Source: an uncultured Acidimicrobiales bacterium (GTDB taxonomy: Bacteria; Actinomycetota; Acidimicrobiia; Acidimicrobiales; SZUA-35). Taken from it: 64,000 nucleotides of DNA. Under the pieces are notes generated by a model. That model was not told the DNA's origin. It searched no databases and was given only the letters and a program-made list of their open reading frames with translations. Location: positions 1 through 64,000 of the forward strand of contig CALKZY010000003.1 in NCBI GenBank assembly GCA_938002965.1, in the 5' to 3' direction. The translations under genes and the position numbers were made by a program. How positions within the stretch are numbered: position 1 is the first letter of the stretch; the number at the start of each line of letters is the position of its first letter. This document shows positions 1 through 64,000 of the stretch, piece after piece.

Positions 1-4
1 GCTG

Positions 5-77
5 AGCCCGGAAGGAGGTTCGAACTCCTGACCTACGCTTTACAAGAGCGTTGCTCTACCAGCTGAGCTATCCGGGC
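5..77 (-). tRNA. tRNA-Thr (anticodon TGT)
   Basis: On the minus strand the sequence folds as a complete cloverleaf. The acceptor arm GCCCGGA (71-77) pairs with TCCGGGC (6-12). A D-arm contains AGCTGGTAGAGC. The anticodon stem ACGCT/AGCGT encloses the loop CTTGTAA, giving anticodon TGT, which reads ACA threonine codons. The T-arm contains GTTCGAA. The discriminator base is T at position 5, and the 3' CCA is not encoded, as is usual in many actinobacteria. Confidence 0.95.
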
Positions 78-235
78 GGGACATCTAGAGTTTAGCGATT
101 GCCAAAGTTGACGGCGCTCCATCCGCTACATTGTCTCCTGAGGGCGCCGGGACCAGCTTTGCACAGCCGAGGTGCATGAACGCCGGTCGCCTCCCAGCGA
201 CGTGTCGCTGCTCGATCACGAGGGAGTGACGTCAT

Positions 236-1087
236 ATGACCGACACGATGACGGAACCACAGGAGCAGGCGCCCGACGATGAACTTGATCGCCGCGCTCG
301 CTACGGTGGCACCGATCTGTTCCGAGGCGTTTTGGTCTTGATTATAGCCGCCGCTGTCGGCATCCTGCTAGTTGGTCAAACCCCTTCGAGCCCTCGATTC
401 CTGATCGACGGGGACGAGGAAACAGCCGATGCCGATGCATCAGGCGACCTTGAAGCCCCAACCGCTGACGCCTCTGAAGACCTTGACGGCGAGTCGGTCG
501 ACTTTTCAGCCGACGAGGACACCGGTCTCGGTGCTGGATCGGCCATGGTCGACGACGAAGCAGCGTCTGACACTGCTTCCGCCGACATCTTGCCCGACGC
601 CACCGAAGACGAAGCTGACTCCGATACCCCGGCCGCCTCGGTCAATCCGGTTGGCACCGAAGACACCGACACCGATGCTGATGCCGGCATCGACGGTGAG
701 ACCGATTCCGACAGCAGCACCGACGGGGCCGATCCTGACGCCATGAATGACTCAACCGGTCGGTCGCCAAGCGAAGTCGCCACGATCGTACTCAATCACA
801 CAACTCGAAAAGGCATAGCCAGCACGGAGACCGACAAGCTTGGTGCCGCCGGCTATGTCACCCTCCCGGCCAGCAACGCCGCTACATCATCCGGTTCCGG
901 TGTGTTCTACGCCGAGGGCTATGAAACCGAAGCCGAGGCCCTGGCCACAACACTCGGTGTGACAACCTCCGGGCTTGTTCGCCCGTTGAGTGATCCGACC
1001 GCACCCACCGTTGCTTCCGACGTTGACTTGTCTAAAGCCAACATTGTTGTGGTGCTGGGTAAAGACGGCTTCCTGCCTGCCGACTGA
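236..1087 (+). CDS. Membrane-anchored protein with acidic linker and C-terminal LytR_C domain
   Basis: 283 aa. A short cytoplasmic N-terminus precedes one hydrophobic segment (about residues 29-48, LFRGVLVLIIAAAVG). About 130 residues rich in Asp, Ala, Ser and Thr follow, which should be extended and disordered. The last ~100 residues (from VATIVLNHTTRKG to IVVVLGKDG) match the LytR_C fold found at the ends of LytR-CpsA-Psr wall-polymer ligases and of stand-alone envelope proteins. No LCP catalytic domain is present, so it is not itself a ligase. The ATG at 236 follows GAGGGAG. A role at the cell envelope is inferred from topology only; the partner and substrate are unknown. Confidence 0.75.
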   Translation: MTDTMTEPQEQAPDDELDRRARYGGTDLFRGVLVLIIAAAVGILLVGQTPSSPRFLIDGDEETADADASGDLEAPTADASEDLDGESVDFSADEDTGLGAGSAMVDDEAASDTASADILPDATEDEADSDTPAASVNPVGTEDTDTDADAGIDGETDSDSSTDGADPDAMNDSTGRSPSEVATIVLNHTTRKGIASTETDKLGAAGYVTLPASNAATSSGSGVFYAEGYETEAEALATTLGVTTSGLVRPLSDPTAPTVASDVDLSKANIVVVLGKDGFLPAD

Positions 1088-1158
1088 TCGATCGGTCTCC
1101 GGTCACAGTTCGGTTCGGAATGGTTCGCTGCAACGGGGTAGCGATAACGTGAGCCTCT

Positions 1159-2181
1159 ATGTCCAACATGCGGTCGGTACTCCTGGCCTTTGACAAGTTC
1201 CGGGGTACAGCCGACAACGGTGAGTTGACGGCTGCCGCCGCCTCGGCTGCCGAGCGTCTGGGTTGGACAGCCAAGTCGGTCTCTTTGGCCGATGGCGGAG
1301 AAGGTTCGCTGAACGCGTTGGGTGGACCTAACCGGACCGCTGAGGTCACCGACCCTCTGGGTCGCAAGGTCGAAGCCGGTTGGCGGCTTGAGGGCAAGAA
1401 CGCGTTTATCGAGATGTCGGCCGCTTCTGGTCTGGCCCTTGTCGGCGGCGCTGAGCGCAATCAGCCCTTGGAAGCATCGACGGTCGGGACTGGCCAGCTC
1501 ATCGCCAACGCCATCGAGGTTGGTGCCCGTGACATCTACGTTTTTCTTGGGGGTTCGGCCACGACCGACGGAGGTCTGGGTGCGTTGCGGGCCATGCCGC
1601 CGCCGGCCCGCCTCAAAGAAGTGAACCTGGTAGTTGCCTGCGACGTTGAGACTCTCTTCGCTGATGCCGCCAGCGAATTTGGTCCACAAAAAGGCGCTTC
1701 GGCCGCTCAGGTCAAGATGCTGTCCCGACGGTTGGAACGACTACAGCAGATCTACTTCGATGACTACGGCGTCGATCTTCGGCAACGCCCCGGTGGCGGC
1801 GCCGCCGGTGGTTTGGCCGGCGGTCTGATGGCGGTTGGGGCGGAAACGGTGGCCGGGTTTGAGTTGCTGGCTGATCACGTTGGCTTGGACCAGCTCCTAC
1901 CCGACGTCGACTTCTGCATCACCGGCGAAGGGAAACTCGATCACACCTCGTTCCAAGGCAAGGTGGTCGGTGGCGTTCATCGTTGGGCCCGCGATCTTGG
2001 TGTGCCGACCGCCGCCATTGTCGGTGTCGTCGCTGATGATCTGGAACCACCGAGTGGACTTGTCGTTCGCTCGTTGACCGACGAGTACGGCCCCGAGGCC
2101 GCTGTTGGCGACACGCTTCGGCTGGTTGAGGAGTTAGCCGAGCTGGTTCTGTCGAAGGCCCAGACTGACGCAGGCGACTAG
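1159..2181 (+). CDS. Glycerate kinase (GlxK/GarK family)
   Basis: 340 aa. It opens with LLAFDKFRGT and then LADGGEGSLNAL, which correspond to the N-terminal signature of class II glycerate kinases (usually written DSFKGS...DGGEGT). The FLGGSATTDGGLGAL stretch and the late ITGEGKLD are also family signatures. The enzyme phosphorylates D-glycerate with ATP, usually to 2-phosphoglycerate, feeding glyoxylate or glycerate carbon into glycolysis. It is somewhat shorter than the ~375-380 aa of the enterobacterial enzymes, mainly in the middle. The ATG at 1159 is used; a second ATG nine bases on is possible. The preceding gene ends 71 nt upstream, so co-transcription is possible but not shown. Confidence 0.88.
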   Translation: MSNMRSVLLAFDKFRGTADNGELTAAAASAAERLGWTAKSVSLADGGEGSLNALGGPNRTAEVTDPLGRKVEAGWRLEGKNAFIEMSAASGLALVGGAERNQPLEASTVGTGQLIANAIEVGARDIYVFLGGSATTDGGLGALRAMPPPARLKEVNLVVACDVETLFADAASEFGPQKGASAAQVKMLSRRLERLQQIYFDDYGVDLRQRPGGGAAGGLAGGLMAVGAETVAGFELLADHVGLDQLLPDVDFCITGEGKLDHTSFQGKVVGGVHRWARDLGVPTAAIVGVVADDLEPPSGLVVRSLTDEYGPEAAVGDTLRLVEELAELVLSKAQTDAGD

Positions 2182-2206
2182 GCCCAGTTCGCTACGGCGC
2201 ATCGGG

Positions 2207-2422
2207 TCAGACTCGACCGCGACGAAGCAGGTATCGCCCGACCCAGGCCATTACCGCTAGGGCCAGAGCGAAGAAGACCAGCTGGATGACCAGCAGGGCG
2301 ACGCGGTTGATCAACCCGTCCAAGAAGTTGCCGGCCAGCAGGCCGATGATAATGAAGGCCACTCCCACCAGCGTCAAGCTGGGGGCGGGAACCCACCGGG
2401 GAACAAGCCGCCTGCTAGCCAT
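2207..2422 (-). CDS. Small two-helix membrane protein
   Basis: 71 aa. Two hydrophobic stretches are visible (about residues 15-30, LTLVGVAFIIIGLLAG, and 40-62, VALLVIQLVFFALALAVMA). A basic C-terminal tail (RYLLRRGRV) follows, so both ends probably face the cytoplasm. I do not recognise a family. It is convergent with the glycerate kinase gene, with 25 nt between the stops. The coding call rests on the coherent membrane topology and on the arrangement with the neighbour, so it is moderately secure. Confidence 0.55.
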   Translation of the reverse strand: MASRRLVPRWVPAPSLTLVGVAFIIIGLLAGNFLDGLINRVALLVIQLVFFALALAVMAWVGRYLLRRGRV

Positions 2423-2696
2423 GCCGTCAGCCTAGCCCAACGCTGGTCGAGGTCGCGGTGGGGCTGGCGACCCATCGTGAGATCGATGCGAGGGAATCGA
2501 AGGGCCCATCGGTGGCGAATCGGTCGGCTCATTGTGGCCGTCGAGGCTTGCCGCTCGTGGGGTTAACCCGATGGTTAGTTACTGGGCGGCGCAAATTCGC
2601 GGGAACCTGAGCGGTCGGCAATCGGAGTCACCTCCGAGTGCCGGCCGCTTGCCCCTTTTGGGTAGCGTCTCCGGTTTCGACGTTCGTCTGTGGCAA
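2423..2696. other. Intergenic region upstream of groEL
   Basis: About 270 bases with no convincing gene. Short frames here have no family resemblance. It lies between the divergent small membrane protein gene and groEL, so it should hold promoters for both. Apart from the CIRCE element just downstream, I see no strong repeat or hairpin. Confidence 0.5.
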
Positions 2697-2723
2697 CTAG
2701 CACTCTCATCGGTAGAGTGCTAA
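2697..2723. promoter_or_regulatory. CIRCE element (HrcA operator) of groEL
   Basis: CTAGCACTC, nine bases, then GAGTGCTAA. This matches the CIRCE consensus TTAGCACTC-N9-GAGTGCTAA at 17 of 18 arm positions. It lies 40 bases before the groEL start. By analogy with other bacteria, the HrcA repressor should bind here and release on heat or protein-folding stress. The hrcA gene itself is not in the window. Confidence 0.93.
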
Positions 2724-2732
2724 TTCGTCTAG

Positions 2733-4352
<1,620 letters not shown>

Positions 4353-5555
4353 TTACTGCAGCACTCGTACTTCTCGGGGCACGTCCATGAGGCACTCGGC
4401 TGGTCCTGATTCGGTTATCAGAATCGACTCGGTGATCTCCAGGCCCCAAGTTTCCATCCACAGGCCGGGCATGAAGTGAAACGTCATGCCCGGCCTGAGG
4501 ACTGTTTCGTCCTCGGGCCGGAAGCTAATGGTTCGCTCACCCCAGTCAGGGGGAAAGCTCAGCCCGATCGGGTAGCCGCAGCGGTCGCCGCCCCGGTCAA
4601 TCCCCCGAGCAGCCAGCGCATCCCGTAGGGCGACAGCCACGTCGCCGGCCCGGTTCCCGGCTTGTGCCGCCTCAATGCCAGCCTCGAGTCCACTGAGCAG
4701 CGCCGCTTCGGCATTGCGAATCTCCAATGGTGGGTCGCCGATGAACACCGACCGGCACAGCGGAGCGTGATAGCGCCGGTAACAACCGGCCAGTTCGAAG
4801 AACGTTGCCGCTCCACGATCCATGGGGGCATCGGTCCAGGTGAGGTGGCAGGCCGACGCGTCCTCACCGGTTGGTAGTAACGGCAAGATGGCCGGGTAGT
4901 CGCCGCCGTGCTCGGGTGTCCCCGTTATCGAGGCATGGAAGATTTCGGCCACCAGATCGTTCTTGCGCATGCCCGGCGTCAGGACCTGGTCGACGTGGCG
5001 GTAGGTGGTTTCCATGATTGACCCGGCGATTCGCATGTAGCCAATCTCGGAATCGGATTTCACCGCTCGCTGCCAGTTGACCAGCCCGGTGGCATCAATC
5101 AGTTCGACCTCGGAACGACCGACAGCGTCGGCCAAAGTCGACCGCAGTTCCTGGTCGGCCTTGGCCGAGTAGTAGTAGTTGTCCAGCTCGACCCCGATGC
5201 GTCGAGTCGCCCAACCTCGGTCTGCCAGCAGCGCCCCTAACGTTTGCATGGGGTGCCGTTGAGGCGTCTGCACGTAGGCGTCGGGGTAGGGCACGATGTC
5301 GTCTGGCGCTAGCCAGGTTGTTCGCAGCGCTGCCTTGGTGTCCATGGCCCGACCCCAGTAGAGGGGATCGGTGTCCAAGGTGACGATCACCCCCTGGAAG
5401 GTGTAGAACGACCAGGCGTTGAAGCCAGTGAGCCAGCACATGTTCGACGGATCGGATACGAACAGCACCTCGACCCCAGCCGCCTCCATGGCGGCCCGGG
5501 TCTTGGTGAGACGTTGCTGGTATTCGTCGACGGTGAAGTGAAGGTTCGGATTCAC
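4353..5555 (-). CDS. doeA: Probable ectoine hydrolase DoeA (M24 peptidase fold)
   Basis: 400 aa from a GTG at 5555; an in-frame GTG at 5600 would overlap the upstream gene. The creatinase-type N-terminal domain (SDPSNMCWLTGFNAWSFY) and the pita-bread domain with ATFFELAGCYRRYHAPL resemble DoeA/EutD, which opens the ectoine ring to give N-acetyl-diaminobutyrate. The metal ligands of true M24 aminopeptidases are absent: FELAG replaces the first Asp motif and GYPIGLSFPP replaces the His motif. This is as in DoeA and creatinase. The likely next enzyme, DoeB, is encoded two genes upstream on the same strand, which supports the call. Another amidohydrolase of the same fold (creatinase-like) remains possible. 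Confidence 0.78.
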   Translation of the reverse strand: MNPNLHFTVDEYQQRLTKTRAAMEAAGVEVLFVSDPSNMCWLTGFNAWSFYTFQGVIVTLDTDPLYWGRAMDTKAALRTTWLAPDDIVPYPDAYVQTPQRHPMQTLGALLADRGWATRRIGVELDNYYYSAKADQELRSTLADAVGRSEVELIDATGLVNWQRAVKSDSEIGYMRIAGSIMETTYRHVDQVLTPGMRKNDLVAEIFHASITGTPEHGGDYPAILPLLPTGEDASACHLTWTDAPMDRGAATFFELAGCYRRYHAPLCRSVFIGDPPLEIRNAEAALLSGLEAGIEAAQAGNRAGDVAVALRDALAARGIDRGGDRCGYPIGLSFPPDWGERTISFRPEDETVLRPGMTFHFMPGLWMETWGLEITESILITESGPAECLMDVPREVRVLQ

Positions 5556-5583
5556 CGTTTGATCTCTGTTGGCCTCAGTGGCC

Positions 5584-6117
5584 TTAGACCTGACGACCAC
5601 AGAATGAAAGCAGCTGGGTCTGCTCGTCGGCGTCGGCGGGGCAGTCGACCGCTGGACCGAACATGTTGGCGCCTCGCATGGCCTCTTCAGGGAATCGCTG
5701 CATGCCTCCCAGCGTGGCTGAAACCGCCTGGGTCGGAAGCTGTTCGTCTGCTCCGATGGCCCGAGCCAGATCCCAAGTGTGTATTAGCAGGTCGCCAGCG
5801 GAGACTCCGAACGGGACCATCTTGGGTACGGTTCCCATCGGTCCGAATTCGGTTGTTCCGTCGAGGGCTCCTTCGGCGGAGAGGGCGGCCTTGATGGCGT
5901 CGCGAGTTGTCGGCCAGTCGGCCCCTTCAGGGATCTCGGCGCCTACCATTCCGCCGGTGAACCCGACCTGCACGCCGACGGCGTGGTCTACCAGATCCTT
6001 GACCGTCCAGGCGTCGCATGGGGTGGATGCGGCCCACTGCTCCTCGGTCACGGCGTCGTACCGCTGGCTGAATGCATCGGCGGCGGCGTTCCAGATATCG
6101 ATGTGTTGTTGACTCAT
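5584..6117 (-). CDS. TIGR03086 family protein (mycothiol-dependent maleylpyruvate isomerase/DinB fold)
   Basis: 177 aa. The motifs STPCDAWTVKDLVDHAVG near the N-terminus and DLLIHTWDLARAIG near residue 110 are typical of actinobacterial TIGR03086 proteins. Those belong to the DinB/MDMPI four-helix fold and carry potential metal-binding histidines. The biochemical role of the family is mostly unknown; several relatives use mycothiol or bind a divalent metal. It lies between doeB (65 nt upstream) and doeA (28 nt downstream) on the same strand, so it may be co-transcribed with them. I see no direct reason to place it in ectoine breakdown. Confidence 0.8.
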   Translation of the reverse strand: MSQQHIDIWNAAADAFSQRYDAVTEEQWAASTPCDAWTVKDLVDHAVGVQVGFTGGMVGAEIPEGADWPTTRDAIKAALSAEGALDGTTEFGPMGTVPKMVPFGVSAGDLLIHTWDLARAIGADEQLPTQAVSATLGGMQRFPEEAMRGANMFGPAVDCPADADEQTQLLSFCGRQV

Positions 6118-6181
6118 ACCGAGGATGCTAGCCGAGGTGTGGGCTCAGATCAGGCGGTGGACCAGACTGGTGCCGTCGCTC

Positions 6182-7219
6182 TCAGTCCAAGGTTGCCTGC
6201 ATGGCGATGGCGTCGCCCATCTTGATCAGCCCGGGGTGGTGGCGCATCGCCAACACGCCGTCGACGGTGGCGTGATAGTCGACCGGGGCGACACCGAGCC
6301 GTCGAGACTCATGGACCCGGGCGATGGGCTGCCCGGCGCTGATAGCCCCGCCAAGCGGCACCAGCCACTCGATGAGGCCATCGGTGTTGCTTATGACGTA
6401 GCCGCCGACGTCGGGCACCGTAATGGGCTGTGACACCCGATCTGGGGTTGAGGCCTCCGCTGAGTCCGGGTCTAACACGCCCCAGTGGACGAGAAGGTTC
6501 CGGGCTCCGGCGTCAACAATGTTCACCAACTCTGGGCGGGTGGTACCGGTGCCACCGATCTCAGTGGTTACAAACGGGCGGCCCGAGCCGGCTACCAGCG
6601 TGTCCCACATGCCGAGTGAATCGAGTTCGACCAGCTTGGTCACGTACGGTGCAGCGAACGCTTTGGCTGCTGCTTGGGCGGCGGCGTCGACCTTGGGCTG
6701 GTCGGGCGTGGCCACTGACGACGCCATGGGGATGAACTCCAATGTTCGGCCACCGTCGTGAATGTCGACCACGGCGTCGGCCATAGGTAGGAGATAGCGG
6801 CTGAAGTAGTCGGCAATTCGTTCGGTGTGGGTGCCGTCGGGTTTGCCGGGGAAGCTTCGGTTCAGATTGCCTTTGTCGATGGGGGAGGTGCGAGTACCAG
6901 CTGCGAACGCCGGCTGGTTCATGCACGGAACGATGATGACTCGGCCCGAAATGTCAGCTGGGTCGAGAGTGTTGGCCAACTTGATGAGGGTCATCGGGCC
7001 CTGGTACTCGTCGCCATGATTGCCACCAGTCATCAACACGGTTGACCCGTCGCCGTTGCCGATCACGGCCAGTGGGATCATGACCGCGCCGTAGGCTGCG
7101 TCATCGCGGCTGTAGGGGAGCACGAGGTGGCCGTGGTGTCGACCATCGGAGTCAAAGTCAACGGTCGACGAAATAGGGCTGGCTGGCAGATCGTTGTTTG
7201 TTGCTGCAGCGCTGGTCAT
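6182..7219 (-). CDS. doeB: N-acetyl-L-2,4-diaminobutyrate deacetylase DoeB
   Basis: 345 aa, the usual length. It is a zinc carboxypeptidase-like deacylase of the AstE/AspA family. The zinc motif HGDE sits in GGNHGDEYQGP, with the third ligand likely in VVDIHDGG. The start (FDSDGRHHGHLVLPYS) and SPIDKGNLNRSFPGKPDGT closely follow DoeB, as I recall that family. It removes the acetyl group from N-acetyl-diaminobutyrate made by DoeA, giving 2,4-diaminobutyrate, which is then converted to aspartate. The later steps (aminotransferase, dehydrogenase) are not in the window. ATG at 7219; the nitrobindin gene diverges to the right. Confidence 0.87.
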   Translation of the reverse strand: MTSAAATNNDLPASPISSTVDFDSDGRHHGHLVLPYSRDDAAYGAVMIPLAVIGNGDGSTVLMTGGNHGDEYQGPMTLIKLANTLDPADISGRVIIVPCMNQPAFAAGTRTSPIDKGNLNRSFPGKPDGTHTERIADYFSRYLLPMADAVVDIHDGGRTLEFIPMASSVATPDQPKVDAAAQAAAKAFAAPYVTKLVELDSLGMWDTLVAGSGRPFVTTEIGGTGTTRPELVNIVDAGARNLLVHWGVLDPDSAEASTPDRVSQPITVPDVGGYVISNTDGLIEWLVPLGGAISAGQPIARVHESRRLGVAPVDYHATVDGVLAMRHHPGLIKMGDAIAMQATLD

Positions 7220-7282
7220 TTCAACACGTTAACTGATAGCGGAGAAAGTGCGCTGGGCCGCAAATGGAGGAATACTGGACGG

Positions 7283-7801
7283 GTGAGCAGCAATCCGACG
7301 CCCGATCGGGCACTGCATCCCGCCGCCGAACCGTTCGCATTCATGCTCGGTACCTGGGCGGGTTCGGGGGAGGGTTCGTATCCCACAATCGACGGATTCT
7401 CCTACCTTGAAGAGGTCACCTTCGGCCATGTCGGCAAGCCATTCTTTGCATACACCCAAAAGACCCGTCACGCGGAAACCGGAGCACCGTTGCACGCAGA
7501 GAGTGGCTATTGGCGATTCCTCACTGGTGACGGGGTGACCGGTTCCGGTATCGAGTTGGTGATGGTCCACCCCACCGGTGTGGCTGAGCTGCTTTCCGGG
7601 GCGTTCATAGCTGAACACGGTGGCGGCACATTCGAGTTGAGTTGCCCCAACGTGGCGACAACCGCATCGGCCGTTCTGGTGGAGAGGACAACCCGGCAGT
7701 TCCACTTCGACGGCGACACGCTGAGTTACGACGTAGCCATGGCCGCAGTAGGTCAACCGTTGACTCATCATCTGTCGGCCACGCTCTCTCGTCGCGGTTA
7801 G
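7283..7801 (+). CDS. Nitrobindin-like heme-binding beta-barrel protein (FABP-like, DUF1794)
   Basis: 172 aa from the GTG at 7283; GGAGG lies at 7266-7270. The reading frame is open further upstream but would overlap doeB. The signature GTWAGSGEGSYPTI near residue 22, GKPFFAYTQKT, and a C-terminal LTHHLSATLSR are those of nitrobindins. In that family the C-terminal histidine binds ferric heme in a 10-stranded barrel, and the proteins isomerise peroxynitrite and react with nitric oxide. It is encoded near hemQ, which fits a heme-linked function but does not prove it. Confidence 0.83.
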   Translation: MSSNPTPDRALHPAAEPFAFMLGTWAGSGEGSYPTIDGFSYLEEVTFGHVGKPFFAYTQKTRHAETGAPLHAESGYWRFLTGDGVTGSGIELVMVHPTGVAELLSGAFIAEHGGGTFELSCPNVATTASAVLVERTTRQFHFDGDTLSYDVAMAAVGQPLTHHLSATLSRRG

Positions 7802-7831
7802 CCTCCGGCGGGTGGGTTGGAGAGAGTCCTA

Positions 7832-8656
7832 ATGGTGCGTTCACGGTCACAACAGCTTTTCGTTCGCAACCTTGGTGGTGGCCGTCAACCGGACGATCTG
7901 GTGGTGGAGGAACCGATGACCATCCAACTCGATGGTCACGACGTGAGCTCCACCATGCGAACCCCCGGTCACGACTTTGAATTGGCTGTTGGCTTCCTCC
8001 TAGCCGAGGGTTTGATCTCTGGGGGCGAGGTGGCCGGCATTCGCTACTGCGGCACCGGCTCGCCGGTCGACAGCGAGTTCAACGTGGTCACTGTTGAAAC
8101 CGGTGGCCAGGTTGACGCCCCCACTGCCCGCATGGGGACGATCTCGTCGTCGTGTGGTATCTGCGGTATCGATGCCATTGAAACGCTAACTGAACGGCTG
8201 CGAGTGCTGCCGCGCTACGAGCCGTGGGATCTCGATCTGCTCATCGCCGGACCCGATCTCATGCGAAAGGCCCAACCGCTGTTCGACGCCACCGGAGCAG
8301 TCCACGCCGCCGCCGCCATGAACCGAGCCGGTGACATCCTTGTGGTGCGTGAAGACATCGGACGGCACAACGCTGTCGACAAGGTGGTGGGGCGAATGGT
8401 CATGGACGACCTGATCCCAACTGGTTCCGATGGCGGCGACTCCGACTATGCCTTGATGGTCAGTGGTCGGGCGTCGTTTGAGATGGTCCAAAAAGCCTGG
8501 GCGGCTGGATTCACTGCGTTGGTGGCGGTGTCTGGGCCATCGTCGTTGGCGGTATCAACTGCTCGCCGGGCCGGCCTCACCGTCTTGGGCTTCGCCCGCG
8601 ATGGGCAGGCTAAGATCTACAGCCCGCTGGAAATTGTGGACGGACCGACTCGGTAG
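7832..8656 (+). CDS. fdhD: Formate dehydrogenase accessory sulfurtransferase FdhD
   Basis: 274 aa from the ATG at 7832, which follows GAGAGAG; a TTG 15 bases earlier is the alternative. Family landmarks are MRTPGHDFELAVGFL, the SSCGICG motif with Cys108 and Cys111, REDIGRHNAVDKVVG near residue 170, and a late SGRASFEMVQKA. FdhD takes sulfur from a cysteine desulfurase and inserts it into the bis-MGD molybdenum cofactor of formate dehydrogenases. No formate dehydrogenase gene is in the window. The gene sits 10 nt ahead of hemQ and could share its transcript. Confidence 0.95.
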   Translation: MVRSRSQQLFVRNLGGGRQPDDLVVEEPMTIQLDGHDVSSTMRTPGHDFELAVGFLLAEGLISGGEVAGIRYCGTGSPVDSEFNVVTVETGGQVDAPTARMGTISSSCGICGIDAIETLTERLRVLPRYEPWDLDLLIAGPDLMRKAQPLFDATGAVHAAAAMNRAGDILVVREDIGRHNAVDKVVGRMVMDDLIPTGSDGGDSDYALMVSGRASFEMVQKAWAAGFTALVAVSGPSSLAVSTARRAGLTVLGFARDGQAKIYSPLEIVDGPTR

Positions 8657-8666
8657 GCTTGGTCGG

Positions 8667-9422
8667 GTGACCGAGCATCCCGCCCCCGCCCACGACCAAC
8701 CCGAAACGACCTCGGAGTTGGCTCCTGAGCGAAACGAGAACGGCTCCACCGAGATGTCGGTCGGCATCGGCGTCGTCCACCTCTTCTTCCGCTTGTCGCT
8801 GGGAAGCGAACGAGCCGCCGCCCTCGACGCGCTGGCCAAGGCCGAGAAGAATGACGTCCAAATCGTCACCGCTGCGGTGTTGGGGCATAAAGCCGACCTG
8901 GCTGTCATGGGTCTGCATCGGGACCTGAAAGAACTCCGCCGACTACAAACCGATTTGGTGGCGGCCGGCCTGGAGCTGGTCGACAGCTACGTCTCGCTAA
9001 CCGAGATCAGCGAATATGCCGCCGGTGTACCCGATCGCATGAAGCAGGATCGCCTGTATCCGGTGCTGCCGCCGGAGGGTAAGCCGGCGTGGTGTTTCTA
9101 CCCCATGAGCAAGAAACGTGAGCCGGGCCAGAACTGGTTCACCACCGAGTTCGATCGTCGCAAGGAGCTCATGTACGAACATGGCGCCAGCGGACGTAAG
9201 TTCGCCGGTCGTCTGGTTCAACTGATCACCGGATCCACCGGTGTCGACGACTACGAGTGGGGAGTTACTCTGTTCGCCCAGCACCCCGATGACCTCAAAG
9301 ACGTGGTGTACACCATGCGCTTCGATGAGGCTTCGGCCGTTTACGCCGAGTTCGGGCCGTTCTACACCGGTCTGGTGGACGAGCCTGCCACAGTAATGTC
9401 CGAGATCGGCCTATCCGACTAA
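8667..9422 (+). CDS. hemQ: Coproheme decarboxylase HemQ (chlorite dismutase family)
   Basis: 251 aa from a GTG at 8667; an ATG at 8754 (MSVGIGVVHLFF) is a possible shorter start. The motif WCFYPMSKKR contains Tyr145, the tyrosine that forms the radical in coproheme decarboxylation in this family. No arginine of the chlorite-dismutase type is evident. HemQ converts coproheme III to heme b at the end of the coproporphyrin pathway used by actinobacteria. Other heme genes in the window (hemE and hemY at 34-37 kb) lie in a separate operon. The stop of fdhD is only 10 nt upstream. Confidence 0.92.
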   Translation: MTEHPAPAHDQPETTSELAPERNENGSTEMSVGIGVVHLFFRLSLGSERAAALDALAKAEKNDVQIVTAAVLGHKADLAVMGLHRDLKELRRLQTDLVAAGLELVDSYVSLTEISEYAAGVPDRMKQDRLYPVLPPEGKPAWCFYPMSKKREPGQNWFTTEFDRRKELMYEHGASGRKFAGRLVQLITGSTGVDDYEWGVTLFAQHPDDLKDVVYTMRFDEASAVYAEFGPFYTGLVDEPATVMSEIGLSD

Positions 9423-9616
9423 CAGAACGGCCGTCGAAGATGCTGGAGGCGGCCGAGTGGACTGGTGACTAGGTGTTCACCCGGGCACTCTCGTTACACA
9501 TTCGGTAGTACGGCCGACAGGGGGCGATGCCCCCAATCGATGATCTTGAGCTACATTCAGTTCGGCTTGCCGGGCCCTTCGACGCACCGGTGGCTGAGAC
9601 CAAGGTGGTGCTAGGT

Positions 9617-10909
9617 ATGAAGTGGAATCCTCTTTGTCGCATTCGACGCGCCTACGGAACTTCGGTGCTGATTGTTCTGGCTGCTGCGGCTGCTGTTGCC
9701 GCCGGGTGCGGAACGACGGTGTCAGGTGAGTCCGAGCAGGCGGTACTCGAATCATCTGAAGTTGTTGAGCCGGCAACGGACTCCGCGGACGGCAACGGCG
9801 CGTCTGACTCTGATGACCAGAGCCTGGTCGTTGATGCGGCCGAGCCTATCGATGATTCGGGTGGCGACGCCGACGCTGGCAAAACCGGAGCGGAGACATC
9901 AACCGGATCCCAATTCGTTGCCGTGTTTGGCGCGGGCACAGAAGATGAGCTGTCGGCATCGGTCACCGTGCCCGACGGCTGGTCCTCCGACCGTTCGTCC
10001 AACACTCTTACCGACGGTCAATCGACTATTTCGTTGAGAAGCGGATGCGCCGACTGCGACAGCCCCGAGGGGTACGACAACTTCTTCAACGAGATCGATC
10101 TGGATGACGAGAACCTCGGTTTCGGTTTTGGTTTCGGCCAGGACGGTACAACACATGAGTCGGTCAACGGACTTCAAAGCGACGGCAGTTGGTCGGGCCA
10201 AGTTGCGTTGTCACTTGAAGGTGCCACACAGTTCATTGCCTGCACGGTGGAGACAGTCGATGAGGCCAGCCTGGATGTCCTTACCGAAGTATGCGAATCG
10301 ATGTCGATCGGGTGGCCTGCCGAGCTGATCGAAGCAGCCATGGAGGACTTCGAGATAACCGTCACTGATGATGGCTCCGATGAGTCCGGCGGCGAGGCTG
10401 CTGAGATCGTGGAGAAGCTCTCCGATACCGCCGCTGCGGTCGTGGCCAATCCGGCACCGGAGCTGCCGAGGCGAGACGTTGCACTCGAACTAGGCGACGA
10501 CTCCAAAGTCGTGAACGTCGCACTGCCCGCCGATGCAACGGTTGGGGAGAGCTTCTTTGGTGTCGAGGTTTCCCTTGGTGCAGCCCCGATCTTTACCGAT
10601 ATTGAGCTGGCCGCCACCTGCGATGGTGCGTGCGTGCCGAAAGACTGGCAGGCGGCATTGAACTCGGCCGATGGCTATCTCACAAACCAGCGTTCGTCGA
10701 TGGAGATCATTGAAAATGACTCTCCGATCGAGTCCGGTTGGCTGCTCAGCGGTAGTGGATCATTTGATGCCTACACGATCGTTGTCGCTCGCTGGAACGA
10801 CTCAGCCGACCAGTTCATGATGTGTGAAGTATCGGTCGACGAAGACGACTTGGGCCTGGTCGATGAGCTCCTCGGTATCTGCTTGTCGGCTAAGCCGTCC
10901 TGGTTTTAG
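9617..10909 (+). CDS. Putative acidic lipoprotein
   Basis: 430 aa from the ATG at 9617. A basic start (MKWNPLCRIRRAYG) is followed by a hydrophobic run and a lipobox ending AAGC, so it should be a membrane-anchored lipoprotein. About 80 acidic, Ser/Asp-rich residues follow. Two regions then look like repeats of one module: each has a GxxxxFxA segment and a Cys pair (IACTVETVDEAS...TEVCESM and MMCEVSVDEDD...LGICLS). No known family is recognised. The frame is open to 9527, but that extension would destroy the signal peptide. Confidence 0.72.
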   Translation: MKWNPLCRIRRAYGTSVLIVLAAAAAVAAGCGTTVSGESEQAVLESSEVVEPATDSADGNGASDSDDQSLVVDAAEPIDDSGGDADAGKTGAETSTGSQFVAVFGAGTEDELSASVTVPDGWSSDRSSNTLTDGQSTISLRSGCADCDSPEGYDNFFNEIDLDDENLGFGFGFGQDGTTHESVNGLQSDGSWSGQVALSLEGATQFIACTVETVDEASLDVLTEVCESMSIGWPAELIEAAMEDFEITVTDDGSDESGGEAAEIVEKLSDTAAAVVANPAPELPRRDVALELGDDSKVVNVALPADATVGESFFGVEVSLGAAPIFTDIELAATCDGACVPKDWQAALNSADGYLTNQRSSMEIIENDSPIESGWLLSGSGSFDAYTIVVARWNDSADQFMMCEVSVDEDDLGLVDELLGICLSAKPSWF

Positions 10910-10961
10910 GAAAGAGACGCATCGATAGTTGGCACATTGGTGGTGATTCCTGCCTACTCTT

Positions 10962-12320
10962 ATGGGTATGACTGGAGGTATCAGCGGCGACGACGAGACC
11001 GCCCAGGAACCGGCCCAGCCCGCTCCCGGGAATCCCTCGGACGCCGAGCATTCTGACTCTGTTGCCGTCCCACCACCATCGGCGGACACTTCTGAGTCCT
11101 CCAATGAGATGGCGCGCCCGGTGGTATCGGAACCGGTGGCATCTTCTGAGAAGCTGCCTTCTGCTGATCCACCCCCCGTAAAGTCATCTGCGCCTGTTGA
11201 GCTGGCCGCTCCCGTCGAGCCGCCTCAGGCTGTGGCGTCGGAGCCGAGCGCCCCGAGCCCGCCGAAGGTCTCTGCCCCTCCGGCGACACCACCCCCGTCT
11301 GCGCCTCCAACCGAGAGCTCGGCCGGCCCGGGCCGCATTGTCGAAGGCGTGGTCACCGACGTGTCGGCTGATTCAGTCGACCTTCGACTCGATGATGGTC
11401 GACCGGCCGTGATTACTCGCCGCAATTTTGGTCTCAACAACGAGAAGCCGTCCGACGTGCTTTCGGTGGGGGATCGAGCCTTTGGCGCTGAACTGGCCCG
11501 CGAAGACCCCAAGCATCGGGTCGTGCTGTCCCGAGTGTGGGCTTTGAAGCGCCAGGCGTGGGACAAGTTGGCCGAACAGGCTGAGTCCGGCGACGTTATT
11601 TCCTGTCGGGTGACGTCAGTGTCGAAGAAAGGTGTGGTGGTTGACGCCGGCGTTCGGGGCTTCGTTCCCGCATCCCATCTCGAATTGGATTCGGTACAGC
11701 AGATGTCCGACTACGTCGGTCAGACCCTGGAACTCAAGATCCTCGAAATTGATGCCCGGAAGGAAAAACTCGTCCTAAGCCGCCGTTCGGTTCTGCAGCG
11801 GCAGCAGCGCAAGCAACGCCAAGATTTCCTGTCATCGCTACAACAGGGTGAGCTTCGAACCGGGAAGGTTCAGTCCCTGGCCGAGTACGGCGCCTTCGTC
11901 GATCTCGGCGGTGCGACCGGCCTTGTGCATTTGTCCGAGTTGAGCTGGTACCGAGTTCGCCGTCCCGGTGATGTGGTGTCGGTCGGTGACGAAGTGCAGG
12001 TCAAGGTGCTCGACGTCAAGGTGTCCAAGCGTCGAATTGCACTCTCAATTCGACAGGTTCAAACCGACCCGTTGCTGCAGATAGAGACAGGAACGGTTCA
12101 TGAAGGCCAGGTGACCCGCTTGGTCGACTTCGGTGCCTTCGTGTTGATCGAAGGGTTCGAGGGCCTCGTTCATCTGTCGGAGCTGGCTGAGTATCGTGTC
12201 TCGACTCCCGAAGCGGTGGTGGCTCCGGGCGACAGCGTCTTTGTGAAGGTGCTGTCGGTTGACCCCGGTCGCCGTCGGTTGGAGCTGTCGATTCGGCGGG
12301 CCGCCGAGTTCAACGGGTGA
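10962..12320 (+). CDS. Protein with four S1 RNA-binding domains
   Basis: 452 aa. The first ~120 residues are rich in Pro, Ser, Ala and Glu and should be disordered. Four S1 beta-barrels follow, at about 125-195, 205-275, 295-365 and 378-447. The last two are the best conserved (YGAFVDLGGATGLVHLSELS and FGAFVLIEGFEGLVHLSELA). The first is divergent. Domains of this kind bind single-stranded RNA. It resembles ribosomal protein S1, but the long disordered start and only four domains suggest an S1-like paralogue; the real rpsA is probably elsewhere. Its stop overlaps the next start by four bases (GTGA), so the two are translationally coupled. Confidence 0.82.
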   Translation: MGMTGGISGDDETAQEPAQPAPGNPSDAEHSDSVAVPPPSADTSESSNEMARPVVSEPVASSEKLPSADPPPVKSSAPVELAAPVEPPQAVASEPSAPSPPKVSAPPATPPPSAPPTESSAGPGRIVEGVVTDVSADSVDLRLDDGRPAVITRRNFGLNNEKPSDVLSVGDRAFGAELAREDPKHRVVLSRVWALKRQAWDKLAEQAESGDVISCRVTSVSKKGVVVDAGVRGFVPASHLELDSVQQMSDYVGQTLELKILEIDARKEKLVLSRRSVLQRQQRKQRQDFLSSLQQGELRTGKVQSLAEYGAFVDLGGATGLVHLSELSWYRVRRPGDVVSVGDEVQVKVLDVKVSKRRIALSIRQVQTDPLLQIETGTVHEGQVTRLVDFGAFVLIEGFEGLVHLSELAEYRVSTPEAVVAPGDSVFVKVLSVDPGRRRLELSIRRAAEFNG

Positions 12321-12799
12321 CCAATACCGACGACACATCCGACGAAGCTGCATTCGCCCACTACGGTCGTGTGCTTGCCGATGCGGTTGGGGCCGCCCTG
12401 CCCGGCTGGGTGGAACGAGCGGTATCGTTGCGGATTGGTCCGGACGAAGCGAAAGCACACCATGTCGATATCGCCCACGCTGGCCGTATGGCCGCCGATG
12501 AGATCGGTGGCCGACTGCGTGAGCTGCTGGCGCTCGACTTAGATGACCAGTGGACCAACCCGCTCACTATTGTTCGCTCCGCTGTGCGATTCCCCACAGA
12601 GGTCCTACAAAGCCTTGGTGCGGCCGAGGTCCGTCGAGACCAGTTCTTAGCGTCGCAGAGCCCCGATGACGTCTATGACCTGACTCCGGCGGCGTTTGCC
12701 GACTTTGGTCCCGAGGTGCACGAGAGCGGGATTACCTGGGGTGCTGCCAAGGCCCATCTCCACCTTCAACGTCGTCGGGCTGAAGGGCGCTTGGGTTAG
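12317..12799 (+). CDS. Conserved hypothetical protein
   Basis: 160 aa, starting at a GTG that overlaps the S1-protein stop. It is mostly helical and charged and has no signal peptide or membrane segment. Recognisable stretches are LPGWVERAVSLRIGPDEA, TIVRSAVRFPTEVLQSLG and WGAAKAHLHLQRRRAEG. I do not recognise the family. Tight coupling to an RNA-binding protein suggests a related function, but that is inference. Confidence 0.65.
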   Translation: MTNTDDTSDEAAFAHYGRVLADAVGAALPGWVERAVSLRIGPDEAKAHHVDIAHAGRMAADEIGGRLRELLALDLDDQWTNPLTIVRSAVRFPTEVLQSLGAAEVRRDQFLASQSPDDVYDLTPAAFADFGPEVHESGITWGAAKAHLHLQRRRAEGRLG

Positions 12800-12898
12800 C
12801 TGAAGTTCACCCGAGGTGACCAACTACGATGAGAGTACATCGGGGCAATCGCCTCGGTGTCTCAAGTACTCGCCTCCACGTTTGAAGCGGATCATCCA

Positions 12899-13201
12899 GT
12901 GAAAATTGCAGCCGTCATCCCAAACCTGTTCGATCGCTCCCGGTTCGGGGGCAAGGTAACGTTCATCGACACCGCTGATGAGGTCAAGGCACTCAACGTC
13001 GAACGAGTAATCGTTGACTTGGATCGCTGCGACGATCCGACCTCGTTTCGTCTCGACGGCATCCACGTCGTCGGTTTCGGCCCTCACATCGACTCGGGGT
13101 TGTTTCAAAAGGCTGTTGACGCCGGATTCGATGAGGTTATGCCCCGGTCGGTCTTCTTTCGCCGGCTCCCCGAAATGCTCGATGGTGAGTCAGAGACGTG
13201 A
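12899..13201 (+). CDS. Small conserved hypothetical protein upstream of glnD
   Basis: 100 aa from a GTG at 12899 (KIAAVIPNLFDRSRFG); a GTG at 12857 in the same frame would add 14 residues. The alternating beta/alpha pattern (VKIAAVIP, VERVIVDLDRC, IHVVGFGPHID, AVDAGFDEVMPRSVFFRRL) looks like a small receiver-like Rossmann fold without the phospho-acceptor set of a true response regulator. Its stop overlaps the glnD start by four bases. A possible promoter (TTCACC, then TACGAT) lies at about 12806-12831. The function is unknown; coupling to glnD hints at nitrogen control. Confidence 0.6.
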   Translation: MKIAAVIPNLFDRSRFGGKVTFIDTADEVKALNVERVIVDLDRCDDPTSFRLDGIHVVGFGPHIDSGLFQKAVDAGFDEVMPRSVFFRRLPEMLDGESET

Positions 13202-15516
13202 GTAAGTCACGGCCCCTCCTAGACGCCCCCGAGTTGAGCGGTCGGGAGTACGCCCGGGCCCACGCCAAAGCCACTGACGAGTGGTTCTACAACATGGCCA
13301 CGGACCGGATCGACAAGCCCGACGAAATGGCGTTGCTGGCGGTTGGCGGGTACGGCCGTGGCGAGTTGAGCCCCTACAGCGATGTCGACCTCGTTTTGGT
13401 TCACACCGACAAGGTCGACGGAGGAGACCTGGCCGAAGCGCTGTGGTACCCGGCTTGGGACCGAGGCCTGAACCTTGGCTACGTGGTTGTGACCGTCAAG
13501 CAAGCCAAAAAGCTACTGGCCGATGAGTTCGAATGGGCTACCGCGTTCCTCGATACTCGCCTGCTGTTCGGGAACCCCAAGCTGCACGCCAAGATCGACG
13601 ACCTCACAGCCAAGCAATGGGCGAAGCGGTCCGACAAGCTGATGCAGCAGCTGTTCACCAGCGTGGAGGAACGGCATGAGCAGCGGGGCGACGCCGCCTC
13701 GCAGATCGAGCCCAACATCAAAGAGGGTCGAGGCGGGTTACGAGACGTGCACGCTATCGGGTGGGCGTCGCGGGCCGTTCCCGGTTTCGCCACTGACTTT
13801 CTAACCGAGCTCGAACCAGACGTTGAGCTTCTGACCCGGGCTCGAGTCGAATTGCATCGCCAGTCGGGCCGAGCCAACGACACGTTGACCCTCGACGATC
13901 AGGACACGGTGGCCGACGGTCTCGGTTTCTCCGACAGTGGTCAGTTGATGTTGGGCCTGGCTCGATCGGCTCGTCGTATCGCCTGGTACAGCGACGAGGC
14001 TTGGAGCCGTTGGGCGTCCGCCCGACCGATGGTGGGGGTAAAGGATCTTCCCGACGTTGACAGAAGCGACCCCGTTCTGCCGCTGAGGCTGGCAGCCCAC
14101 GCCGCTCGCCATGATGCCGTGATCCGACGCAAGGATCTGGCTCGCCTGGCCGAGAGCTGGGAAGGCATTCCGACGCCGTGGCCTCCGGTGGCCCGACAGC
14201 TATTGGCCGAACTGTTCCTATCCGGTAGGTCTGCCATTCGGATCGTGGAAGACCTCGATCACTTCGGACTAATGGTGCGTTTGTTGCCCGAGTGGGCCAA
14301 CGTCCAATGTCGCCCGCAGCGCAATGTTCTGCACACATTCACCGTCGACCGACATTTGTGCGAAGCCGCTGTTAACGCCGCTCACATCGCCAACACCACC
14401 GAGTGGAATCAACCGGCGGGCGAGGGCCGTGCCGACCTGCTGGTTATCGGGGCGCTGTTCCACGACATTGGCAAGGGCTACCCGGGTGATCACACCGAAG
14501 TCGGCCAGGAGCTGATCGCCAAACTGGCCGACCGGATGGGTTACAGCCCTGAAGAGCGTGCCGTGCTGGTCGACCTTTGCCGGCATCATCTGTTGCTGCC
14601 GGATATCGCAACGAGGCGTGATCTGTCCGATCCAGGCACCATTCGTGCAGTGGCCGCCGCCGTGGGTTCGGTCGAGTTTCTCAACTTGCTGGCCGCCTTG
14701 ACCGAAGCTGATTCGATTGCCACTGGTCCCTCGGCCTGGGGGAGCTGGAAGAAGGGTTTGTTGGGTGAGTTGGTCGACCGGACGACCGGCGTACTGGCCG
14801 GAGCCCACCCCGACGAGGTGACGGTTGATTCGTTCCCGACCGAACGCATTGTTGAATTGATGCAGAACGAAGAACGGTTCATCTCCGGCGACGGCACGAA
14901 ACTGACGGTGGTGGCTCACGACCGGATCGGCTTGTTCTGTTCTCTGGCCGGGGCGCTGACCATGTCGGGTCTGGAGATCGTGGACTGCTCATCCCATTCG
15001 AACTCATCGGCTGACAACCGGAACGAGTCGTCGATGGCCGCCTACGAGATCACGGTTCAGGTGCCACGCTCCCAGCACATCGACTGGGATTCGGTCACCG
15101 GGGTGGTTAACAAGGCGTTGGACGGTCGTATTGCCCTTCGAGCGAGAGTGATGCGTCGGGCTAGAGATCACGCTCGTTTTCGTCGTCGGTTGTCGGCCTC
15201 GCCGCCCCGACGTGCCGTTTTGGTCGACAACGACATTTCAGAGTCGGCCACCGTGGTCGAGGTTCACGCCCCCGACCATCTCGGCCTGCTGTTCCAGATC
15301 ACCGAAATCCTGCAAGAACTCCAGCTTGATATCACAACGGCCAAGATTCAGACGTTCGGACCTCAGGTGGTTGACAGCTTCTATCTGACCGACGCCGCCG
15401 GGGACAAACTGGACGACGATGAGCTGATGCGTGAATTGGAGTTGGCCATCCACGAGGTGATAGACCAGGAACCTCCTGCGCCGCCGTCGGCCTCCGGTTA
15501 TCAGGTTTCTATTTGA
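13198..15516 (+). CDS. glnD: Bifunctional PII uridylyl-/adenylyltransferase-removing enzyme GlnD
   Basis: 772 aa. The nucleotidyltransferase motif GGYGRGELSPYSDVDLVL lies at residues 50-67, with the two metal-binding Asp residues near 62 and 64. An HD phosphohydrolase motif HDIGKG begins at about 422. Two ACT domains start near 567 and 684 and would sense glutamine. GlnD modifies and demodifies PII protein to signal nitrogen status; actinobacterial versions often adenylylate rather than uridylylate PII. It is ~100 residues shorter than the E. coli enzyme, mainly at the N-terminus. GTG start overlaps the previous stop. No glnB/glnK or amtB is adjacent, unlike in many actinobacteria. Confidence 0.95.
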   Translation: MSKSRPLLDAPELSGREYARAHAKATDEWFYNMATDRIDKPDEMALLAVGGYGRGELSPYSDVDLVLVHTDKVDGGDLAEALWYPAWDRGLNLGYVVVTVKQAKKLLADEFEWATAFLDTRLLFGNPKLHAKIDDLTAKQWAKRSDKLMQQLFTSVEERHEQRGDAASQIEPNIKEGRGGLRDVHAIGWASRAVPGFATDFLTELEPDVELLTRARVELHRQSGRANDTLTLDDQDTVADGLGFSDSGQLMLGLARSARRIAWYSDEAWSRWASARPMVGVKDLPDVDRSDPVLPLRLAAHAARHDAVIRRKDLARLAESWEGIPTPWPPVARQLLAELFLSGRSAIRIVEDLDHFGLMVRLLPEWANVQCRPQRNVLHTFTVDRHLCEAAVNAAHIANTTEWNQPAGEGRADLLVIGALFHDIGKGYPGDHTEVGQELIAKLADRMGYSPEERAVLVDLCRHHLLLPDIATRRDLSDPGTIRAVAAAVGSVEFLNLLAALTEADSIATGPSAWGSWKKGLLGELVDRTTGVLAGAHPDEVTVDSFPTERIVELMQNEERFISGDGTKLTVVAHDRIGLFCSLAGALTMSGLEIVDCSSHSNSSADNRNESSMAAYEITVQVPRSQHIDWDSVTGVVNKALDGRIALRARVMRRARDHARFRRRLSASPPRRAVLVDNDISESATVVEVHAPDHLGLLFQITEILQELQLDITTAKIQTFGPQVVDSFYLTDAAGDKLDDDELMRELELAIHEVIDQEPPAPPSASGYQVSI

Positions 15517-15527
15517 AAGGCTCTGAC

Positions 15528-16250
15528 GTGCCCGATTCCCATATGCCGGACTCACCTGTGACCGCTAGCGGCTCCGACCTGGCGCGCTGGTCCGAGGCGT
15601 TGGCCGGCCTGGCTCGCACTGGTTTGGCCTTCACCGAAAGCTCGTTCGAAGCCGAGCGCTATCACGAGATCCTGGCCATCGCCGCCGATATCAGGGCGGC
15701 CGAGTTTGGGCAACAGCACGCCGATGCGGAACCGACCGATCACGACCAGGACGCCACGGTCGAAACATGGTTGCGGACGGTCGGCCGTCGGGTAGCCGGC
15801 TACGTAACCCCCAAAGTGGCAGTCGGGGCTGTTGTCGGTGATGACCAGGGACGATTGCTGCTGATCCAACGCTCGGACTCCGGTGTCTGGTTGTACCCCA
15901 CCGGCTGGGCCGATGTCGGCTACTCGGCGGCTGAAGTAGCCGAGAAAGAGGTCCAGGAGGAGACGGGCATCGAATGCCGGGTAGAGAGGCCGATAGCGAT
16001 CCTCGACGGCTTACGGGCCGGGTTCGGTCGGGTCCCCCTCTACAGCATCGTCTTTCTGTGTCGGGCAACGGGGGGCGAGCTAGCCGCTCACCCTCAAGAG
16101 TGTCTCGACGTCGGATGGTTCACCCGCGATGATCTGCCCGAGCCGGTGGCCAACGCCGAGCTTTGGGTCGACCATGCCTTCGCCAGCATCGAAGGAAGCG
16201 CTGATGACGTGGTCTTCGACAAGCCCCGTGATCAGGTGTGGCGCAGCTGA
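15528..16250 (+). CDS. NUDIX hydrolase with N-terminal helical domain
   Basis: 240 aa from a GTG at 15528, seven bases after GAAAGG; a TTG at 15513 overlapping the glnD stop is the alternative. The first ~85 residues (LARWSEALAGLARTGLAF..FEAERYHEILAIAADI) resemble the NUDIX_N extension seen in enzymes acting on ADP-ribose or sugar nucleotides. The Nudix box GYSAAEVAEKEVQEETGI has the usual Glu residues for Mg binding, with Lys in place of the common Arg. It cleaves a nucleoside diphosphate linked to an unknown group. Close to glnD and possibly in the same transcript. Confidence 0.85.
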   Translation: MPDSHMPDSPVTASGSDLARWSEALAGLARTGLAFTESSFEAERYHEILAIAADIRAAEFGQQHADAEPTDHDQDATVETWLRTVGRRVAGYVTPKVAVGAVVGDDQGRLLLIQRSDSGVWLYPTGWADVGYSAAEVAEKEVQEETGIECRVERPIAILDGLRAGFGRVPLYSIVFLCRATGGELAAHPQECLDVGWFTRDDLPEPVANAELWVDHAFASIEGSADDVVFDKPRDQVWRS

Positions 16251-16283
16251 CGCAGCGGCGGCCAGCGTTCGCTCCCGGTCGGA

Positions 16284-17132
16284 CTATTCCCGGTCGCGCA
16301 GAAACTGTTCCAGTTCAGCGATGAGTTCCTCGCCCGATTCGGGTGTCATCGAGGAGTCGTACTCTTCTTCGAGGCGGGCGATGTAGGCCTTGGTCTCGTC
16401 ATCGTCATCGACCAAATCAGTGATCTGACGCTCGTAGGCACTGGCGGCGATCTCCAGTGCCGTGGTAGGCACGGTCATGCCGAGCAAGGTGGAAACCCGA
16501 CTAACCAGCGCCAGGGTTGCCTTGGGCGAGCTGGCGTGAGGCACGTAACTTGGAACCGTTCCCCAAAGCGAGATTGCGCCGTAGCCCTGAGTCCTCAGAC
16601 CCTCGTTGACGACCCCGACGATTCCGGTTGGGCCCTCATAGCTCGACGGTTCAAGGTCGAGCTCGGCGATTAACTTCGGGTCGTAGGACGAGGCGTAGAC
16701 CGCAGTTGGCCGGGAGTGAACGACATCTGCAATGAGGGCGCCAAGGGTGACAACCAGGTCAACATCGAACTCCTCGACGATGGTCAGGATTTGTTCGGCG
16801 TAGGTGCGCCACCGCAGCTGAGGTTCAATTCCCGACATGACGATTAGATCGGTGCGAGTGCTGGTTCCAGGAATCCAACTGAAGGTGTTGGCCGGCCATT
16901 TGATTTCGCGGTCACCGTCAGACAACACGATGTCTGGTCGCGCGGCGGTGAAATCGTAGAATGGTTCAGGGTCGATGGTGGCGAACTCATTGCCGACCAG
17001 GCGGTCGACAATGTGCTGTGCGGCCGTCGTGGCCGCTTCGCCAGCGTCGTTCCAGCCCTCGAAAGCCAAGATGAGTGCAGGCTTCTCGATCTCGGGCCGG
17101 TCTGTTGTCCAACGGATGTATTCCATCGTCAC
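16284..17132 (-). CDS. PAC2 family protein
   Basis: 282 aa. Typical PAC2 stretches are PALILAFEGWNDAGEAATTA, IVMSGIEPQLRWRTYAEQI, VVTLGALIADVVHSRPTAVY and YGAISLWGTVPSYVPHASSP. PAC2 proteins are related to eukaryotic proteasome assembly chaperones and are widespread in actinobacteria with proteasomes. The bacterial role is not firmly established. The C-terminus is acidic (YDSSMTPESGEELIAELEQF). It converges with the NUDIX gene and diverges from the GNAT gene at 17248. Confidence 0.88.
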   Translation of the reverse strand: MTMEYIRWTTDRPEIEKPALILAFEGWNDAGEAATTAAQHIVDRLVGNEFATIDPEPFYDFTAARPDIVLSDGDREIKWPANTFSWIPGTSTRTDLIVMSGIEPQLRWRTYAEQILTIVEEFDVDLVVTLGALIADVVHSRPTAVYASSYDPKLIAELDLEPSSYEGPTGIVGVVNEGLRTQGYGAISLWGTVPSYVPHASSPKATLALVSRVSTLLGMTVPTTALEIAASAYERQITDLVDDDDETKAYIARLEEEYDSSMTPESGEELIAELEQFLRDRE

Positions 17133-17247
17133 CTACGGTACTACTGGGACTGGCCGAGTGGCTCACGATAGCGAGCTTGCGCACAAGCATCGTTGCAGCT
17201 TGTCGCCAAGCACGGTTCTGAGCCTGAATTGAGCAATACTAGCTTGC

Positions 17248-17739
17248 GTGAGCAACGAACAACCAACCACCTCTGGGACATCGGACACGGCTGGAGGGGA
17301 CCCGCAAGCCCCGCCCGAGATCTTTGAGGCCACTGAAGTCACTGCCGAGCTAATCGCTGCCTTCCAAACCCTCATTCCTCAGTTGTCGTCATCCAACCCC
17401 CCGCCGCCCGAAGCCGAGTTGGTCGACATCGTTTCGTCGGCTGCTTCCAGGCTCTTGATGGCCAGAGTCGACGGGCAATTGGTCGGCAGTTTGACGTTGG
17501 TCTTGTTCCGCATCCCGACCGGAGTTCGAGCGTGGATTGAAGATGTTGTCGTCGACGACGTCGCCCGCGGCCGTGGAGTTGGCGCAGCGCTGAATAACGC
17601 CGCGTTGGATCTGGCCCGCTCGGAGGGTGCCACCACGGTCGATCTGACCTCGCGCCCGTCCCGTGAAGCCGCCAACCGGCTGTACAAGCGGTTGGGCTTT
17701 GAGATGCGAGAAACCAACGTTTACCGGTACAAGATCTGA
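17248..17739 (+). CDS. GNAT family N-acetyltransferase
   Basis: 163 aa, GTG start. The central part IEDVVVDDVARGRGVGAALNNAAL carries the acetyl-CoA-binding R/Q-x-x-G-x-G/A signature (RGRGVG). SRPSREAANRLYKRLGFEMRETNVYRY is the usual GNAT C-terminus. The first ~30 residues are Thr/Pro/Gly-rich and probably disordered. Substrate unknown. The gene is monocistronic and followed by the stem-loop array. Confidence 0.88.
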   Translation: MSNEQPTTSGTSDTAGGDPQAPPEIFEATEVTAELIAAFQTLIPQLSSSNPPPPEAELVDIVSSAASRLLMARVDGQLVGSLTLVLFRIPTGVRAWIEDVVVDDVARGRGVGAALNNAALDLARSEGATTVDLTSRPSREAANRLYKRLGFEMRETNVYRYKI

Positions 17740-17782
17740 CCGCTACCGGCTCACATCCCTGTCCTCAAACCACCCGAACCCA

Positions 17783-17959
17783 ACACCCTAAAAGGGGTGT
17801 GGCCTCTGACACTGGCGGGTTGGTAGTGTCAGAGGCCACGGGTGCGTTCTGCTCGGGAGAACAGAACGCGGGGTGTGTTGGTTGGACTCCCGAGTATAGT
17901 CCAGCGACAATCAGGATCGAGAATCCTGATGCGGAATCGGTCTAGGGTATTTTGCCTAG
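17783..17959. other. Array of six consecutive stem-loops in an intergenic region
   Basis: Hairpins read from the sequence are: 17783-17788 with 17795-17800 (6 bp, ACACCC/GGGTGT); 17799-17813 with 17825-17839 (15 bp perfect, 11-base loop); 17844-17851 with 17862-17869 (8 bp); 17883-17888 with 17898-17903 (6 bp); 17910-17917 with 17923-17930 (8 bp, 5-base loop); and 17942-17946 with 17955-17959 (5 bp). The first two share two bases. No strong U-tract follows on the plus strand; on the minus strand the big hairpin is followed by CCCCTTTT. It may be a bidirectional terminator between two converging genes, or a structured RNA. Confidence 0.7.
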
Positions 17960-18004
17960 GGCTGTAAGTTTGCTGGTGACACGGCCGTCGCCGACAAGGT
18001 GGGG

Positions 18005-19609
18005 CTAGCCCTCGGTTGTGGTGGTGGCCCCGACGCCGGTTGTCGTTGTGGTATCGGCCGGGTCGACTTCGTTCGGATCGTTGGCCGATTCGTCTTCCGG
18101 GTCGGTTTCTTCGTCTTCACGTTCCTCTGGGCCTGGTAGCCCGATGGACGGATCGGCGATCACCGGGTCGTCGGGTCCCCGCTGGAGCACTCGCCCGTTG
18201 GCGGCAGGTAGTCGTTGATCCGGCCCGTAGAACTGAAGTGGTCTGGTGCGTTCCCAGCGGCCGTGCTGGATCCGGGCGATGGTGCCGTCGGCGGACAGCA
18301 CGTACAACTCCTGCTGGGAGTCTTGACCAAAGCTGACGATCTGTCCGATCTCGGCGCTCAGCTCAACCGGGGCAACGATGACCCGTCCGTCGGTCAGTCG
18401 TCGCAGCGCTACCACTTCCCCGGAGCAGAAGTCTCCGAAGACGTACGCCCCTTTGAGGTCGTCCATTCGCAGCCCTCGGTAGACGTAGCCGCCGGTTACA
18501 GAGCACCGACCGAAGTCGTGGTTGTAGGTGAACACCGGTCCGATGTGGCGGCGCGGCGGGGTGTCGCCGTCGAACAGGTCATTGCCTTCCATGATTCGCC
18601 AGCCGAGGTTCGCTCCCTTGCCTGCGAAGTCGAATGTCTGGTTTGGGAGGTAGTTGACCTCTTCGTTCTGGTCTTGGCCGACGTCGCCGATCCACAGGTC
18701 GCCGGTAACGGCATCGAAGGAGAACTTCCACGGATTGCGAACGCCGTACAGCCAGATTTCACCGGCGGCGTCGAAGCGGTCGGCGAACGGGTTGTCCGGT
18801 GGCACGGTGTAGGACTGTCCGTCGGAATTTTCGAACGGGTCGATGCGCAGAATGGAACCCAGGAGAGTTTGGAGATCCTGTCCATTGTTTTCGGGATCGC
18901 CGCCGCTGCCCCCGTCGCCCATGGCGATGTAGAGGAAGCCGTCGGGGCCGAAGTCGATCTGACCGCCATTGTGATTGGAGAACGGCTGGTCGACGGTCAA
19001 GATGACACGCTCGGAGTCGGCGGCCACCGTGTTGTCCTCGTCCATCAGAAATTCCGAGACGACTGAGTTTCCACTGTTGTCGGTGTAGCTGAGGTAGAGG
19101 AAACGGCCTGTGGTCGAGAAGGTCAGGCCGAGGAGGCCGCCTTCGCCGTCAGTGGTGATCTGCTCGGAGATGTCGAGCATCACCTCGCCGCCCTCCTGAA
19201 TGATTTCGGCGCTGTCGTCGACGGCCACCCAGCGGTTGATGCGACGCACGACACCGCTACGTTGTGCCACCCAAAGGTGGTCGCTGCCGATGCGACTGGT
19301 GAGCACCATAGCCGGATCGTCCAGCTCGGCGATGGTTTGAAGGTTGAACTCGACCTGGGCCCAGTCAGGGTTCGGCAACGGACCGGCCGCCGTGGTGGGA
19401 GTTCGCCAGGTGGTGTTGGTCGTCTGGGGGGCTTCTTCGCGAATAGTCCGTCGTGTGGTTTCCGCCGGCTCCTCGCTATCGGTCTCAGGGTTGAAAGCGT
19501 CGAAGCTGCCTTCGCCGTCGGAGCCGCCGACCAGACCGCAACCGGCGACCAACGCCGTCCCGGCCAGTACGGCCAACAGCACTGCCAGCACGTTCCGCAG
19601 CGGGCTCAT
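18005..19609 (-). CDS. PQQ-dependent sugar dehydrogenase (glucose/sorbosone type) lipoprotein
   Basis: 534 aa from an ATG at 19609; the frame is open further upstream but into the divergent gene. The start MSPLRNVLAVLLAVLAG ends in a lipobox (VAGC), so the protein is exported and lipid-anchored. A Thr-rich linker of ~50 residues precedes a six-blade propeller with GEGGLLGLTFSTTGRFLYLS, HNGGQIDFGPDGFLYIAMGDGG and YGVRNPWKFSFDAVTG, as in soluble glucose/sorbosone dehydrogenases. These oxidise sugars outside the membrane using PQQ. The last ~50 residues are acidic and Thr-rich. PQQ synthesis genes are not in the window. Confidence 0.87.
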   Translation of the reverse strand: MSPLRNVLAVLLAVLAGTALVAGCGLVGGSDGEGSFDAFNPETDSEEPAETTRRTIREEAPQTTNTTWRTPTTAAGPLPNPDWAQVEFNLQTIAELDDPAMVLTSRIGSDHLWVAQRSGVVRRINRWVAVDDSAEIIQEGGEVMLDISEQITTDGEGGLLGLTFSTTGRFLYLSYTDNSGNSVVSEFLMDEDNTVAADSERVILTVDQPFSNHNGGQIDFGPDGFLYIAMGDGGSGGDPENNGQDLQTLLGSILRIDPFENSDGQSYTVPPDNPFADRFDAAGEIWLYGVRNPWKFSFDAVTGDLWIGDVGQDQNEEVNYLPNQTFDFAGKGANLGWRIMEGNDLFDGDTPPRRHIGPVFTYNHDFGRCSVTGGYVYRGLRMDDLKGAYVFGDFCSGEVVALRRLTDGRVIVAPVELSAEIGQIVSFGQDSQQELYVLSADGTIARIQHGRWERTRPLQFYGPDQRLPAANGRVLQRGPDDPVIADPSIGLPGPEEREDEETDPEDESANDPNEVDPADTTTTTGVGATTTTEG

Positions 19610-19669
19610 AGTTTCGGACGCGTCGTAGCCCCGTTCTGCGGATCTCGATCTGCTGTAACCTTGAGTTCC

Positions 19670-20101
19670 GTGCAAACCGCCTCCGATGAAGTTCGCTCGC
19701 CGCTCACCGACACCATCGGTCGCGTTGGCCGCTACTTGATCGTGTCCGTGGTGAATGTTGTCAACCATCAGTTGTTGCTGCAGTTGGCCGTCAACGCGTT
19801 CGGTTGGGGCGGTGGCCTGGCTAATGCCTTCGCTGCCGTGACCGCTGCGTTCCCAGCCTACTGGTTGAGCCGCCGATGGGTTTGGAGCGTTGAAGGCCGA
19901 TCGAGCCTGCGCCATGAGGTACTTCCGTTCTGGGGTTTGGCTCTGGCCGGCCTGATCATTTCGACCATTCTGGCTGAGGCCGCCGACCGGCTGTTTGACA
20001 ATCCGTTGATGATTTCTGTAGGTAGTCTCATCGGCTACACCATCGTTTGGATTGCCAAGTTCTTGTTCCTGAACCGAATCTTCACCCGCGGCGATGACTG
20101 A
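19670..20101 (+). CDS. GtrA family membrane protein
   Basis: 143 aa from a GTG at 19670. Four hydrophobic segments (RYLIVSVVNVVNHQLLLQLA, NAFAAVTAAFPAYWLSRRWVW, WGLALAGLIISTILAEAA and SVGSLIGYTIVWIAKFLFLNR) with RRWVW and KFLFLNRIF are typical of GtrA-like proteins. These are thought to help move lipid-linked sugars across the membrane for glycan decoration. It diverges from the sugar dehydrogenase (60 nt between starts) and its stop lies inside the next gene (8-nt overlap). Confidence 0.82.
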   Translation: MQTASDEVRSPLTDTIGRVGRYLIVSVVNVVNHQLLLQLAVNAFGWGGGLANAFAAVTAAFPAYWLSRRWVWSVEGRSSLRHEVLPFWGLALAGLIISTILAEAADRLFDNPLMISVGSLIGYTIVWIAKFLFLNRIFTRGDD

Positions 20102-20741
20102 AGTTTCGGTCGGACTTACCACCGAGGAGTTGCGCCACGCTCGTGGTGCTCGGGGCTTCATGCCAGACGATGAGGGCCTGGCGTTGACTCGGGTGGCTGC
20201 CTCGGTCGACCCCTCGCTGGGCCCGCTGCTGGAGGTCGGCGGCTACTGTGGCAAGTCGGCGTGCTACCTGGGGCCGATAGCGCGCCGTTTGGGTACGGTG
20301 TTGTTCAGTGTCGATCACCATCGCGGCTCGGAGGAGAATCAGGTCGGGTGGGAATGGCACGAGTCCGATTTGGTTGATCCCGAGACCGGATTGATGGACA
20401 CATTGCCGTTCTTCCGTCGAACAGTGTTCGATGCCGGCCTTGAGGACACTGTTCTGGCCGTCGTCGGAGAGTCGGCCGCGGTTGCCGGAGTCTGGTCGAC
20501 ACCGCTGTCGCTTCTGTTCATTGACGGCGGGCATGGTGACCAGCCCGCGGCTGACGACTATGAGTTCTGGACTCCGCACGTCGCACCCGGTGGCCTGCTG
20601 GTCATTCATGATGTCTTTGAGGACCCGGTCGACGGCGGACGTCCGCCGTACGAGCGGATCTATCTTCCTGCGTTGGAGAGCGGGCGATTCACCGAGGTCG
20701 AGGCCTATGGCTCACTGCGGGTCCTACGAAGCAGGGTCTGA
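20094..20741 (+). CDS. Class I SAM-dependent methyltransferase
   Basis: 215 aa. The SAM-binding motif I is LLEVGGYCGKSACYLG near residue 43. Acidic loop FSVDHHRG follows, and LLFIDGGHGDQPAADDYEFW plus GGLLVIHDVFEDP identify it as a Methyltransf_24-type enzyme, often acting on sugars or small hydroxylated substrates. Start overlaps the GtrA gene by 8 nt, so both are coupled. A damaged partial copy of the C-terminal half lies 245 bp downstream. Confidence 0.83.
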   Translation: MTEVSVGLTTEELRHARGARGFMPDDEGLALTRVAASVDPSLGPLLEVGGYCGKSACYLGPIARRLGTVLFSVDHHRGSEENQVGWEWHESDLVDPETGLMDTLPFFRRTVFDAGLEDTVLAVVGESAAVAGVWSTPLSLLFIDGGHGDQPAADDYEFWTPHVAPGGLLVIHDVFEDPVDGGRPPYERIYLPALESGRFTEVEAYGSLRVLRSRV

Positions 20742-20756
20742 CCAGCCGACCGATAG

Positions 20757-20990
20757 TCAGATGAATTTCACTTTGCGGCGCCTGAGCTCTTGCCAGTGTT
20801 TCTTGGTTGGGAGGCTGTAGTAGGAATCGAGGTAGTGATTGGAAACAGGGGAATGATCTCCCGACTCGATCTTTTTCAGCGCGGTCAGCACCGTCTGTGC
20901 ACTGACTCCGAAGCACTTCTGGTATAGCGTGTCTATCGTGTCTCCCGGCTCCACCGAAACAGGCGACTGGGCCAGGATCACTCCGGGCCG
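20757..20990 (-). pseudogene. Fragment of a possible formyltransferase C-terminus
   Basis: On the minus strand the frame reads GVILAQSPVSVEPGDTIDTL, then QTVLTALKKIESGD, then YYSLPTKKHWQELRRRKVKF to a TGA at 20757. The pattern (an ILAQ strand, a VEPGDT turn, then YYSLPT and an Arg/Lys-rich end) resembles the C-terminal part of methionyl-tRNA-formyltransferase-like sugar formyltransferases. The N-terminal catalytic part is missing; homology stops where the methyltransferase relic begins. The family call is from memory of the pattern and is weak. Confidence 0.4.
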
Positions 20991-21235
20991 TCGTCGACGG
21001 TGGCCGAAATCTGGTCGACCCCGCTGTCGTTGTTTGTTTATCAATGGTGGTCACGGTGAATACCCGGCTGCCGGCGACTATCGCCTGTGGGCGCCCAACG
21101 TGGCTGTCGGCGGGCTGCTCGTAGTCCACGATGTCTTTAAGGACCCGGCCGATGATCTATCTGCCGGTTCTGGAGTCCGGACTGTTCACCGAAGAGTCGG
21201 CCTGCGGATCGCTTCGGGTGTTGCGGCGCCCCTGA
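20986..21235 (+). pseudogene. Truncated, frameshifted copy of the neighbouring methyltransferase
   Basis: Translation of the plus strand gives LFINGGHGEYPAAGDYRLWA and GGLLVVHDVFKDPADD, which align with LFIDGGHGDQPAADDYEFW and GGLLVIHDVFEDP of the intact gene at 20094-20741. After a deletion of roughly 25 bases the match continues in another frame as MIYLPVLESGLFTEESACGS and LRVLRRP, then TGA at 21233-21235. The N-terminal SAM-binding half is absent. So it is a relic of a paralogue, not a functional gene. Confidence 0.8.
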
Positions 21236-21354
21236 GAGAACCGGGCGACGGGGGGCTCGGCTATATTGACGACATAATCAATTGATGTGAACGCCGGTCG
21301 TCGTAGCGGGCGTTGTCTGGTCCGCGGGGCTGATGAGACAAAAGGCGATGAATC

Positions 21355-21531
21355 ATGGGAAGTCTCTCCAACTCTGTACGACCAGCCAACCGGTGGATGT
21401 GTCTGCCGTTCGTGATGGCGCTTGCGCTGTTTGCTTCACTGGCGGCGTTTCACAGCATGGCTGCGGTTCCCTCCGAGTGCTGCGGCGTCGTCACGAGGCC
21501 CGACGGCTCTGAACCGCCAGGCCTCGTGTGA
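21355..21531 (+). CDS. Possible small secreted or membrane peptide
   Basis: 58 codons from an ATG at 21355, about 10 bases after AAAAGG. A positively charged start (SVRPANRW) is followed by the hydrophobic run MALALFASLAAFHSMAAV and a short tail with a Cys pair (SECCGV). This could be a signal peptide with a tiny mature part or a single membrane helix. No family is recognised and the coding call is uncertain; only the topology supports it. Confidence 0.35.
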   Translation: MGSLSNSVRPANRWMCLPFVMALALFASLAAFHSMAAVPSECCGVVTRPDGSEPPGLV

Positions 21532-21575
21532 TTCGTTGAGTTAGCGACGTCCGCCGCTCCGAATAGCGTGAGCGT

Positions 21576-22727
21576 TTACCTCACGACACAGGATTGGTTG
21601 TTCTCCCAACCCCAGCCGTCGCCGTCAGGGTCGGCCGCTGATGTCGAGCAGTATGGCCGTCCGTTTTCGTCCACGTCAGAAGTCGACGTTGCGGTGACGC
21701 TTTCCACCTTGCAACTGGCGGAGCCGTTCCAGCCCCACCCGTCACCGTCGGAGTCGACACACGCAGCACCGTCGGTTGTGGGGGTGGCTACCGGCTGACT
21801 GGTGACTGTGGCCGTGTAGGTGACGTTCCGGTACATGAACGTGCCGTACCGGTAGCGGATGGCGAACACTTCGATTGTGTCGCCGTCGATCCTGTAGCCA
21901 AGGCTGTACTCGTCGGGCCCCCCGTTTGACCAGAGTGATCGAACATCCCCATTGCCGCTGGTGTAGGCCAACGCCCCGGGCGTGTAGCCGTTGGCCACCA
22001 GGTGGCCGATGTGAAAGTAGAGTTTGTCGGCTGCGCCTTGCTCGGGAACGTCGCTGAACACGACGTTGCATGAACCGCCGTCTTCCCAGCCCCATCCGTC
22101 GCCATCGCTATCGGAGTTGGGGGACGTGCACGGTCGGTTGCCTGGGGCGAGCTTGTGAAGCAGGTTTGGGTCGGTCGGTTCGTAGTACAACGGATTCGGC
22201 ATTCCCCCGCCGCCTCCACCGGTGACTTCGATGTGCGCAGCCCCCTCGGCGGCGGCCATGTCGGCGTACCCTTCGCCGAACTCCTGGGTGTTCCAGAACA
22301 GCACAGGAGCGTCGCCCCAGGTGCTGGCTGTGCTGGGGCGACCGTCAACGTCTTCCAGCAGTCCCCGGAGGTAGTCGCCGATCTGTTCCATGAGCGTCGG
22401 GGCAACGCTGATTGCGATTTCTTCTGCGACTTGTCGGATCTGCTCGGTGCCGTGATCGTTCCCATGGTCGCCCTCGCCGAAACCGCCCGGATTCGGGTCG
22501 TATCCGCCGTTCTCCTCTTTCTCCTTCGATGCATCGAGCTCTTCTTGGGTCGGGATGTCAGCAGAGGTTGGTGCTGCGGTACTAAGTAGCGTTCCCCCGG
22601 ATATGACGGCCAGAACCAGGAGGGAACGGCCAAGGCGATGCCGCAATCGTCGACCTGGGCCGTTGTCAGGCTGTGTCCTGTCGATCCAGGTCGGCTGATA
22701 TTGCGGAGTTGATCTGTTGTTGGGCAT
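21576..22727 (-). CDS. Secreted protein with three GDGWGW repeats
   Basis: 383 aa. An unusually long, basic N-terminus precedes the signal peptide (LGRSLLVLAVISGGTLLSTAAPTSA). Three copies of a short module are visible: SDSDGDGWGWEDGGSC in the middle, CVDSDGDGWGWNGSASC at about residue 320, and ADPDGDGWGWENNQSC at the very end. The DxDxDG part resembles calcium loops of thrombospondin-3 or dockerin type. The WGW-x-C part resembles small modules appended to secreted carbohydrate-active enzymes in other bacteria. No catalytic domain is recognised. The region between repeats 1 and 2 is beta-rich (YSLGYRIDGDTIEVFAIRYR). Function unknown; substrate binding at the cell surface is a guess. Confidence 0.75.
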   Translation of the reverse strand: MPNNRSTPQYQPTWIDRTQPDNGPGRRLRHRLGRSLLVLAVISGGTLLSTAAPTSADIPTQEELDASKEKEENGGYDPNPGGFGEGDHGNDHGTEQIRQVAEEIAISVAPTLMEQIGDYLRGLLEDVDGRPSTASTWGDAPVLFWNTQEFGEGYADMAAAEGAAHIEVTGGGGGGMPNPLYYEPTDPNLLHKLAPGNRPCTSPNSDSDGDGWGWEDGGSCNVVFSDVPEQGAADKLYFHIGHLVANGYTPGALAYTSGNGDVRSLWSNGGPDEYSLGYRIDGDTIEVFAIRYRYGTFMYRNVTYTATVTSQPVATPTTDGAACVDSDGDGWGWNGSASCKVESVTATSTSDVDENGRPYCSTSAADPDGDGWGWENNQSCVVR

Positions 22728-22877
22728 AGAGTCTTGCTCCTTGTGAGTGAGTCAACTACTCAACGCCACCGAGATCATTCAGGTTCCAAAGGATCTTGAA
22801 TCTTGTTCCGACTCTTGTTGCGCGGCCTCCTGTTGCCTTTAGCAGGTCGGCAAAATATCTGGTGATTGGCTCATCTG

Positions 22878-23042
22878 CTAGATGGAGATCACCGAGACGT
22901 TCGGGGATCGGGCGGCAAGAAGCTTGATGTCGCCGGGTTCGGGGGTGACGACGGCGCCACCCCCGAACCGGACTGCGGTAGCGACGACCAGTGCGTCGAT
23001 CGCTAACTCACTCCCCGCTCCGGCCCTACGATGGTAGGAATT
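22878..23042 (-). pseudogene. C-terminal remnant of a VapC-type PIN toxin
   Basis: The minus strand reads AIDALVVATAVRFGGGAVVT, then PEPGDIKLLAARSPNVSVIS, to a TAG at 22878. This matches the last ~45 residues of PIN-domain ribonuclease toxins (DAlVVAtA...GG.VvTsDPgDl..La). A TGA lies in frame at 23055-23057 with no start codon after it, so the first two thirds and any antitoxin are gone. The rest of the 22728-23106 interval holds no gene that I can see. Confidence 0.65.
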
Positions 23043-23106
23043 CAGATGGAAAGTTCACAATCGCTTCGTGGTGAGATGTCCGAGCTTCGGAAAGCGCGCC
23101 ACCGTG

Positions 23107-24243
23107 CTAAGTGACGGTGACAGTGACAGGGTGGCGGGTTACGGCGTTCCACAGCACGGTGTTGGGGTGGAAATCCAGATGATCGGGTTGGGTGTTGCCT
23201 TTGGTGTCGTAGGCCCGGGTTCGTATTTGGTGTTCGCCCGGTTCGGCTTCCCACCTGAAGCTGAACGGCTGCCACACCCAACGGCTTTCGGTTGACGCCT
23301 CTATTTGGTCGAGGTCGGCGTTGCGCCATGGGTCGTCGTCGATGCTGTATGCGACGCGAGCTACATGGTTCACACCGCAGCGGGCGTAGCCACGAATTTC
23401 GATTGGCTTGCCGTCCGCTTCGACGGCGGCTGGCCAGGGGAGTGCCAGGCAACTCTTGATCGGATGGGCGGTGGCCGGGCCCAGGTCGGTTCCGTCGGCT
23501 TGGCGGCGACGGTAATAGGTGTCGGCCCGCCAGGACGGAATCCAGTCGGTTGATATCTCGATGCTGTCCAACCACTTGACCCAGTAGGCGCCGACCCAGC
23601 CGGGGACGACCAGGCGGGCCGGGGCGCCATGAGCGGCCAGTAGCCGTTCGCCATTCATTGTGGTGGCCACGATGGTGTCGGGTCGCAGCGCTTTGTCGAT
23701 TGGCAGGCACATGGCGGCCGCTTCGCCTTCGTTGTTGTCGACGTCCAGCCCGCGGGGGCCGACCCACCGGACGTTGTCGGCCAGTCCTGCCAGTTCAAGT
23801 ACGGAGGTCAGTGTTGGTCCTGACCACTCCGCCATGCCCATTGCCCCCAAGATCCATGGTGTGTCCTCGGCGGTGGGGGCCGGGACATAGCCGCCGGCCA
23901 GTTCGTACATGGCTCGGCCGTTGCCGGCACACTCCAGCCACGAGTGCACGGTGGTGGTGGGCAGCGAGTTGAGTTCGTCCCACGTCACCTCGACGGCGTT
24001 GGCGGCGGCATCGCCGAACAGGCGCAGCCACCAGCGGTCGGGGTCCACCAGGGGAGCGGGGCTACCGGAGCACACGAAGAACTGCTCCACCGGGGTCTGG
24101 TCGACACCGAGTTCCATCGTGGCCGGTTCCAGGCTGGTGCCGATGTTGCGCATGTGTTCGGCCGGTTTGCCGAACGACGAGTTGCTTGAACGGTTCGATG
24201 GCGACATGGCCATCGGTGTAGTGGAGCAGCTGTCACCGGTCAA
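23107..24243 (-). CDS. Sulfite-oxidase-type molybdopterin oxidoreductase
   Basis: 378 aa. The oxidoreductase-molybdopterin domain includes the molybdenum-ligating cysteine (Cys105) in SWLECAGNGR, then GPRGLDVDNNEGEAAA and RLVVPGWVGAYWVKWLDSIE. The C-terminal immunoglobulin-like dimerisation domain runs from about residue 260 (HPIKSCLALPWPAA...IEIRGYARCG). There is no heme b5 domain and no signal or Tat peptide, so it is probably cytoplasmic, unlike SorA or YedY. It may oxidise sulfite from sulfonate or taurine breakdown, but the electron acceptor is unknown. Downstream of the lipoprotein gene by 18 nt on the same strand. Confidence 0.85.
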   Translation of the reverse strand: MTGDSCSTTPMAMSPSNRSSNSSFGKPAEHMRNIGTSLEPATMELGVDQTPVEQFFVCSGSPAPLVDPDRWWLRLFGDAAANAVEVTWDELNSLPTTTVHSWLECAGNGRAMYELAGGYVPAPTAEDTPWILGAMGMAEWSGPTLTSVLELAGLADNVRWVGPRGLDVDNNEGEAAAMCLPIDKALRPDTIVATTMNGERLLAAHGAPARLVVPGWVGAYWVKWLDSIEISTDWIPSWRADTYYRRRQADGTDLGPATAHPIKSCLALPWPAAVEADGKPIEIRGYARCGVNHVARVAYSIDDDPWRNADLDQIEASTESRWVWQPFSFRWEAEPGEHQIRTRAYDTKGNTQPDHLDFHPNTVLWNAVTRHPVTVTVT

Positions 24244-24261
24244 GGCGCCGCTTCTCGTGTC

Positions 24262-25332
24262 CTAGGGCGACAGAGGGTAGGTCGAGAGAATCTCGCGGAG
24301 GCGATCAGCCCGCGACTCAGGGTCTCCGTCGCAGTCGTACAACGCTGTGGCGACTCGTACCTCTTCTTGCTGAGCCTGGCGCAAAATGTCGTACCATTGC
24401 TCGCTCTGGTATTCGACCGAGGGGTCGTTAAGCAGGTCGGCCATTAGCTCGGTCATTACCAGTTCGATGTAGTCGTCGGTGGTCGTATACTCGATGCCCT
24501 CGGAGGCCATGCACCGTTGTACCGCTTTTTCGTGACCGATCCAGCGTTGGTCTGCCAGTACTCGCTGGCGCAATGTTTCGTCCTCGTTGAGAGCGAAGTT
24601 CGGCCCTTGGGGCTTGAATCGAGGACTTTCGCTCACGGTGGCCCAGGCTGACTCGGCACACCCGTCTTCGCCGTTCATGGTTTGTTGATAGGCGGCTTCT
24701 TGTACCTCATCAAGGGAGAGTCGGTACTGCTCATTTGGTTGCTCGTCGAGATCGCCTACCTGAATTTGTGTCGTTCGGTCTCCGACAATCCCGTCGGGAA
24801 GATCCTCATTGTCGACGACGATCATTGTCGAGGCACCAAAGCCGTAGTATTCGGCCCACTGTCGTGTCCCAATGTCCAGTTCAGGGTCGATCATGGCGAC
24901 GACCGATCGATGTCCTGTTTCGGGCGTGTAGTCGAACCCTTCGGATTGCATGCACGCCGCCATGAGCTCCTCTGCCGCCCACTCAGCTTCTTGTTGGAGC
25001 TGCGCGCTTTCGAGCAACGCCTCCTGGGAGCTCCAGTCTTCAAGTAGGTCGGCCCCGCTCAGGAGTAGATCAAACTCCACCTCGTTGAGGGAGCTGACTT
25101 CTCCGTTGTCTGCTAGGGCAGTCGATGTCGACGGATCCGCTTCGGTGGCTGTTGCCGAGGTCGTCACCGACGTGTCGTTGTTCGGCTCAATGTCAGCCTC
25201 AGCGGAACACGCTGCGAGCACGCACAAGGCGACACAAACGACACCGAGTTGCTGAAGCGGTCGGCTGATTGCGGCAGGCAACGCTACCAGTTCTTCTCCA
25301 CCTAGCCTCCGGATCCGATCCAGCCGACCCAT
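24262..25332 (-). CDS. Putative lipoprotein
   Basis: 356 aa from an ATG at 25332. A basic start, the hydrophobic QQLGVVCVALCVLAAC and a lipobox (LAAC) indicate a lipid anchor. A Thr/Ser/Asp-rich linker follows. The mature part is mainly helical and acidic and has three spaced cysteine segments: ELMAACMQSEGFDYTPETGH, GEDGCAESAWATV and VQRCMASEGIEYTTTD. The first and third look like internal repeats (CMxSEGxxYT). I do not recognise a family. The frame continues to 25473 but only by losing the signal peptide. Confidence 0.72.
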   Translation of the reverse strand: MGRLDRIRRLGGEELVALPAAISRPLQQLGVVCVALCVLAACSAEADIEPNNDTSVTTSATATEADPSTSTALADNGEVSSLNEVEFDLLLSGADLLEDWSSQEALLESAQLQQEAEWAAEELMAACMQSEGFDYTPETGHRSVVAMIDPELDIGTRQWAEYYGFGASTMIVVDNEDLPDGIVGDRTTQIQVGDLDEQPNEQYRLSLDEVQEAAYQQTMNGEDGCAESAWATVSESPRFKPQGPNFALNEDETLRQRVLADQRWIGHEKAVQRCMASEGIEYTTTDDYIELVMTELMADLLNDPSVEYQSEQWYDILRQAQQEEVRVATALYDCDGDPESRADRLREILSTYPLSP

Positions 25333-25574
25333 CGCTTGCTCGAGTCCTAGTGTCCCGATCCGGTTGTGGCACCGTAGTAGCTCGTGCCACCGGAAATGTT
25401 GGAGACGGGCTTCAAGTTGCCGTTGCGCGCTCCGCAAGACTTGACACCCTCTTTCCTGACCCGTTCGTGCCACACGACCATGTAAACGCAGTGGCCATCT
25501 TGATGAGTGTCCTCCGCAGCAACTACGACTCAGACCGCGCGGAACTTGCGACGAGACATGTCAGGTCCCCCGAT

Positions 25575-25634
25575 CTGCCGGCGATTATTGATCGCATTGA
25601 ATCGACCAATAATCAACTTATCAGGTGCCGGCAG
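25575..25634. repeat. Imperfect long inverted repeat
   Basis: Left arm CTGCCGGCGATTATTG (25575-25590). The right arm is in two blocks, CAATAATC (25607-25614) and GCCGGCAG (25627-25634), complementary to the left arm and separated by 12 bases. It lies in a 371-base gap (25333-25703) between two minus-strand genes. I see no gene in that gap. It could be an operator, an RNA hairpin, or a small mobile-element relic. Confidence 0.6.
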
Positions 25635-25703
25635 CGCCTTTGTCAAGCTGGTTGTGGCTGGTTGAAGTGATCTGCGTTAGCGACTGCTTGCGCCAGCGTG
25701 CAC

Positions 25704-26714
25704 TCAGTGGCTGGTGAACAGCTCGCTGGTGGGGTTGGCCCCTTCTAAAGCGTCGGCAGCGAGGATGACGGCCGCCGCGGTGTAGGCCGAACGTTCTTCG
25801 GCCGGGAAGTGCACCTCTTCGGGCATCACGATGCCGGTGAAGTAGCTGCCGTCTACGTCGCGTAGTCGTTGTGCCCAAGTAAAGAGCTCCAATGCTCGGT
25901 CCCGGTCACCGACGGCCAGGTGGGCCAAGGCGCATTCACAGGTCTCGGCAGCGGTTACCCACGGTCGATCGGATACACAACGGATCCCGTCGCCGATCAT
26001 GGCGAATGTTTCCCAGCCTTCAGTCATGCGTTTGGCTGCGTCGTCGCCGACGATGGCGCCGCCCAATACTGGGTAGTACCAGTCCATGGCCCATCGGTCT
26101 TTCGGTTCGAACGCGTCAGGCTGGTTGGCTATGACATCCACCAGTCGGCTGCGGGCGTCGACCCACTGGGCTCGATCGAAACCCAGAGCGTCAGCAACGG
26201 CGCTGGCGCAGTGGAGGCTGTGGCTGATGGAGGAGGAACCGGTCAACAACGCGTAGCTCCACGCCTCGCCGTTGGCCCGCTGAGCCCAGATCACTTCGCC
26301 CCGCGGTTTCTGTAGACCGAGAACGAAGTCGACGGCCCGGTCCATGGTGGGCCAGCAATGTTCTAGGAAACCTCGATCGCCGGTGGCCAGGTAGTGGTGC
26401 CACACGCCGGTGGCGAAGTAGGCCACACAATTGGTGTCGAACTTGGATTCCTCGATGCCGTTGGCTACGTAGTAGTTGTGCCAGGCGCCATTGTCGAGCT
26501 GAATGTCGATCAGCCATTGGTAGGCGTGTTCGGCCTCGGTCGTGCGTCCGGCAGTGGCCAGGGCCATGGCGGTCTCGACATGATTCCACGGGTCGGCGTG
26601 GCCGTTCGGGTACCACTCGATCATGCCCGAGGGCAGCTGCAGGCGGGCGATCGACTCAGCGGTGGCGGCGATGTCGTCAACGCTAACGATGTCGGGAACG
26701 GAGGGAACAATCAC
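25704..26714 (-). CDS. Prenyltransferase/squalene-cyclase-like alpha/alpha-toroid protein of a glycan cluster
   Basis: 336 aa, GTG start. Repeated helical-hairpin units with aromatic motifs (YQWLIDIQLDNGAWHNYY, GFLEHCWPTMDRAVDFVLGL, VIWAQRANGEAWSYALLTGS) suggest an (alpha/alpha)6 toroid. Proteins like this are annotated as prenyltransferases or as glycoside-hydrolase-like, and they occur next to GT4 and methyltransferase genes in actinobacteria, as here. No DXDD or QW catalytic motif of terpene cyclases is evident, so terpene chemistry is doubtful. A glycan-processing role is at least as likely. It is the last gene of a three-gene operon, 24 nt after the methyltransferase. Confidence 0.65.
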   Translation of the reverse strand: MIVPSVPDIVSVDDIAATAESIARLQLPSGMIEWYPNGHADPWNHVETAMALATAGRTTEAEHAYQWLIDIQLDNGAWHNYYVANGIEESKFDTNCVAYFATGVWHHYLATGDRGFLEHCWPTMDRAVDFVLGLQKPRGEVIWAQRANGEAWSYALLTGSSSISHSLHCASAVADALGFDRAQWVDARSRLVDVIANQPDAFEPKDRWAMDWYYPVLGGAIVGDDAAKRMTEGWETFAMIGDGIRCVSDRPWVTAAETCECALAHLAVGDRDRALELFTWAQRLRDVDGSYFTGIVMPEEVHFPAEERSAYTAAAVILAADALEGANPTSELFTSH

Positions 26715-26738
26715 GCTAGTACTTCTGATACTGCCACT

Positions 26739-27482
26739 TCAGGCTGCGGGGACTGATCGCAGGGCGACGGGTCGGTCGGCGTAAATGACGAGACTCTTGC
26801 CCAACACGGGATTCAGAACGCGGTCGAGGGTCCTCGTCACCGTCGGAGCGTCGGTGATGTCCCAAGTAAGGAACTTGAGGTAGGCCTTGACTGCCGGGTT
26901 GTCGTCGTTCTCCAGGCCCACGGCGCACTTGAGCCACCAGTAAGGGCTGTGTAACGCGTGGGCTCGATGTTGGTCCCCCGGCCGGAACCCGGCTGACTCC
27001 AACTTCATGCGAAGCTCGGGGAGGCCGTAGATGCGGACGTGTCCACCCACCGATGCCGGGGCGTGATAGTCGGAGTTCAGCCACCAGCAGACCTGCTCGG
27101 GCAGCATCGAAGGCACGGTGGCTGCCAGTCGTCCGCCGGGTTTAAGAACCCGGAACAGTTCGGCCATGACGCCAAGGTCGTCGGGAACATGCTCCAATAC
27201 CTCGGAGGCGATGATGCGATCAAAGCTGGCGTCGGCGAACGGCAGCTTTAAGCCGTCGCCTTGAGCGCACGTGGTGCTGAGTGTCTCTGGCAGTTCACCC
27301 GCCATATACATGGCCACGAAGGTCTCTTTGGTTGCCTCGAGTTCCTCGAAGGCCAAGTCGACAGCCACCACGTGAGCGCCGTGGCGGGCTGTTTCGAAGG
27401 CGTGGCGTCCGAAGCCGGCTCCCAGGTCGAGTACTCGCATACCCGCTTCCAGTTCGAGGCGGTCGTAGTCGACGGTCAGCAT
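26739..27482 (-). CDS. Class I SAM-dependent methyltransferase
   Basis: 247 aa from an ATG at 27482 whose first base is shared with the stop of the GT4 gene (TGATG). Motif I is VLDLGAGFGRHAFETARHG, motif II VVAVDLAFEEL, and IIASEVLEHVPDDLGVMAEL with VLKPGGRLAATVPS are typical of Methyltransf_11 enzymes. The frame remains open upstream inside the GT4 gene, but homology begins here. It probably methylates a sugar or lipid intermediate made by the neighbouring glycosyltransferase. Confidence 0.83.
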   Translation of the reverse strand: MLTVDYDRLELEAGMRVLDLGAGFGRHAFETARHGAHVVAVDLAFEELEATKETFVAMYMAGELPETLSTTCAQGDGLKLPFADASFDRIIASEVLEHVPDDLGVMAELFRVLKPGGRLAATVPSMLPEQVCWWLNSDYHAPASVGGHVRIYGLPELRMKLESAGFRPGDQHRAHALHSPYWWLKCAVGLENDDNPAVKAYLKFLTWDITDAPTVTRTLDRVLNPVLGKSLVIYADRPVALRSVPAA

Positions 27483-28795
27483 CAGGCGGCTCCACTGTTG
27501 GAGGCTGCTGTCGCTTGCTGCTCGGCTCTCATGGCGAGCACTTCGCGGTACTGCTCCACGGTGCGAATGGCGGTTTGGCGCCAGGTGTACAGGCTCGACA
27601 CTCGCTCTCTGCCAGCGGCCCCGATGCGTTGGCACAGTTCAGCGTCGTCCAGGAAACGTCCGATGGCATCGGCTAACGCGTCAGCGTCGCCCGGCGGGCA
27701 CTGCAACACGGTTTCGCCGTCGGTCCCGGTTACTTCGAGGAGGGCTCCGCCGGTGGTGGCCACCAGTGGAGTTGAGGTCGCCATCGCTTCTACGGCGGGC
27801 AGGGAGAACCCTTCGTACAGCGAGGGAACGACGGCCACTTCCGATTCGGCGTAGAGCTCGACGATTCGCTCGTCGGGTACGCCGGTTACGAACTCGATTG
27901 AGTCGGCCAGGCCCAGGTCGGCGATACGCCGAGCGGACTCACCGCCTTCTTTGGCCTTGCCGATGACGGTGAGGCTGACGTCTCGTTCGGTACGCAGTTT
28001 GGCCACCGCTTCGAGGAGGAACTTCAGACCTTTCATTTCCACGTCGGCGCTGGCGGTGGTGATCAGTCGCCCGGGGGTGCGCTGCACGCCGGGCATGGGT
28101 TTGAAAAGGTCGGGGTCGACTCCGACGTGTACCAGGCGCATGGTCTCTCTGGGCACGCCCATGTCACGGTGGATGTCGTCAATGGAGTTCTCCGACACGA
28201 CCACCACTCTGGGCATGCGTTTGGCCACCCGGCCCTGCATGTTGACAAATGAATACCAGCGTCCGACGCTGAACTTCTTGAACCTGCTCTTGGCCGCCTC
28301 TAATTCGAGCCGCCGGTCGACGGTGATGGGGTGGTGCAGGGTGACGAGCGTGGGCAGGATCCGGTCAATGGCCAGAATGCCGTAGCCCAGGCACTGGTTG
28401 TCGTGGACCAGATCGAATTCTGACGTTCGCTTCTTGAGTTCTTCGTAGGCCCGATAGCTGAAGGCCAGAGGTTCGGGGAACTGCCCGGCGGAGAAGGCGG
28501 TGACCTCCAACAGGTCGGCTTTGGATTTGAGCTCCCAGAAACCGGGGGCTCGGCCGGGGAAGTGATCGTTGAAGATGTCGAGGCTGGGAAGTTTGGTAAG
28601 CGCCACTCGTTCGTCGAGTACGGGGTACGGCTGGCCGGAGAAGACTTCAACGGTGTGGCCGAGGTCGGACAGTGCCTTGGTCAGGTGCCGGGTGTAAATG
28701 CCTTGGCCGCCGACAGTCGGTTTCGACCGGTACGACAGGTAGGCCAGACGCAGCGGCAGGTCGGTGTTGACGGCCGGGCTGTTGATGTTGTCCAT
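27482..28795 (-). CDS. GT4 family glycosyltransferase
   Basis: 437 aa. The N-terminal Rossmann domain begins LRLAYLSYRSKPTVGGQGIY. The C-terminal donor domain has LITTASADVEMKGLKFLLEA, IEFVTGVPDERIVELYAESE and VVPSLYEGFSLPAVEAMATS, the E-x7-E region of GT-B family 4 enzymes. It transfers a sugar from an NDP-sugar with retention of configuration; acceptor unknown. First gene of an operon with a methyltransferase and a toroid protein. It diverges from dtd; the intervening 227 bp should hold both promoters. Confidence 0.87.
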   Translation of the reverse strand: MDNINSPAVNTDLPLRLAYLSYRSKPTVGGQGIYTRHLTKALSDLGHTVEVFSGQPYPVLDERVALTKLPSLDIFNDHFPGRAPGFWELKSKADLLEVTAFSAGQFPEPLAFSYRAYEELKKRTSEFDLVHDNQCLGYGILAIDRILPTLVTLHHPITVDRRLELEAAKSRFKKFSVGRWYSFVNMQGRVAKRMPRVVVVSENSIDDIHRDMGVPRETMRLVHVGVDPDLFKPMPGVQRTPGRLITTASADVEMKGLKFLLEAVAKLRTERDVSLTVIGKAKEGGESARRIADLGLADSIEFVTGVPDERIVELYAESEVAVVPSLYEGFSLPAVEAMATSTPLVATTGGALLEVTGTDGETVLQCPPGDADALADAIGRFLDDAELCQRIGAAGRERVSSLYTWRQTAIRTVEQYREVLAMRAEQQATAASNSGAA

Positions 28796-28980
28796 ATGGC
28801 TTCCTGACTGTTTGAGACCGTGTCCCCATTGAATTCCAGCTGGGCAAGTAACCCATGGGTAACAAAACGGTCGCCGCTAACAGGCTACCGCTTCGCCCGT
28901 TGCAGCCCTTGTCGATGGTGGCCGACCGGCAGTCTGTAGCCAATCGGCAACGCCACCGTCTTAACGACGCTACTGCCTTG

Positions 28981-29019
28981 TCAGCGCTAGCCTTTTCGTC
29001 TCTCAGCGCTAGCCTTTTC
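28981..29019. repeat. Direct repeat of 17 bp before dtd
   Basis: TCAGCGCTAGCCTTTTC occurs exactly at 28981-28997 and again at 29003-29019, a 22-base period. Each copy contains the palindromes AGCGCT and GCTAGC. The second copy ends four bases before the dtd start codon. A 22-base spacing is about two helical turns, which would suit a regulator binding twice on one face, or it may be a simple local duplication. Confidence 0.75.
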
Positions 29020-29022
29020 AAG

Positions 29023-29493
29023 GTGAAAGCCGTCGTGCAACGAGTAGCGAGAGCTCGAGTAACCGTCGGCCCCCCAGATGGTCTGGGCTCCGAGACCGCT
29101 GGCGCCGAAGTTACCGGTGAGATCGGGCACGGACTTTGTGTGCTCGTGGGGGTCACGCATGATGACACCGAGGCTCAGGCGGTCAAGCTGGCGCAGCGCC
29201 TGTGGAAGCTTCGCATCTTCAGCGACGACGAAGACAAGATGAATCGATCGGTGAACGACGTGGGTGGATCACTGTTGATCGTCAGTCAGTTCACCTTGTA
29301 CGCCGACGCTCGCAAAGGGAATCGCCCCTCGTATGTGGACGCCGCCCGCCCGGAAGTGGCTGAGCCACTCATCGAGCGGGCTGTGGCCGAACTTAGGTCG
29401 CTAGGGGCCAAAGTTGAGACCGGCAGGTTCCGGGCCGACATGGACGTGGAGCTGGTCAACGACGGCCCCGTCACAATCATTCTTGAGGTGTAA
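29023..29493 (+). CDS. dtd: D-aminoacyl-tRNA deacylase
   Basis: 156 aa from a GTG at 29023. It begins KAVVQRVARARVTVG and carries the two active-site motifs of DTD: SLLIVSQFTLYAD (SQFTL) and the C-terminal NDGPVTIILEV (the GP-containing motif that excludes L-amino acids). A short insertion (PPDGLGSETAGAE) lies in the first loop. The enzyme hydrolyses D-amino acids from mischarged tRNAs, and Gly-tRNA-Ala. The frame extends upstream through the direct repeats but without homology. 6 nt before the next gene. Confidence 0.95.
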   Translation: MKAVVQRVARARVTVGPPDGLGSETAGAEVTGEIGHGLCVLVGVTHDDTEAQAVKLAQRLWKLRIFSDDEDKMNRSVNDVGGSLLIVSQFTLYADARKGNRPSYVDAARPEVAEPLIERAVAELRSLGAKVETGRFRADMDVELVNDGPVTIILEV

Positions 29494-29499
29494 CGGCGG

Positions 29500-30696
29500 A
29501 TGAGCGATCAGCCAGGCGAATTCAATCAATCAAACCCACCAACCGAACCGGCGCAGGTCGACGGCGAGCCCCCAGACTCCGGCCCTGTTGTCAACGACCC
29601 TGTAGTCAGCGGCCCTGTTGTCAGCGGCCCGGCGGAAGGTTGGTACGCCGACCCGCATGAACCGCAGCGGTTGCGTTACTGGGACGGTTCGACCTGGACC
29701 GAGTACGTGCACGATCAAGTCCCGTTTGCGCCACCGGTTCCGGCACCGATTGCCGCTCGCCGGGTCGGGCCCCATGACGGCTCGGTCAACGACATCGGTG
29801 AGTGGCTTCGTTCGTCGTTTCGAGTTGCCGTGTCCAACCTGGTTCCAAGCGTTGCTCTTTTGCTGCTCCCCCTGATCCCGTTCCTGATAGCGGTAGTCAT
29901 GATGTTTCGAGTGGTCAGCAGCGCGTCCGACGTGGCTGATGAGGCATTCAACGATGGTCTGGCCACCACCGAGTCGTTCTTCACCAGCAACTTTGACTTC
30001 TCCAGCCTGGCGGTCATGGGCGTGTCGGTCGTGGTTGGTTTGATTCTGCTGGCCGTTGTCCAGGTTGGGCTATCCCACTTGTTGCACGGGGCTCATGTCG
30101 GTGAACCGACTGGTTTCGGGCGGGCGCTGGGTGCCGGCCTGAGGAAAGGGTGGCGGCTTCTTGGCTGGTATGTCGTCTTATATTTCGCCATATCCGCCGC
30201 CATGGCTGCCGGGGTCGGGCTGGTGATTTTGGCCGCCCAGTTGAGTAGCGGACTGGCGGTTGCCGTCGGCGCTCTGCTCTATATTGCTTTGCTTGTTGTC
30301 GGTACCTGGCTGGGGGTTCGCCTGGTGATGCTGCCTGTCGCCTGTGCGGTGGCACCGTCGGGATCGAGTGCCCTTTCGGCCACCCTGGCTGCGACGAAGG
30401 GCCGGTTCCTGGCCGTGCTGGGTCGTGTGATGCTTGTAGGCCTGCTGAGTTACCTGATCATCCTTCCGTTCCAGTTCGCCGTCTTCTCATTTTTTCCCAA
30501 TCTGGTTGACGCTCAGGCGTTGGAAGAACTTGACCCTGAGTTGGTCACACCTAGGGATTTCCTGGAGCCGCTGGCGACTGCTTTCGGCGTGATGGCGCTG
30601 TTGTACATGATTGCGTTCTTGCTGTATCAAATCTTCTATTCTTCGGCGATGGCCCGGTTGTACGCTGACCTGGGCGGGCTGGACCCCAGGTCCTAG
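29500..30696 (+). CDS. DUF2510 membrane protein
   Basis: 398 aa. A Pro/Val/Gly-rich start (with repeats of VVSGP) leads to a DUF2510 motif, GWYADPHEPQRLRYWDGSTW, at about residues 47-66; this is a common cytosolic module of actinobacterial membrane proteins. Six or so hydrophobic segments follow, among them LVPSVALLLLPLIPFLIAVV, LAVMGVSVVVGLILLAVV and VMLVGLLSYLIILPFQFAVF. The membrane part resembles the helical domain of glycerophosphodiester phosphodiesterase-like proteins, but no catalytic domain is present. Function unknown. 6 nt after dtd and 4 nt before azlC. Confidence 0.78.
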   Translation: MSDQPGEFNQSNPPTEPAQVDGEPPDSGPVVNDPVVSGPVVSGPAEGWYADPHEPQRLRYWDGSTWTEYVHDQVPFAPPVPAPIAARRVGPHDGSVNDIGEWLRSSFRVAVSNLVPSVALLLLPLIPFLIAVVMMFRVVSSASDVADEAFNDGLATTESFFTSNFDFSSLAVMGVSVVVGLILLAVVQVGLSHLLHGAHVGEPTGFGRALGAGLRKGWRLLGWYVVLYFAISAAMAAGVGLVILAAQLSSGLAVAVGALLYIALLVVGTWLGVRLVMLPVACAVAPSGSSALSATLAATKGRFLAVLGRVMLVGLLSYLIILPFQFAVFSFFPNLVDAQALEELDPELVTPRDFLEPLATAFGVMALLYMIAFLLYQIFYSSAMARLYADLGGLDPRS

Positions 30697-30700
30697 CCGA

Positions 30701-31495
30701 GTGGCCGGGACACAATCTGGTTCACACGTTGGCGTCGGTCCATGGTTGCAGCGGTCGGGCTTGCTAGCCGGGTCTCGGGCCGCTATTCCCCTGGCGTTGC
30801 CTGCGCTGCCCATCGGGCTGCTGATTGGTGTCGCCATTCGAGAGTCCGTGGTGATCAGCAACCTTGCAGGCTGGACGTCGTCGTTCATGATCTTCGCCGG
30901 CGCGGCGCAGTTCGCAGCGGTGGAATTGATAGATGGTGGTGCCGGTGTTTGGGCGGTGGTCGCCGCGGTGTTCATGATCAATGCTCGGCATTTGATGTAC
31001 GGAGCGGCGATCTGTGGTCGGTTCTCGCGGGCGCCGGTTTGGTTCAGATTCGTCGGTGGGTATCTGCTGATTGATCAGGTCTTTGCCTTGAACGTCAACC
31101 TTGTGCCCCCGTCGTCTGCTGGCGCCGATCTCGATGACGAACTCGGTTATCGGATGTCGCACTATGTGGGTACTGCCATTCCGATGTTGGGGGTGTGGGT
31201 GGTTGGTGCCGCAGCCGGACTGGCGCTGGGTGACGTCATCCCCGCCTCCTGGGAGGTCGACTTCGCCATTCCTCTAATGTTCCTTGGCTTAATGGTGATG
31301 TCGCTGTTCAACGTGCCCTCAATTGTGGCTGCGGTAATCGGGGGCACGGTGGCGGTAGTCGGGAGAGACTGGCCCAACGGCTTGGGGCTGCTGGCAGGAG
31401 CCGTCCTCGGTGTCGCAGTCGCCGGCCTGCTAGATCAGGCGTTGATCGGACGTGACGTAGATGTCCGTCCGCCGAGCGAAGAGGTCGGGCCATGA
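30701..31495 (+). CDS. azlC: AzlC family amino acid exporter subunit
   Basis: 264 aa from a GTG at 30701. The stretches AIPLALPALPIGLLIGVAIR, FAGAAQFAAVELI and INARHLMYGAAI are characteristic of AzlC, the large subunit of branched-chain amino acid exporters (BrnF/YgaZ type). About seven membrane helices. Its stop overlaps the azlD start by four bases (ATGA), as is normal for the pair. Substrate probably Leu/Ile/Val or Met, by family. Confidence 0.9.
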   Translation: MAGTQSGSHVGVGPWLQRSGLLAGSRAAIPLALPALPIGLLIGVAIRESVVISNLAGWTSSFMIFAGAAQFAAVELIDGGAGVWAVVAAVFMINARHLMYGAAICGRFSRAPVWFRFVGGYLLIDQVFALNVNLVPPSSAGADLDDELGYRMSHYVGTAIPMLGVWVVGAAAGLALGDVIPASWEVDFAIPLMFLGLMVMSLFNVPSIVAAVIGGTVAVVGRDWPNGLGLLAGAVLGVAVAGLLDQALIGRDVDVRPPSEEVGP

Positions 31496-31848
31496 GCAGT
31501 GGAGCGGTGTGGGTGGCCTTTGCCTTGGCCGGATTCGTTACGTTTTCGCAGCGCAGCTTGTTCTTCTGGCTAAGTGAACGTGCCGCCCATCAGTTGTTGC
31601 CCACGCAGGTTCAGCGGGCGCTGCGCTATGTGGCCCCTGCAGCATTCGCCGCCATTGCCGCTCCGAGAATTGTTGCCGCCGGGTCCGGCTCGTCCGGTGT
31701 GTTGTCCGCATTAGGCGAGACGGTTCTGGATGCTCGGTTCGTAGCTGCGGCCGTGGCGGCGCTGGTGATGTGGCGAACAGGCAAGCTGCCGGTGATGTTG
31801 GTTGTCGGCCTGGTGCTCTTTTGGGTGCTTCGGGCAGTGGGACTGTGA
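31492..31848 (+). CDS. azlD: AzlD family amino acid exporter subunit
   Basis: 118 aa with about four helices. It begins WVAFALAGFVTFSQRSLFFW and includes ALRYVAPAAFAAIAAPRIV, a form of the AzlD motif. It is the small partner (BrnE/YgaH type) needed with AzlC for export of branched-chain amino acids. Translationally coupled to azlC by a 4-nt overlap. Confidence 0.9.
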   Translation: MSSGAVWVAFALAGFVTFSQRSLFFWLSERAAHQLLPTQVQRALRYVAPAAFAAIAAPRIVAAGSGSSGVLSALGETVLDARFVAAAVAALVMWRTGKLPVMLVVGLVLFWVLRAVGL

Positions 31849-31934
31849 GTCACCGGGCTTCAGCACCTGGGCCGTAGGACCCAGGCTTGCCTTTTGGCAT
31901 CAAGGGCGCCTGCCGAAGAGCCGAAGTATCGGCG

Positions 31935-32573
31935 GTGACCGCTCGAACGTCAACCATTCTGATTGCCGATGGCAGCGCCTGGCCGGAACGGCTTGGACAG
32001 GATCTTCGCTTTGGCTATCAACTCGCCCCGACGACGTTCTCGATTGATGAGACTGTTGGCTACTTGGAGTCTGCCCAGCAGCACGAGAGAGAAGTCGGCC
32101 CGGATTTGGTCGTGGCCGACGCTGACCTGGTCGGTGGGGGAGCGGTGGAACTCTGCCGACGGCTGAACAACAGCGTGGTTGACGTTGCGGTATTGGTGGC
32201 CACGTTCAATCACGGCCGCGAGGACGTTCTTGATGCTGTGGCAGAGGGGGCGAGCGGTTACCTGGTGCGGACCAACGACATTGAAGCGACTCGAATGGCC
32301 ATTGCCAAAGCCATCATCGGCGAACCGGTGGTAAACCCGCCGCTTGCCGGATTGATCCTGTCTCACTTCCGCTCCTTTCACGGCCAGACTGAGGACTCCG
32401 AGCACGCACTTGATTCCCAGGAACGTCGCATCGTTCAGCTTGTTGCTCGAAATCATGGCACCGCTGAGCTGGCCGACTTCGTTCAGATGTCGGTGGCCGA
32501 AGTCGAACAGGCCATGCGGATTATCTTCGACAAGCTACGAGCTTCACGCCAGGCATTGCTGGCCGACTGCTAG
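31935..32573 (+). CDS. Atypical response regulator with HTH-like C-terminus
   Basis: 212 aa from a GTG at 31935; a longer start at 31887 is possible. The N-terminal ~120 residues follow a receiver pattern: ILIADG, VVADADLVGGGAVELCRRLN with a possible phospho-Asp, VLVATFNHGREDVLDAVAEGASGYLV. The usual pair of acidic residues after strand 1 is reduced to one, and the conserved Lys after strand 5 is an Arg (YLVRT). The C-terminus (LDSQERRIVQLVARNHGTAE, VQMSVAEVEQAMRIIFDKL) resembles a LuxR-type helix-turn-helix with changes. No histidine kinase is nearby, so it is an orphan regulator. Confidence 0.72.
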   Translation: MTARTSTILIADGSAWPERLGQDLRFGYQLAPTTFSIDETVGYLESAQQHEREVGPDLVVADADLVGGGAVELCRRLNNSVVDVAVLVATFNHGREDVLDAVAEGASGYLVRTNDIEATRMAIAKAIIGEPVVNPPLAGLILSHFRSFHGQTEDSEHALDSQERRIVQLVARNHGTAELADFVQMSVAEVEQAMRIIFDKLRASRQALLADC

Positions 32574-32593
32574 AGCACCGAAAGTCCAGGTCG

Positions 32594-34144
32594 CTATGAG
32601 GCCGGGTCGTTCTGTTTGCGTCGCCCAACCCTGGAACCGGCTGACACGTAGCTGCTGTACCCGGTCGCCAGTAGACCATAGATGACAACCGGCCATGGGC
32701 CGACGTAGCTGGCCAGCGTGCGCCCGTCCCGCATTTCGACCATTGCGGAAAGGGTGGCTCGCTCGCTGACTCCGGTGCGTTGCCGAAGGTTGCCGTCCGG
32801 GTCGATGACTGCGGTCAGCCCGGTTGGTGCGACTTGGAGGACCCATCGGTCGTTCTCCATTGCACGGAGCTGGTTGGATGCCACCTGCTGAGTCTGTACC
32901 TGAGTGAGCCAGTACGACGACCCGTTGGTTGGGTTGGTCAGCAGTTGAGCACCTTCGCGAACCGAGTGACGGGCGCGATGCTCGAAATAGCCTTCCCAGG
33001 AGATGGACACGCCGACCGGGCCACGGTCGGTGTCGAGAACCGGTTCGACCACGCCGCGGCGAAGATCTCGCGCCGGGAGTCCGGAGTCGGGGGCCAATGA
33101 CTCGATCAGGCTTCGGAGGGGTACGTACTCACCGAACGGGACGATCTGGACCTTGTCGTAGACGTCGGTTTCCTGGCCGTCAGGGGTGATGACCGAGTGG
33201 TAGTTGGCCGACACGGTGTCAGACACCGGCTCGAACCAGCCGGCAAGAATGGGAGCGTTGATATCGGCCGCCAACTGAACCACCTGTTTGAATGCGGCGT
33301 CTTGATTGAGGTAGCGGCCGGGGTTGACGACATTCTCCGGCCAGATCACCAGATCGGGGTCGGCGTCGGAATTGATGGCGGCCAGGGTGGCTTCGATGTG
33401 TCGGGCCAGGACAACGGGCTCCTGGCTGGAGGAGGCGCGTGTCTGCTGCGGTCCGCCGCCCTGGACCAGCAAGGCCTCAACCTGGTCGACAACGTCGGAC
33501 CTGGGGTGGGCGAACCCGGCGATGGTCATCGCCGAGACTACGGCGATTCCGATCCCGGCTGTACGCCATCGCCGATCGGCGGCGGCTGACAGCGCTTGAC
33601 CAGCGACGACCACGGCGACCACAACCAGCAACGGTCCACCGACCCGGGCCGGGTAGATGAGAGGCGAGTCGACTTGACTGAGTGCGACGTTTGCCAGCGG
33701 CACGCCACCGAAGGGCCAACTCCAGCGAGCCCACTCGGCCAGCGCGAACGTGCCGGGCAGGACGAAGCGGCGTAGCCGGGGTGCGGTAACCGCTCCGATC
33801 AGGCCAAAGTAGGCAGCGTAGAAGGCACCGGCTACGACATAGCCCGGTGCGGTGAGGTCCCACATCCACAGCATGGCCGGGTAGAGCCATGCCATGGTTG
33901 CAACCCACATTCGTGTGAATCGACTGCGGGCCGAGTTGATGTTTAGGAGACGGTCGAGCAGTGCCATGCCGACGAAGGCCAGTGGCCACCATCCCCACGG
34001 TGGCACCGAGCCTGCTAGGCAAAGGCCGGCCAAAATGGCGGTGGCCAGGGTGCGCGGGCGAGACGAACGATCCGACGTATCGGCGGAGTATGCACCGGAC
34101 CCCGCTGCTGACATCGAGGTGGTGGTCTTTGGTACTGCGCTCAT
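32594..34144 (-). CDS. lnt: Apolipoprotein N-acyltransferase-like protein with Ser in place of catalytic Cys
   Basis: 516 aa from an ATG at 34144, overlapping the hemY stop by four bases. Several N-terminal membrane helices precede a nitrilase domain with the Glu motif LVIWPENVVNPG and the Lys motif YDKVQIVPFGEYVPLRSL. These match Glu267 and Lys335 of E. coli Lnt. The nucleophile motif, ICYE in E. coli (Cys387), reads ISWE here, with Ser382 encoded by TCC. One more helix lies near the end. Lnt attaches a third acyl chain to lipoproteins. The Cys-to-Ser change either reflects a clade with altered chemistry or loss of activity. Third gene of the hemE-hemY-lnt operon. Confidence 0.85.
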   Translation of the reverse strand: MSAVPKTTTSMSAAGSGAYSADTSDRSSRPRTLATAILAGLCLAGSVPPWGWWPLAFVGMALLDRLLNINSARSRFTRMWVATMAWLYPAMLWMWDLTAPGYVVAGAFYAAYFGLIGAVTAPRLRRFVLPGTFALAEWARWSWPFGGVPLANVALSQVDSPLIYPARVGGPLLVVVAVVVAGQALSAAADRRWRTAGIGIAVVSAMTIAGFAHPRSDVVDQVEALLVQGGGPQQTRASSSQEPVVLARHIEATLAAINSDADPDLVIWPENVVNPGRYLNQDAAFKQVVQLAADINAPILAGWFEPVSDTVSANYHSVITPDGQETDVYDKVQIVPFGEYVPLRSLIESLAPDSGLPARDLRRGVVEPVLDTDRGPVGVSISWEGYFEHRARHSVREGAQLLTNPTNGSSYWLTQVQTQQVASNQLRAMENDRWVLQVAPTGLTAVIDPDGNLRQRTGVSERATLSAMVEMRDGRTLASYVGPWPVVIYGLLATGYSSYVSAGSRVGRRKQNDPAS

Positions 34145-35526
34145 AGTCCGGCGCCTTGAGGTTGGAGTTGAGTAATCAGCTGCCGGGCACCTTGACGTCC
34201 GCTGTCGATACAAGCCGGGATCCCAATGCCGTCATAGGCGGCGCCGACGAGTGCCACATTCGGGTGTTGTTCTTGCATCTCGGTTCTGATGGCGTCGACT
34301 TTCGATCGATGTCCTGGTTCGTATTGCGGTAGCGCATGGTCCCAACGGTGGACCCTGGTTCGCACCGGCCGTCCGGCGATCGGGACTACTGCGCCCAGCT
34401 CGTCCAGCAGCGTGCTCACCAGCGTTTCGTCGTCCAACCGGTTGGCGCGATCGTCACCGTAACGGCCGGAGGTCAAACGCAACAGCACGGTGTCGGGGTT
34501 TCGATAGTGATCCCATTTGGAGCTGAGCCATGTGCAGGCTGTGAGGTGGGTACCGCCTGCCGCCGGGAAGAGAATACCGGAGGTGTCGAGTTCGGCTTCG
34601 AGGGCGCTCTTGGCTACTTCAATGGTTACCTGCGACACGCTGGCGTACGCCATGTCGACGATCGGGGCGGCAGCCATGACCACCGCATCATGGGAATGGG
34701 TCGCCGTGCTGAGGCCGGCATGGCTGTTGAGGTCGAATCGACTGTTGAGGTGCAGCGCTGCAGGAACGAAGCCCGAATCTTCGCTGGGTACTGTCAGCCG
34801 ATTCACCAGGGCGTCAACGAGGCGTTGCACTCCTCCGGGCAGGCTGAAGAACACCGGGGCGGCCCGCTCGGTACCCAAGGTTGGGCCGCTCCGATTGCGG
34901 AGGGCGGCCACTCCTCGGATCAGCGAACCGTGTTCGATTAGGGCAGTCGCCAGTTGGGGGGCTGCCGACCGGAGGCTGAGGCGGTCGATGTTGGAGGCGT
35001 TGATCCCTCCGATGAGAGGAGCGATGAGGCGGTCGGTTAGTTCGTCGCCCAGGCGCTGTCTGCATACTTCGCCGACCGATGGGTCGTGGCGGCCTTCACT
35101 CAGTTCTGGATTAACACCCATGTCGAGGTCATCGGCTGCTCGCTGTTTGCCTTGCTCCGATAGCAGTTCGGATCGGTCGAGAACCGCTGGGTCGGTGGGG
35201 ATGCCGAATACGGTTCCAGGTGGCAGTTCGTGCAACCGGCCGTCGAAGCAGATGTAGGCCGGGATTTTCGACGCCGGGTGAACAACTTCGTCGGCCAGTC
35301 CGAGGGTACGAACCATGTCCATCCCGGCGGCCGCCCTGGCCAAGATGGCGTCGGGGCCAGCGTCAACTGGCCTTGCATTTGCGTCCTCGCCGACGGTGGA
35401 GGTGAAGATCTTGCCGCCCCAACGGTTGGAGGCTTCGTGGACATCCACCAACCATCCGGCTTGTTGGAACTCAAACGCCGCGCTCAGCCCAGCGATACCT
35501 CCTCCAACGACTAGCGCTCGCTTCAC
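34141..35526 (-). CDS. hemY: Coproporphyrinogen/protoporphyrinogen III oxidase (HemY/CgoX type)
   Basis: 461 aa, GTG start overlapping the hemE stop by four bases. FAD-binding start ALVVGGGIAGLSAAFEFQ with the downstream RWGGKI, and a C-terminal HRWDHALPQYEPGH and NVALVGAAYDGIGIPACIDS, identify the HemY family of FAD-dependent oxidases. Because hemQ is also present, the likely substrate is coproporphyrinogen III, oxidised to coproporphyrin III before iron insertion. Lies between hemE and lnt in one operon. Confidence 0.92.
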   Translation of the reverse strand: MKRALVVGGGIAGLSAAFEFQQAGWLVDVHEASNRWGGKIFTSTVGEDANARPVDAGPDAILARAAAGMDMVRTLGLADEVVHPASKIPAYICFDGRLHELPPGTVFGIPTDPAVLDRSELLSEQGKQRAADDLDMGVNPELSEGRHDPSVGEVCRQRLGDELTDRLIAPLIGGINASNIDRLSLRSAAPQLATALIEHGSLIRGVAALRNRSGPTLGTERAAPVFFSLPGGVQRLVDALVNRLTVPSEDSGFVPAALHLNSRFDLNSHAGLSTATHSHDAVVMAAAPIVDMAYASVSQVTIEVAKSALEAELDTSGILFPAAGGTHLTACTWLSSKWDHYRNPDTVLLRLTSGRYGDDRANRLDDETLVSTLLDELGAVVPIAGRPVRTRVHRWDHALPQYEPGHRSKVDAIRTEMQEQHPNVALVGAAYDGIGIPACIDSGRQGARQLITQLQPQGAGL

Positions 35527-36653
35527 CGGGCGGCAGGACTTTCGCTGCCTCCGGCAGTACTCTCGCTGCCTCCGGCAGTACCTACGGCGTGTACCAGTTC
35601 GACCACTTTGGCGAGGATGTTAGGATCGGACTCGGGCAGTACACCGTGTCCTAGGTTGAAGATGTGTCCGGGGTGTCCGTCGTTGTCAGCCAGCACTCGT
35701 CGGACTTCTGGTTCAACCGCTTCCCATGAAGAAGAGCACAGGGCGGGATCCAGGTTTCCCTGCAGGGCTACTCGGCCGCCGGTTCGTTCTCTGGCTACAG
35801 CGAGAGGGGTGCGCCAGTCGACGCCGACGACGTCGGCGCCGACGTCGGCCATCTGGTCGAGCAGCTCGCCGGTGTTCACCCCGAAGTGGAATCGAGGAAC
35901 ATCGAGGTCGGCCATGGCGGACATGATCTTAGCGCTGTGGGGGGCTACCCATTCCCGGTAGTGTTCGGGTCGCACTATCCCGGCCCACGAGTCAAACAGT
36001 TGAACGGCCGAGGCGCCTGCTTTAACCTGGGCGGTGAGGGTGGCGATGGCAAGATCGGCCAGGCGGTCACACAGTTGGTGCCACAACTCGGTGTCGCCGA
36101 CCATCAGGCCTTTGACTTTCGTGTAATTGCGCGACGGCCGGCCTTCGATCAGGTAGGCGGCCAATGTGAATGGCGCTCCGGCGAAGCCAATGACGGGAAC
36201 CGGGTGACCGGGGCTTCCTGCATCGTCGTGTCCTGCGGTGGCCAGCTCGGACACCAGGTTCTTGATGGTTTGGGCCTGAAACGGAAGATCGGCGTCGGGG
36301 TCGAGGGGACGGAGGCGCTTCAGGTCATTGGCCGAGGCGAACGGTTGCTCAACGGTGGGCCCGATGCCTGGGGTAATGTCCACCCCGAATCCAGCCGCCC
36401 ACAATGGGGTCACGATGTCGCTGAACAAGATGGCGGCGTCCACCCCGTAGCGTCGGACCGGTTGCAGCGTGATCTCGGTGGCTCGATCAGGGTCGGCTAT
36501 GGCGTTGAGAATTGAGCCTTCGCCCCGAACAGCTTTGTATTCCGGGAGTGAACGCCCGGCCTGACGTTGAAACCAAACAGGTACCCGCCGGCCAGGTTGT
36601 TGGGCTGCTGCTCGCAGGAGCGGAAGGACGGGGCTGGACTGCGCTTCTTGCAC
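35523..36653 (-). CDS. hemE: Uroporphyrinogen decarboxylase HemE
   Basis: 376 aa, GTG start. The signature PVWFQRQAGRSLPEY near residue 24, AILFSDIVTPLWAAGFGVD and VALQGNLDPALC near the C-terminus are typical of HemE, which converts uroporphyrinogen III to coproporphyrinogen III. The last ~15 residues are an unusual tail, GGSESTAGGSESPAAR, encoded by a 21-bp tandem duplication, and lie beyond the normal end of the family. First gene of the hemE-hemY-lnt operon. Diverges from the HelR-like gene. Confidence 0.95.
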   Translation of the reverse strand: MQEAQSSPVLPLLRAAAQQPGRRVPVWFQRQAGRSLPEYKAVRGEGSILNAIADPDRATEITLQPVRRYGVDAAILFSDIVTPLWAAGFGVDITPGIGPTVEQPFASANDLKRLRPLDPDADLPFQAQTIKNLVSELATAGHDDAGSPGHPVPVIGFAGAPFTLAAYLIEGRPSRNYTKVKGLMVGDTELWHQLCDRLADLAIATLTAQVKAGASAVQLFDSWAGIVRPEHYREWVAPHSAKIMSAMADLDVPRFHFGVNTGELLDQMADVGADVVGVDWRTPLAVARERTGGRVALQGNLDPALCSSSWEAVEPEVRRVLADNDGHPGHIFNLGHGVLPESDPNILAKVVELVHAVGTAGGSESTAGGSESPAAR

Positions 36654-36766
36654 CTCTTGAGCGTATCCGGCCCTGGTGTGGCCCAGCCGGGCCCGTAGGT
36701 CCCGTGAACGGCTCCGATAGAATAGGTAGTCCCCTAAAATCTCGAGCGAGGATTATCCGGATCGCG

Positions 36767-38881
36767 GTGACAGACAGACATCCTGAAGTGGAAGCCGAGC
36801 AGGCCCATGTTGACCGGGCCTACGAGCGGTTGGAGGAGACCCGACAGGAAGCGGTACGCCTGAAAGACACAATTCAGGTTGGTCGAGGCGGTACCTATCA
36901 GGCCCGCTGGGAACGCGAGGTCTTCTACGAGAACATCGCTAACCGTCTGCGCGAGCTGGATCTTGGCGATCGGTCGTTGTGTTTCGGCCGTATTGACCAA
37001 TCCGACGATGCCGGAGCAGGCAGCTATCACATTGGCCGCATTGCCGTCGCCAGCGAGGACCGTGAGCCTCTGATCGTCGATTGGCGGGCTCCTGTTGCTG
37101 AGTCGTTTTATCGGGCCACCGGCAGCGATCACCAGGGTCTTGTTCGGCGACGGCACTTCACCAGCCGGGGCCGAACCGTGTTGGATCTGGAGGACGAGTT
37201 CTTCGGGGAGGCCGCAGTTCAGGGGAGGGTGACGGTTAACGGTCGTGAGCTACGTGGCGCCGGAGCCCTGGTGCACGCGTTGGGCGAGAATCGCACCGGC
37301 CAGCTGTCCGACATCGTTGGTACCATCCAGGCCGAGCAGGACGAGATTATCCGTTCGGGCCTCCACGGCGTGTTGGTAGTCCAAGGAGGCCCTGGCACGG
37401 GCAAAACGGTGGTTGCCCTGCATCGCGCCGCGTACCTTTTGTACACCCACCGCTTTCCGCTTGAGGGCCAGGGCGTGCTGGTCATTGGGCCCAACAAACT
37501 GTTTCTCGGTTACATCGAGCAGGTGTTGCCGTCGTTGGGCGAAGCCGGCGTGGATCTGGCCGTCCTGGCTGACCTAATTCCGTCGGTCCGAGTGGCTGGT
37601 CGAGATGACAGCGCGGCTGCTCGCATCAAAGGTGACTTGCGGATGGTCAACCTGATTCGTCGAGCGGTACGGGACCGTGAGCGACCGTGGCGAGCCGACT
37701 TGATCGTGCCGATGGGGGCCCGCAAGATTCGGGTTCCGGCGGCTGAGTCGGAGCGGATCATCAAAGAAGCCCGTCGCCGTTTCCGCACACACAACGCGGC
37801 CCGCGAGTTTGTGGTCAGCGAGGTATTCGAGGCGCTGGCGGCCAATCATCCCGACGGGGTTTCGGCCGACATGGTGGCCGACCAGGTTGGTCATTCGATT
37901 GAGGTTCGTGAGGCGCTGATGTGGATGTGGCCGGTGTTGACACCGGCCCAGCTGGTGCACGACCTGTACGGTTCACCGGGCTTGATTCGTTCAGCGTCCG
38001 GTTCGTCAGGCAAGTTTGCGCTGTCGGACGCCGAGCAGAAGGCGCTGTATCGTCCGTGGCAACCGGACAAAGTGGTCGACGGGTTTGTGTGGTCGGTCGA
38101 CGATGTTCCGGTGTTGGACGAAGCGTTGGAGCGCGTCGGTTCTCGACCGAAGCGCAAGGTGGACGACGAGATTCGCACGTTCGGGCACATCGTGGTTGAT
38201 GAGGCGCAGGATCTCTCCCCGATGCAGCTTCGGATGTTGACTCGTCGCTCGTTGAACGGGTCGATGACCATTGTCGGCGACATCGCTCAGTCAACTGGAG
38301 CGTGGCCTCATGCCGACTGGGACGAGATTCTTGAGCATCTTCCCGAAAAGCGGGAGCCGCGCCGTACTGAACTCACGGTGGGCTACCGGATTCCCGGTCC
38401 TTCGATGGATCTGGCCGCCCGCGTTCTCGTTCATGCCGCTCCCAACTTGAAACCACCGGTGTCGGTGCGCTCCGAAGGCGACGAGCCGAAGTTTGTCTCC
38501 ACGTCGGACTTGGTTGCCGGCACGGTTCGCGAAGCGGTTCGAGAGTCAGGCGAAGGTCAGGCAGGCAACGTTGCGGTCATTGTGCCCCGGTCGATGGTTG
38601 ACACCGTTCACCAGGGTTTCGCCGATGCTGGCGTCATCGCCGGCCGTGCGCCACGTGATGGCTTGTCCTATCCGATCACGGTTGTTCCCGTGAATGTGGT
38701 CAAGGGCCTTGAAGTCGATGTGGCTGTCGTAGTTGAACCCGCCGCCATCTTGGCGGAGGAACCGCAACCGGCCCGCTCGTTGTATGTGGCTTGTACCCGG
38801 GCTACAAAGCGACTCTTGGCCGTTCACGCCGAACCGTTGCCCGACATGTTGGTCACTCCGGCTAACTCGACGAAGCCTTAG
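36767..38881 (+). CDS. HelD/HelR-type RNA polymerase-associated superfamily I ATPase
   Basis: 704 aa from a GTG at 36767; the frame is open upstream into hemE. The first ~70 residues form a coiled-coil (VEAEQAHVDRAYERLEETRQ), followed by LIVDWRAPVAESFYRATGSD, a diagnostic HelD block. Walker A is VQGGPGTGKTVVALHRAAYL at about residues 203-222. Walker B is HIVVDEAQDLSPMQLRMLTR. The UvrD-like C-terminus ends SLYVACTRATKRLLAVH. HelD proteins pull stalled RNA polymerase off DNA; actinobacterial HelR displaces rifampicin and gives resistance. Length and domain order fit this class. Ends 4 nt inside the convergent hydrolase gene. Confidence 0.88.
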   Translation: MTDRHPEVEAEQAHVDRAYERLEETRQEAVRLKDTIQVGRGGTYQARWEREVFYENIANRLRELDLGDRSLCFGRIDQSDDAGAGSYHIGRIAVASEDREPLIVDWRAPVAESFYRATGSDHQGLVRRRHFTSRGRTVLDLEDEFFGEAAVQGRVTVNGRELRGAGALVHALGENRTGQLSDIVGTIQAEQDEIIRSGLHGVLVVQGGPGTGKTVVALHRAAYLLYTHRFPLEGQGVLVIGPNKLFLGYIEQVLPSLGEAGVDLAVLADLIPSVRVAGRDDSAAARIKGDLRMVNLIRRAVRDRERPWRADLIVPMGARKIRVPAAESERIIKEARRRFRTHNAAREFVVSEVFEALAANHPDGVSADMVADQVGHSIEVREALMWMWPVLTPAQLVHDLYGSPGLIRSASGSSGKFALSDAEQKALYRPWQPDKVVDGFVWSVDDVPVLDEALERVGSRPKRKVDDEIRTFGHIVVDEAQDLSPMQLRMLTRRSLNGSMTIVGDIAQSTGAWPHADWDEILEHLPEKREPRRTELTVGYRIPGPSMDLAARVLVHAAPNLKPPVSVRSEGDEPKFVSTSDLVAGTVREAVRESGEGQAGNVAVIVPRSMVDTVHQGFADAGVIAGRAPRDGLSYPITVVPVNVVKGLEVDVAVVVEPAAILAEEPQPARSLYVACTRATKRLLAVHAEPLPDMLVTPANSTKP

Positions 38882-39780
38882 ACGAACAGAGCGGCCAGGG
38901 CCGAGGCCACGGCGTCTGCCCCACCATCGCCGACGAGGATCGTGTAGTGGTTGGTGTCGTCAACCAGTTCAGGGCAGAGGTGGGGCAACCTGGCCGTGGC
39001 TTCGACGATCTGAGCTTTGGGGTACAGGCCTGGTGTCTGGTCGACAAGGCCCCGTGGCGACCACAACAGGGTGGTGGGGTTGGCGATGCGGTCGATAGCC
39101 GATGACGACTCCGGGTCAATGATGGCTGCGCCACCGTCTGCGATGACTGCGTCTTTGTTCACACTCGACCGGACCTGTCCGTCGCTGTCGTGTGCCGCGT
39201 CGTATCGCACGTAGGCTTCGGCCGCTGGCCACCACTGGTTGGCGGGGGGCTGGAAGGCTGGGTGCTGGACGAAGAAGTCGACGTACTCGTCCTCGTTGCC
39301 CCATCGTTGGTCGAGACGGGCCAGGGCGGGGCCGATGACGGCGCCTACGGCCTGCTCGGGGTCGATGTCAGGTGGCAGGTCGATTTCGAATGGGAGTCCG
39401 CCGTCAACCAGGACCAACTGTTCCACTCGGTCCAGATGACGCTCGGCAGCCAAGGCCACCACAAACCCTCCCATCGAGTGTCCGGCCAGGTGGGCTGAGG
39501 CCAACCCGAGTGAGTCGAGGACCGACATCAGATCGTCGGCGTGAGCCCCTAGACCGAATGGGCCCGGGATGTCGGCACTGCCCGCTCGACCCCGGTGGTC
39601 GAGAGCCACCAAGGAGACATCGCCTTCAGTGGACTCGACCAACTTGCGGCCCACGAGATCCCATGACATGTGGTTGGCCGTGATTCCGTGCGAGGCGACG
39701 ACAATGTGGTCGCCGGTTCCCCAGCGGCCCATTACTAGTTCGCCGCCTCGAGTGGGTGTTGAGGTGCGGGTGTACGCCAT
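38878..39780 (-). CDS. Alpha/beta hydrolase
   Basis: 300 aa from an ATG at 39780. HIVVASHGITANHMSWDLVG is the oxyanion region. The nucleophile elbow is AGHSMGG near residue 97, and the C-terminal DDTNHYTILVG supplies the catalytic His. VALDHRGRAGSADIPG is also typical. Substrate unknown; annotated relatives act as esterases or epoxide-type hydrolases. The convergent stop overlaps that of the HelR-like gene by four bases. Confidence 0.85.
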   Translation of the reverse strand: MAYTRTSTPTRGGELVMGRWGTGDHIVVASHGITANHMSWDLVGRKLVESTEGDVSLVALDHRGRAGSADIPGPFGLGAHADDLMSVLDSLGLASAHLAGHSMGGFVVALAAERHLDRVEQLVLVDGGLPFEIDLPPDIDPEQAVGAVIGPALARLDQRWGNEDEYVDFFVQHPAFQPPANQWWPAAEAYVRYDAAHDSDGQVRSSVNKDAVIADGGAAIIDPESSSAIDRIANPTTLLWSPRGLVDQTPGLYPKAQIVEATARLPHLCPELVDDTNHYTILVGDGGADAVASALAALFV

Positions 39781-39950
39781 CTCGGTTTCGCTACATGTCA
39801 CAGTTGCTGACGTTAGTCGAACGGCGCGCGCCGCTTCGCGTGGATTTCCTCGATGGGTTGACAAGCAGGTTGAGGCATGTTTGCTTAGTAATTGGATTCA
39901 CCGTCGCTGGTACCTTTGTTGAGTAGGCAGCCGCTGCATCCTCTGAGCGA

Positions 39951-41438
39951 ATGCGGGCGGGAAAGGGACTTCGAGGCTTGACGAAGTTGGGTGAGTCTAA
40001 GCTTGCTGCGCTCTTGCAGGGCGCGATCACGTCGTTGGTGCTCGCCGTTGCTGGTTTGGCCGCTGCTGCCATTGGGATCGTGGACTGGTTGTCAGCTCTG
40101 GTGGCTGTTTTGGCGTCGCTGGTCTGTGGCGTTACCGCTGGCCTGTTTCGAACGCGTATGGTTCCCGACGTGGCTTCCCAGTTGGGTCGGATCACAACGT
40201 CAGTTTTGTGGGGTGTTGCCGCAGCAGCCGTTGTCCGCCGTTCGGCTGACGGTGGCCTGGACCTGAGCGCGTGGGTTGGTTTGTTTGTCGCTTCGGTGGC
40301 AGGCATGACGGTCGGCATTATGGCTGCGTCGTATTTGTTGAAGCGCTTGTGGGCTACGGGCTCGCTCCGCTCGAAAGCGATCGTGGTTGGTTCTACGGGA
40401 CTGGCTTCGGAGTTGGCGGCTGAGTTGACGGTGCGGCCCTCGAACGGGGTTGATGTGGCTTCGGTCATCAACAGCGACGAGTTCCCTCCTACTGGATTGG
40501 TTCTGCGAGAGCGCGTGGCTGACATCGTCGGACGTACCGACGCCTCTCGGCTCATTGTCGCTCCGTTCACCGAGGAGTCGAATGCGGTGCTCCGAGTCGC
40601 CCGGTGGGCGGCGGCTGAAGGATTGGCCGTCTATGTTGTGCCCCGGCTGTATGAGACTGGTGTCGGCCTGGATTCGCTGTCCCCTGATCGGGTGCGGGGC
40701 TATCCGTTGGTTCGTGTCCAGCGTTCGGCCCACCCGTTCCTGGCGTTGAAGATCAAGCGCCTGTTTGATGTTTTGGTGTCGGCCACCGGCCTGTTCGTAT
40801 TGTCTCCGATTCTGTTGTTGGCGGCCTTGGCGGTAAGGGTTTCCAGTCCTGGCCCGATTCTCTTCCGGCAGGAGCGCATTGGTTTGAACGGCGAGCCGAT
40901 CACGATCAGCAAGTTTCGTTCCATGACCATTTCTGGTGACCCCGACAACGAGTGGACATCAGAGTCCAGGGTGACGCTGGTTGGTTCGGTGCTGCGGCGG
41001 ACGGCGATTGATGAGTTGCCGCAGTTGTTGTCGATTCTGAGGGGCGACATGAGTCTGGTCGGACCTCGCCCTGAGCGTCCGGCGTTCGTCGAAGAGTTCC
41101 GCAGCGTCCACGATGACTACGATGACCGCCACCGGATGCCGGTGGGTTTGACCGGTCTTGCTCAAGTGGTTGGACTGGTGGGCGACACGCCGATTTCCGA
41201 GCGGGTCAAATACGACAACCTGTACATCGATCAGTGGTCGCTCTGGGGCGACGTGCAGATTATTGTCAAGACCATCTGGTCGATCGTGAATCAACGTAGA
41301 TACAAGCAACAGCAGGTTGATCTCGCCAGGGCCATCGAGGAAGTGTCGGGTTCGATGTCCGCCAGCGACAACGTGGTCATTGACTTGTCGAAGGATCAAC
41401 TCGCGGTATATGAAAAATCACCCGAGGTCATCCGTTAG
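39951..41438 (+). CDS. Polyprenyl-phosphate sugar-1-phosphate transferase (exopolysaccharide priming enzyme)
   Basis: 495 aa. Four to five N-terminal helices (LVLAVAGLAAAAIGIVDWLS and following), a CoA-binding-like central domain (SKAIVVGSTGLASELAAELT), then the bacterial sugar transferase domain. That domain starts LKIKRLFDVLVSATGLFVLS and carries GEPITISKFRSM, LRRTAIDELPQLLSILRGDM and SLVGPRPERPAFVEEF. It moves a sugar-1-phosphate from a UDP-sugar onto undecaprenyl phosphate to begin repeat-unit synthesis. First gene of the polysaccharide locus. In the WbaP/CpsE class. Confidence 0.93.
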   Translation: MRAGKGLRGLTKLGESKLAALLQGAITSLVLAVAGLAAAAIGIVDWLSALVAVLASLVCGVTAGLFRTRMVPDVASQLGRITTSVLWGVAAAAVVRRSADGGLDLSAWVGLFVASVAGMTVGIMAASYLLKRLWATGSLRSKAIVVGSTGLASELAAELTVRPSNGVDVASVINSDEFPPTGLVLRERVADIVGRTDASRLIVAPFTEESNAVLRVARWAAAEGLAVYVVPRLYETGVGLDSLSPDRVRGYPLVRVQRSAHPFLALKIKRLFDVLVSATGLFVLSPILLLAALAVRVSSPGPILFRQERIGLNGEPITISKFRSMTISGDPDNEWTSESRVTLVGSVLRRTAIDELPQLLSILRGDMSLVGPRPERPAFVEEFRSVHDDYDDRHRMPVGLTGLAQVVGLVGDTPISERVKYDNLYIDQWSLWGDVQIIVKTIWSIVNQRRYKQQQVDLARAIEEVSGSMSASDNVVIDLSKDQLAVYEKSPEVIR

Positions 41439-41684
41439 TCGTCGTTGTCCGGCTAGCATCGCTAACGACATAGGGAGTGATCCACCGCCGTAACGCCGCA
41501 TCGGTCCTCCATCTCGGGTCTCGCAGTCCCCCAGGGCCTGCTCTGGGTTGCGCTTTGTGCTGTTCGGTTTGCACTGATTCGGGTGTGCTTGTTTTTGCGG
41601 CTGGCGATTGGCTGCGTTGATTTGTCGCGCTTGCGTTCCCGGTGTCAAGGCAACTAAGGCGAACTAGTGAAAGGGCGAGAGAAC

Positions 41685-43169
41685 ATGCGGCTCTCCGGCA
41701 ACAGCGACAAGACGGCTTTGATCGACGGGGACAACAACGTCTCGGTTTCGTACGGTCAGCTATTCGACTTGGTCGAGGCCAGGGTGAAACGGCTCGGTCT
41801 CGAAACGACATTCGGTTCCGACGGCGGGGCCCGGTGCGGTGAGTTGGTGTTCTTAAGTTTCTTGCCGACCGTCGAAGCCATCGTCGACTATCTGGCGGTT
41901 CGAGCGGTGGGAGCGCCGACGATGCTGCTTGATCCTCGAACCTCAACCGAGACCATCAACCGCCTGTCCGAGCGCTATCAGCCGACCTTGATTCTGCGCT
42001 CACCGGTTCCCCCGTTGGGCTACAGCCCGGTGAACAACAGCTTCGACATGTTCCGCCCGACGGTGTCGGTTCCGCCGGTGCAACTGGATTCCGACGTTGC
42101 GCTCTTGATGCCGACGTCGGCCAGCACGGGCAACCCGAAGATGGTTCAGCTGAGCGAAGAGAACCTGAACCACAATGCCCGGGCCATCGTTGATGCTCTT
42201 GGTATCTCCCCCGAGGAGCGTGGTTTGGCCTGCCTCCCATTGTTCTACTCGTTCGGGTTGTCGGTTCTGAACAGTCATCTTGAGGCTGGAGCGACCACGG
42301 TGCTCACAGGGCTCAGCCCGGTTCAAGCTGGTTTCTGGGGCCTGATGGGCCGCCATGCGGTCACGTCGGTTCCGGCGGTTCCGTATTCGTTCCAGATGTT
42401 CAAGCGGGTGGGCATGTTGGATATGAAGCTGCCGCATCTGCGTTACGTGTGTCAGGCTGGTGGCCCGGTGTCAGAGGAGACAGTGGGGGAGTTCCACCGC
42501 TTCCTGGAGGCGACAGGCAAGCAACTGTTGTTGATGTACGGGCAGACCGAAGCCACGGCTCGCATGTCTGTATTGTCGTCGGAAGAGGTGGCTGATCACG
42601 GTCGGTCAGTGGGTTACGCGTTGAGCGACGGTTCGTTCCGCATTGATTCACCTGACGACGATGGCGTTGGCCAGATCATGTATTCGGGACCGAACGTGAT
42701 GTTGGGCTACGCCGGGGGTCGTGGCGATGTCGGTGTTCGCACCGTTGAAGGCGAATTGGCCACCGGGGATCTCGGCCACGCGAATGATGATGGTCGATTG
42801 ACGGTGACAGGTCGGATGAGTCGGGTGGCCAAGGTGTTTGGTCATCGAGTCGACCTTGATGATGTGGAGCGTATTCTTGGACTTGATACTGACTCCGCTG
42901 CGGTGGCCGGCGGGGAGCGTATTCATGTGTTCGTCGCCGATCCGGATCTGACACCGACGGCATGGCAGGAGCGCTCGTCGCTCGTGGCTCGGCGTCACCG
43001 GGCAGCCAGTGACGATTCGGCCACGGCACGGGCACGCAAGGTGGTGGCCGAACTGGAGCGCCGTCTTGAGGTGCCGCCAAGGACGGTTGTGGTGACGCCG
43101 CTGTCTTCTCTGCCGACCACGGCGACCGGCAAGGTTGACTATCAGAGTCTGTACGAGGTTGTTGGCTAG
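41685..43169 (+). CDS. AMP-forming acyl-CoA synthetase-like enzyme
   Basis: 494 aa from an ATG at 41685 after AAAGGGCGAGAG; a GTG at 41667 is possible. The ATP-binding loop is MPTSASTGNPKMVQLSEENL, the A5 motif YGQTEATARMSV, the A7-A8 region ATGDLGHANDDGRLTVTGRM, and the C-terminal catalytic Lys is in TATGKVDY. It activates a carboxylic acid as an adenylate, probably for transfer to CoA or a carrier. Located between a priming transferase and a GT2, it may supply an acyl or amino-acyl decoration of the polysaccharide. Substrate unknown. Confidence 0.85.
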   Translation: MRLSGNSDKTALIDGDNNVSVSYGQLFDLVEARVKRLGLETTFGSDGGARCGELVFLSFLPTVEAIVDYLAVRAVGAPTMLLDPRTSTETINRLSERYQPTLILRSPVPPLGYSPVNNSFDMFRPTVSVPPVQLDSDVALLMPTSASTGNPKMVQLSEENLNHNARAIVDALGISPEERGLACLPLFYSFGLSVLNSHLEAGATTVLTGLSPVQAGFWGLMGRHAVTSVPAVPYSFQMFKRVGMLDMKLPHLRYVCQAGGPVSEETVGEFHRFLEATGKQLLLMYGQTEATARMSVLSSEEVADHGRSVGYALSDGSFRIDSPDDDGVGQIMYSGPNVMLGYAGGRGDVGVRTVEGELATGDLGHANDDGRLTVTGRMSRVAKVFGHRVDLDDVERILGLDTDSAAVAGGERIHVFVADPDLTPTAWQERSSLVARRHRAASDDSATARARKVVAELERRLEVPPRTVVVTPLSSLPTTATGKVDYQSLYEVVG

Positions 43170-43312
43170 CCAGGCGGAGGGTGGCCGCGGTCAGTTTGAC
43201 GCGACGGGGGCCTTGATCGGACCCGGGTAGGCTTCTTGTCGGGCGATCGGTCGTTGACCGCGAGAGCGGCGTCTTGGTCGCCAGACGGTAGGTACAACTT
43301 CGGACGGTGTAG

Positions 43313-44182
43313 ATGGTCGAACTCTCAGTTGTGGTCCCCACGGTCGGGAGGTCGTTGCTTGCCGACACGGTGCGCTCAGTCACTGAGTCGGCTGAACGCG
43401 CCGGATTGACCGACGAGGTTGAGTTGATCGTCGCTGACCAAAGCGGCGATGTTGCCGCTGATGACCTGGACTCCAGTCTTCGCATCTCAGTCCATCACAG
43501 CGATACCGTCGGAGCTTCGATCAACCGCAATCACGGTGTGGCGCACGCTATCGGTGGAATGGTTGCCTTCATAGACGATGACTGCGTAGCCGATCCCGAT
43601 TGGATTGGGGCACTCCACATCGGAGCGGCTCGCCATCCCGAGCGTATTGCAACCGGTCAGGTCATCAGTACCGGCGACGACGACAAGACTCCTTCGACGA
43701 TTTCACTGACGGATGAGGAGACGCTGGTCAAGCCCATTCCCGATTGCTGGCGCCTCTATACCGGAAACATGGTGGTGGACAGGGTCGCCTTTTTGGCCGT
43801 GGGTGGGTTCGACGAGAGGTTTCGCGGCACCGCTCAGGATGCTGACTTTGCCTACCGGTGGCTGTCGTCTGGGCGGGAGATGGCATACCTACCAACTCTT
43901 CGGGTGTTCCACCAGGACTGGCGAACCTCATCAGAGGCCGCCGACGTTGAGCGCCGCTACGAACGTGGTGCAGGGTTTCTTTTCGGCCTTCATGTGGTGG
44001 ACTCCCCCCACTTCAGACGTTCGGCTGTAAAGACTGTCAGGCGAGCGGTGCGGGCCAGATCGTTCAGCCCGACGGCCCGAGGTCTGGTTGACGGGCTCGT
44101 CCAGTTGACACGTTCCCGCTTGGCCTCGTGGGACGGTTCCCAGTCGGAGTGGCTTGCCTGCGCCCGTCCGTGCATCCGTTGA
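43313..44182 (+). CDS. GT2 family glycosyltransferase
   Basis: 289 aa. Starts ELSVVVPTVGRSLLADTVRS; the metal-binding DxD motif is VAFIDDDCVAD, and the acceptor region has FLAVGGFDERFRGTAQDADF and RWLSSGREMAYLPTLRVFHQ. GT-A fold, inverting. It probably adds a sugar to the lipid-linked repeat unit in this locus. 143 nt after the synthetase gene. Confidence 0.88.
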   Translation: MVELSVVVPTVGRSLLADTVRSVTESAERAGLTDEVELIVADQSGDVAADDLDSSLRISVHHSDTVGASINRNHGVAHAIGGMVAFIDDDCVADPDWIGALHIGAARHPERIATGQVISTGDDDKTPSTISLTDEETLVKPIPDCWRLYTGNMVVDRVAFLAVGGFDERFRGTAQDADFAYRWLSSGREMAYLPTLRVFHQDWRTSSEAADVERRYERGAGFLFGLHVVDSPHFRRSAVKTVRRAVRARSFSPTARGLVDGLVQLTRSRLASWDGSQSEWLACARPCIR

Positions 44183-44211
44183 TTGCAGGTGCTTGTGTCG
44201 TCGTGTGCCTG

Positions 44212-45033
44212 CTACCAGTCCGCCGCGGCTGGATGCCAGCGAAGTCCAAGGCGTTCGGCCTCGGCCAGCGTCTCGGGGTTAACCAGGCGCTGCGACAGGC
44301 TGCGACCGTCCTGCCGTCGCAGCTCGTGAGTGAAAGTGCCGCCGGCAACACCGAGTAATTCGGGCATGGTCTGCCCGGCCCACCTTGCTGGGTCGTCGGC
44401 GAAGTCCTCGTATCGAACTTGGCGGAATCCTTCGGTCTGACTGAGTGCGTCGAATGCCGCTCGGTCGCCTTCGACTACCTCGACATAGTGTTTCCGCAGG
44501 TGATCGAGGTCGAGGTCTACCTGGGGTCGCCCGTCGCTCGTTCCGCTGGTGTTCAGCCACTGGTCTGATGTCTTGGCTTGTTGGAGACTCACATACTGGG
44601 CTACGACATCGTGACGGTAGAGCTGGATCCACCGCGCTTCGGGTAAGGCTGCGGCGTAGCCATCCCAGTCGGTGTTGACCGCCTTGAGGTGGTTGCGAAA
44701 CACCTTTGTGACGGTCACCGGTCCTCGCAGGCTGAGATCGCGGGTGAGGTCGGCGGCCTCGGCAGCGTCGGTCAGGTTCATCCACCCGTACGCGATGGGG
44801 TTGAGTGCCTCATAGGTTGTCTCGACTTCTGGTAGCGCCTGGGCGAGCTCGCAGAAGACGGTGCTCCCCGTTCGCATTCCGGCTGCGACCACCACAATCT
44901 GCGACTGCGCCCACGGGTACAACAACCGCCCGAGGCGTCGTGTCCGATCGAGCGTGGAAAGGTTTGGGTTGCGGATGATGGCCCTGGCTGCCGACTTGCG
45001 CCCGTGGTACCGCCGCCACATCATGCGTCTCAT
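44212..45033 (-). CDS. Sulfotransferase family protein
   Basis: 273 aa. The 5'-phosphosulfate loop is IVVVAAGMRTGSTVFCELAQ at about residue 41, and VTVTKVFRNHLK with ARWIQLYRHDVVAQYVSLQQ gives the 3'-phosphate-binding Arg/Ser motif (RxxxxxxxS). It transfers sulfate from PAPS, likely to a sugar hydroxyl of the surface polysaccharide, given the locus. Related to Stf0-type enzymes. On the opposite strand from the GT2 and in an operon with the methyltransferase upstream. Confidence 0.8.
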   Translation of the reverse strand: MRRMMWRRYHGRKSAARAIIRNPNLSTLDRTRRLGRLLYPWAQSQIVVVAAGMRTGSTVFCELAQALPEVETTYEALNPIAYGWMNLTDAAEAADLTRDLSLRGPVTVTKVFRNHLKAVNTDWDGYAAALPEARWIQLYRHDVVAQYVSLQQAKTSDQWLNTSGTSDGRPQVDLDLDHLRKHYVEVVEGDRAAFDALSQTEGFRQVRYEDFADDPARWAGQTMPELLGVAGGTFTHELRRQDGRSLSQRLVNPETLAEAERLGLRWHPAAADW

Positions 45034-45046
45034 CTGGCTGGGCCTA

Positions 45047-45757
45047 TCATCGAACGACGATTCGTGCGAAAGGTTTCTTTCTCCCGACTACTTCGTAGTC
45101 GGAGCCAAGCCGATCAGCCCAGACTCTTGTGAGTTCCAACTCGGCTGGTCGGTCGACGTCGTCCATCAGCACCCGAGTCCCGCTTGTCACCATTGGGGCG
45201 AGCTTGTCCATTACGCCGGACCGGCCGCCTTTTGTGTCACCGGGGGGTCCGTCGCAGAGTACGAGTGTCGCCGTTGCCAGCAGTGCGATATTCGTGGTGT
45301 CGTACCAGTCATAGTCGGGGCCGTCCATCAGGGGGGCGTGAAGGACCTGGGTGCTTAGGCCATAGCGGTCACACCAGGTCTGGATGTTGTCGGCCCATTC
45401 AGCGTGGTGCTCAAGGGCAATGTGGGGCACTTGGCGGGAGGTGACGATAGAGCCCACCAGCAGTGTCGACAGCCCGGTTCCGCATTCGACTACGGCGCCG
45501 TCTTCGAGGTTGAGGGCCTCATCGACGCAGCCAGCCAGGAAGTCTTCCCAGCCGGACCATCCGGCGTTACCCCATCCGTAGATGAGTTTGGCCAGCTTGG
45601 GGTTGTCCGGGTTCCGGTACTCATCGGGCCGTCGCCTGAAGTCAGCCATTGTGATTCGGAATGTCAAGTCTCGGTGGGTTGCCCGCAGGCGTCGGCGAAT
45701 CGGCGCTGGGAGGAGTCTGCGGAGCGTCTGTTTTGCTGCGTTCAGCTGGACGGTCAT
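45047..45757 (-). CDS. SAM-dependent methyltransferase-like protein
   Basis: 236 aa. After a basic N-terminus (TLRRLLPAPIRRRLRATHR), the motif GAVVECGTGLSTLLVGSIVT binds SAM; HIALEHHAEWADNIQTWCDR is motif II, and LVLCDGPPGDTKGGRSGVMD is the acidic loop. Located 13 nt upstream of the sulfotransferase gene on the same strand. It probably methylates a sugar of the surface polysaccharide. Confidence 0.78.
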   Translation of the reverse strand: MTVQLNAAKQTLRRLLPAPIRRRLRATHRDLTFRITMADFRRRPDEYRNPDNPKLAKLIYGWGNAGWSGWEDFLAGCVDEALNLEDGAVVECGTGLSTLLVGSIVTSRQVPHIALEHHAEWADNIQTWCDRYGLSTQVLHAPLMDGPDYDWYDTTNIALLATATLVLCDGPPGDTKGGRSGVMDKLAPMVTSGTRVLMDDVDRPAELELTRVWADRLGSDYEVVGRKKPFARIVVR

Positions 45758-45823
45758 GATGACAGGTGGTTCCGGATCGGTCGAGGACTTCGCCCGTGTC
45801 GGGCTTTCGGGGCAGCCTAGCGA

Positions 45824-46310
45824 TCAGGTGTATCCGTCGGGGTTCTTGACCCGGAAGCGCCAAGCGTCATCGCAGATGTCTTGGAGAGATCGGTAGTCGG
45901 TCATTCCCAGAGTCTTTGCCGCCAGAGTGGTGTCGCCGTAGAGGGCGGAGACATCCCCCGGTCGTCGTGGGCCGACCTTAAGTCGCAGCTCTTTGCCGGA
46001 GGCTTTGGATACTGCTGCAATCAGTTGTTTAACCGACACACCTTCGCCTCGACCGATATTGATGGCTTGGAACCGTGCTTCGGGTAACCCGCCGAGGAGG
46101 TTGAGCGCTCGCAGGTGCGCTTCGGCGACGACCATAACGTGAACGTAGTCTCGAACCCCTGTTCCGTCGGGAGTATCGAAGTCATCGCCGTGGACGTCAA
46201 CGTCGAGCTGGTTGGAGGTCGCCGACTCGATGAGGCGGAGGAGCAGATTCGACGGTGGGCCCAGACACCATTCGCCTAGTAGACCCGATGGGTGTGCCCC
46301 TGTCTCCGGG
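45824..46310 (-). pseudogene. 5'-truncated UDP-glucose 4-epimerase (galE)
   Basis: The minus strand encodes GAHPSGLLGE, then VHGDDFDTPDGTGVRDYVHV, then AINIGRGEGVSVKQLIAAVS and LKVGPRRPGDVSALYGDTTL, ending KNPDGYT. This is the C-terminal half of GalE. The N-terminal Rossmann domain with GxxGxxG and the catalytic Tyr-x3-Lys are missing. Homology ends at about 46300-46310, exactly where the UDP-sugar dehydrogenase fragment begins on the other strand. The product would be inactive. Confidence 0.85.
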
Positions 46311-47051
46311 CTGAACGCGTCGTCCCTTGAGGCTGTTGATGGCTTCTATCAGACGCTGGTGGATACAACGGTTCCGGTGGCTGGTACCCGTGAGGCCGAG
46401 ATGACGAAGCTGCTGGAGAACACGTTCCGGCACGTCAATATCGCACTGGTGAACGAACTGGCAATGCACGCCAAGGGTCTTGATATAGACATTTGGAATG
46501 TCATTGATGCCGCCAAGACGAAGCCGTTCGGTTTCATGCCGTTCTACCCCGGGCCGGGTACGGGCGGGCACTGCCTGCCGGTTGATCCGTCGTATCTTTC
46601 GTGGCAGTTCGAACGCCAGTTGGGTGCGATTTCCCGCTTCGTCAAGATTGCTAATGACGTGAACGAAGGTATGCCGGGTTATGTGGTGCAGCGTGTGCAG
46701 GCAGGACTCAACGATCGGCTGAAGCCGGTGAAGGGTTCGAGAGTTCTCGTGCTGGGCGTGGCATACAAGAAGAACTCCAACGACGCTCGGGAGACTCCGG
46801 CTACCGGAGTGATTCGAGATCTGGTCAAGTTAGGGGCTGACGTGAGGATTCATGATTCTCACGTCGGGGCCTACGAAATGGACGATGTGGCCGCACGGGT
46901 GAACCTGTCAGCTGACGAAGTGGCCTCAGCCGACGCCATCATCTTGATTACTGATCATGATGATGTCGACTATGACTTGGTGCTACCACGTGGCGACTAT
47001 GTCTTTGATGCTAGACATCGACTGGCTGGTACGTCGGCTGAGCAACTGTAA
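46300..47051 (+). pseudogene. 5'-truncated UDP-sugar 6-dehydrogenase (Ugd/WecC type)
   Basis: The frame runs from about VSGLNASSLEAVDGFY through EMTKLLENTFRHVNIALVNE, TKPFGFMPFYPGPGTGGHCL and VLGVAYKKNSNDARETPATG to TAA at 47051. Central and C-terminal domains are intact and the catalytic Cys is present in GGHCLPVD, in the GDP-mannose/UDP-ManNAc dehydrogenase style. The N-terminal NAD-binding domain is absent. The upstream residues of the open frame (before 46300) come from the antisense of galE. Not functional as it stands. Confidence 0.85.
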
Positions 47052-47255
47052 GGCAACGTTTTGACCAAGCCTTTGCCGTTTGTTGCACAAAGGATGGTGC
47101 CTGTCGGTGCAAGATGAAAGTGTTAGGTATGTACAGGGCGATAGATAAACAAAAGTGGTTTGATTCCGCTGTGCGTGATTCGAACCGGGTCCTGTGCTGT
47201 ATTCGCCTTTGCGCTCCCATTCCACCAAACTGCTTGACCGGGTAGTGGGGCTGTC

Positions 47256-47785
47256 TTGTCTTCGTCTCGATTGCTGACATGGATCTATAAGCACCCGAGG
47301 GTGTTCCCCCTGGCGTCCGACTTGTCGTCGTGGGTGGCTGTCGGCGTTGGCTTCTTGCTGCTCCCGCAGCATGTGGGGTTCGACGACGGCACGATTTTTG
47401 CCGGTTGTGCCGTTGCGGCGCAGTGGCTGTTGGGCGCGTTCAACGGGCTGTACGCCGGTCGATGGCGCGTCACGTCGTTCGCTGAGGTTACATGCCTTCT
47501 TTGGACCTGGGGGGTGTCTGCCGCCAGTGCGTTGGCTGCAGTGAGATTCCTTGCCCCCGATGGCTCAACGCTGCAGTTCTTCCCGCTGGTGGCCTGGGCA
47601 GCCGGCGCCTTGGCGGCAATGGTCTTAAGTCGCCTGGTTTGGCGCTTTCACTGGGAACATCAGCATCGCCCGTTGGCCGACGGTCGCCGCCGGACGATCG
47701 TGTTCGGTGCCGGTCAAGGTGGAACGCAGGTGATCCGCACGATGTTGACCGATCCGTCGTCGGGCTACTACCCCGGCGAGGTCGG
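47256..47785 (+). pseudogene. 3'-truncated CapD/FlaA1-type polysaccharide protein
   Basis: Begins MSSSRLLTWIYKHPRVFPLA, then four membrane helices and RRTIVFGAGQGGTQVIRTML, TDPSSGYYPGE. This is the N-terminal half of membrane-bound nucleoside-diphosphate-sugar epimerase/dehydratase proteins, in which the CoA-binding-like domain normally leads to an epimerase domain. The match stops at about 47785, where the sequence continues as part of a tyrosine kinase in another frame. About 200 bp of AT-richer non-coding sequence (47052-47255) precede it, with no gene seen. Confidence 0.78.
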
Positions 47786-48619
47786 GTCCATCAGATTTAC
47801 AGCATCTCCCGCAGCCCGGGGTTGTCGGATCACGTACTGGGCCATCTGGAACTCGGGCGGGTCGCCCGTCGAGTGGAGGGGGCCGAGGGTCTGTACGTCA
47901 TTCCGACCGGCACCGCTCCACCCAACCCGGCAGCCTTCGTCGGCCTCCCGGGCTTTGCCGCCGCTCTGAACGGTGTGGCCCGCCAAGTCAACACCGTGAT
48001 ACTCGACGCTCCTCCGCTCCTGGCGGTATCCGACACCTACACCATGGCTCGCAACGTCGACGGTGTTGTTCTCACTGTCCGAGCGGGAACCACCACTCGG
48101 TCTGAGCTCTCCGAAGTCATCACCGTCTTGGCCCAGGTGGAGGCCAACGTCCTCGGCGTGGTCATGATCGGGGCCAAAGAGTCCGAAACATACGGCGGCC
48201 GTTACTACGCCACTGAACACACCGGTCAACTCCCCGCCGCCATAACCTCCGGCGCGGGTGAACCCCGTCGCAGCGGGCGGCGACGCCGACCCAGCGGGCA
48301 GATACAGGTCGCCGATGACCTGTCGATCGTGTACAACACCGGCCGCACCAACCTGCGTACCCATGACACGGGCCCGGGCATAGCCGGACACCTAGGGGCC
48401 GGCGAGCACGATTCGGCTCGAAGCGGACCGCCGACGCCCATCATGAACGGCAGCGGCGAGGTTTTGAGACTGGGCGACCTCGACGACTATCAAGCTGGCG
48501 GCGACAGCCGTCGGGCCCGCGCCAATGGCCAGAACGGAAACCAGGGCAACGGCAGTCGAAACGGCTCGCATCGAGACGGTGAACCCACGTCACTCTTTCC
48601 AGAAATGTTCGACCGATGA
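47786..48619 (+). pseudogene. 5'-truncated second Wzz/BY-kinase C-terminal fragment
   Basis: The frame starts to match BY-kinases at SPGLSDHVLGHLELG, then GLYVIPTGTAPPNPAAFVGL, NTVILDAPPLLAVSDTYTMA (Walker B) and VDGVVLTVRAGTTTRSELSE. Walker A, A' and the membrane-spanning Wzz domain are missing. The tail of ~120 residues is Gly/Asn/Arg-rich with scattered Tyr, and ends LFPEMFDR. The stop overlaps the start of the intact kinase by four bases, so this was the upstream gene of a kinase pair. The open frame extends upstream to 47492 but this is antisense noise in another frame of the CapD fragment. Confidence 0.8.
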
Positions 48620-50241
48620 TGCAACAACACGGTGCCCAGCGCACCGACGTCGCCCGCCTGGAGGACTACATCCGAGCAGTTCAGCTGCGCAAATGGTTGG
48701 TTCTGGCCGCAACTCTTGCCGGGTTGATCCTTGGGTACCTGTACGCAACGAGTCGGGATTCGAACTACACGGCAACCGCTTCGGTCCTGGTGCGTGCGTC
48801 CCCGGTAGGGGCCAGAGTGCAAGGCCAATACGAGCTGGCAAACCTGGAACGCGAGCGCGAAGTACTGCAAGGGAACCGGGTGGCTGAAGCCGCAGCGCTC
48901 ACTCTCGGAAACGGCAGAACCGCTCAGGACCTGCAGCGAAACCTGAGTGTTGACTTTCGGCCCGAATCCGATGTTCTTCTCGTTCGCTACACCTCCGAGG
49001 ATGCCGAGGAGGCAGCGCAAGTGGCTAACGCGTTCGCCGCCGAGTACGCCGCTCTACGTGAAGGCGAGGCGGCCGGATTCTTCTCGTCGCTGCTGGGCTC
49101 CACCAACGACGACGTCACATCGACCCGGGCCGCCCTCCAAGCGGCCTACGCCGAGAAAGAAGCGCTCGAAGTGGAGCGTTCGGTGGTCGACGACGCTGGA
49201 GGCGATGTGTCTTCCATCGATGCCGCCATCGCTGTGGCCAACTCGAATGCCTCAAGCATGTCGCGGCAAATGCAAGATGCCGAAGAGGAACTGAATGACC
49301 TGCAAAAGCAGAACGACGCCCGCTTTCCGGCCGCTGAGCTCCTCAAAGGGGCACTGACCCCGGGTTCACCCAACGGGTTTGGAGCCGGACTGTTGACTCT
49401 GGCCGGCCTGTTACTCGGAGCGCTACTCGGTGTGGTTGGCGCCTTCTTGTTGCAGCGACTCGATACCACGGCCCGCGACGACGAAGACGTAGCCTTGGCG
49501 CTTGGATCCGCCGTGCTCGGATCGGTACCAACACTTGGTGTCGGTGTGCGAGGCGGAACGGGTGGGCTGGTCATGCTGTCGAGCGGGGGGTCGGCTCGAT
49601 TCCACGCAGCCCGCGAAGCCTTCCGTCGGCTCCGCAGCTCCGTGCAGTTTCTGAACACGTCGAGCGGCGTGAGTTCGATTCTGGTCACCAGCTCGACCCC
49701 AGGGGAAGGTAAGAGTCTCACATCGGCCAACCTGTCTGTGGCGCTGGCGCAAAACGGGTCTCGGGTGGTGTTGGTCAACGCCGACATGCGCCGCCCAACG
49801 CTCGAAAAAATGTTCGGTATGGAGGCCAACCGGCCGGGCCTGGCCGACTATCTCAACTTCACCGCCGACATTAACGTCGAACGCACCCCCAATATTGAGA
49901 ACTTGTGGTTCATCCGGGCCGGCACACAGCCGACAAACCCTGGCGAACTGCTAAATTCCGATCGTTTCGAGCAGCTGATGAAAGAGCTCGATCGAGAAGG
50001 GGTTGATTTTGTTGTGGTCGATACTCCGCCGGTGCTTAGCACTGCTGATGCGGTGTCCGCCGCCCGCTTTGTTGACGGCGTTCTGGTGGTCGTTGACACC
50101 GAGCGGACCGACACCTCCGACCTGCTCCGAGTCCGAGCCGATCTGCAACGCAGTGGCTCAACCATCTTGGGCTCGGTCATGAACCGGCAGAAGTTCAAAC
50201 GCCGAGGGTTCTTCAAACGCCGTGACCACTACTCCTATTGA
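48616..50241 (+). CDS. Chain-length determinant/bacterial tyrosine kinase (Wzz-BY-kinase fusion)
   Basis: 541 aa. The Wzz domain has helices near residues 27-45 (WLVLAATLAGLILGYLYATS) and 260-283 (GAGLLTLAGLLLGALLGVVG), with a periplasmic coiled-coil between. The cytoplasmic kinase has Walker A VTSSTPGEGKSLTSANLSVA, Walker A' VVLVNADMRRPTLEKMFG and Walker B VDFVVVDTPPVLSTADAV. The C-terminus ends RRDHYSY, a minimal Tyr cluster for autophosphorylation. It controls polymer length and export with the Wzy polymerase. Overlaps the next gene by 20 nt. Confidence 0.92.
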   Translation: MMQQHGAQRTDVARLEDYIRAVQLRKWLVLAATLAGLILGYLYATSRDSNYTATASVLVRASPVGARVQGQYELANLEREREVLQGNRVAEAAALTLGNGRTAQDLQRNLSVDFRPESDVLLVRYTSEDAEEAAQVANAFAAEYAALREGEAAGFFSSLLGSTNDDVTSTRAALQAAYAEKEALEVERSVVDDAGGDVSSIDAAIAVANSNASSMSRQMQDAEEELNDLQKQNDARFPAAELLKGALTPGSPNGFGAGLLTLAGLLLGALLGVVGAFLLQRLDTTARDDEDVALALGSAVLGSVPTLGVGVRGGTGGLVMLSSGGSARFHAAREAFRRLRSSVQFLNTSSGVSSILVTSSTPGEGKSLTSANLSVALAQNGSRVVLVNADMRRPTLEKMFGMEANRPGLADYLNFTADINVERTPNIENLWFIRAGTQPTNPGELLNSDRFEQLMKELDREGVDFVVVDTPPVLSTADAVSAARFVDGVLVVVDTERTDTSDLLRVRADLQRSGSTILGSVMNRQKFKRRGFFKRRDHYSY

Positions 50242-51502
50242 GGTCGCACAGGTAGCGCAGGTCCAGGCCGAGCCCACACAATCGGAGAGCCTTGTTGGTT
50301 TGCCGGGAATCTTGGAGAGCCTGGTGGTTTGGGCCGCTTGCTTTTCTCTGTTTCACGGGCTGCCAATGGACTGGTTTCAAACCCGACAGGAGGCCCTGGC
50401 GGTCGAAGGAAACCTACGCATGGTGATCGTTCAGATGGCGCTCATGGGTGTGGGGATCGCCCGGGTTGCCGGCAGTTTCGATTGGCTGCTTCGAGCGATC
50501 CGGCTTGACGCCGCCATGTTCGGTTTCGTGGGGATGACCTTGGCCTCGACGTTCTGGTCGACCGATCCCGGCGAGACTATGCGGCAGTCAATCATCTTCA
50601 TTACCGTCACCCTCTTCGCTGTGTACCTGGTTCTCAGGTTTTCGCTGCCTGAGATTCTTCAAATCTGGGCGTTGGTGTTCACCGCATCGGCTGTCGCCAA
50701 TCTGTATTTCATCTTTCGCCTTCCGGTCTATGGGCAGTCGGTGGCCGGACAGTGGGATGGGGTTTACACCCAGAAGAACGCCTTGGGCTGGATGGCGCTG
50801 GTCGGCATTCCGGTGTTGTTGTCGGCCGGTCGGGCCACGCCGCGGTTTCGGGTGCTTTACTACCCGGCTGCCGCAGCCTTTGTAGTGCTTCTAATCGGCT
50901 CTGAGTCCAAGACGATGCTCTGTCGACCAGCGGGTCGGTCGGGCTGATGATGATCTATCTGCTGTTTCGTGGCCGCAAGACAATGCGCGGCGTCGCCTAC
51001 CTCGGTCTGGTCACCGCTGTGGGAGTGACTGTCACCTTGACCTTCACGAACATCGAAGCGCTAACCGAACTGCTGGACAAAGACGTCAGCTTCACCGGGC
51101 GCATTCCGTTGTGGCAGTTGCTGTGGCCGATCGCCCTCGCCGAACCGCTGCTCGGGTACGGCTACAAGGCGGTCTTTCACCGGCTACTTCGGGCCGGTCC
51201 ACGAGGTGTGGGTCATGGAGAATTGGAATCCGTCACATGCCCACAACGAACTGCTGAACCTATGGCTACAAGTTGGTCTCGTTGGGCTCGGGCTGTATCT
51301 CGCATCGCTTGGACGGGCTCTGCCGCGATCAGTTCGCACGGTTGCCGCGCTGCCGGGAGCGGCAGGACTGTGGCCGCTGGTATTCATTTCCTCGGCCATC
51401 TTGGTGTCCATCACCGAGTCTGGAATGAGCAACGGCATCGCTGGGTGGATGATGTTCGTGGTCGCCGTGCTCTCAGCCGCCCATCACGGCGCAAAGGCCT
51501 AG
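50222..51502 (+). pseudogene. O-antigen ligase/polymerase (Wzy/RfaL family), broken by two frameshifts
   Basis: The gene starts at a GTG inside the kinase gene. Part 1 (50222 to about 50915) ends LIGSESKTM. The sequence continues in a second frame as ALSTSGSVGLMMIYLLFRGR up to LLGYGYKAVFH. It then continues in a third frame as GYFGPVHEVWVMENWNPSHA and HNELLNLWLQVGLVGLGLYL to TAG at 51500-51502. Together they form one ~12-helix membrane protein with the O-antigen-ligase HNxxL motif. Repair needs about one base deleted or two inserted near 50915-50920 and one base removed near 51178. It may be a real pseudogene or sequencing error. Confidence 0.8.
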
Positions 51503-52050
51503 GTGGCCAGCAGATCCTCGATGCGTTCGGCCAGTTCTTCGGGGCTGATGGCGCCCTGACGGATGTCGATGGTGCCGTCATCGTTGATGAACGCCACTGC
51601 CGGCTGACTGCCGACTCCGAAGGCCGCCCACAGTGAACCGTCTGCGTCCAGGGTGTGCGTGAAGCGATTGACGCCGTTGCCGCCAAGGAAGCCTTTGACC
51701 GCCGACAGGTCGTCCTTGCCGGCCATGCCGACGAAGGTCACCTGGTCTCCGTATTCATCGTGCGCCGCTGCGACCGCAGGGGCTTCTCGGATACAGGTGG
51801 GTCACCACGGAGCCCAGAACCACAGCACTGCGTCCTGGCCTTCCAGCGAGCCGAACTCGAACTGCCCACCATCGGTGGTCTCAGCTGTCAACGCCAGGGG
51901 CTGAATCTCACTGCTATCAGAGCCGCCAGAGTTGCTACCAGAGCCGGTGGTCGTGGACGCATCGTCGCCGGCGCAGGCGGCCAGTCCGAGCGATAGGGCC
52001 ATGACCACAGCGGCGGCCAGGCGGGATGGCGTAAAGCGCGAACCTCGCAT
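51499..52050 (-). CDS. Candidate selenoprotein: TlpA/thioredoxin-like lipoprotein with UPTC motif
   Basis: 183 aa if TGA is read as selenocysteine (Sec83, codon at 51802-51804). From the ATG at 52050 there is a lipoprotein signal (MRGSRFTPSRLAAAVVMALS, then LAAC) and a Ser/Gly/Thr linker. A Redoxin/TlpA domain follows, starting LTAETTDGGQFEFGSLEGQD. The catalytic site reads LWFWAPW-TGA-PTCIREAP, where the family has WCxxC. The frame continues uninterrupted through DEYGDQVTFVGMAGKDD and SQPAVAFINDDG, including a cis-Pro, to TAG. Only the first Cys codon is replaced. A SECIS-like hairpin follows. The protein would be a thiol-disulfide oxidoreductase outside the membrane. If TGA is a stop, the gene is broken. 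Confidence 0.72.
51764..51804 (-). promoter_or_regulatory. Candidate bacterial SECIS element after the UGA codon
   Basis: On the mRNA, UGA (51804-51802) is followed by 18 bases and then GCCCCUGC (51783-51776), loop GGUC (51775-51772) and GCAGCGGC (51771-51764). The stem is 3 bp (GCC/GGC), one C-C mismatch, then 4 bp (CUGC/GCAG). The loop starts 26 bases after UGA and has G at its first position. This fits the published general pattern for bacterial SECIS (loop 16-37 nt from UGA, G among the first two loop bases). It is in coding sequence, as expected. Confidence 0.55.
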
Positions 52051-52318
52051 GGTCCGAATTCTAGGTTCTCCCGGCCAAGCCAGCGCAGTGCCGAGCACGA
52101 AGTTTCTCAAGTGTTGATCTGCTCCGGTGGCGACGGCTGGACGGTGAGTTCGCGATAGAAGAGTCGATCCAAGGTTCCAGGTCCGCGGTCTGAAGTAGCC
52201 GAAGCCACAATTGCGTGCGATTTCTATCGACACGCTGGCTGTCGGAGTAAAGGAAGATCTGTGTCCGGTCGCGATCTCGCCCTGGAGAAGGCAGTGGTTT
52301 GGACGTGATGGCCGGCGA

Positions 52319-52957
52319 CTACGACGGCTTGTAGTCTGGATTGTCCCAGACGATGAGAACGGCGTAGCTGTCGACCGTTTCATCCCGCATGTAGTTCGGG
52401 ATGGCTTGGACCGCCCGGAAACCCTCGGAGATTTGGAATGACAATGTCGGGTCGTACAGCTCCCCAGCTTTGACTTTTTCGATGTACTCGTCAGCCGTCA
52501 TCGTTTTGATGTGGTCTCTGTAGCCGGGCAACACACCGCCAGCCACAATTCCAGCCTTGTTGTGTTTCGTGACGCAGCCTTTACGCAGGGCGTAAAGCTG
52601 GCGTCCGACACCTTGGCCGCGGTAGGCCGGGTCAACGGCGATGGTCGTGCCGTAGTACCACGGGTTGTCCATCGAGTGGTTGCCGACGCCGCCCTCACCG
52701 TGGACCTCGGTCAGTCCGTGGTCCGAGTGATCGAAGTCGAAGTCGATCAAGATGCCCATGCCCAGCCCTATGAGCTTGTCATCATCGTCACGGTCCAAGA
52801 CCATGAAGTTTCCGTCGGGGAACGCTCGGGCCACGTTCACCATTTCGTCCACGGCGTAGAGATCTTCGGTAGCGACGGTGTCGAACGTGTTGTGTTCAAG
52901 ACGGTGGGCGTCCTCGATGCGCTCCACAGTCAGATTGGTGTATACCAGGTTGGTCAT
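52319..52957 (-). CDS. GNAT family N-acetyltransferase
   Basis: 212 aa from an ATG at 52957. YYGTTIAVDPAYRGQGVGRQ is the acetyl-CoA pyrophosphate-binding motif; the enzyme has a longer C-terminal half (MTADEYIEKVKAGELYDPTL, GFRAVQAIPNYMRDETVDSY, VLIVWDNPDY) seen in a subfamily of larger GNATs. Substrate unknown. The frame upstream to 53062 overlaps the C45 gene and is not likely used. The 268 bases between this stop and the selenoprotein gene hold nothing I can identify. Confidence 0.82.
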   Translation of the reverse strand: MTNLVYTNLTVERIEDAHRLEHNTFDTVATEDLYAVDEMVNVARAFPDGNFMVLDRDDDDKLIGLGMGILIDFDFDHSDHGLTEVHGEGGVGNHSMDNPWYYGTTIAVDPAYRGQGVGRQLYALRKGCVTKHNKAGIVAGGVLPGYRDHIKTMTADEYIEKVKAGELYDPTLSFQISEGFRAVQAIPNYMRDETVDSYAVLIVWDNPDYKPS

Positions 52958-53001
52958 GATCTCGTTTGCTTGCTGTTCGCTTGCTGGTTCACTGACTCTC
53001 T

Positions 53002-54108
53002 TTAGTTGCTCGGCGGTATCGCCACCGAGGTGAACTCGTTGTGCGACGGCAGGCCCCAACACGCCCAGAAGTCCAGCGTTCGCGGTCGCATTATGGCGGC
53101 CCCACTGGACTCGACATGATACGGCTCAACCGCCACCTGGCAGACAGCGGTGGGCTCACGGGTCAGTTCCATCATGTCGTCGGCAGTCAGGTTGCCATCA
53201 CTGTCACCGAGGATCTTGGTGGCGATATCCAGCCGGCGCATCGACGAATCCATGAGCATGGGTGAACGGTCACCCTGTACAGCTTGAGCCTCCGGGTGAA
53301 CAGTGTGATTGGTGTGGACCAGAGCCTGGCCATTGAGCTGATCAAACGGGCGGGCCGATGGCATAGCCTCAATGCTGAAGCCCTCCCCGTTGGCGTCTAA
53401 CACCAAGAAACTGTGCCCGCCAGCCAAGTCAGCGTCCATAATCACGTCCTTGGCTTCGGCTGCCGATTCGGTGGTCAACGCATGGCGGACAACCTGAGGC
53501 CACGTCACACCCGGCTTGCCGTCGGTGGCGGTCAAGTTGTTGATGCCAACGCATACGCCCAACTCGTTCATGCCGATCTGGCCCAGCGCCCCGGTGGTGG
53601 TGAATACGACGGCGTTAGGCGCATCGTCAGGGGCCAAGCGCAACAAGACCACATACTCGGTTGCGGTGTCGTGCATGTCCCACGTCTGGCCGTAGAAGCC
53701 GGTGCCATCAGCGGCCATGTCGTCGGGAACGATGAAGGCGGTGCAATCATCTTCCATAACCTCATCGGGATGCGGGCCACCCTTGTGGGCCCGGACGGTG
53801 TCGACGAAATCGGTGAAGCCACCAACGATCACCGCCTCGGCCGGAGTGATCCCGGCTGCGTCCGCCATGGCCAGCATTTCGGTGGCCAAAGCAGGCGAGT
53901 GAGCTTGATGAGCGGCCACCATGGAATCAGCCAAGGCCAGCACGCCGTCGCGACCGATCGCCTGGCCGGTCCACAAGTCGGAGGCGGCGAGGGCCACCCG
54001 CTCGTCGGTGTAAGCCCGAATCTCGTCACGGTAGGTCGCTCCGTGGGTGAACCCCATCTGCTCGGGACTGCCGCTGAGATCGAGGATGCGAATCGGAGGA
54101 CGTTTCAT
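53002..54108 (-). CDS. C45 family autoproteolytic acyltransferase/hydrolase (Ntn fold)
   Basis: 368 aa. The N-terminal GSPEQMGFTHGATYRDEI and the self-cleavage site MEDDCTAFIVPDD, with Cys122 as the new N-terminal nucleophile, are typical of the C45 family (acyl-CoA:6-aminopenicillanate acyltransferase relatives). Further family stretches are FYGQTWDMHDTATEYVVLLR and LGVCVGINNLTATDG. These enzymes cleave or exchange amide-linked acyl groups; the substrate here is unknown. About 45 nt separate its stop from the start of the downstream GNAT gene, suggesting an operon. Confidence 0.85.
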   Translation of the reverse strand: MKRPPIRILDLSGSPEQMGFTHGATYRDEIRAYTDERVALAASDLWTGQAIGRDGVLALADSMVAAHQAHSPALATEMLAMADAAGITPAEAVIVGGFTDFVDTVRAHKGGPHPDEVMEDDCTAFIVPDDMAADGTGFYGQTWDMHDTATEYVVLLRLAPDDAPNAVVFTTTGALGQIGMNELGVCVGINNLTATDGKPGVTWPQVVRHALTTESAAEAKDVIMDADLAGGHSFLVLDANGEGFSIEAMPSARPFDQLNGQALVHTNHTVHPEAQAVQGDRSPMLMDSSMRRLDIATKILGDSDGNLTADDMMELTREPTAVCQVAVEPYHVESSGAAIMRPRTLDFWACWGLPSHNEFTSVAIPPSN

Positions 54109-54296
54109 GGCTTCGATTGTGCCAGACGAACCGCACCGGTGGCGAACGGTGCGTCGATCGGTTGAATCTAGACAGCACAGCTATGCGCCAAGGTCGAACT
54201 CGCTCTCTCACAAACCGCCTCCCCTATCAAACCCGATCATCTCGATCCGCATACCCCACAGCAACACCCGCTGACCGAGCGGCCAACTCGCTACAA

Positions 54297-54340
54297 GGTT
54301 GGACAGGTTCTGATTGCGGGTTGGACAGGTTCTGATTGCG
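54297..54340. repeat. Perfect 22-bp tandem duplication
   Basis: GGTTGGACAGGTTCTGATTGCG is present twice end to end (54297-54318, 54319-54340). It lies in the 320-base gap (54109-54428) between the divergent C45 and HNH genes. Apart from a possible promoter just before the HNH gene (TTCGAC, then TAGAGT), I see no other feature in this gap. Confidence 0.9.
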
Positions 54341-54428
54341 GGCTCAAGTTCGGCCAGCGAGTCGATGCTCGTGGTGGGTGAATCGAACTGGTGTTCGTGT
54401 TTTCGACAATCGATGTTAGAGTACTGGC

Positions 54429-55745
54429 ATGGCGGTGGTTGACGAAAGCTTGGTCGAGACCGAGCTTGAGACCGAAACAAGAACTGAAAGTGAGGCGGCT
54501 CAGCGAGCGGCCGATGACGCGTTCCAGTCGCTCATGACTGTGCTGCGAGACATGCCTGATGGTCTAGTTGTTGAGCAGTGCGCCAACTTTGAGCGGCATC
54601 TGATGACCGAACGGCTGTTGACTGTTGCCCGCATGTCGGGCTCAACCGGCAACGTGGCGATAGACCGTCGACGTGCCCGCAACACACTCACTAACTTGGG
54701 CTCGCAGGCAGGCGGTCAACAGCAAAACAGTTTCGGACGCTCAATCAACCGAGATGCTCGGCGGGCCGCCGCAGTGGCAGCCAATGACCGGCTCGGCCAG
54801 CAACTGTCGGATGGCGCTATTGCCCCGGAATCCATCGACGTCCTGACGAAAGTGGCCGATGAATCAACCGGCGAGATACCGGTTGAGTTGGTTGACGCCA
54901 TCCTTAACATGTCGCCCGACCAAGCGGCTCGCACGGTGCAAGATCGATTGGAGGCCGACGTCGATCCCAACGATGTCGAGCGTCAGTATCGCCGACAGCG
55001 TCGGGCGAGGCGGGCCTATCGCTACGAGAGCTCGCCTGGGGTTGGACGTCCGGCCCTGTCAGGTATCGCCCTCGAAGGCCCGAAAGCAGACATTGCTCGA
55101 TTGTGGGCTCAGATTTCGGCTTCAGCCGATGCTGCCTATCAGGCGGCCGGTGGCAGAACCCGTTCAGCCGTCGACCACAAGTCTCTGGATAACCGCCTCT
55201 ACGATGCGCTAGTCGCAGCACTTGACGGCAGGGGAGAGAACTCGGGTTTTGGTCGGCCGTCGATTGTCGTGACCGTCGATGCCGAGGCATTGTTTGGTGA
55301 TCCAGGCCAGGCAGTAGTGGCGACCCAAGTTGGCTCCGGCCCGATCCCAGAGTCGCTGCTGGCCGACTACGCCGGATCTGGGTCGATAGCCGTCTTGCTG
55401 ACCCACTGTGACGGTTCGCCGCTGTGGTTGGGGCGGTCCCGCAGACCGGCCTCGCACTCTCAGTTCCTGGCCTTGGCTGTACGAGACCGAGGCTGTGTGC
55501 TGTGTCGAGCTGGGTTAGATCGTTGCCAGGCCCATCACGTGATCCCGTGGAGCTCCCCCGGCCGTGGGCGCACAGACATCGATCAACTGGCCTTGCTCTG
55601 CCAGCAGTGCCACCGGGATCTGCATCACCGCAATCACACCCTTGAGTTCACCCACTCGGCTCACAGCCAGCGGCTCTGGTCGACTCGCCCGGCGACACCG
55701 GAGGAAACCCCCGCCCCGAAACCCCGGTACCGGCAGCGAGAATAA
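54429..55745 (+). CDS. HNH endonuclease with DUF222 (13E12-repeat type)
   Basis: 438 aa. The N-terminal ~300 residues are helical and charged, in the style of the DUF222/13E12 proteins common in actinobacteria. The C-terminal HNH domain has two zinc-type Cys pairs (CVLCRAG and LCQQCHRDLHH) and the catalytic HHV in CQAHHVIPWSSPGRGRTDID. Probably a DNA-cutting enzyme; such genes are multicopy and have been linked to mobile DNA, though the role is not established. ATG at 54429. Convergent with the hydrolase at 55767. Confidence 0.87.
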   Translation: MAVVDESLVETELETETRTESEAAQRAADDAFQSLMTVLRDMPDGLVVEQCANFERHLMTERLLTVARMSGSTGNVAIDRRRARNTLTNLGSQAGGQQQNSFGRSINRDARRAAAVAANDRLGQQLSDGAIAPESIDVLTKVADESTGEIPVELVDAILNMSPDQAARTVQDRLEADVDPNDVERQYRRQRRARRAYRYESSPGVGRPALSGIALEGPKADIARLWAQISASADAAYQAAGGRTRSAVDHKSLDNRLYDALVAALDGRGENSGFGRPSIVVTVDAEALFGDPGQAVVATQVGSGPIPESLLADYAGSGSIAVLLTHCDGSPLWLGRSRRPASHSQFLALAVRDRGCVLCRAGLDRCQAHHVIPWSSPGRGRTDIDQLALLCQQCHRDLHHRNHTLEFTHSAHSQRLWSTRPATPEETPAPKPRYRQRE

Positions 55746-55766
55746 CACCAAGCCGACTGGTGAGAA

Positions 55767-56540
55767 TCACATTGCCTGGATGCCCAAGGTGCTAGCGATC
55801 GCTTCAGCCACCGCCGCCGGTTGATCAAGGTGGACGTCATGGCCAGCACCGGCCACCCGGACCATCGTCGTGTCGGGCTGGGCATCCAACATTGCAGCAA
55901 CTTCGAGGTCGGAGGTCACGCCATGCTCAGCCAAAATGAGGGTGGCGGGAACCGTCAGCTCCTGCCAGATATCGGCCGAACCGCCTCCAGCCAGATCGGC
56001 CATCAAGGTGACCAGCGCCTCGGCGTCAAACCGTCGAACCAGCCCATCGGGGGTGGGGCGTAGGCCAGCCACCCACGCTGGCGTCGACGGACGCTCGGAG
56101 CCGAAAAACTGTGTGGCCTCATCGGCGGTGGCAAACGCATCGGGCCACCGGTCGAACCACTGGCTCAGCGAAGTCAACGAATCGCTCGACATCGCACCGG
56201 TGTCAGCCTCAACGAGGACTACATGCGAAACCAACTCGGGGACACGATGAGCCACACGCAAGGCAACCAATCCACCCATCGACTGGCCCACTACGGCCAC
56301 CGGCGCGCCGGCGCCGGCAGCCAACCTAGTCGTCGCCGCTACCGCGGCATCGATGATGTCATCGACCAGAGTGCTAGAGCCATCACCCAGCACCAGTGGA
56401 TCGAAACTGCTCCCATGGCCGGGAAGATCGGGGCACTCGCTCTCGACGCCAAGGAGGCTTGCAACGTCTCGCCACTCACCGCCGTAGCCGGCCAGACCAT
56501 GCAAGAACAGGACCGAAGGACTAGCTGGACGAGGGCACAT
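55767..56540 (-). CDS. Alpha/beta hydrolase
   Basis: 257 aa. SVLFLHGLAGYGGEWRDVAS is the oxyanion loop, VGQSMGGLVALRVAHRVPEL is the nucleophile elbow with Ser, and VRVAGAGHDVHLDQPAAVAE supplies the catalytic His. Typical of small esterases and lipases; substrate unknown. The start is 67 nt from the divergent dehydrogenase gene, so they may share a control region. Confidence 0.87.
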   Translation of the reverse strand: MCPRPASPSVLFLHGLAGYGGEWRDVASLLGVESECPDLPGHGSSFDPLVLGDGSSTLVDDIIDAAVAATTRLAAGAGAPVAVVGQSMGGLVALRVAHRVPELVSHVVLVEADTGAMSSDSLTSLSQWFDRWPDAFATADEATQFFGSERPSTPAWVAGLRPTPDGLVRRFDAEALVTLMADLAGGGSADIWQELTVPATLILAEHGVTSDLEVAAMLDAQPDTTMVRVAGAGHDVHLDQPAAVAEAIASTLGIQAM

Positions 56541-56607
56541 AGGCGAAAACTAGCACTCGAGAACGAGACCTTAGACACTCTACGGAGTTAGTGATACCGT
56601 CTAGCGG

Positions 56608-59094
56608 ATGCAGACCAACCTTCCGGACCGGGCGCAGGTGGTGATCGTCGGAGGCGGCATCGTCGGAGCGTCGATTGCCTACCATTTGACCCGGCGAGAC
56701 ATTACCGATGTGGTTGTACTGGAACAAGGCCAATTGACCGGCGGAACTACGTGGCATGCCGCCGGGTTGGTCAGCCAGCTCAAGTCCTCGCACAGTCTCA
56801 CCACACTGGCCACCTATTCGGCTCGGTTGTTTGAAGAGTTGGAGGCCGAAACCGGACAAGCTACTGGCTACCGGACCCCAGGCTCAATCTCGGTGGCCGA
56901 CAACGACGAACGGTGGGAAGAACTCCTCCGCGGCATGTCGATGGCCAAGACCGTCGGCGTCGATATTCGCCAAATCGACTTCGACGAAGCGCTGGAGATG
57001 TGCCCTCTGCTTCGGACCGACGATTTGGTTGGCGCACTCTATATACCGTGGGACGGTCAGACCTCGCCGGTCGACACCACGGTGGCGCTGGCCAAAGGAG
57101 CTAAAGCCAAAGGGGCCAAGGTCATCGAAGGCGTGGCGGTCACCGACCTGCTAACCGGCACAAGTCCCAATGGTGGAACCCAAATCACCGGCGTTGTCAC
57201 CGAACAAGGCACCATCGAAGCTGAAACCGTAGTGCTGGCCGCGGGCATGTGGACCCGTCAACTGGCCAAGACGGCCGGTATCAACGTGCCCTTGCAAGCC
57301 TGCGAGCACTTCTATATCGTCACCGAGCCCATCGAAGGTGTCGAGCCCGGCATGCCAACGGTGCGGGATCCCGGGAACTACACCTACTTCAAAGAAGAAA
57401 CTGGCAAAATCATGGCTGGCTTCTTTGAACCCCGAGGCAAGATCTGGAAGCTTGACGGTATCCCCCGAGACTTCATGTTCGGAACCCTCGGCGAAGACTG
57501 GGATCACGTCGGCCCCATCTTCGAGCGGTCCATCCATCGCATGCCGGCCCTGGGTGAAGCCGGGTTGCAACTGTTCTTCAACGGACCTGAAGCCTTCACC
57601 CCTGACGGTGTCTACTACTTGGGCGAGTCCCCCGAAGTGGACCGCTGTTTTGTTGCCGCCGGGTTCAACTCGGTGGGTATCCAATCAGCCGGAGGCGTCG
57701 GCTGGGTTCTGGCCGACTGGATCGCCGACGGTCATGCTCCCATGGATCTGTCCGCTGTTGATCTCCGCCGCGCGTATCCCTTCCAGGCGGCCGACGACTA
57801 CCTCAACGACCGAATCTCCGAAAGCCTCGGACTGCTGTACGCCATGCACTGGCCGTTCCGCCAGTACGAAAGCGCTCGCAACGTTCGCCTTTCCCCGGTG
57901 CACGAGCAGTTCGCCGCCGCCGGAGCTGTGTTCGGCGAAACCGCCGGTTGGGAGCGGCCCAACTGGTTCGCTGACGGCGGCGAAAACCCAGAATACGAAT
58001 ACTCCTGGGGTAAACAGAATTGGGTGGACGCCTCCGGGCGGGAATGCCACGCTGTCCGCAACGCTGTCGGCCTGTTCGATCAAACCTCGTTTCCCAAGTT
58101 CGAAGTCAAAGGCCCGGACGCGCTGTCGGTCCTCAACTGGATCTCCAACAACGACATCGACGTTCCCGCTGGGCGGGCCGTGTACACCCAGTGGCTCAAC
58201 GATCACGGTGGCATCGAAGCCGACCTCACTATCCAACGACGGGGCGACGACGACTTCTTGGTGGTGACCGCGGCGGCGGCCGGCACAAGAGACTGGACCT
58301 GGCTGCGTCGGGCATGCGAAGGCAAAGACGTCGAAATCAACGACGTCACCAGCGAACTCGCCATGCTCGGGCTCATGGGCCCCAATAGTCGAGCCGTGCT
58401 GCAGCAGCTCACTGACGCCGACTTGTCCAGCGAGAATCATGGCTTCGCATGGTTCCAAGATCTTGAGATCAAGACCGATATCTCAAGTCCTGGAGGCGGC
58501 GTCATTCCGGTTACCGCCCTGCGCATGACCTACGTTGGCGAGCTGGGCTACGAGCTGTACGTACCCTGGAACCAAGCGGCCGAACTGCACGATGTCCTGG
58601 TGGCAGCCGGATCCGACCACGGACTCAAGCACGCCGGTTATCACGCTATGAACACGCTGCGGCTTGAATCGGGCTACCGGCATTGGGGTCATGACATCAC
58701 CGATGAAGACACGCCGGTTGAAGCCGGGCTGGCCTTCGCCTGCGCTTGGGACAAGCCCGGAGGGTTCCGTGGCAAGGAAGCGGTCGAAGCTCAGCGAGGG
58801 CAGCCTCGCACCAAGCGACTGGTTCAGTTCCGCCTGGAAGACGCCGACCGGTTGGTGTATCACGACGACCCGATCCTCCGTAACGGCGAAATTGTTGGCC
58901 GCACGTCATCAGGCATGTGGAGCTACACCGAGAACCGATGCCTGGCCATGGGATACCTGAACTGCGACACAGGCGTAGATAAGGAGTGGCTCGACGGCGG
59001 TGAATGGACCATCGAAGTAGCCACCGTTGCCATCGCGGCCACACCATCGCTCCGATCCTTCTACGATCCAAAGAACGAACGAGTCCGCATGTAA
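56608..59094 (+). CDS. FAD-dependent dimethylglycine/sarcosine-dehydrogenase-like protein with GcvT domain (copy 1)
   Basis: 828 aa. The FAD motif VVIVGGGIVGASIAYHL is at residues 11-27. TTWHAAGLV carries the histidine to which FAD is covalently bound in mitochondrial DMGDH and SarDH. An FAO_M-type central region follows, then a GcvT (aminomethyltransferase) domain (VRNAVGLFDQTSFPKFEVKG, TYVGELGYELYVPW) and a GcvT C-terminal domain. Such enzymes oxidatively demethylate N-methylated glycines and pass the one-carbon group to tetrahydrofolate. Exact substrate unknown: dimethylglycine, sarcosine or another methylated amine. First of three genes that appear co-transcribed. Confidence 0.87.
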   Translation: MQTNLPDRAQVVIVGGGIVGASIAYHLTRRDITDVVVLEQGQLTGGTTWHAAGLVSQLKSSHSLTTLATYSARLFEELEAETGQATGYRTPGSISVADNDERWEELLRGMSMAKTVGVDIRQIDFDEALEMCPLLRTDDLVGALYIPWDGQTSPVDTTVALAKGAKAKGAKVIEGVAVTDLLTGTSPNGGTQITGVVTEQGTIEAETVVLAAGMWTRQLAKTAGINVPLQACEHFYIVTEPIEGVEPGMPTVRDPGNYTYFKEETGKIMAGFFEPRGKIWKLDGIPRDFMFGTLGEDWDHVGPIFERSIHRMPALGEAGLQLFFNGPEAFTPDGVYYLGESPEVDRCFVAAGFNSVGIQSAGGVGWVLADWIADGHAPMDLSAVDLRRAYPFQAADDYLNDRISESLGLLYAMHWPFRQYESARNVRLSPVHEQFAAAGAVFGETAGWERPNWFADGGENPEYEYSWGKQNWVDASGRECHAVRNAVGLFDQTSFPKFEVKGPDALSVLNWISNNDIDVPAGRAVYTQWLNDHGGIEADLTIQRRGDDDFLVVTAAAAGTRDWTWLRRACEGKDVEINDVTSELAMLGLMGPNSRAVLQQLTDADLSSENHGFAWFQDLEIKTDISSPGGGVIPVTALRMTYVGELGYELYVPWNQAAELHDVLVAAGSDHGLKHAGYHAMNTLRLESGYRHWGHDITDEDTPVEAGLAFACAWDKPGGFRGKEAVEAQRGQPRTKRLVQFRLEDADRLVYHDDPILRNGEIVGRTSSGMWSYTENRCLAMGYLNCDTGVDKEWLDGGEWTIEVATVAIAATPSLRSFYDPKNERVRM

Positions 59095-59102
59095 GCGGGC
59101 GG

Positions 59103-59150
59103 CTCACTCAAGAACTCACTCAAGAATTCACTGAAGAACTCACTCAACGA
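59103..59150. repeat. Four tandem 12-bp repeats between the two dehydrogenase genes
   Basis: CTCACTCAAGAA at 59103 and again at 59115, TTCACTGAAGAA at 59127 and CTCACTCAACGA at 59139. The unit is a multiple of three, and the open frame of the next gene runs through it upstream of its real start, but the ATG at 59169 with AAAGAGAG before it is the better start. So the repeats are most likely intergenic. Confidence 0.85.
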
Positions 59151-59168
59151 AGAGATAGCAAAGAGAGC

Positions 59169-61607
59169 ATGCAAGAAGAAGCACAGGCAGTCATCATCGG
59201 CGGCGGCGCAATGGGCGCCGGGTTGTTCTACCATCTGGCCCACGAAGGCTGGACCGACATTGTTCTCATCGAGAAAGGTGAGCTGAGTTCCGGTTCGACC
59301 TGGCATGCCGCCGGACTGATCCCTCACTTCATCGGCGACCTCAACATGGCCAAGTGCCATGCTGTAGCCCCCGATCTGTACCGCAAGATCGAGGAGGAGA
59401 CCGGTATGGCGTCGGGCTGGCATGACACCGGCTCCATCCGCCTGGCCCTCGACGACGATCAAATCAATTGGTTCAAGCACGTCGGTGGCGTGTTGGATGT
59501 AGTCGGTCTCGAAAATCACATCATCTCCCCCGACGAGATCTTGGAGCACTGGCCGTTCGTCGACGTGTCCGACGTCAAACTCGGCATGTGGACACCGAAC
59601 GACGGTTGGACCGACCCATCCAGCGTGACCGCAGCCATGGTGGCCGGTGCCCGTCAGTTGGGCGCGACGGTGGCCAAGCACACGCTGGTGACTGAAACCA
59701 ACAAGATGGCCGACGGTCGTTGGGAAGTCATCACCGACAAGGGTCGCATCGTGGCCGACCACGTGGTCAACGCCGCCGGTTGCTATTCCCCGCAGGTGGG
59801 TGCCATGGCCGGTGTCGAGGTGCCGATCGTGTCGGTCATCCACCAGTACCTGATCACCGAGCCGATGGACGAAATCAAGGCGCTCGGCGATCGAGACCTT
59901 CCGGTCATGCGAGACCCGCGAGCCTCGTCGTACTATCGGCGGGAAATCGACTCGCTCCTCGTCGGTCCCTACGAACGGGAGAACGCTCAGATCTACGGTG
60001 TCGACGGCATCGACAACGACTTGCACTTCTACCTGACGCCGCCTGATCTTGACGCACTGATGCCGTGGCTAATTGAGGCCGGCGAGCGCATTCCGGCCTT
60101 CCAGAACGCCGGAATCAAGACCGTTGTCTCCGGTCCGATCACTCACACACCCGACTCGGGTTACCTGATGGGTCCCGCCCCCGGTGTGGACAACTACTGG
60201 ATGTGCGCTGGAGCTTCCATCGGTATTACTCAAGGTCCCGGCGCCGGCAAGTATCTGGCCCAGTGGATGGTTCACGGCCAAACTGAGATCAACGTGGCCG
60301 GTATGGATCCTCGACGCTTCGGTGATCACGCCGGGCCAACCGGTCGGTACGCCATCGACAAAGCCATCGACGAGTTCCACGAAATGTACGCCACCCGCCT
60401 TCCGGGTGAAGAGCGCTTCGCTGGTCGTCCCCAGAAGGCCGATCCCATCTACGACCGCCTCGATGCACTGGGCGCCCAGTGGCAGGAGGTCTTCGGCTGG
60501 GAGCGCCCACAGTACTTCGGTGAAGCCGAGGAGCATTCGTTCCTGCGGTCCAACGCCTTCGACATCGTCGGCGAAGAGGTGCGGGGCACCCGCGAGCGCG
60601 TCGGCCTGGTTGACCTCACGGCCTTTTCCAAGTTCGAAGTGACTGGCGCTGATGCCTTTGCCTTTCTCGACCGGTTGGCTGCTAATAAGATGCCGACCGT
60701 TGACGGTGGCATGCGGTTGTCGCATTTCTTGACCACATCCGGTGGCATCGAGTCGGAGATGACCATCACTCGTTTGGCTTCGGACCGGTTCTACCTGAAC
60801 TCCGGTATCACCTCGCAGTTCCATGACCGGGATTGGTTGACCTTCCAGATTGGTCAGGGAGACCATGTGGGCGAAGACGTGACCGTCACGGATGTCACCG
60901 AAGATCGAGCCATTCTCGGACTCTCCGGGCCCCGGGCTCGGGACGTGTTGACCCCACTCACCGATGCCGATCTAAGTAACGAGTCGTTCCGCTGGTTGAC
61001 CGGCCAGGAGATCGACATCGCCGGCGTGCCCTGCTTGGCATTGCGAGTCTCTTATGTAGGCGAGCTGGGCTGGGAACTCCACTGTCCCATGGACCGCATG
61101 GCGGAGTTGTACGACGCCATCGTCGCTGCTGGCGAACCTCACGGCATGATCCACTACGGGGCGTACGCCATGAACTGCATGCGCATTGAAAAAGCTTACA
61201 AAGCTATGGGGTCCGAGTTGACCACCGAGATCACACCGGTGGAAGCCGACATCGGACGCTTCATCGCCATGGACACCGACTTCACCGGCAAGGACGTGGT
61301 CGAAGCCCGCTCAGCCAAGGTCGACGAGCTCGAAATGTTCTGTGTGTATTGCGAGGTTGACGCCACCGACAACGACTGTCGGGGCAACGAGCCGGTGTAC
61401 GCCGCCGGGTCTGATGAGATCATCGGAATCACCACCTCGGGAACCTACGGACACTCAGTGGGCAAGAGTCTGACGTTCGCCTACGTCCAGCCGAAGTATC
61501 GAGAACCAGGAACCAAACTGGAAATCCGACTCCAGGATGATCGGCGACCGGCGACGGTTCTGGCTGAATCGGCATACGATCCCAAGAACGAAAAGCCGAG
61601 GGCCTAG
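59169..61607 (+). CDS. FAD-dependent dimethylglycine/sarcosine-dehydrogenase-like protein with GcvT domain (copy 2)
   Basis: 812 aa from an ATG at 59169. Domain order matches copy 1: FAD motif AVIIGGGAMGAGLFYHLA, the flavin-linking-type STWHAAGLI, the central FAO_M region, then GcvT with VRGTRERVGLVDLTAFSKFE and SYVGELGWELHCP. From the residues quoted, the two copies diverge substantially and so probably differ in substrate; for example, the residues after AAGL are VSQLKSS in copy 1 but IPHFIGD here. Likely role: another step of stepwise demethylation (for instance dimethylglycine then sarcosine). The same operon continues into an MttB-type methyltransferase. Confidence 0.87.
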   Translation: MQEEAQAVIIGGGAMGAGLFYHLAHEGWTDIVLIEKGELSSGSTWHAAGLIPHFIGDLNMAKCHAVAPDLYRKIEEETGMASGWHDTGSIRLALDDDQINWFKHVGGVLDVVGLENHIISPDEILEHWPFVDVSDVKLGMWTPNDGWTDPSSVTAAMVAGARQLGATVAKHTLVTETNKMADGRWEVITDKGRIVADHVVNAAGCYSPQVGAMAGVEVPIVSVIHQYLITEPMDEIKALGDRDLPVMRDPRASSYYRREIDSLLVGPYERENAQIYGVDGIDNDLHFYLTPPDLDALMPWLIEAGERIPAFQNAGIKTVVSGPITHTPDSGYLMGPAPGVDNYWMCAGASIGITQGPGAGKYLAQWMVHGQTEINVAGMDPRRFGDHAGPTGRYAIDKAIDEFHEMYATRLPGEERFAGRPQKADPIYDRLDALGAQWQEVFGWERPQYFGEAEEHSFLRSNAFDIVGEEVRGTRERVGLVDLTAFSKFEVTGADAFAFLDRLAANKMPTVDGGMRLSHFLTTSGGIESEMTITRLASDRFYLNSGITSQFHDRDWLTFQIGQGDHVGEDVTVTDVTEDRAILGLSGPRARDVLTPLTDADLSNESFRWLTGQEIDIAGVPCLALRVSYVGELGWELHCPMDRMAELYDAIVAAGEPHGMIHYGAYAMNCMRIEKAYKAMGSELTTEITPVEADIGRFIAMDTDFTGKDVVEARSAKVDELEMFCVYCEVDATDNDCRGNEPVYAAGSDEIIGITTSGTYGHSVGKSLTFAYVQPKYREPGTKLEIRLQDDRRPATVLAESAYDPKNEKPRA

Positions 61608-61663
61608 ACACCCACAGCCGGCAGCACTGATCCGGACATAACACTGGAGTTATGGAGGCACCC

Positions 61664-63223
61664 ATGAGCGAGTCGAATTCATCTTCGAAGCGTCGGACCC
61701 GCCGAGCCGGAGGCAGGGCGGCGCGAGTCGCCCTGCGTCAGGCCCCGCTGGCTGAAGACGCCAGAGCGGTCTGGCCGGGAATGCCCGGCGGCCGCTACAA
61801 ACCGTTGACAGACAACGAGTGCGACCAGGTGATAGACGCCGCGCTCGAACTGCTGGAAGATGTGGGCATGGGTCAGGCCATACCTGAGTTCATCGATCTG
61901 GTGGTCGCCGCCGGTGGTCACATGGATGACAACGATCGTCTTCACTTCCCACGGGCCCTTATCCACCGAGGAATCGAGATGGCGGCCAAAACGTTCCGCA
62001 TTCACGCCTTCGGCTCGGACGACGAAGGGGTCGAACTGGGTGGCGACAAGGTTCACTTCAGCACCGCCGGTGCAGCCGTGTTGATGCTGGACCACGAGAC
62101 CCAGCGCTTCCGGGAATCGACCCTGGCTGATGTCTACGACACCGCCAGGCTGGCCGACACGTTAGACAATATCCACATGGTGGTCCGCACTGTGGTGGCC
62201 CGCGACATGGCGACGTCAAAAGACGTCGACATCAACACCGCCTACGCCATGATGGTCGGCACCAAGAAGCCTCAGGGAACCTCGTTCTTCGAACCCCAAC
62301 ACGTTCACGACGTGGTGGCCATGTACGACATGGCTCTCGGCGGAGAAGGCGAGTTTGCCAAGCGACCGTTCATGATCGCCAACAACACCTTTGTGGTGCC
62401 GCCACTTCGCTTCGCCGTGGACTCGGCGCTATGCATGGCTGAGCAGGTCCGGGTAGGCATGCCCATCAACCTGCTATCCGCCGGGCAAGCCGGAGCAACG
62501 TCGCCCGCTGCACTGGCCGGGTCACTGGCACAGGCTCTGGCCGAATGTCTGGCAGCGTTGACCTGCGTGAACCTTATGTCGCCCGGCCACCCGTGCATCA
62601 TGGGCTTGTGGCCGTTTGTGTCCGATCTGCGAACAGGGGCCATGTCCGGTGGGTCGGGGGAGGAGGCGGTATTGAACGCCGCCGCCGCTCAGGTGTCGAA
62701 CTATCTAGGACTGCCAACCGGGGTGGCCGCCGGCATGGCCGACTCCAAGCTGGCCGACAACCAGGCCGGTCACGAGAAGGGGTTGGCCGTCGCATTGGCC
62801 GCTCAGGCAGGTGCCAACCTGGTGTACGAGTCGGCGGGCATGCTGGCCAGCCTGATGGCCTGCTCGCTGGAAGCGATGGTGGTTGACAACGACATGCTCG
62901 GGGCCATCAACCGGACCGTGCGAGGCATCGAGATTACGCCGGAGACACTTTCGACTGAAACCATCAAGCAAGTGGTGAAGGAGCCGGGCCACTTCCTCGG
63001 TCACGCTCAGACGCTGTCGATGATGCAGTCGGAATACGTCTACCCCGAAGTTGGTGATCGTTTGAGTCCCGATGACTGGGTCGATGCCGGCGCCGAGGTG
63101 GCCACCGACCGGGCCCACGACTACGTGGTCAAGACGCTGGCCACTCATGTCCCCGACCATCTTCCAGCTGAGATCGACGCTCGGATTCGAGAGGCGTTCG
63201 ACATTCAGCTACCCAAGGGATAG
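61664..63223 (+). CDS. MttB-family (trimethylamine methyltransferase-like) protein without pyrrolysine
   Basis: 519 aa from an ATG at 61664, five bases after GGAGG (61654-61658); the ATG at 61652 is inside that RBS region. Family landmarks include ALELLEDVGMGQAIPEFIDL, AGGHMDDNDRLHFPRALI, HFSTAGAAVLMLDHETQRF and LPTGVAAGMADSKLADNQAG. No in-frame TAG is present, so it is one of the non-Pyl members, such as the glycine betaine methyltransferase MtgB. It would move a methyl group from a quaternary amine to a corrinoid protein. The corrinoid protein and reactivating enzyme are not in the window. Third gene of this cluster. Confidence 0.87.
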   Translation: MSESNSSSKRRTRRAGGRAARVALRQAPLAEDARAVWPGMPGGRYKPLTDNECDQVIDAALELLEDVGMGQAIPEFIDLVVAAGGHMDDNDRLHFPRALIHRGIEMAAKTFRIHAFGSDDEGVELGGDKVHFSTAGAAVLMLDHETQRFRESTLADVYDTARLADTLDNIHMVVRTVVARDMATSKDVDINTAYAMMVGTKKPQGTSFFEPQHVHDVVAMYDMALGGEGEFAKRPFMIANNTFVVPPLRFAVDSALCMAEQVRVGMPINLLSAGQAGATSPAALAGSLAQALAECLAALTCVNLMSPGHPCIMGLWPFVSDLRTGAMSGGSGEEAVLNAAAAQVSNYLGLPTGVAAGMADSKLADNQAGHEKGLAVALAAQAGANLVYESAGMLASLMACSLEAMVVDNDMLGAINRTVRGIEITPETLSTETIKQVVKEPGHFLGHAQTLSMMQSEYVYPEVGDRLSPDDWVDAGAEVATDRAHDYVVKTLATHVPDHLPAEIDARIREAFDIQLPKG

Positions 63224-63282
63224 CCGCCAACCAGGTTCCTAGTCGAGACTAACAGGGCAGCGCGATGGCCTACTCTGGCGAT

Positions 63283-64000
63283 ATGCAGACCCCCGCTGTT
63301 TCCGAGCCCGCCATCGAACAACTTGGTCTGGGAGACCTGGTAGGGGAAATTCGCCACCGCCTATTGATTAATCGTTGGGTCGACCCAGACGAGGTTTCCC
63401 CACTCCTACCCGATGGGGTGCGGCCGCGAATCGGCTCAAACGGCGGGGTAGTTGCTGGCTGTTGCTTGATCGCGCTTGATGGCATTCGCCCCTGGCCCGC
63501 GTCGGCGTTCGTCGGCCGTTCGGTTCACGCCGCCGCCCACCGGATCTCCATCGAAGCCGGCCCGGAGTCGGAACCGACGAGCGGCGTGTACGTGCCGATG
63601 CGTCACACCGATTCGCGTGTCACGGTGCTAGTCGGCGGCCGCATAGTTCCCGGTGTCCATCAGCGGTCGACCATTTCGTCGTCGTGCGATACAGAGTCGG
63701 TTGCCTGGAAGGTTCAGCCCGCAGGCGGTTCCGGAGATGACGCGTTCGCCATACATGCTGTTGCCTCAAGACGCGACTCGACCGAAGCCCGGTCAGAAGT
63801 GGCCGACATTGTCATCGGCTCATACCTCGGTTTGTCGCCGAACCGTCGAGACTGCCTGGAGGGGGCTGATATGCAGCCCTTCAACCTTCGAGCCGAGACG
63901 GTCAGTTTGACCGAACTGTCATCAGCGTTCCTCGAGCAATTCTCGTCGGCCGAGGAAGCGGACACTCTCTTGATGACTAACGTCGGGGTGACCTGGCGTC
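63283..64000 (+). CDS. DUF2071-like protein, partial (runs off the window)
   Basis: 239 codons from an ATG at 63283 with no stop before the window ends. Stretches LVGEIRHRLLINRWVDPDEV, LIALDGIRPWPASAFVGRSV, SGVYVPMRHTDSRVTVLVGG and RIVPGVHQRSTI resemble DUF2071/YqjF proteins, which share a fold with acetoacetate decarboxylase. Enzyme activity is unknown for most members. The C-terminus is not visible. 59 nt after the MttB gene, on the same strand, so it may belong to the same transcript. Confidence 0.68.
   Translation, partial: MQTPAVSEPAIEQLGLGDLVGEIRHRLLINRWVDPDEVSPLLPDGVRPRIGSNGGVVAGCCLIALDGIRPWPASAFVGRSVHAAAHRISIEAGPESEPTSGVYVPMRHTDSRVTVLVGGRIVPGVHQRSTISSSCDTESVAWKVQPAGGSGDDAFAIHAVASRRDSTEARSEVADIVIGSYLGLSPNRRDCLEGADMQPFNLRAETVSLTELSSAFLEQFSSAEEADTLLMTNVGVTWR

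Follow-up and report, generated by a model that had tools for sequence, protein, structure and literature searches.

A thioredoxin-like gene of an uncultured Acidimicrobiales bacterium with an in-frame UGA very probably read as selenocysteine, and a sister group with UGA at both redox positions

How is a reading frame to be interpreted that continues through a UGA codon placed just where a thioredoxin-like active site needs its first cysteine? The question is posed by a gene on the minus strand (the original prediction had given no strand) of the window analysed here, a stretch of 64,000 nucleotides from contig C3 of an uncultured Acidimicrobiales bacterium, whose genome (G000) is a draft bin of 57 contigs and 4.69 Mb, 91.46% complete and with 6.12% contamination. 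The gene (51499..52050) runs from an ATG at 52050 to a TAG at 51501-51499 and, with UGA taken as selenocysteine (Sec), would encode 183 amino acids, the frame being open on both sides of a single TGA, as first noticed; without recoding it terminates at 51802, giving a truncated product of 82 residues. The UGA (51802..51804, minus strand) does lie at the first redox position of the CxxC motif, and would specify Sec83 in WAPW-U-PTC; Cys86, the resolving residue of the UxxC motif (51793..51795, minus), falls in a column that does not vary across an alignment of 85 homologs, with Sec written as Cys. The protein comprises, in order, a signal peptide with a lipobox, L23-A-A-C26, as predicted lipid anchor site (51973..51984, minus; LAAC is taken as a lipobox by the usual motif rule), a linker rich in Ser and Gly, and a thioredoxin domain containing WFWAPW-U-PTC and SQPA. 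Pro150 in the latter motif (51601..51603, minus), which precedes strand 151-155 of a structural model and aligns with QPA of the solved structure 3ios, occupies the cis-Pro position of the thioredoxin fold, in agreement with the expectation that this feature was kept downstream.

The neighbouring gene at 52319..53062 (minus) presumably, to judge from its sequence, encodes a GNAT-like acetyltransferase, and comparison by eye found a similar GNAT-like gene directly upstream of the UGA-containing ortholog in genome G009. No redox-partner gene was seen, again by eye, in the neighbourhoods of the window gene and its G009 ortholog. On the plus strand, at 50222-51502, there is what we take to be an O-antigen-ligase-like gene, split into open reading frames at 50222-50947, 50947-51636 and 51206-51502; its copy on G009:C325 is an intact frame of 449 amino acids, and the split may reflect either two assembly indels or a decayed gene.

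The genome appears equipped to decode UGA as Sec, all four of the genes for which a search had originally been proposed being found: a tRNA-Sec (over cut-off at 66.3 bits, and given the anticodon tca by ARAGORN), selA (392.9 bits), selB (adjoining selA on contig C7; 253.7 bits across the whole frame, over cut-off) and selD (364.9 bits; G000:C17:47905-48840, L018). These selenium genes sit on contigs other than that of the window, in a bin with the level of contamination given above. The selD gene is itself a selenoprotein gene, with its own UGA in HGAG-U-ACK.

Homologs of the window protein (P0001) occur in all 12 genomes of the genus (E <= 1e-8), and the closest, on G009:C325, is 85% identical and has the same UGA. 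When 154 homologs were read around the motif (duplicates removed), 57 proved to be UxxC, 13 UxxU and 84 CxxC, so that relatives aligned at this codon, a comparison suggested at the outset, have UGA in 70 cases (window gene counted) and Cys in 84. Sixty-three of the UGA rows come from the window's taxonomic family and seven from elsewhere in the class; the Cys rows are made up of 79 from named records, nearly all of other actinobacteria, and only five from genomes of the class, and because of this, distance is in part bound up with Sec/Cys state there. The protein alignment took in 66 of the 70 UGA rows and 19 of the 84 Cys rows. Two loci that fell outside the motif pattern, and so are uncounted, were later read as UxxC (L183) and as UxxU with the hairpin described below (L155); also uncounted are G019:C281, several weak places with one TGA, and L033, which is cut by a contig end, and NFFASW-type Cys paralogs stand outside the 84. 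A loose lipobox-like pattern is present upstream in 58/70 UGA genes and 77/84 Cys homologs. The genome contains four more UGA paralogs among the genes read, at C6:32000 (UPTC), C5:13631 (UPFU), C6:187592 (WFFAPH-U-PAC) and C30:12830 (WFFSPH-U-PTC). Elsewhere, UGA thioredoxin genes with WFYAPT-U-TTC and WFWAPW-U-PTC lie in tandem on G025:C11 (L143, L168) and G026:C78 (L142, L167), and it is possible, judging from this arrangement, that their products interact as selenoproteins.

UGA forms and selA tend to occur together. Of the 39 genomes in the family, 31 have a P0001 match at E <= 1e-15 (30 with a UGA form by hand count, and G027 with a Cys form only); selA is found in 35 of the 39 (34 over cut-off), including all 30 with a UGA form, although in one of these (G005) the match is below cut-off. 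The four family genomes that lack selA (G028-G031) have no P0001 match at E <= 1e-15. Four others (G002, G012, G032, G034) have selA but no P0001 match at that threshold, G002 having a WAPH-U-PAC form at a weaker score. Elsewhere in the class, 12 genomes match (E <= 1e-25): eight have a UGA form, seven of these with selA, and four have a Cys form, two of them with selA. The eighth UGA genome (G226, 79% complete) has a UGA form but no selA was found in it. The two genomes with selA and the protein in its Cys form (G121, G223) point to possible Sec-Cys exchanges within the class.

A SECIS-like hairpin after the UGA was part of the original prediction. The hairpin (51764..51783, minus) does have a GGUC apical loop (51775-51772) 26 nt after the UGA, a folding energy of -11.1 kcal/mol, and agreement with generic bacterial SECIS rules (a G in the first two places of the loop and a spacing of 16-37 nt, as set out in PMC13188914), but the rules are not specific and the lone fold is not significant: 62/70 UGA genes pass the rules and so do 48/84 Cys homologs, and the RNA fold is unremarkable at three window lengths (z = -0.38, 0.02 and -0.95). 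Taken alone, the hairpin is weak evidence, and it is convincing only by comparison. Its exact form, defined as GGUC 26 nt past the codon closed by at least four contiguous pairs, is present in 49/70 UGA genes (36/57 UxxC and 13/13 UxxU) as against 0/84 Cys genes, even though GGUC by itself stands at the same place in 17/84 CxxC genes. It is also found in 0/12 Cys paralogs of the window's family, 11 of which are more distant and NFFASW-like and one of which (L154) is among the 84. Around the hairpin, an unbroken run of 24 bases is the same in the window gene and its G009 ortholog. The WAPH-type paralogs have a different hairpin, with a GUU or AGUUC loop at 34-35 nt.

Pairing in the stem was counted over 60 of the 70 UGA rows, those with GGUC in register (nine WAPH-type paralogs and L189, with other hairpins, were left out). 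Paired cells made up 82.5% of 480 compared with 71.4% in shuffles, cells changed on both sides numbered 48 against 12.9 in shuffled and at most 21 in slid alignments, and the covariation score was 0.304 against 0.127 (shuffled) and 0.051-0.097 (slid), these cells being sequences rather than evolutionary events. Two of the five measures were no higher than in shuffles: pairs with a double change (five, a value reached in 193/500 shuffles) and further pair types (13, reached in 51/500). As the rows were chosen by their GGUC, the invariance of the loop is a matter of that choice, which leaves the stem covariation unaffected.

A covariance model of UGA plus hairpin (54 positions) was run against the 12 genus genomes, with the best 150 of about 1800-10600 candidates per genome scored. 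In the window's own genome it gave six matches at E <= 0.01 among those 150: three training rows, the paralogs on C30 and at C6:187787, and C6:27410, which is inside no sensible gene. Five weak matches in other genomes were inspected: L205, L211 and L222 look like chance, L212 adds another paralog with WFYAPH-U-PTC, and L216 is at a contig edge. No new kind of selenoprotein thus came to light among the matches inspected.

That the half of the gene beyond the UGA looks selected is borne out by comparison with the G009 ortholog: over the 100 codons after the UGA, dN is 0.060 and dS 0.577 (dN/dS 0.104). In 11/11 pairs the downstream dN/dS is below 0.4, although several pairs have an unreliable dS above 1 and two extend over just 22 codons. 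Purifying selection has acted on the downstream half. Together with the sel genes and the UGA and Cys relatives, this supports the selenoprotein reading, and we regard it as very nearly certain, on these sequence comparisons, that the window gene is a working selenoprotein gene in which the UGA at 51804-51802 is read as Sec.

Among other readings, the one that survives best is that the UGA works chiefly as a stop with a regulatory role, so that a short lipopeptide is the usual product and the full protein is made only under ample selenium. Bacteria in general decode the UGA of their selenoproteins inefficiently, which would favour such an arrangement, but the truncated form would be without the redox motif, and constraint is as strong after the UGA as before it (upstream dN/dS 0.115 in the same comparison), so we consider this unlikely as the main role of the codon; as an added layer, it is compatible with the Sec reading. 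Much less probable still is a pseudogene or sequencing error in which a TGC or TGT Cys codon has become TGA. The sequence belongs to a draft bin, and the split O-antigen-ligase-like gene, intact in G009, means that indel errors or decay do exist nearby; against this, 69 further genes from many genomes have the same UGA (the closest of them being 85% identical), and its presence in so many separate assemblies rules out a base error as its cause, while the constraint downstream, the covarying hairpin and the sel genes also argue against decay. An altered code or a suppressor tRNA by which UGA is read as Trp or Cys would equally leave the frame open, but is scarcely credible, since UGA terminates 33 of the 69 UGA genes with a visible end (and therefore is not simply reassigned), the internal UGAs among the genes read are at redox positions, tRNA-Sec, selA and selB are present, and the hairpin is tied to UGA forms.

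If the UGA is read as Sec, to what kind of protein does it contribute? P0001 is clearly above cut-off for the Pfam families Redoxin (57.1 bits), AhpC-TSA and Thioredoxin and marginally so for Thioredoxin_2 and TraF, and matches PF00578, with PF08534 scoring better. It is below every NCBIfam cut-off (ResA 50.1 against 170, DsbE 37.3 against 123.15, TlpA 25 against 230), and by these curated models is not ResA, DsbE or TlpA, although it does combine a thioredoxin fold with UxxC and the cis-Pro, as expected of TlpA/ResA/DsbE-like proteins of the cd02966 type (TlpA-like). In an AlphaFold model, block pLDDT is 96-99 from residue 51 on, across the domain. A structure search with this model placed DsbF (3ios) at the top (47% identity at rmsd 0.8 A; TM by target 0.94), followed by MPT53 (1lu4), and a sequence search of solved structures agreed (3ios first with 124 bits, then 1lu4); among solved structures, the window protein is thus nearest to the actinobacterial DsbF/DsbE(MPT53) group. 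With Mycobacterium tuberculosis DsbF (Rv1677) and DsbE/MPT53 (Rv2878c) it shares the thioredoxin domain and a WFWAPW/WFWTPW active site, but Sec replaces the first active-site Cys; the comparison covered the domain and active site, and the window protein has a predicted lipobox in addition. For the two mycobacterial proteins, PMC3853704 reports oxidative folding of hirudin and suggests DsbD or Rv2877c as the partner. From these fold matches and that activity we infer that the window protein is an exported disulfide oxidoreductase, which might work in either direction.

In the scheme that we favour, in which Sec insertion, lipidation, redox direction, partner and substrates are all inferred, the GGUC hairpin, 26 nt on from the UGA, would bring in SelB and tRNA-Sec, and the ribosome would insert Sec at that codon. 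The product, a DsbF/DsbE-like thioredoxin, would be exported and held outside the membrane by a lipid anchor. There, the Sec83 selenolate would attack substrate disulfides or, when oxidised, would take electrons from substrate thiols, the mixed selenosulfide being resolved by Cys86; a CcdA/DsbD-like or VKOR-like membrane protein may be the partner.

A group of particular interest consists of the paralogs in which each of the two redox positions has a UGA (WAPW-U-P[FHV]-U). Thirteen were read from 12 genomes of the window's family, including its own (G000:C5:13631-14137, L044); the others are L029, L034, L043, L144, L145, L151, L157 and L159-L163, with L155 as a fourteenth. Their two UGAs are nine bases apart, and the GGUC hairpin lies 26 and 17 nt from the respective codons. 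Across the loop, Thr and Val replace Ala and Ala in 10/60 rows, with the base pair kept, and all ten are among the 13 UxxU genes; as these genes are related, the exchange perhaps reflects few events. Since the Ala-to-Thr and Ala-to-Val changes come together and leave one pair of the hairpin intact, the protein sequence seems to be guided by the RNA element. It seems rather more probable than otherwise, judging from these genes, that the group consists of exported diselenide thioredoxins whose two UGAs are decoded via one shared GGUC hairpin. In a search of 296 genomes of the class (E <= 1e-25, best 11 candidates at most per listed genome), G000 and G025, which belong to the window's family, were the only genomes with two-UGA forms among the candidates scored.

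A tree of 137 columns, with the active-site letters masked and 31/84 Cys and 56/57 UxxC rows included, placed the 13 UxxU rows on one side of a branch with weak support (53), inside a strongly supported set with six UxxC rows. It implies five changes between Sec and Cys forms and, with its many open forks, neither dates nor orients these switches. Across the phylum, a UxxU paralog was used as query against 396 genomes drawn evenly from a larger group (best nine candidates at most per listed genome); among the candidates scored, 53 genomes matched at E <= 1e-15, and 31 of the 52 other than the window's own had a one-UGA place (hand count). Nineteen of these phylum loci were read: 11 have UGA, always at the first redox position, and eight have Cys. 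The four-pair GGUC hairpin was found in 0/11 of the UGA loci read, and no place with two UGAs outside the window's own genome was among the phylum matches listed. Ten UGA forms from other families of the phylum are without that hairpin (L228, L229, L231, L232, L233, L236, L237, L241, L242, L243), and five of them (L229, L232, L233, L236, L237) have in common, near the UGA, AGGCUCCCG, which is perhaps part of a different SECIS.

How much of this has been described before? Sec at the UxxC position of thioredoxin-like selenoproteins is indeed known, as had been stated from the start: a 2026 catalogue (PMC13188914) lists a UxxC thiol-disulfide isomerase-like protein (cd02966), a UGC TlpA-like protein, a UxxC Redoxin, and Prx-like proteins with UxxC or UxxU, and the same selenoprotein classes are named in PMC9312934 and PMC1088965. 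UxxU has also been noted in a Prx-like 2 family (PMC2398784), a 'ULPU-containing selenoprotein', known here by its description alone, appears in PMC5029168, and 12 selenoprotein families have been given for Actinobacteria (PMC1794560). The thiol-disulfide isomerase-like protein from the Sargasso Sea (2005; PMC13188914, PMC1088965) shares domain class and UxxC with the window protein, a comparison made by description only, in which no link of lineage, lipoprotein or hairpin was seen; the Prx-like thiol:disulfide oxidoreductase with UxxC/UxxU (PF00578; PMC13188914), likewise compared by description, has PF00578 in common with P0001, which is better placed in PF08534. The NCBIfam model NF041054 (ResA-like, WAxxUGC) also represents a ResA-like selenoprotein, but its motif is UGC where the window has UPTC, and P0001 reaches only 34.1 bits against a cut-off of 300. 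UxxC TlpA-type selenoproteins being catalogued in PMC13188914, the kind to which the window gene belongs is already known. As to the suggestion that the version in this lineage may be undescribed, the main text of PMC13188914 contains no 'Actinobacteri', 'Actinomycet' or 'lipoprotein', and a literature search from which subscription papers were mostly out of reach found no report of this protein from Acidimicrobiia or Actinomycetota. Of all that is described here, the UxxU group has the best chance of being undescribed, though it may overlap with the listed UxxU entries.

A COX1-type terminal oxidase (PF00115) is encoded in 11/12 genus genomes at E <= 1e-20, the window's own included, which suggests an aerobic life for the genus; aerobic bacteria rarely keep selenoproteins, according to PMC13188914. 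A gene caller that terminates at UGA would annotate the window gene as a shortened lipoprotein and overlook the enzyme, as it would several paralogs in the same genome and the UGA forms met with in the phylum's other families. For this reason, the use of selenium in the exported disulfide chemistry of Actinomycetota has probably been under-counted. If our reading of it is true, the UxxU group would be a natural case of a diselenide thioredoxin, with two Sec codons served by one hairpin.
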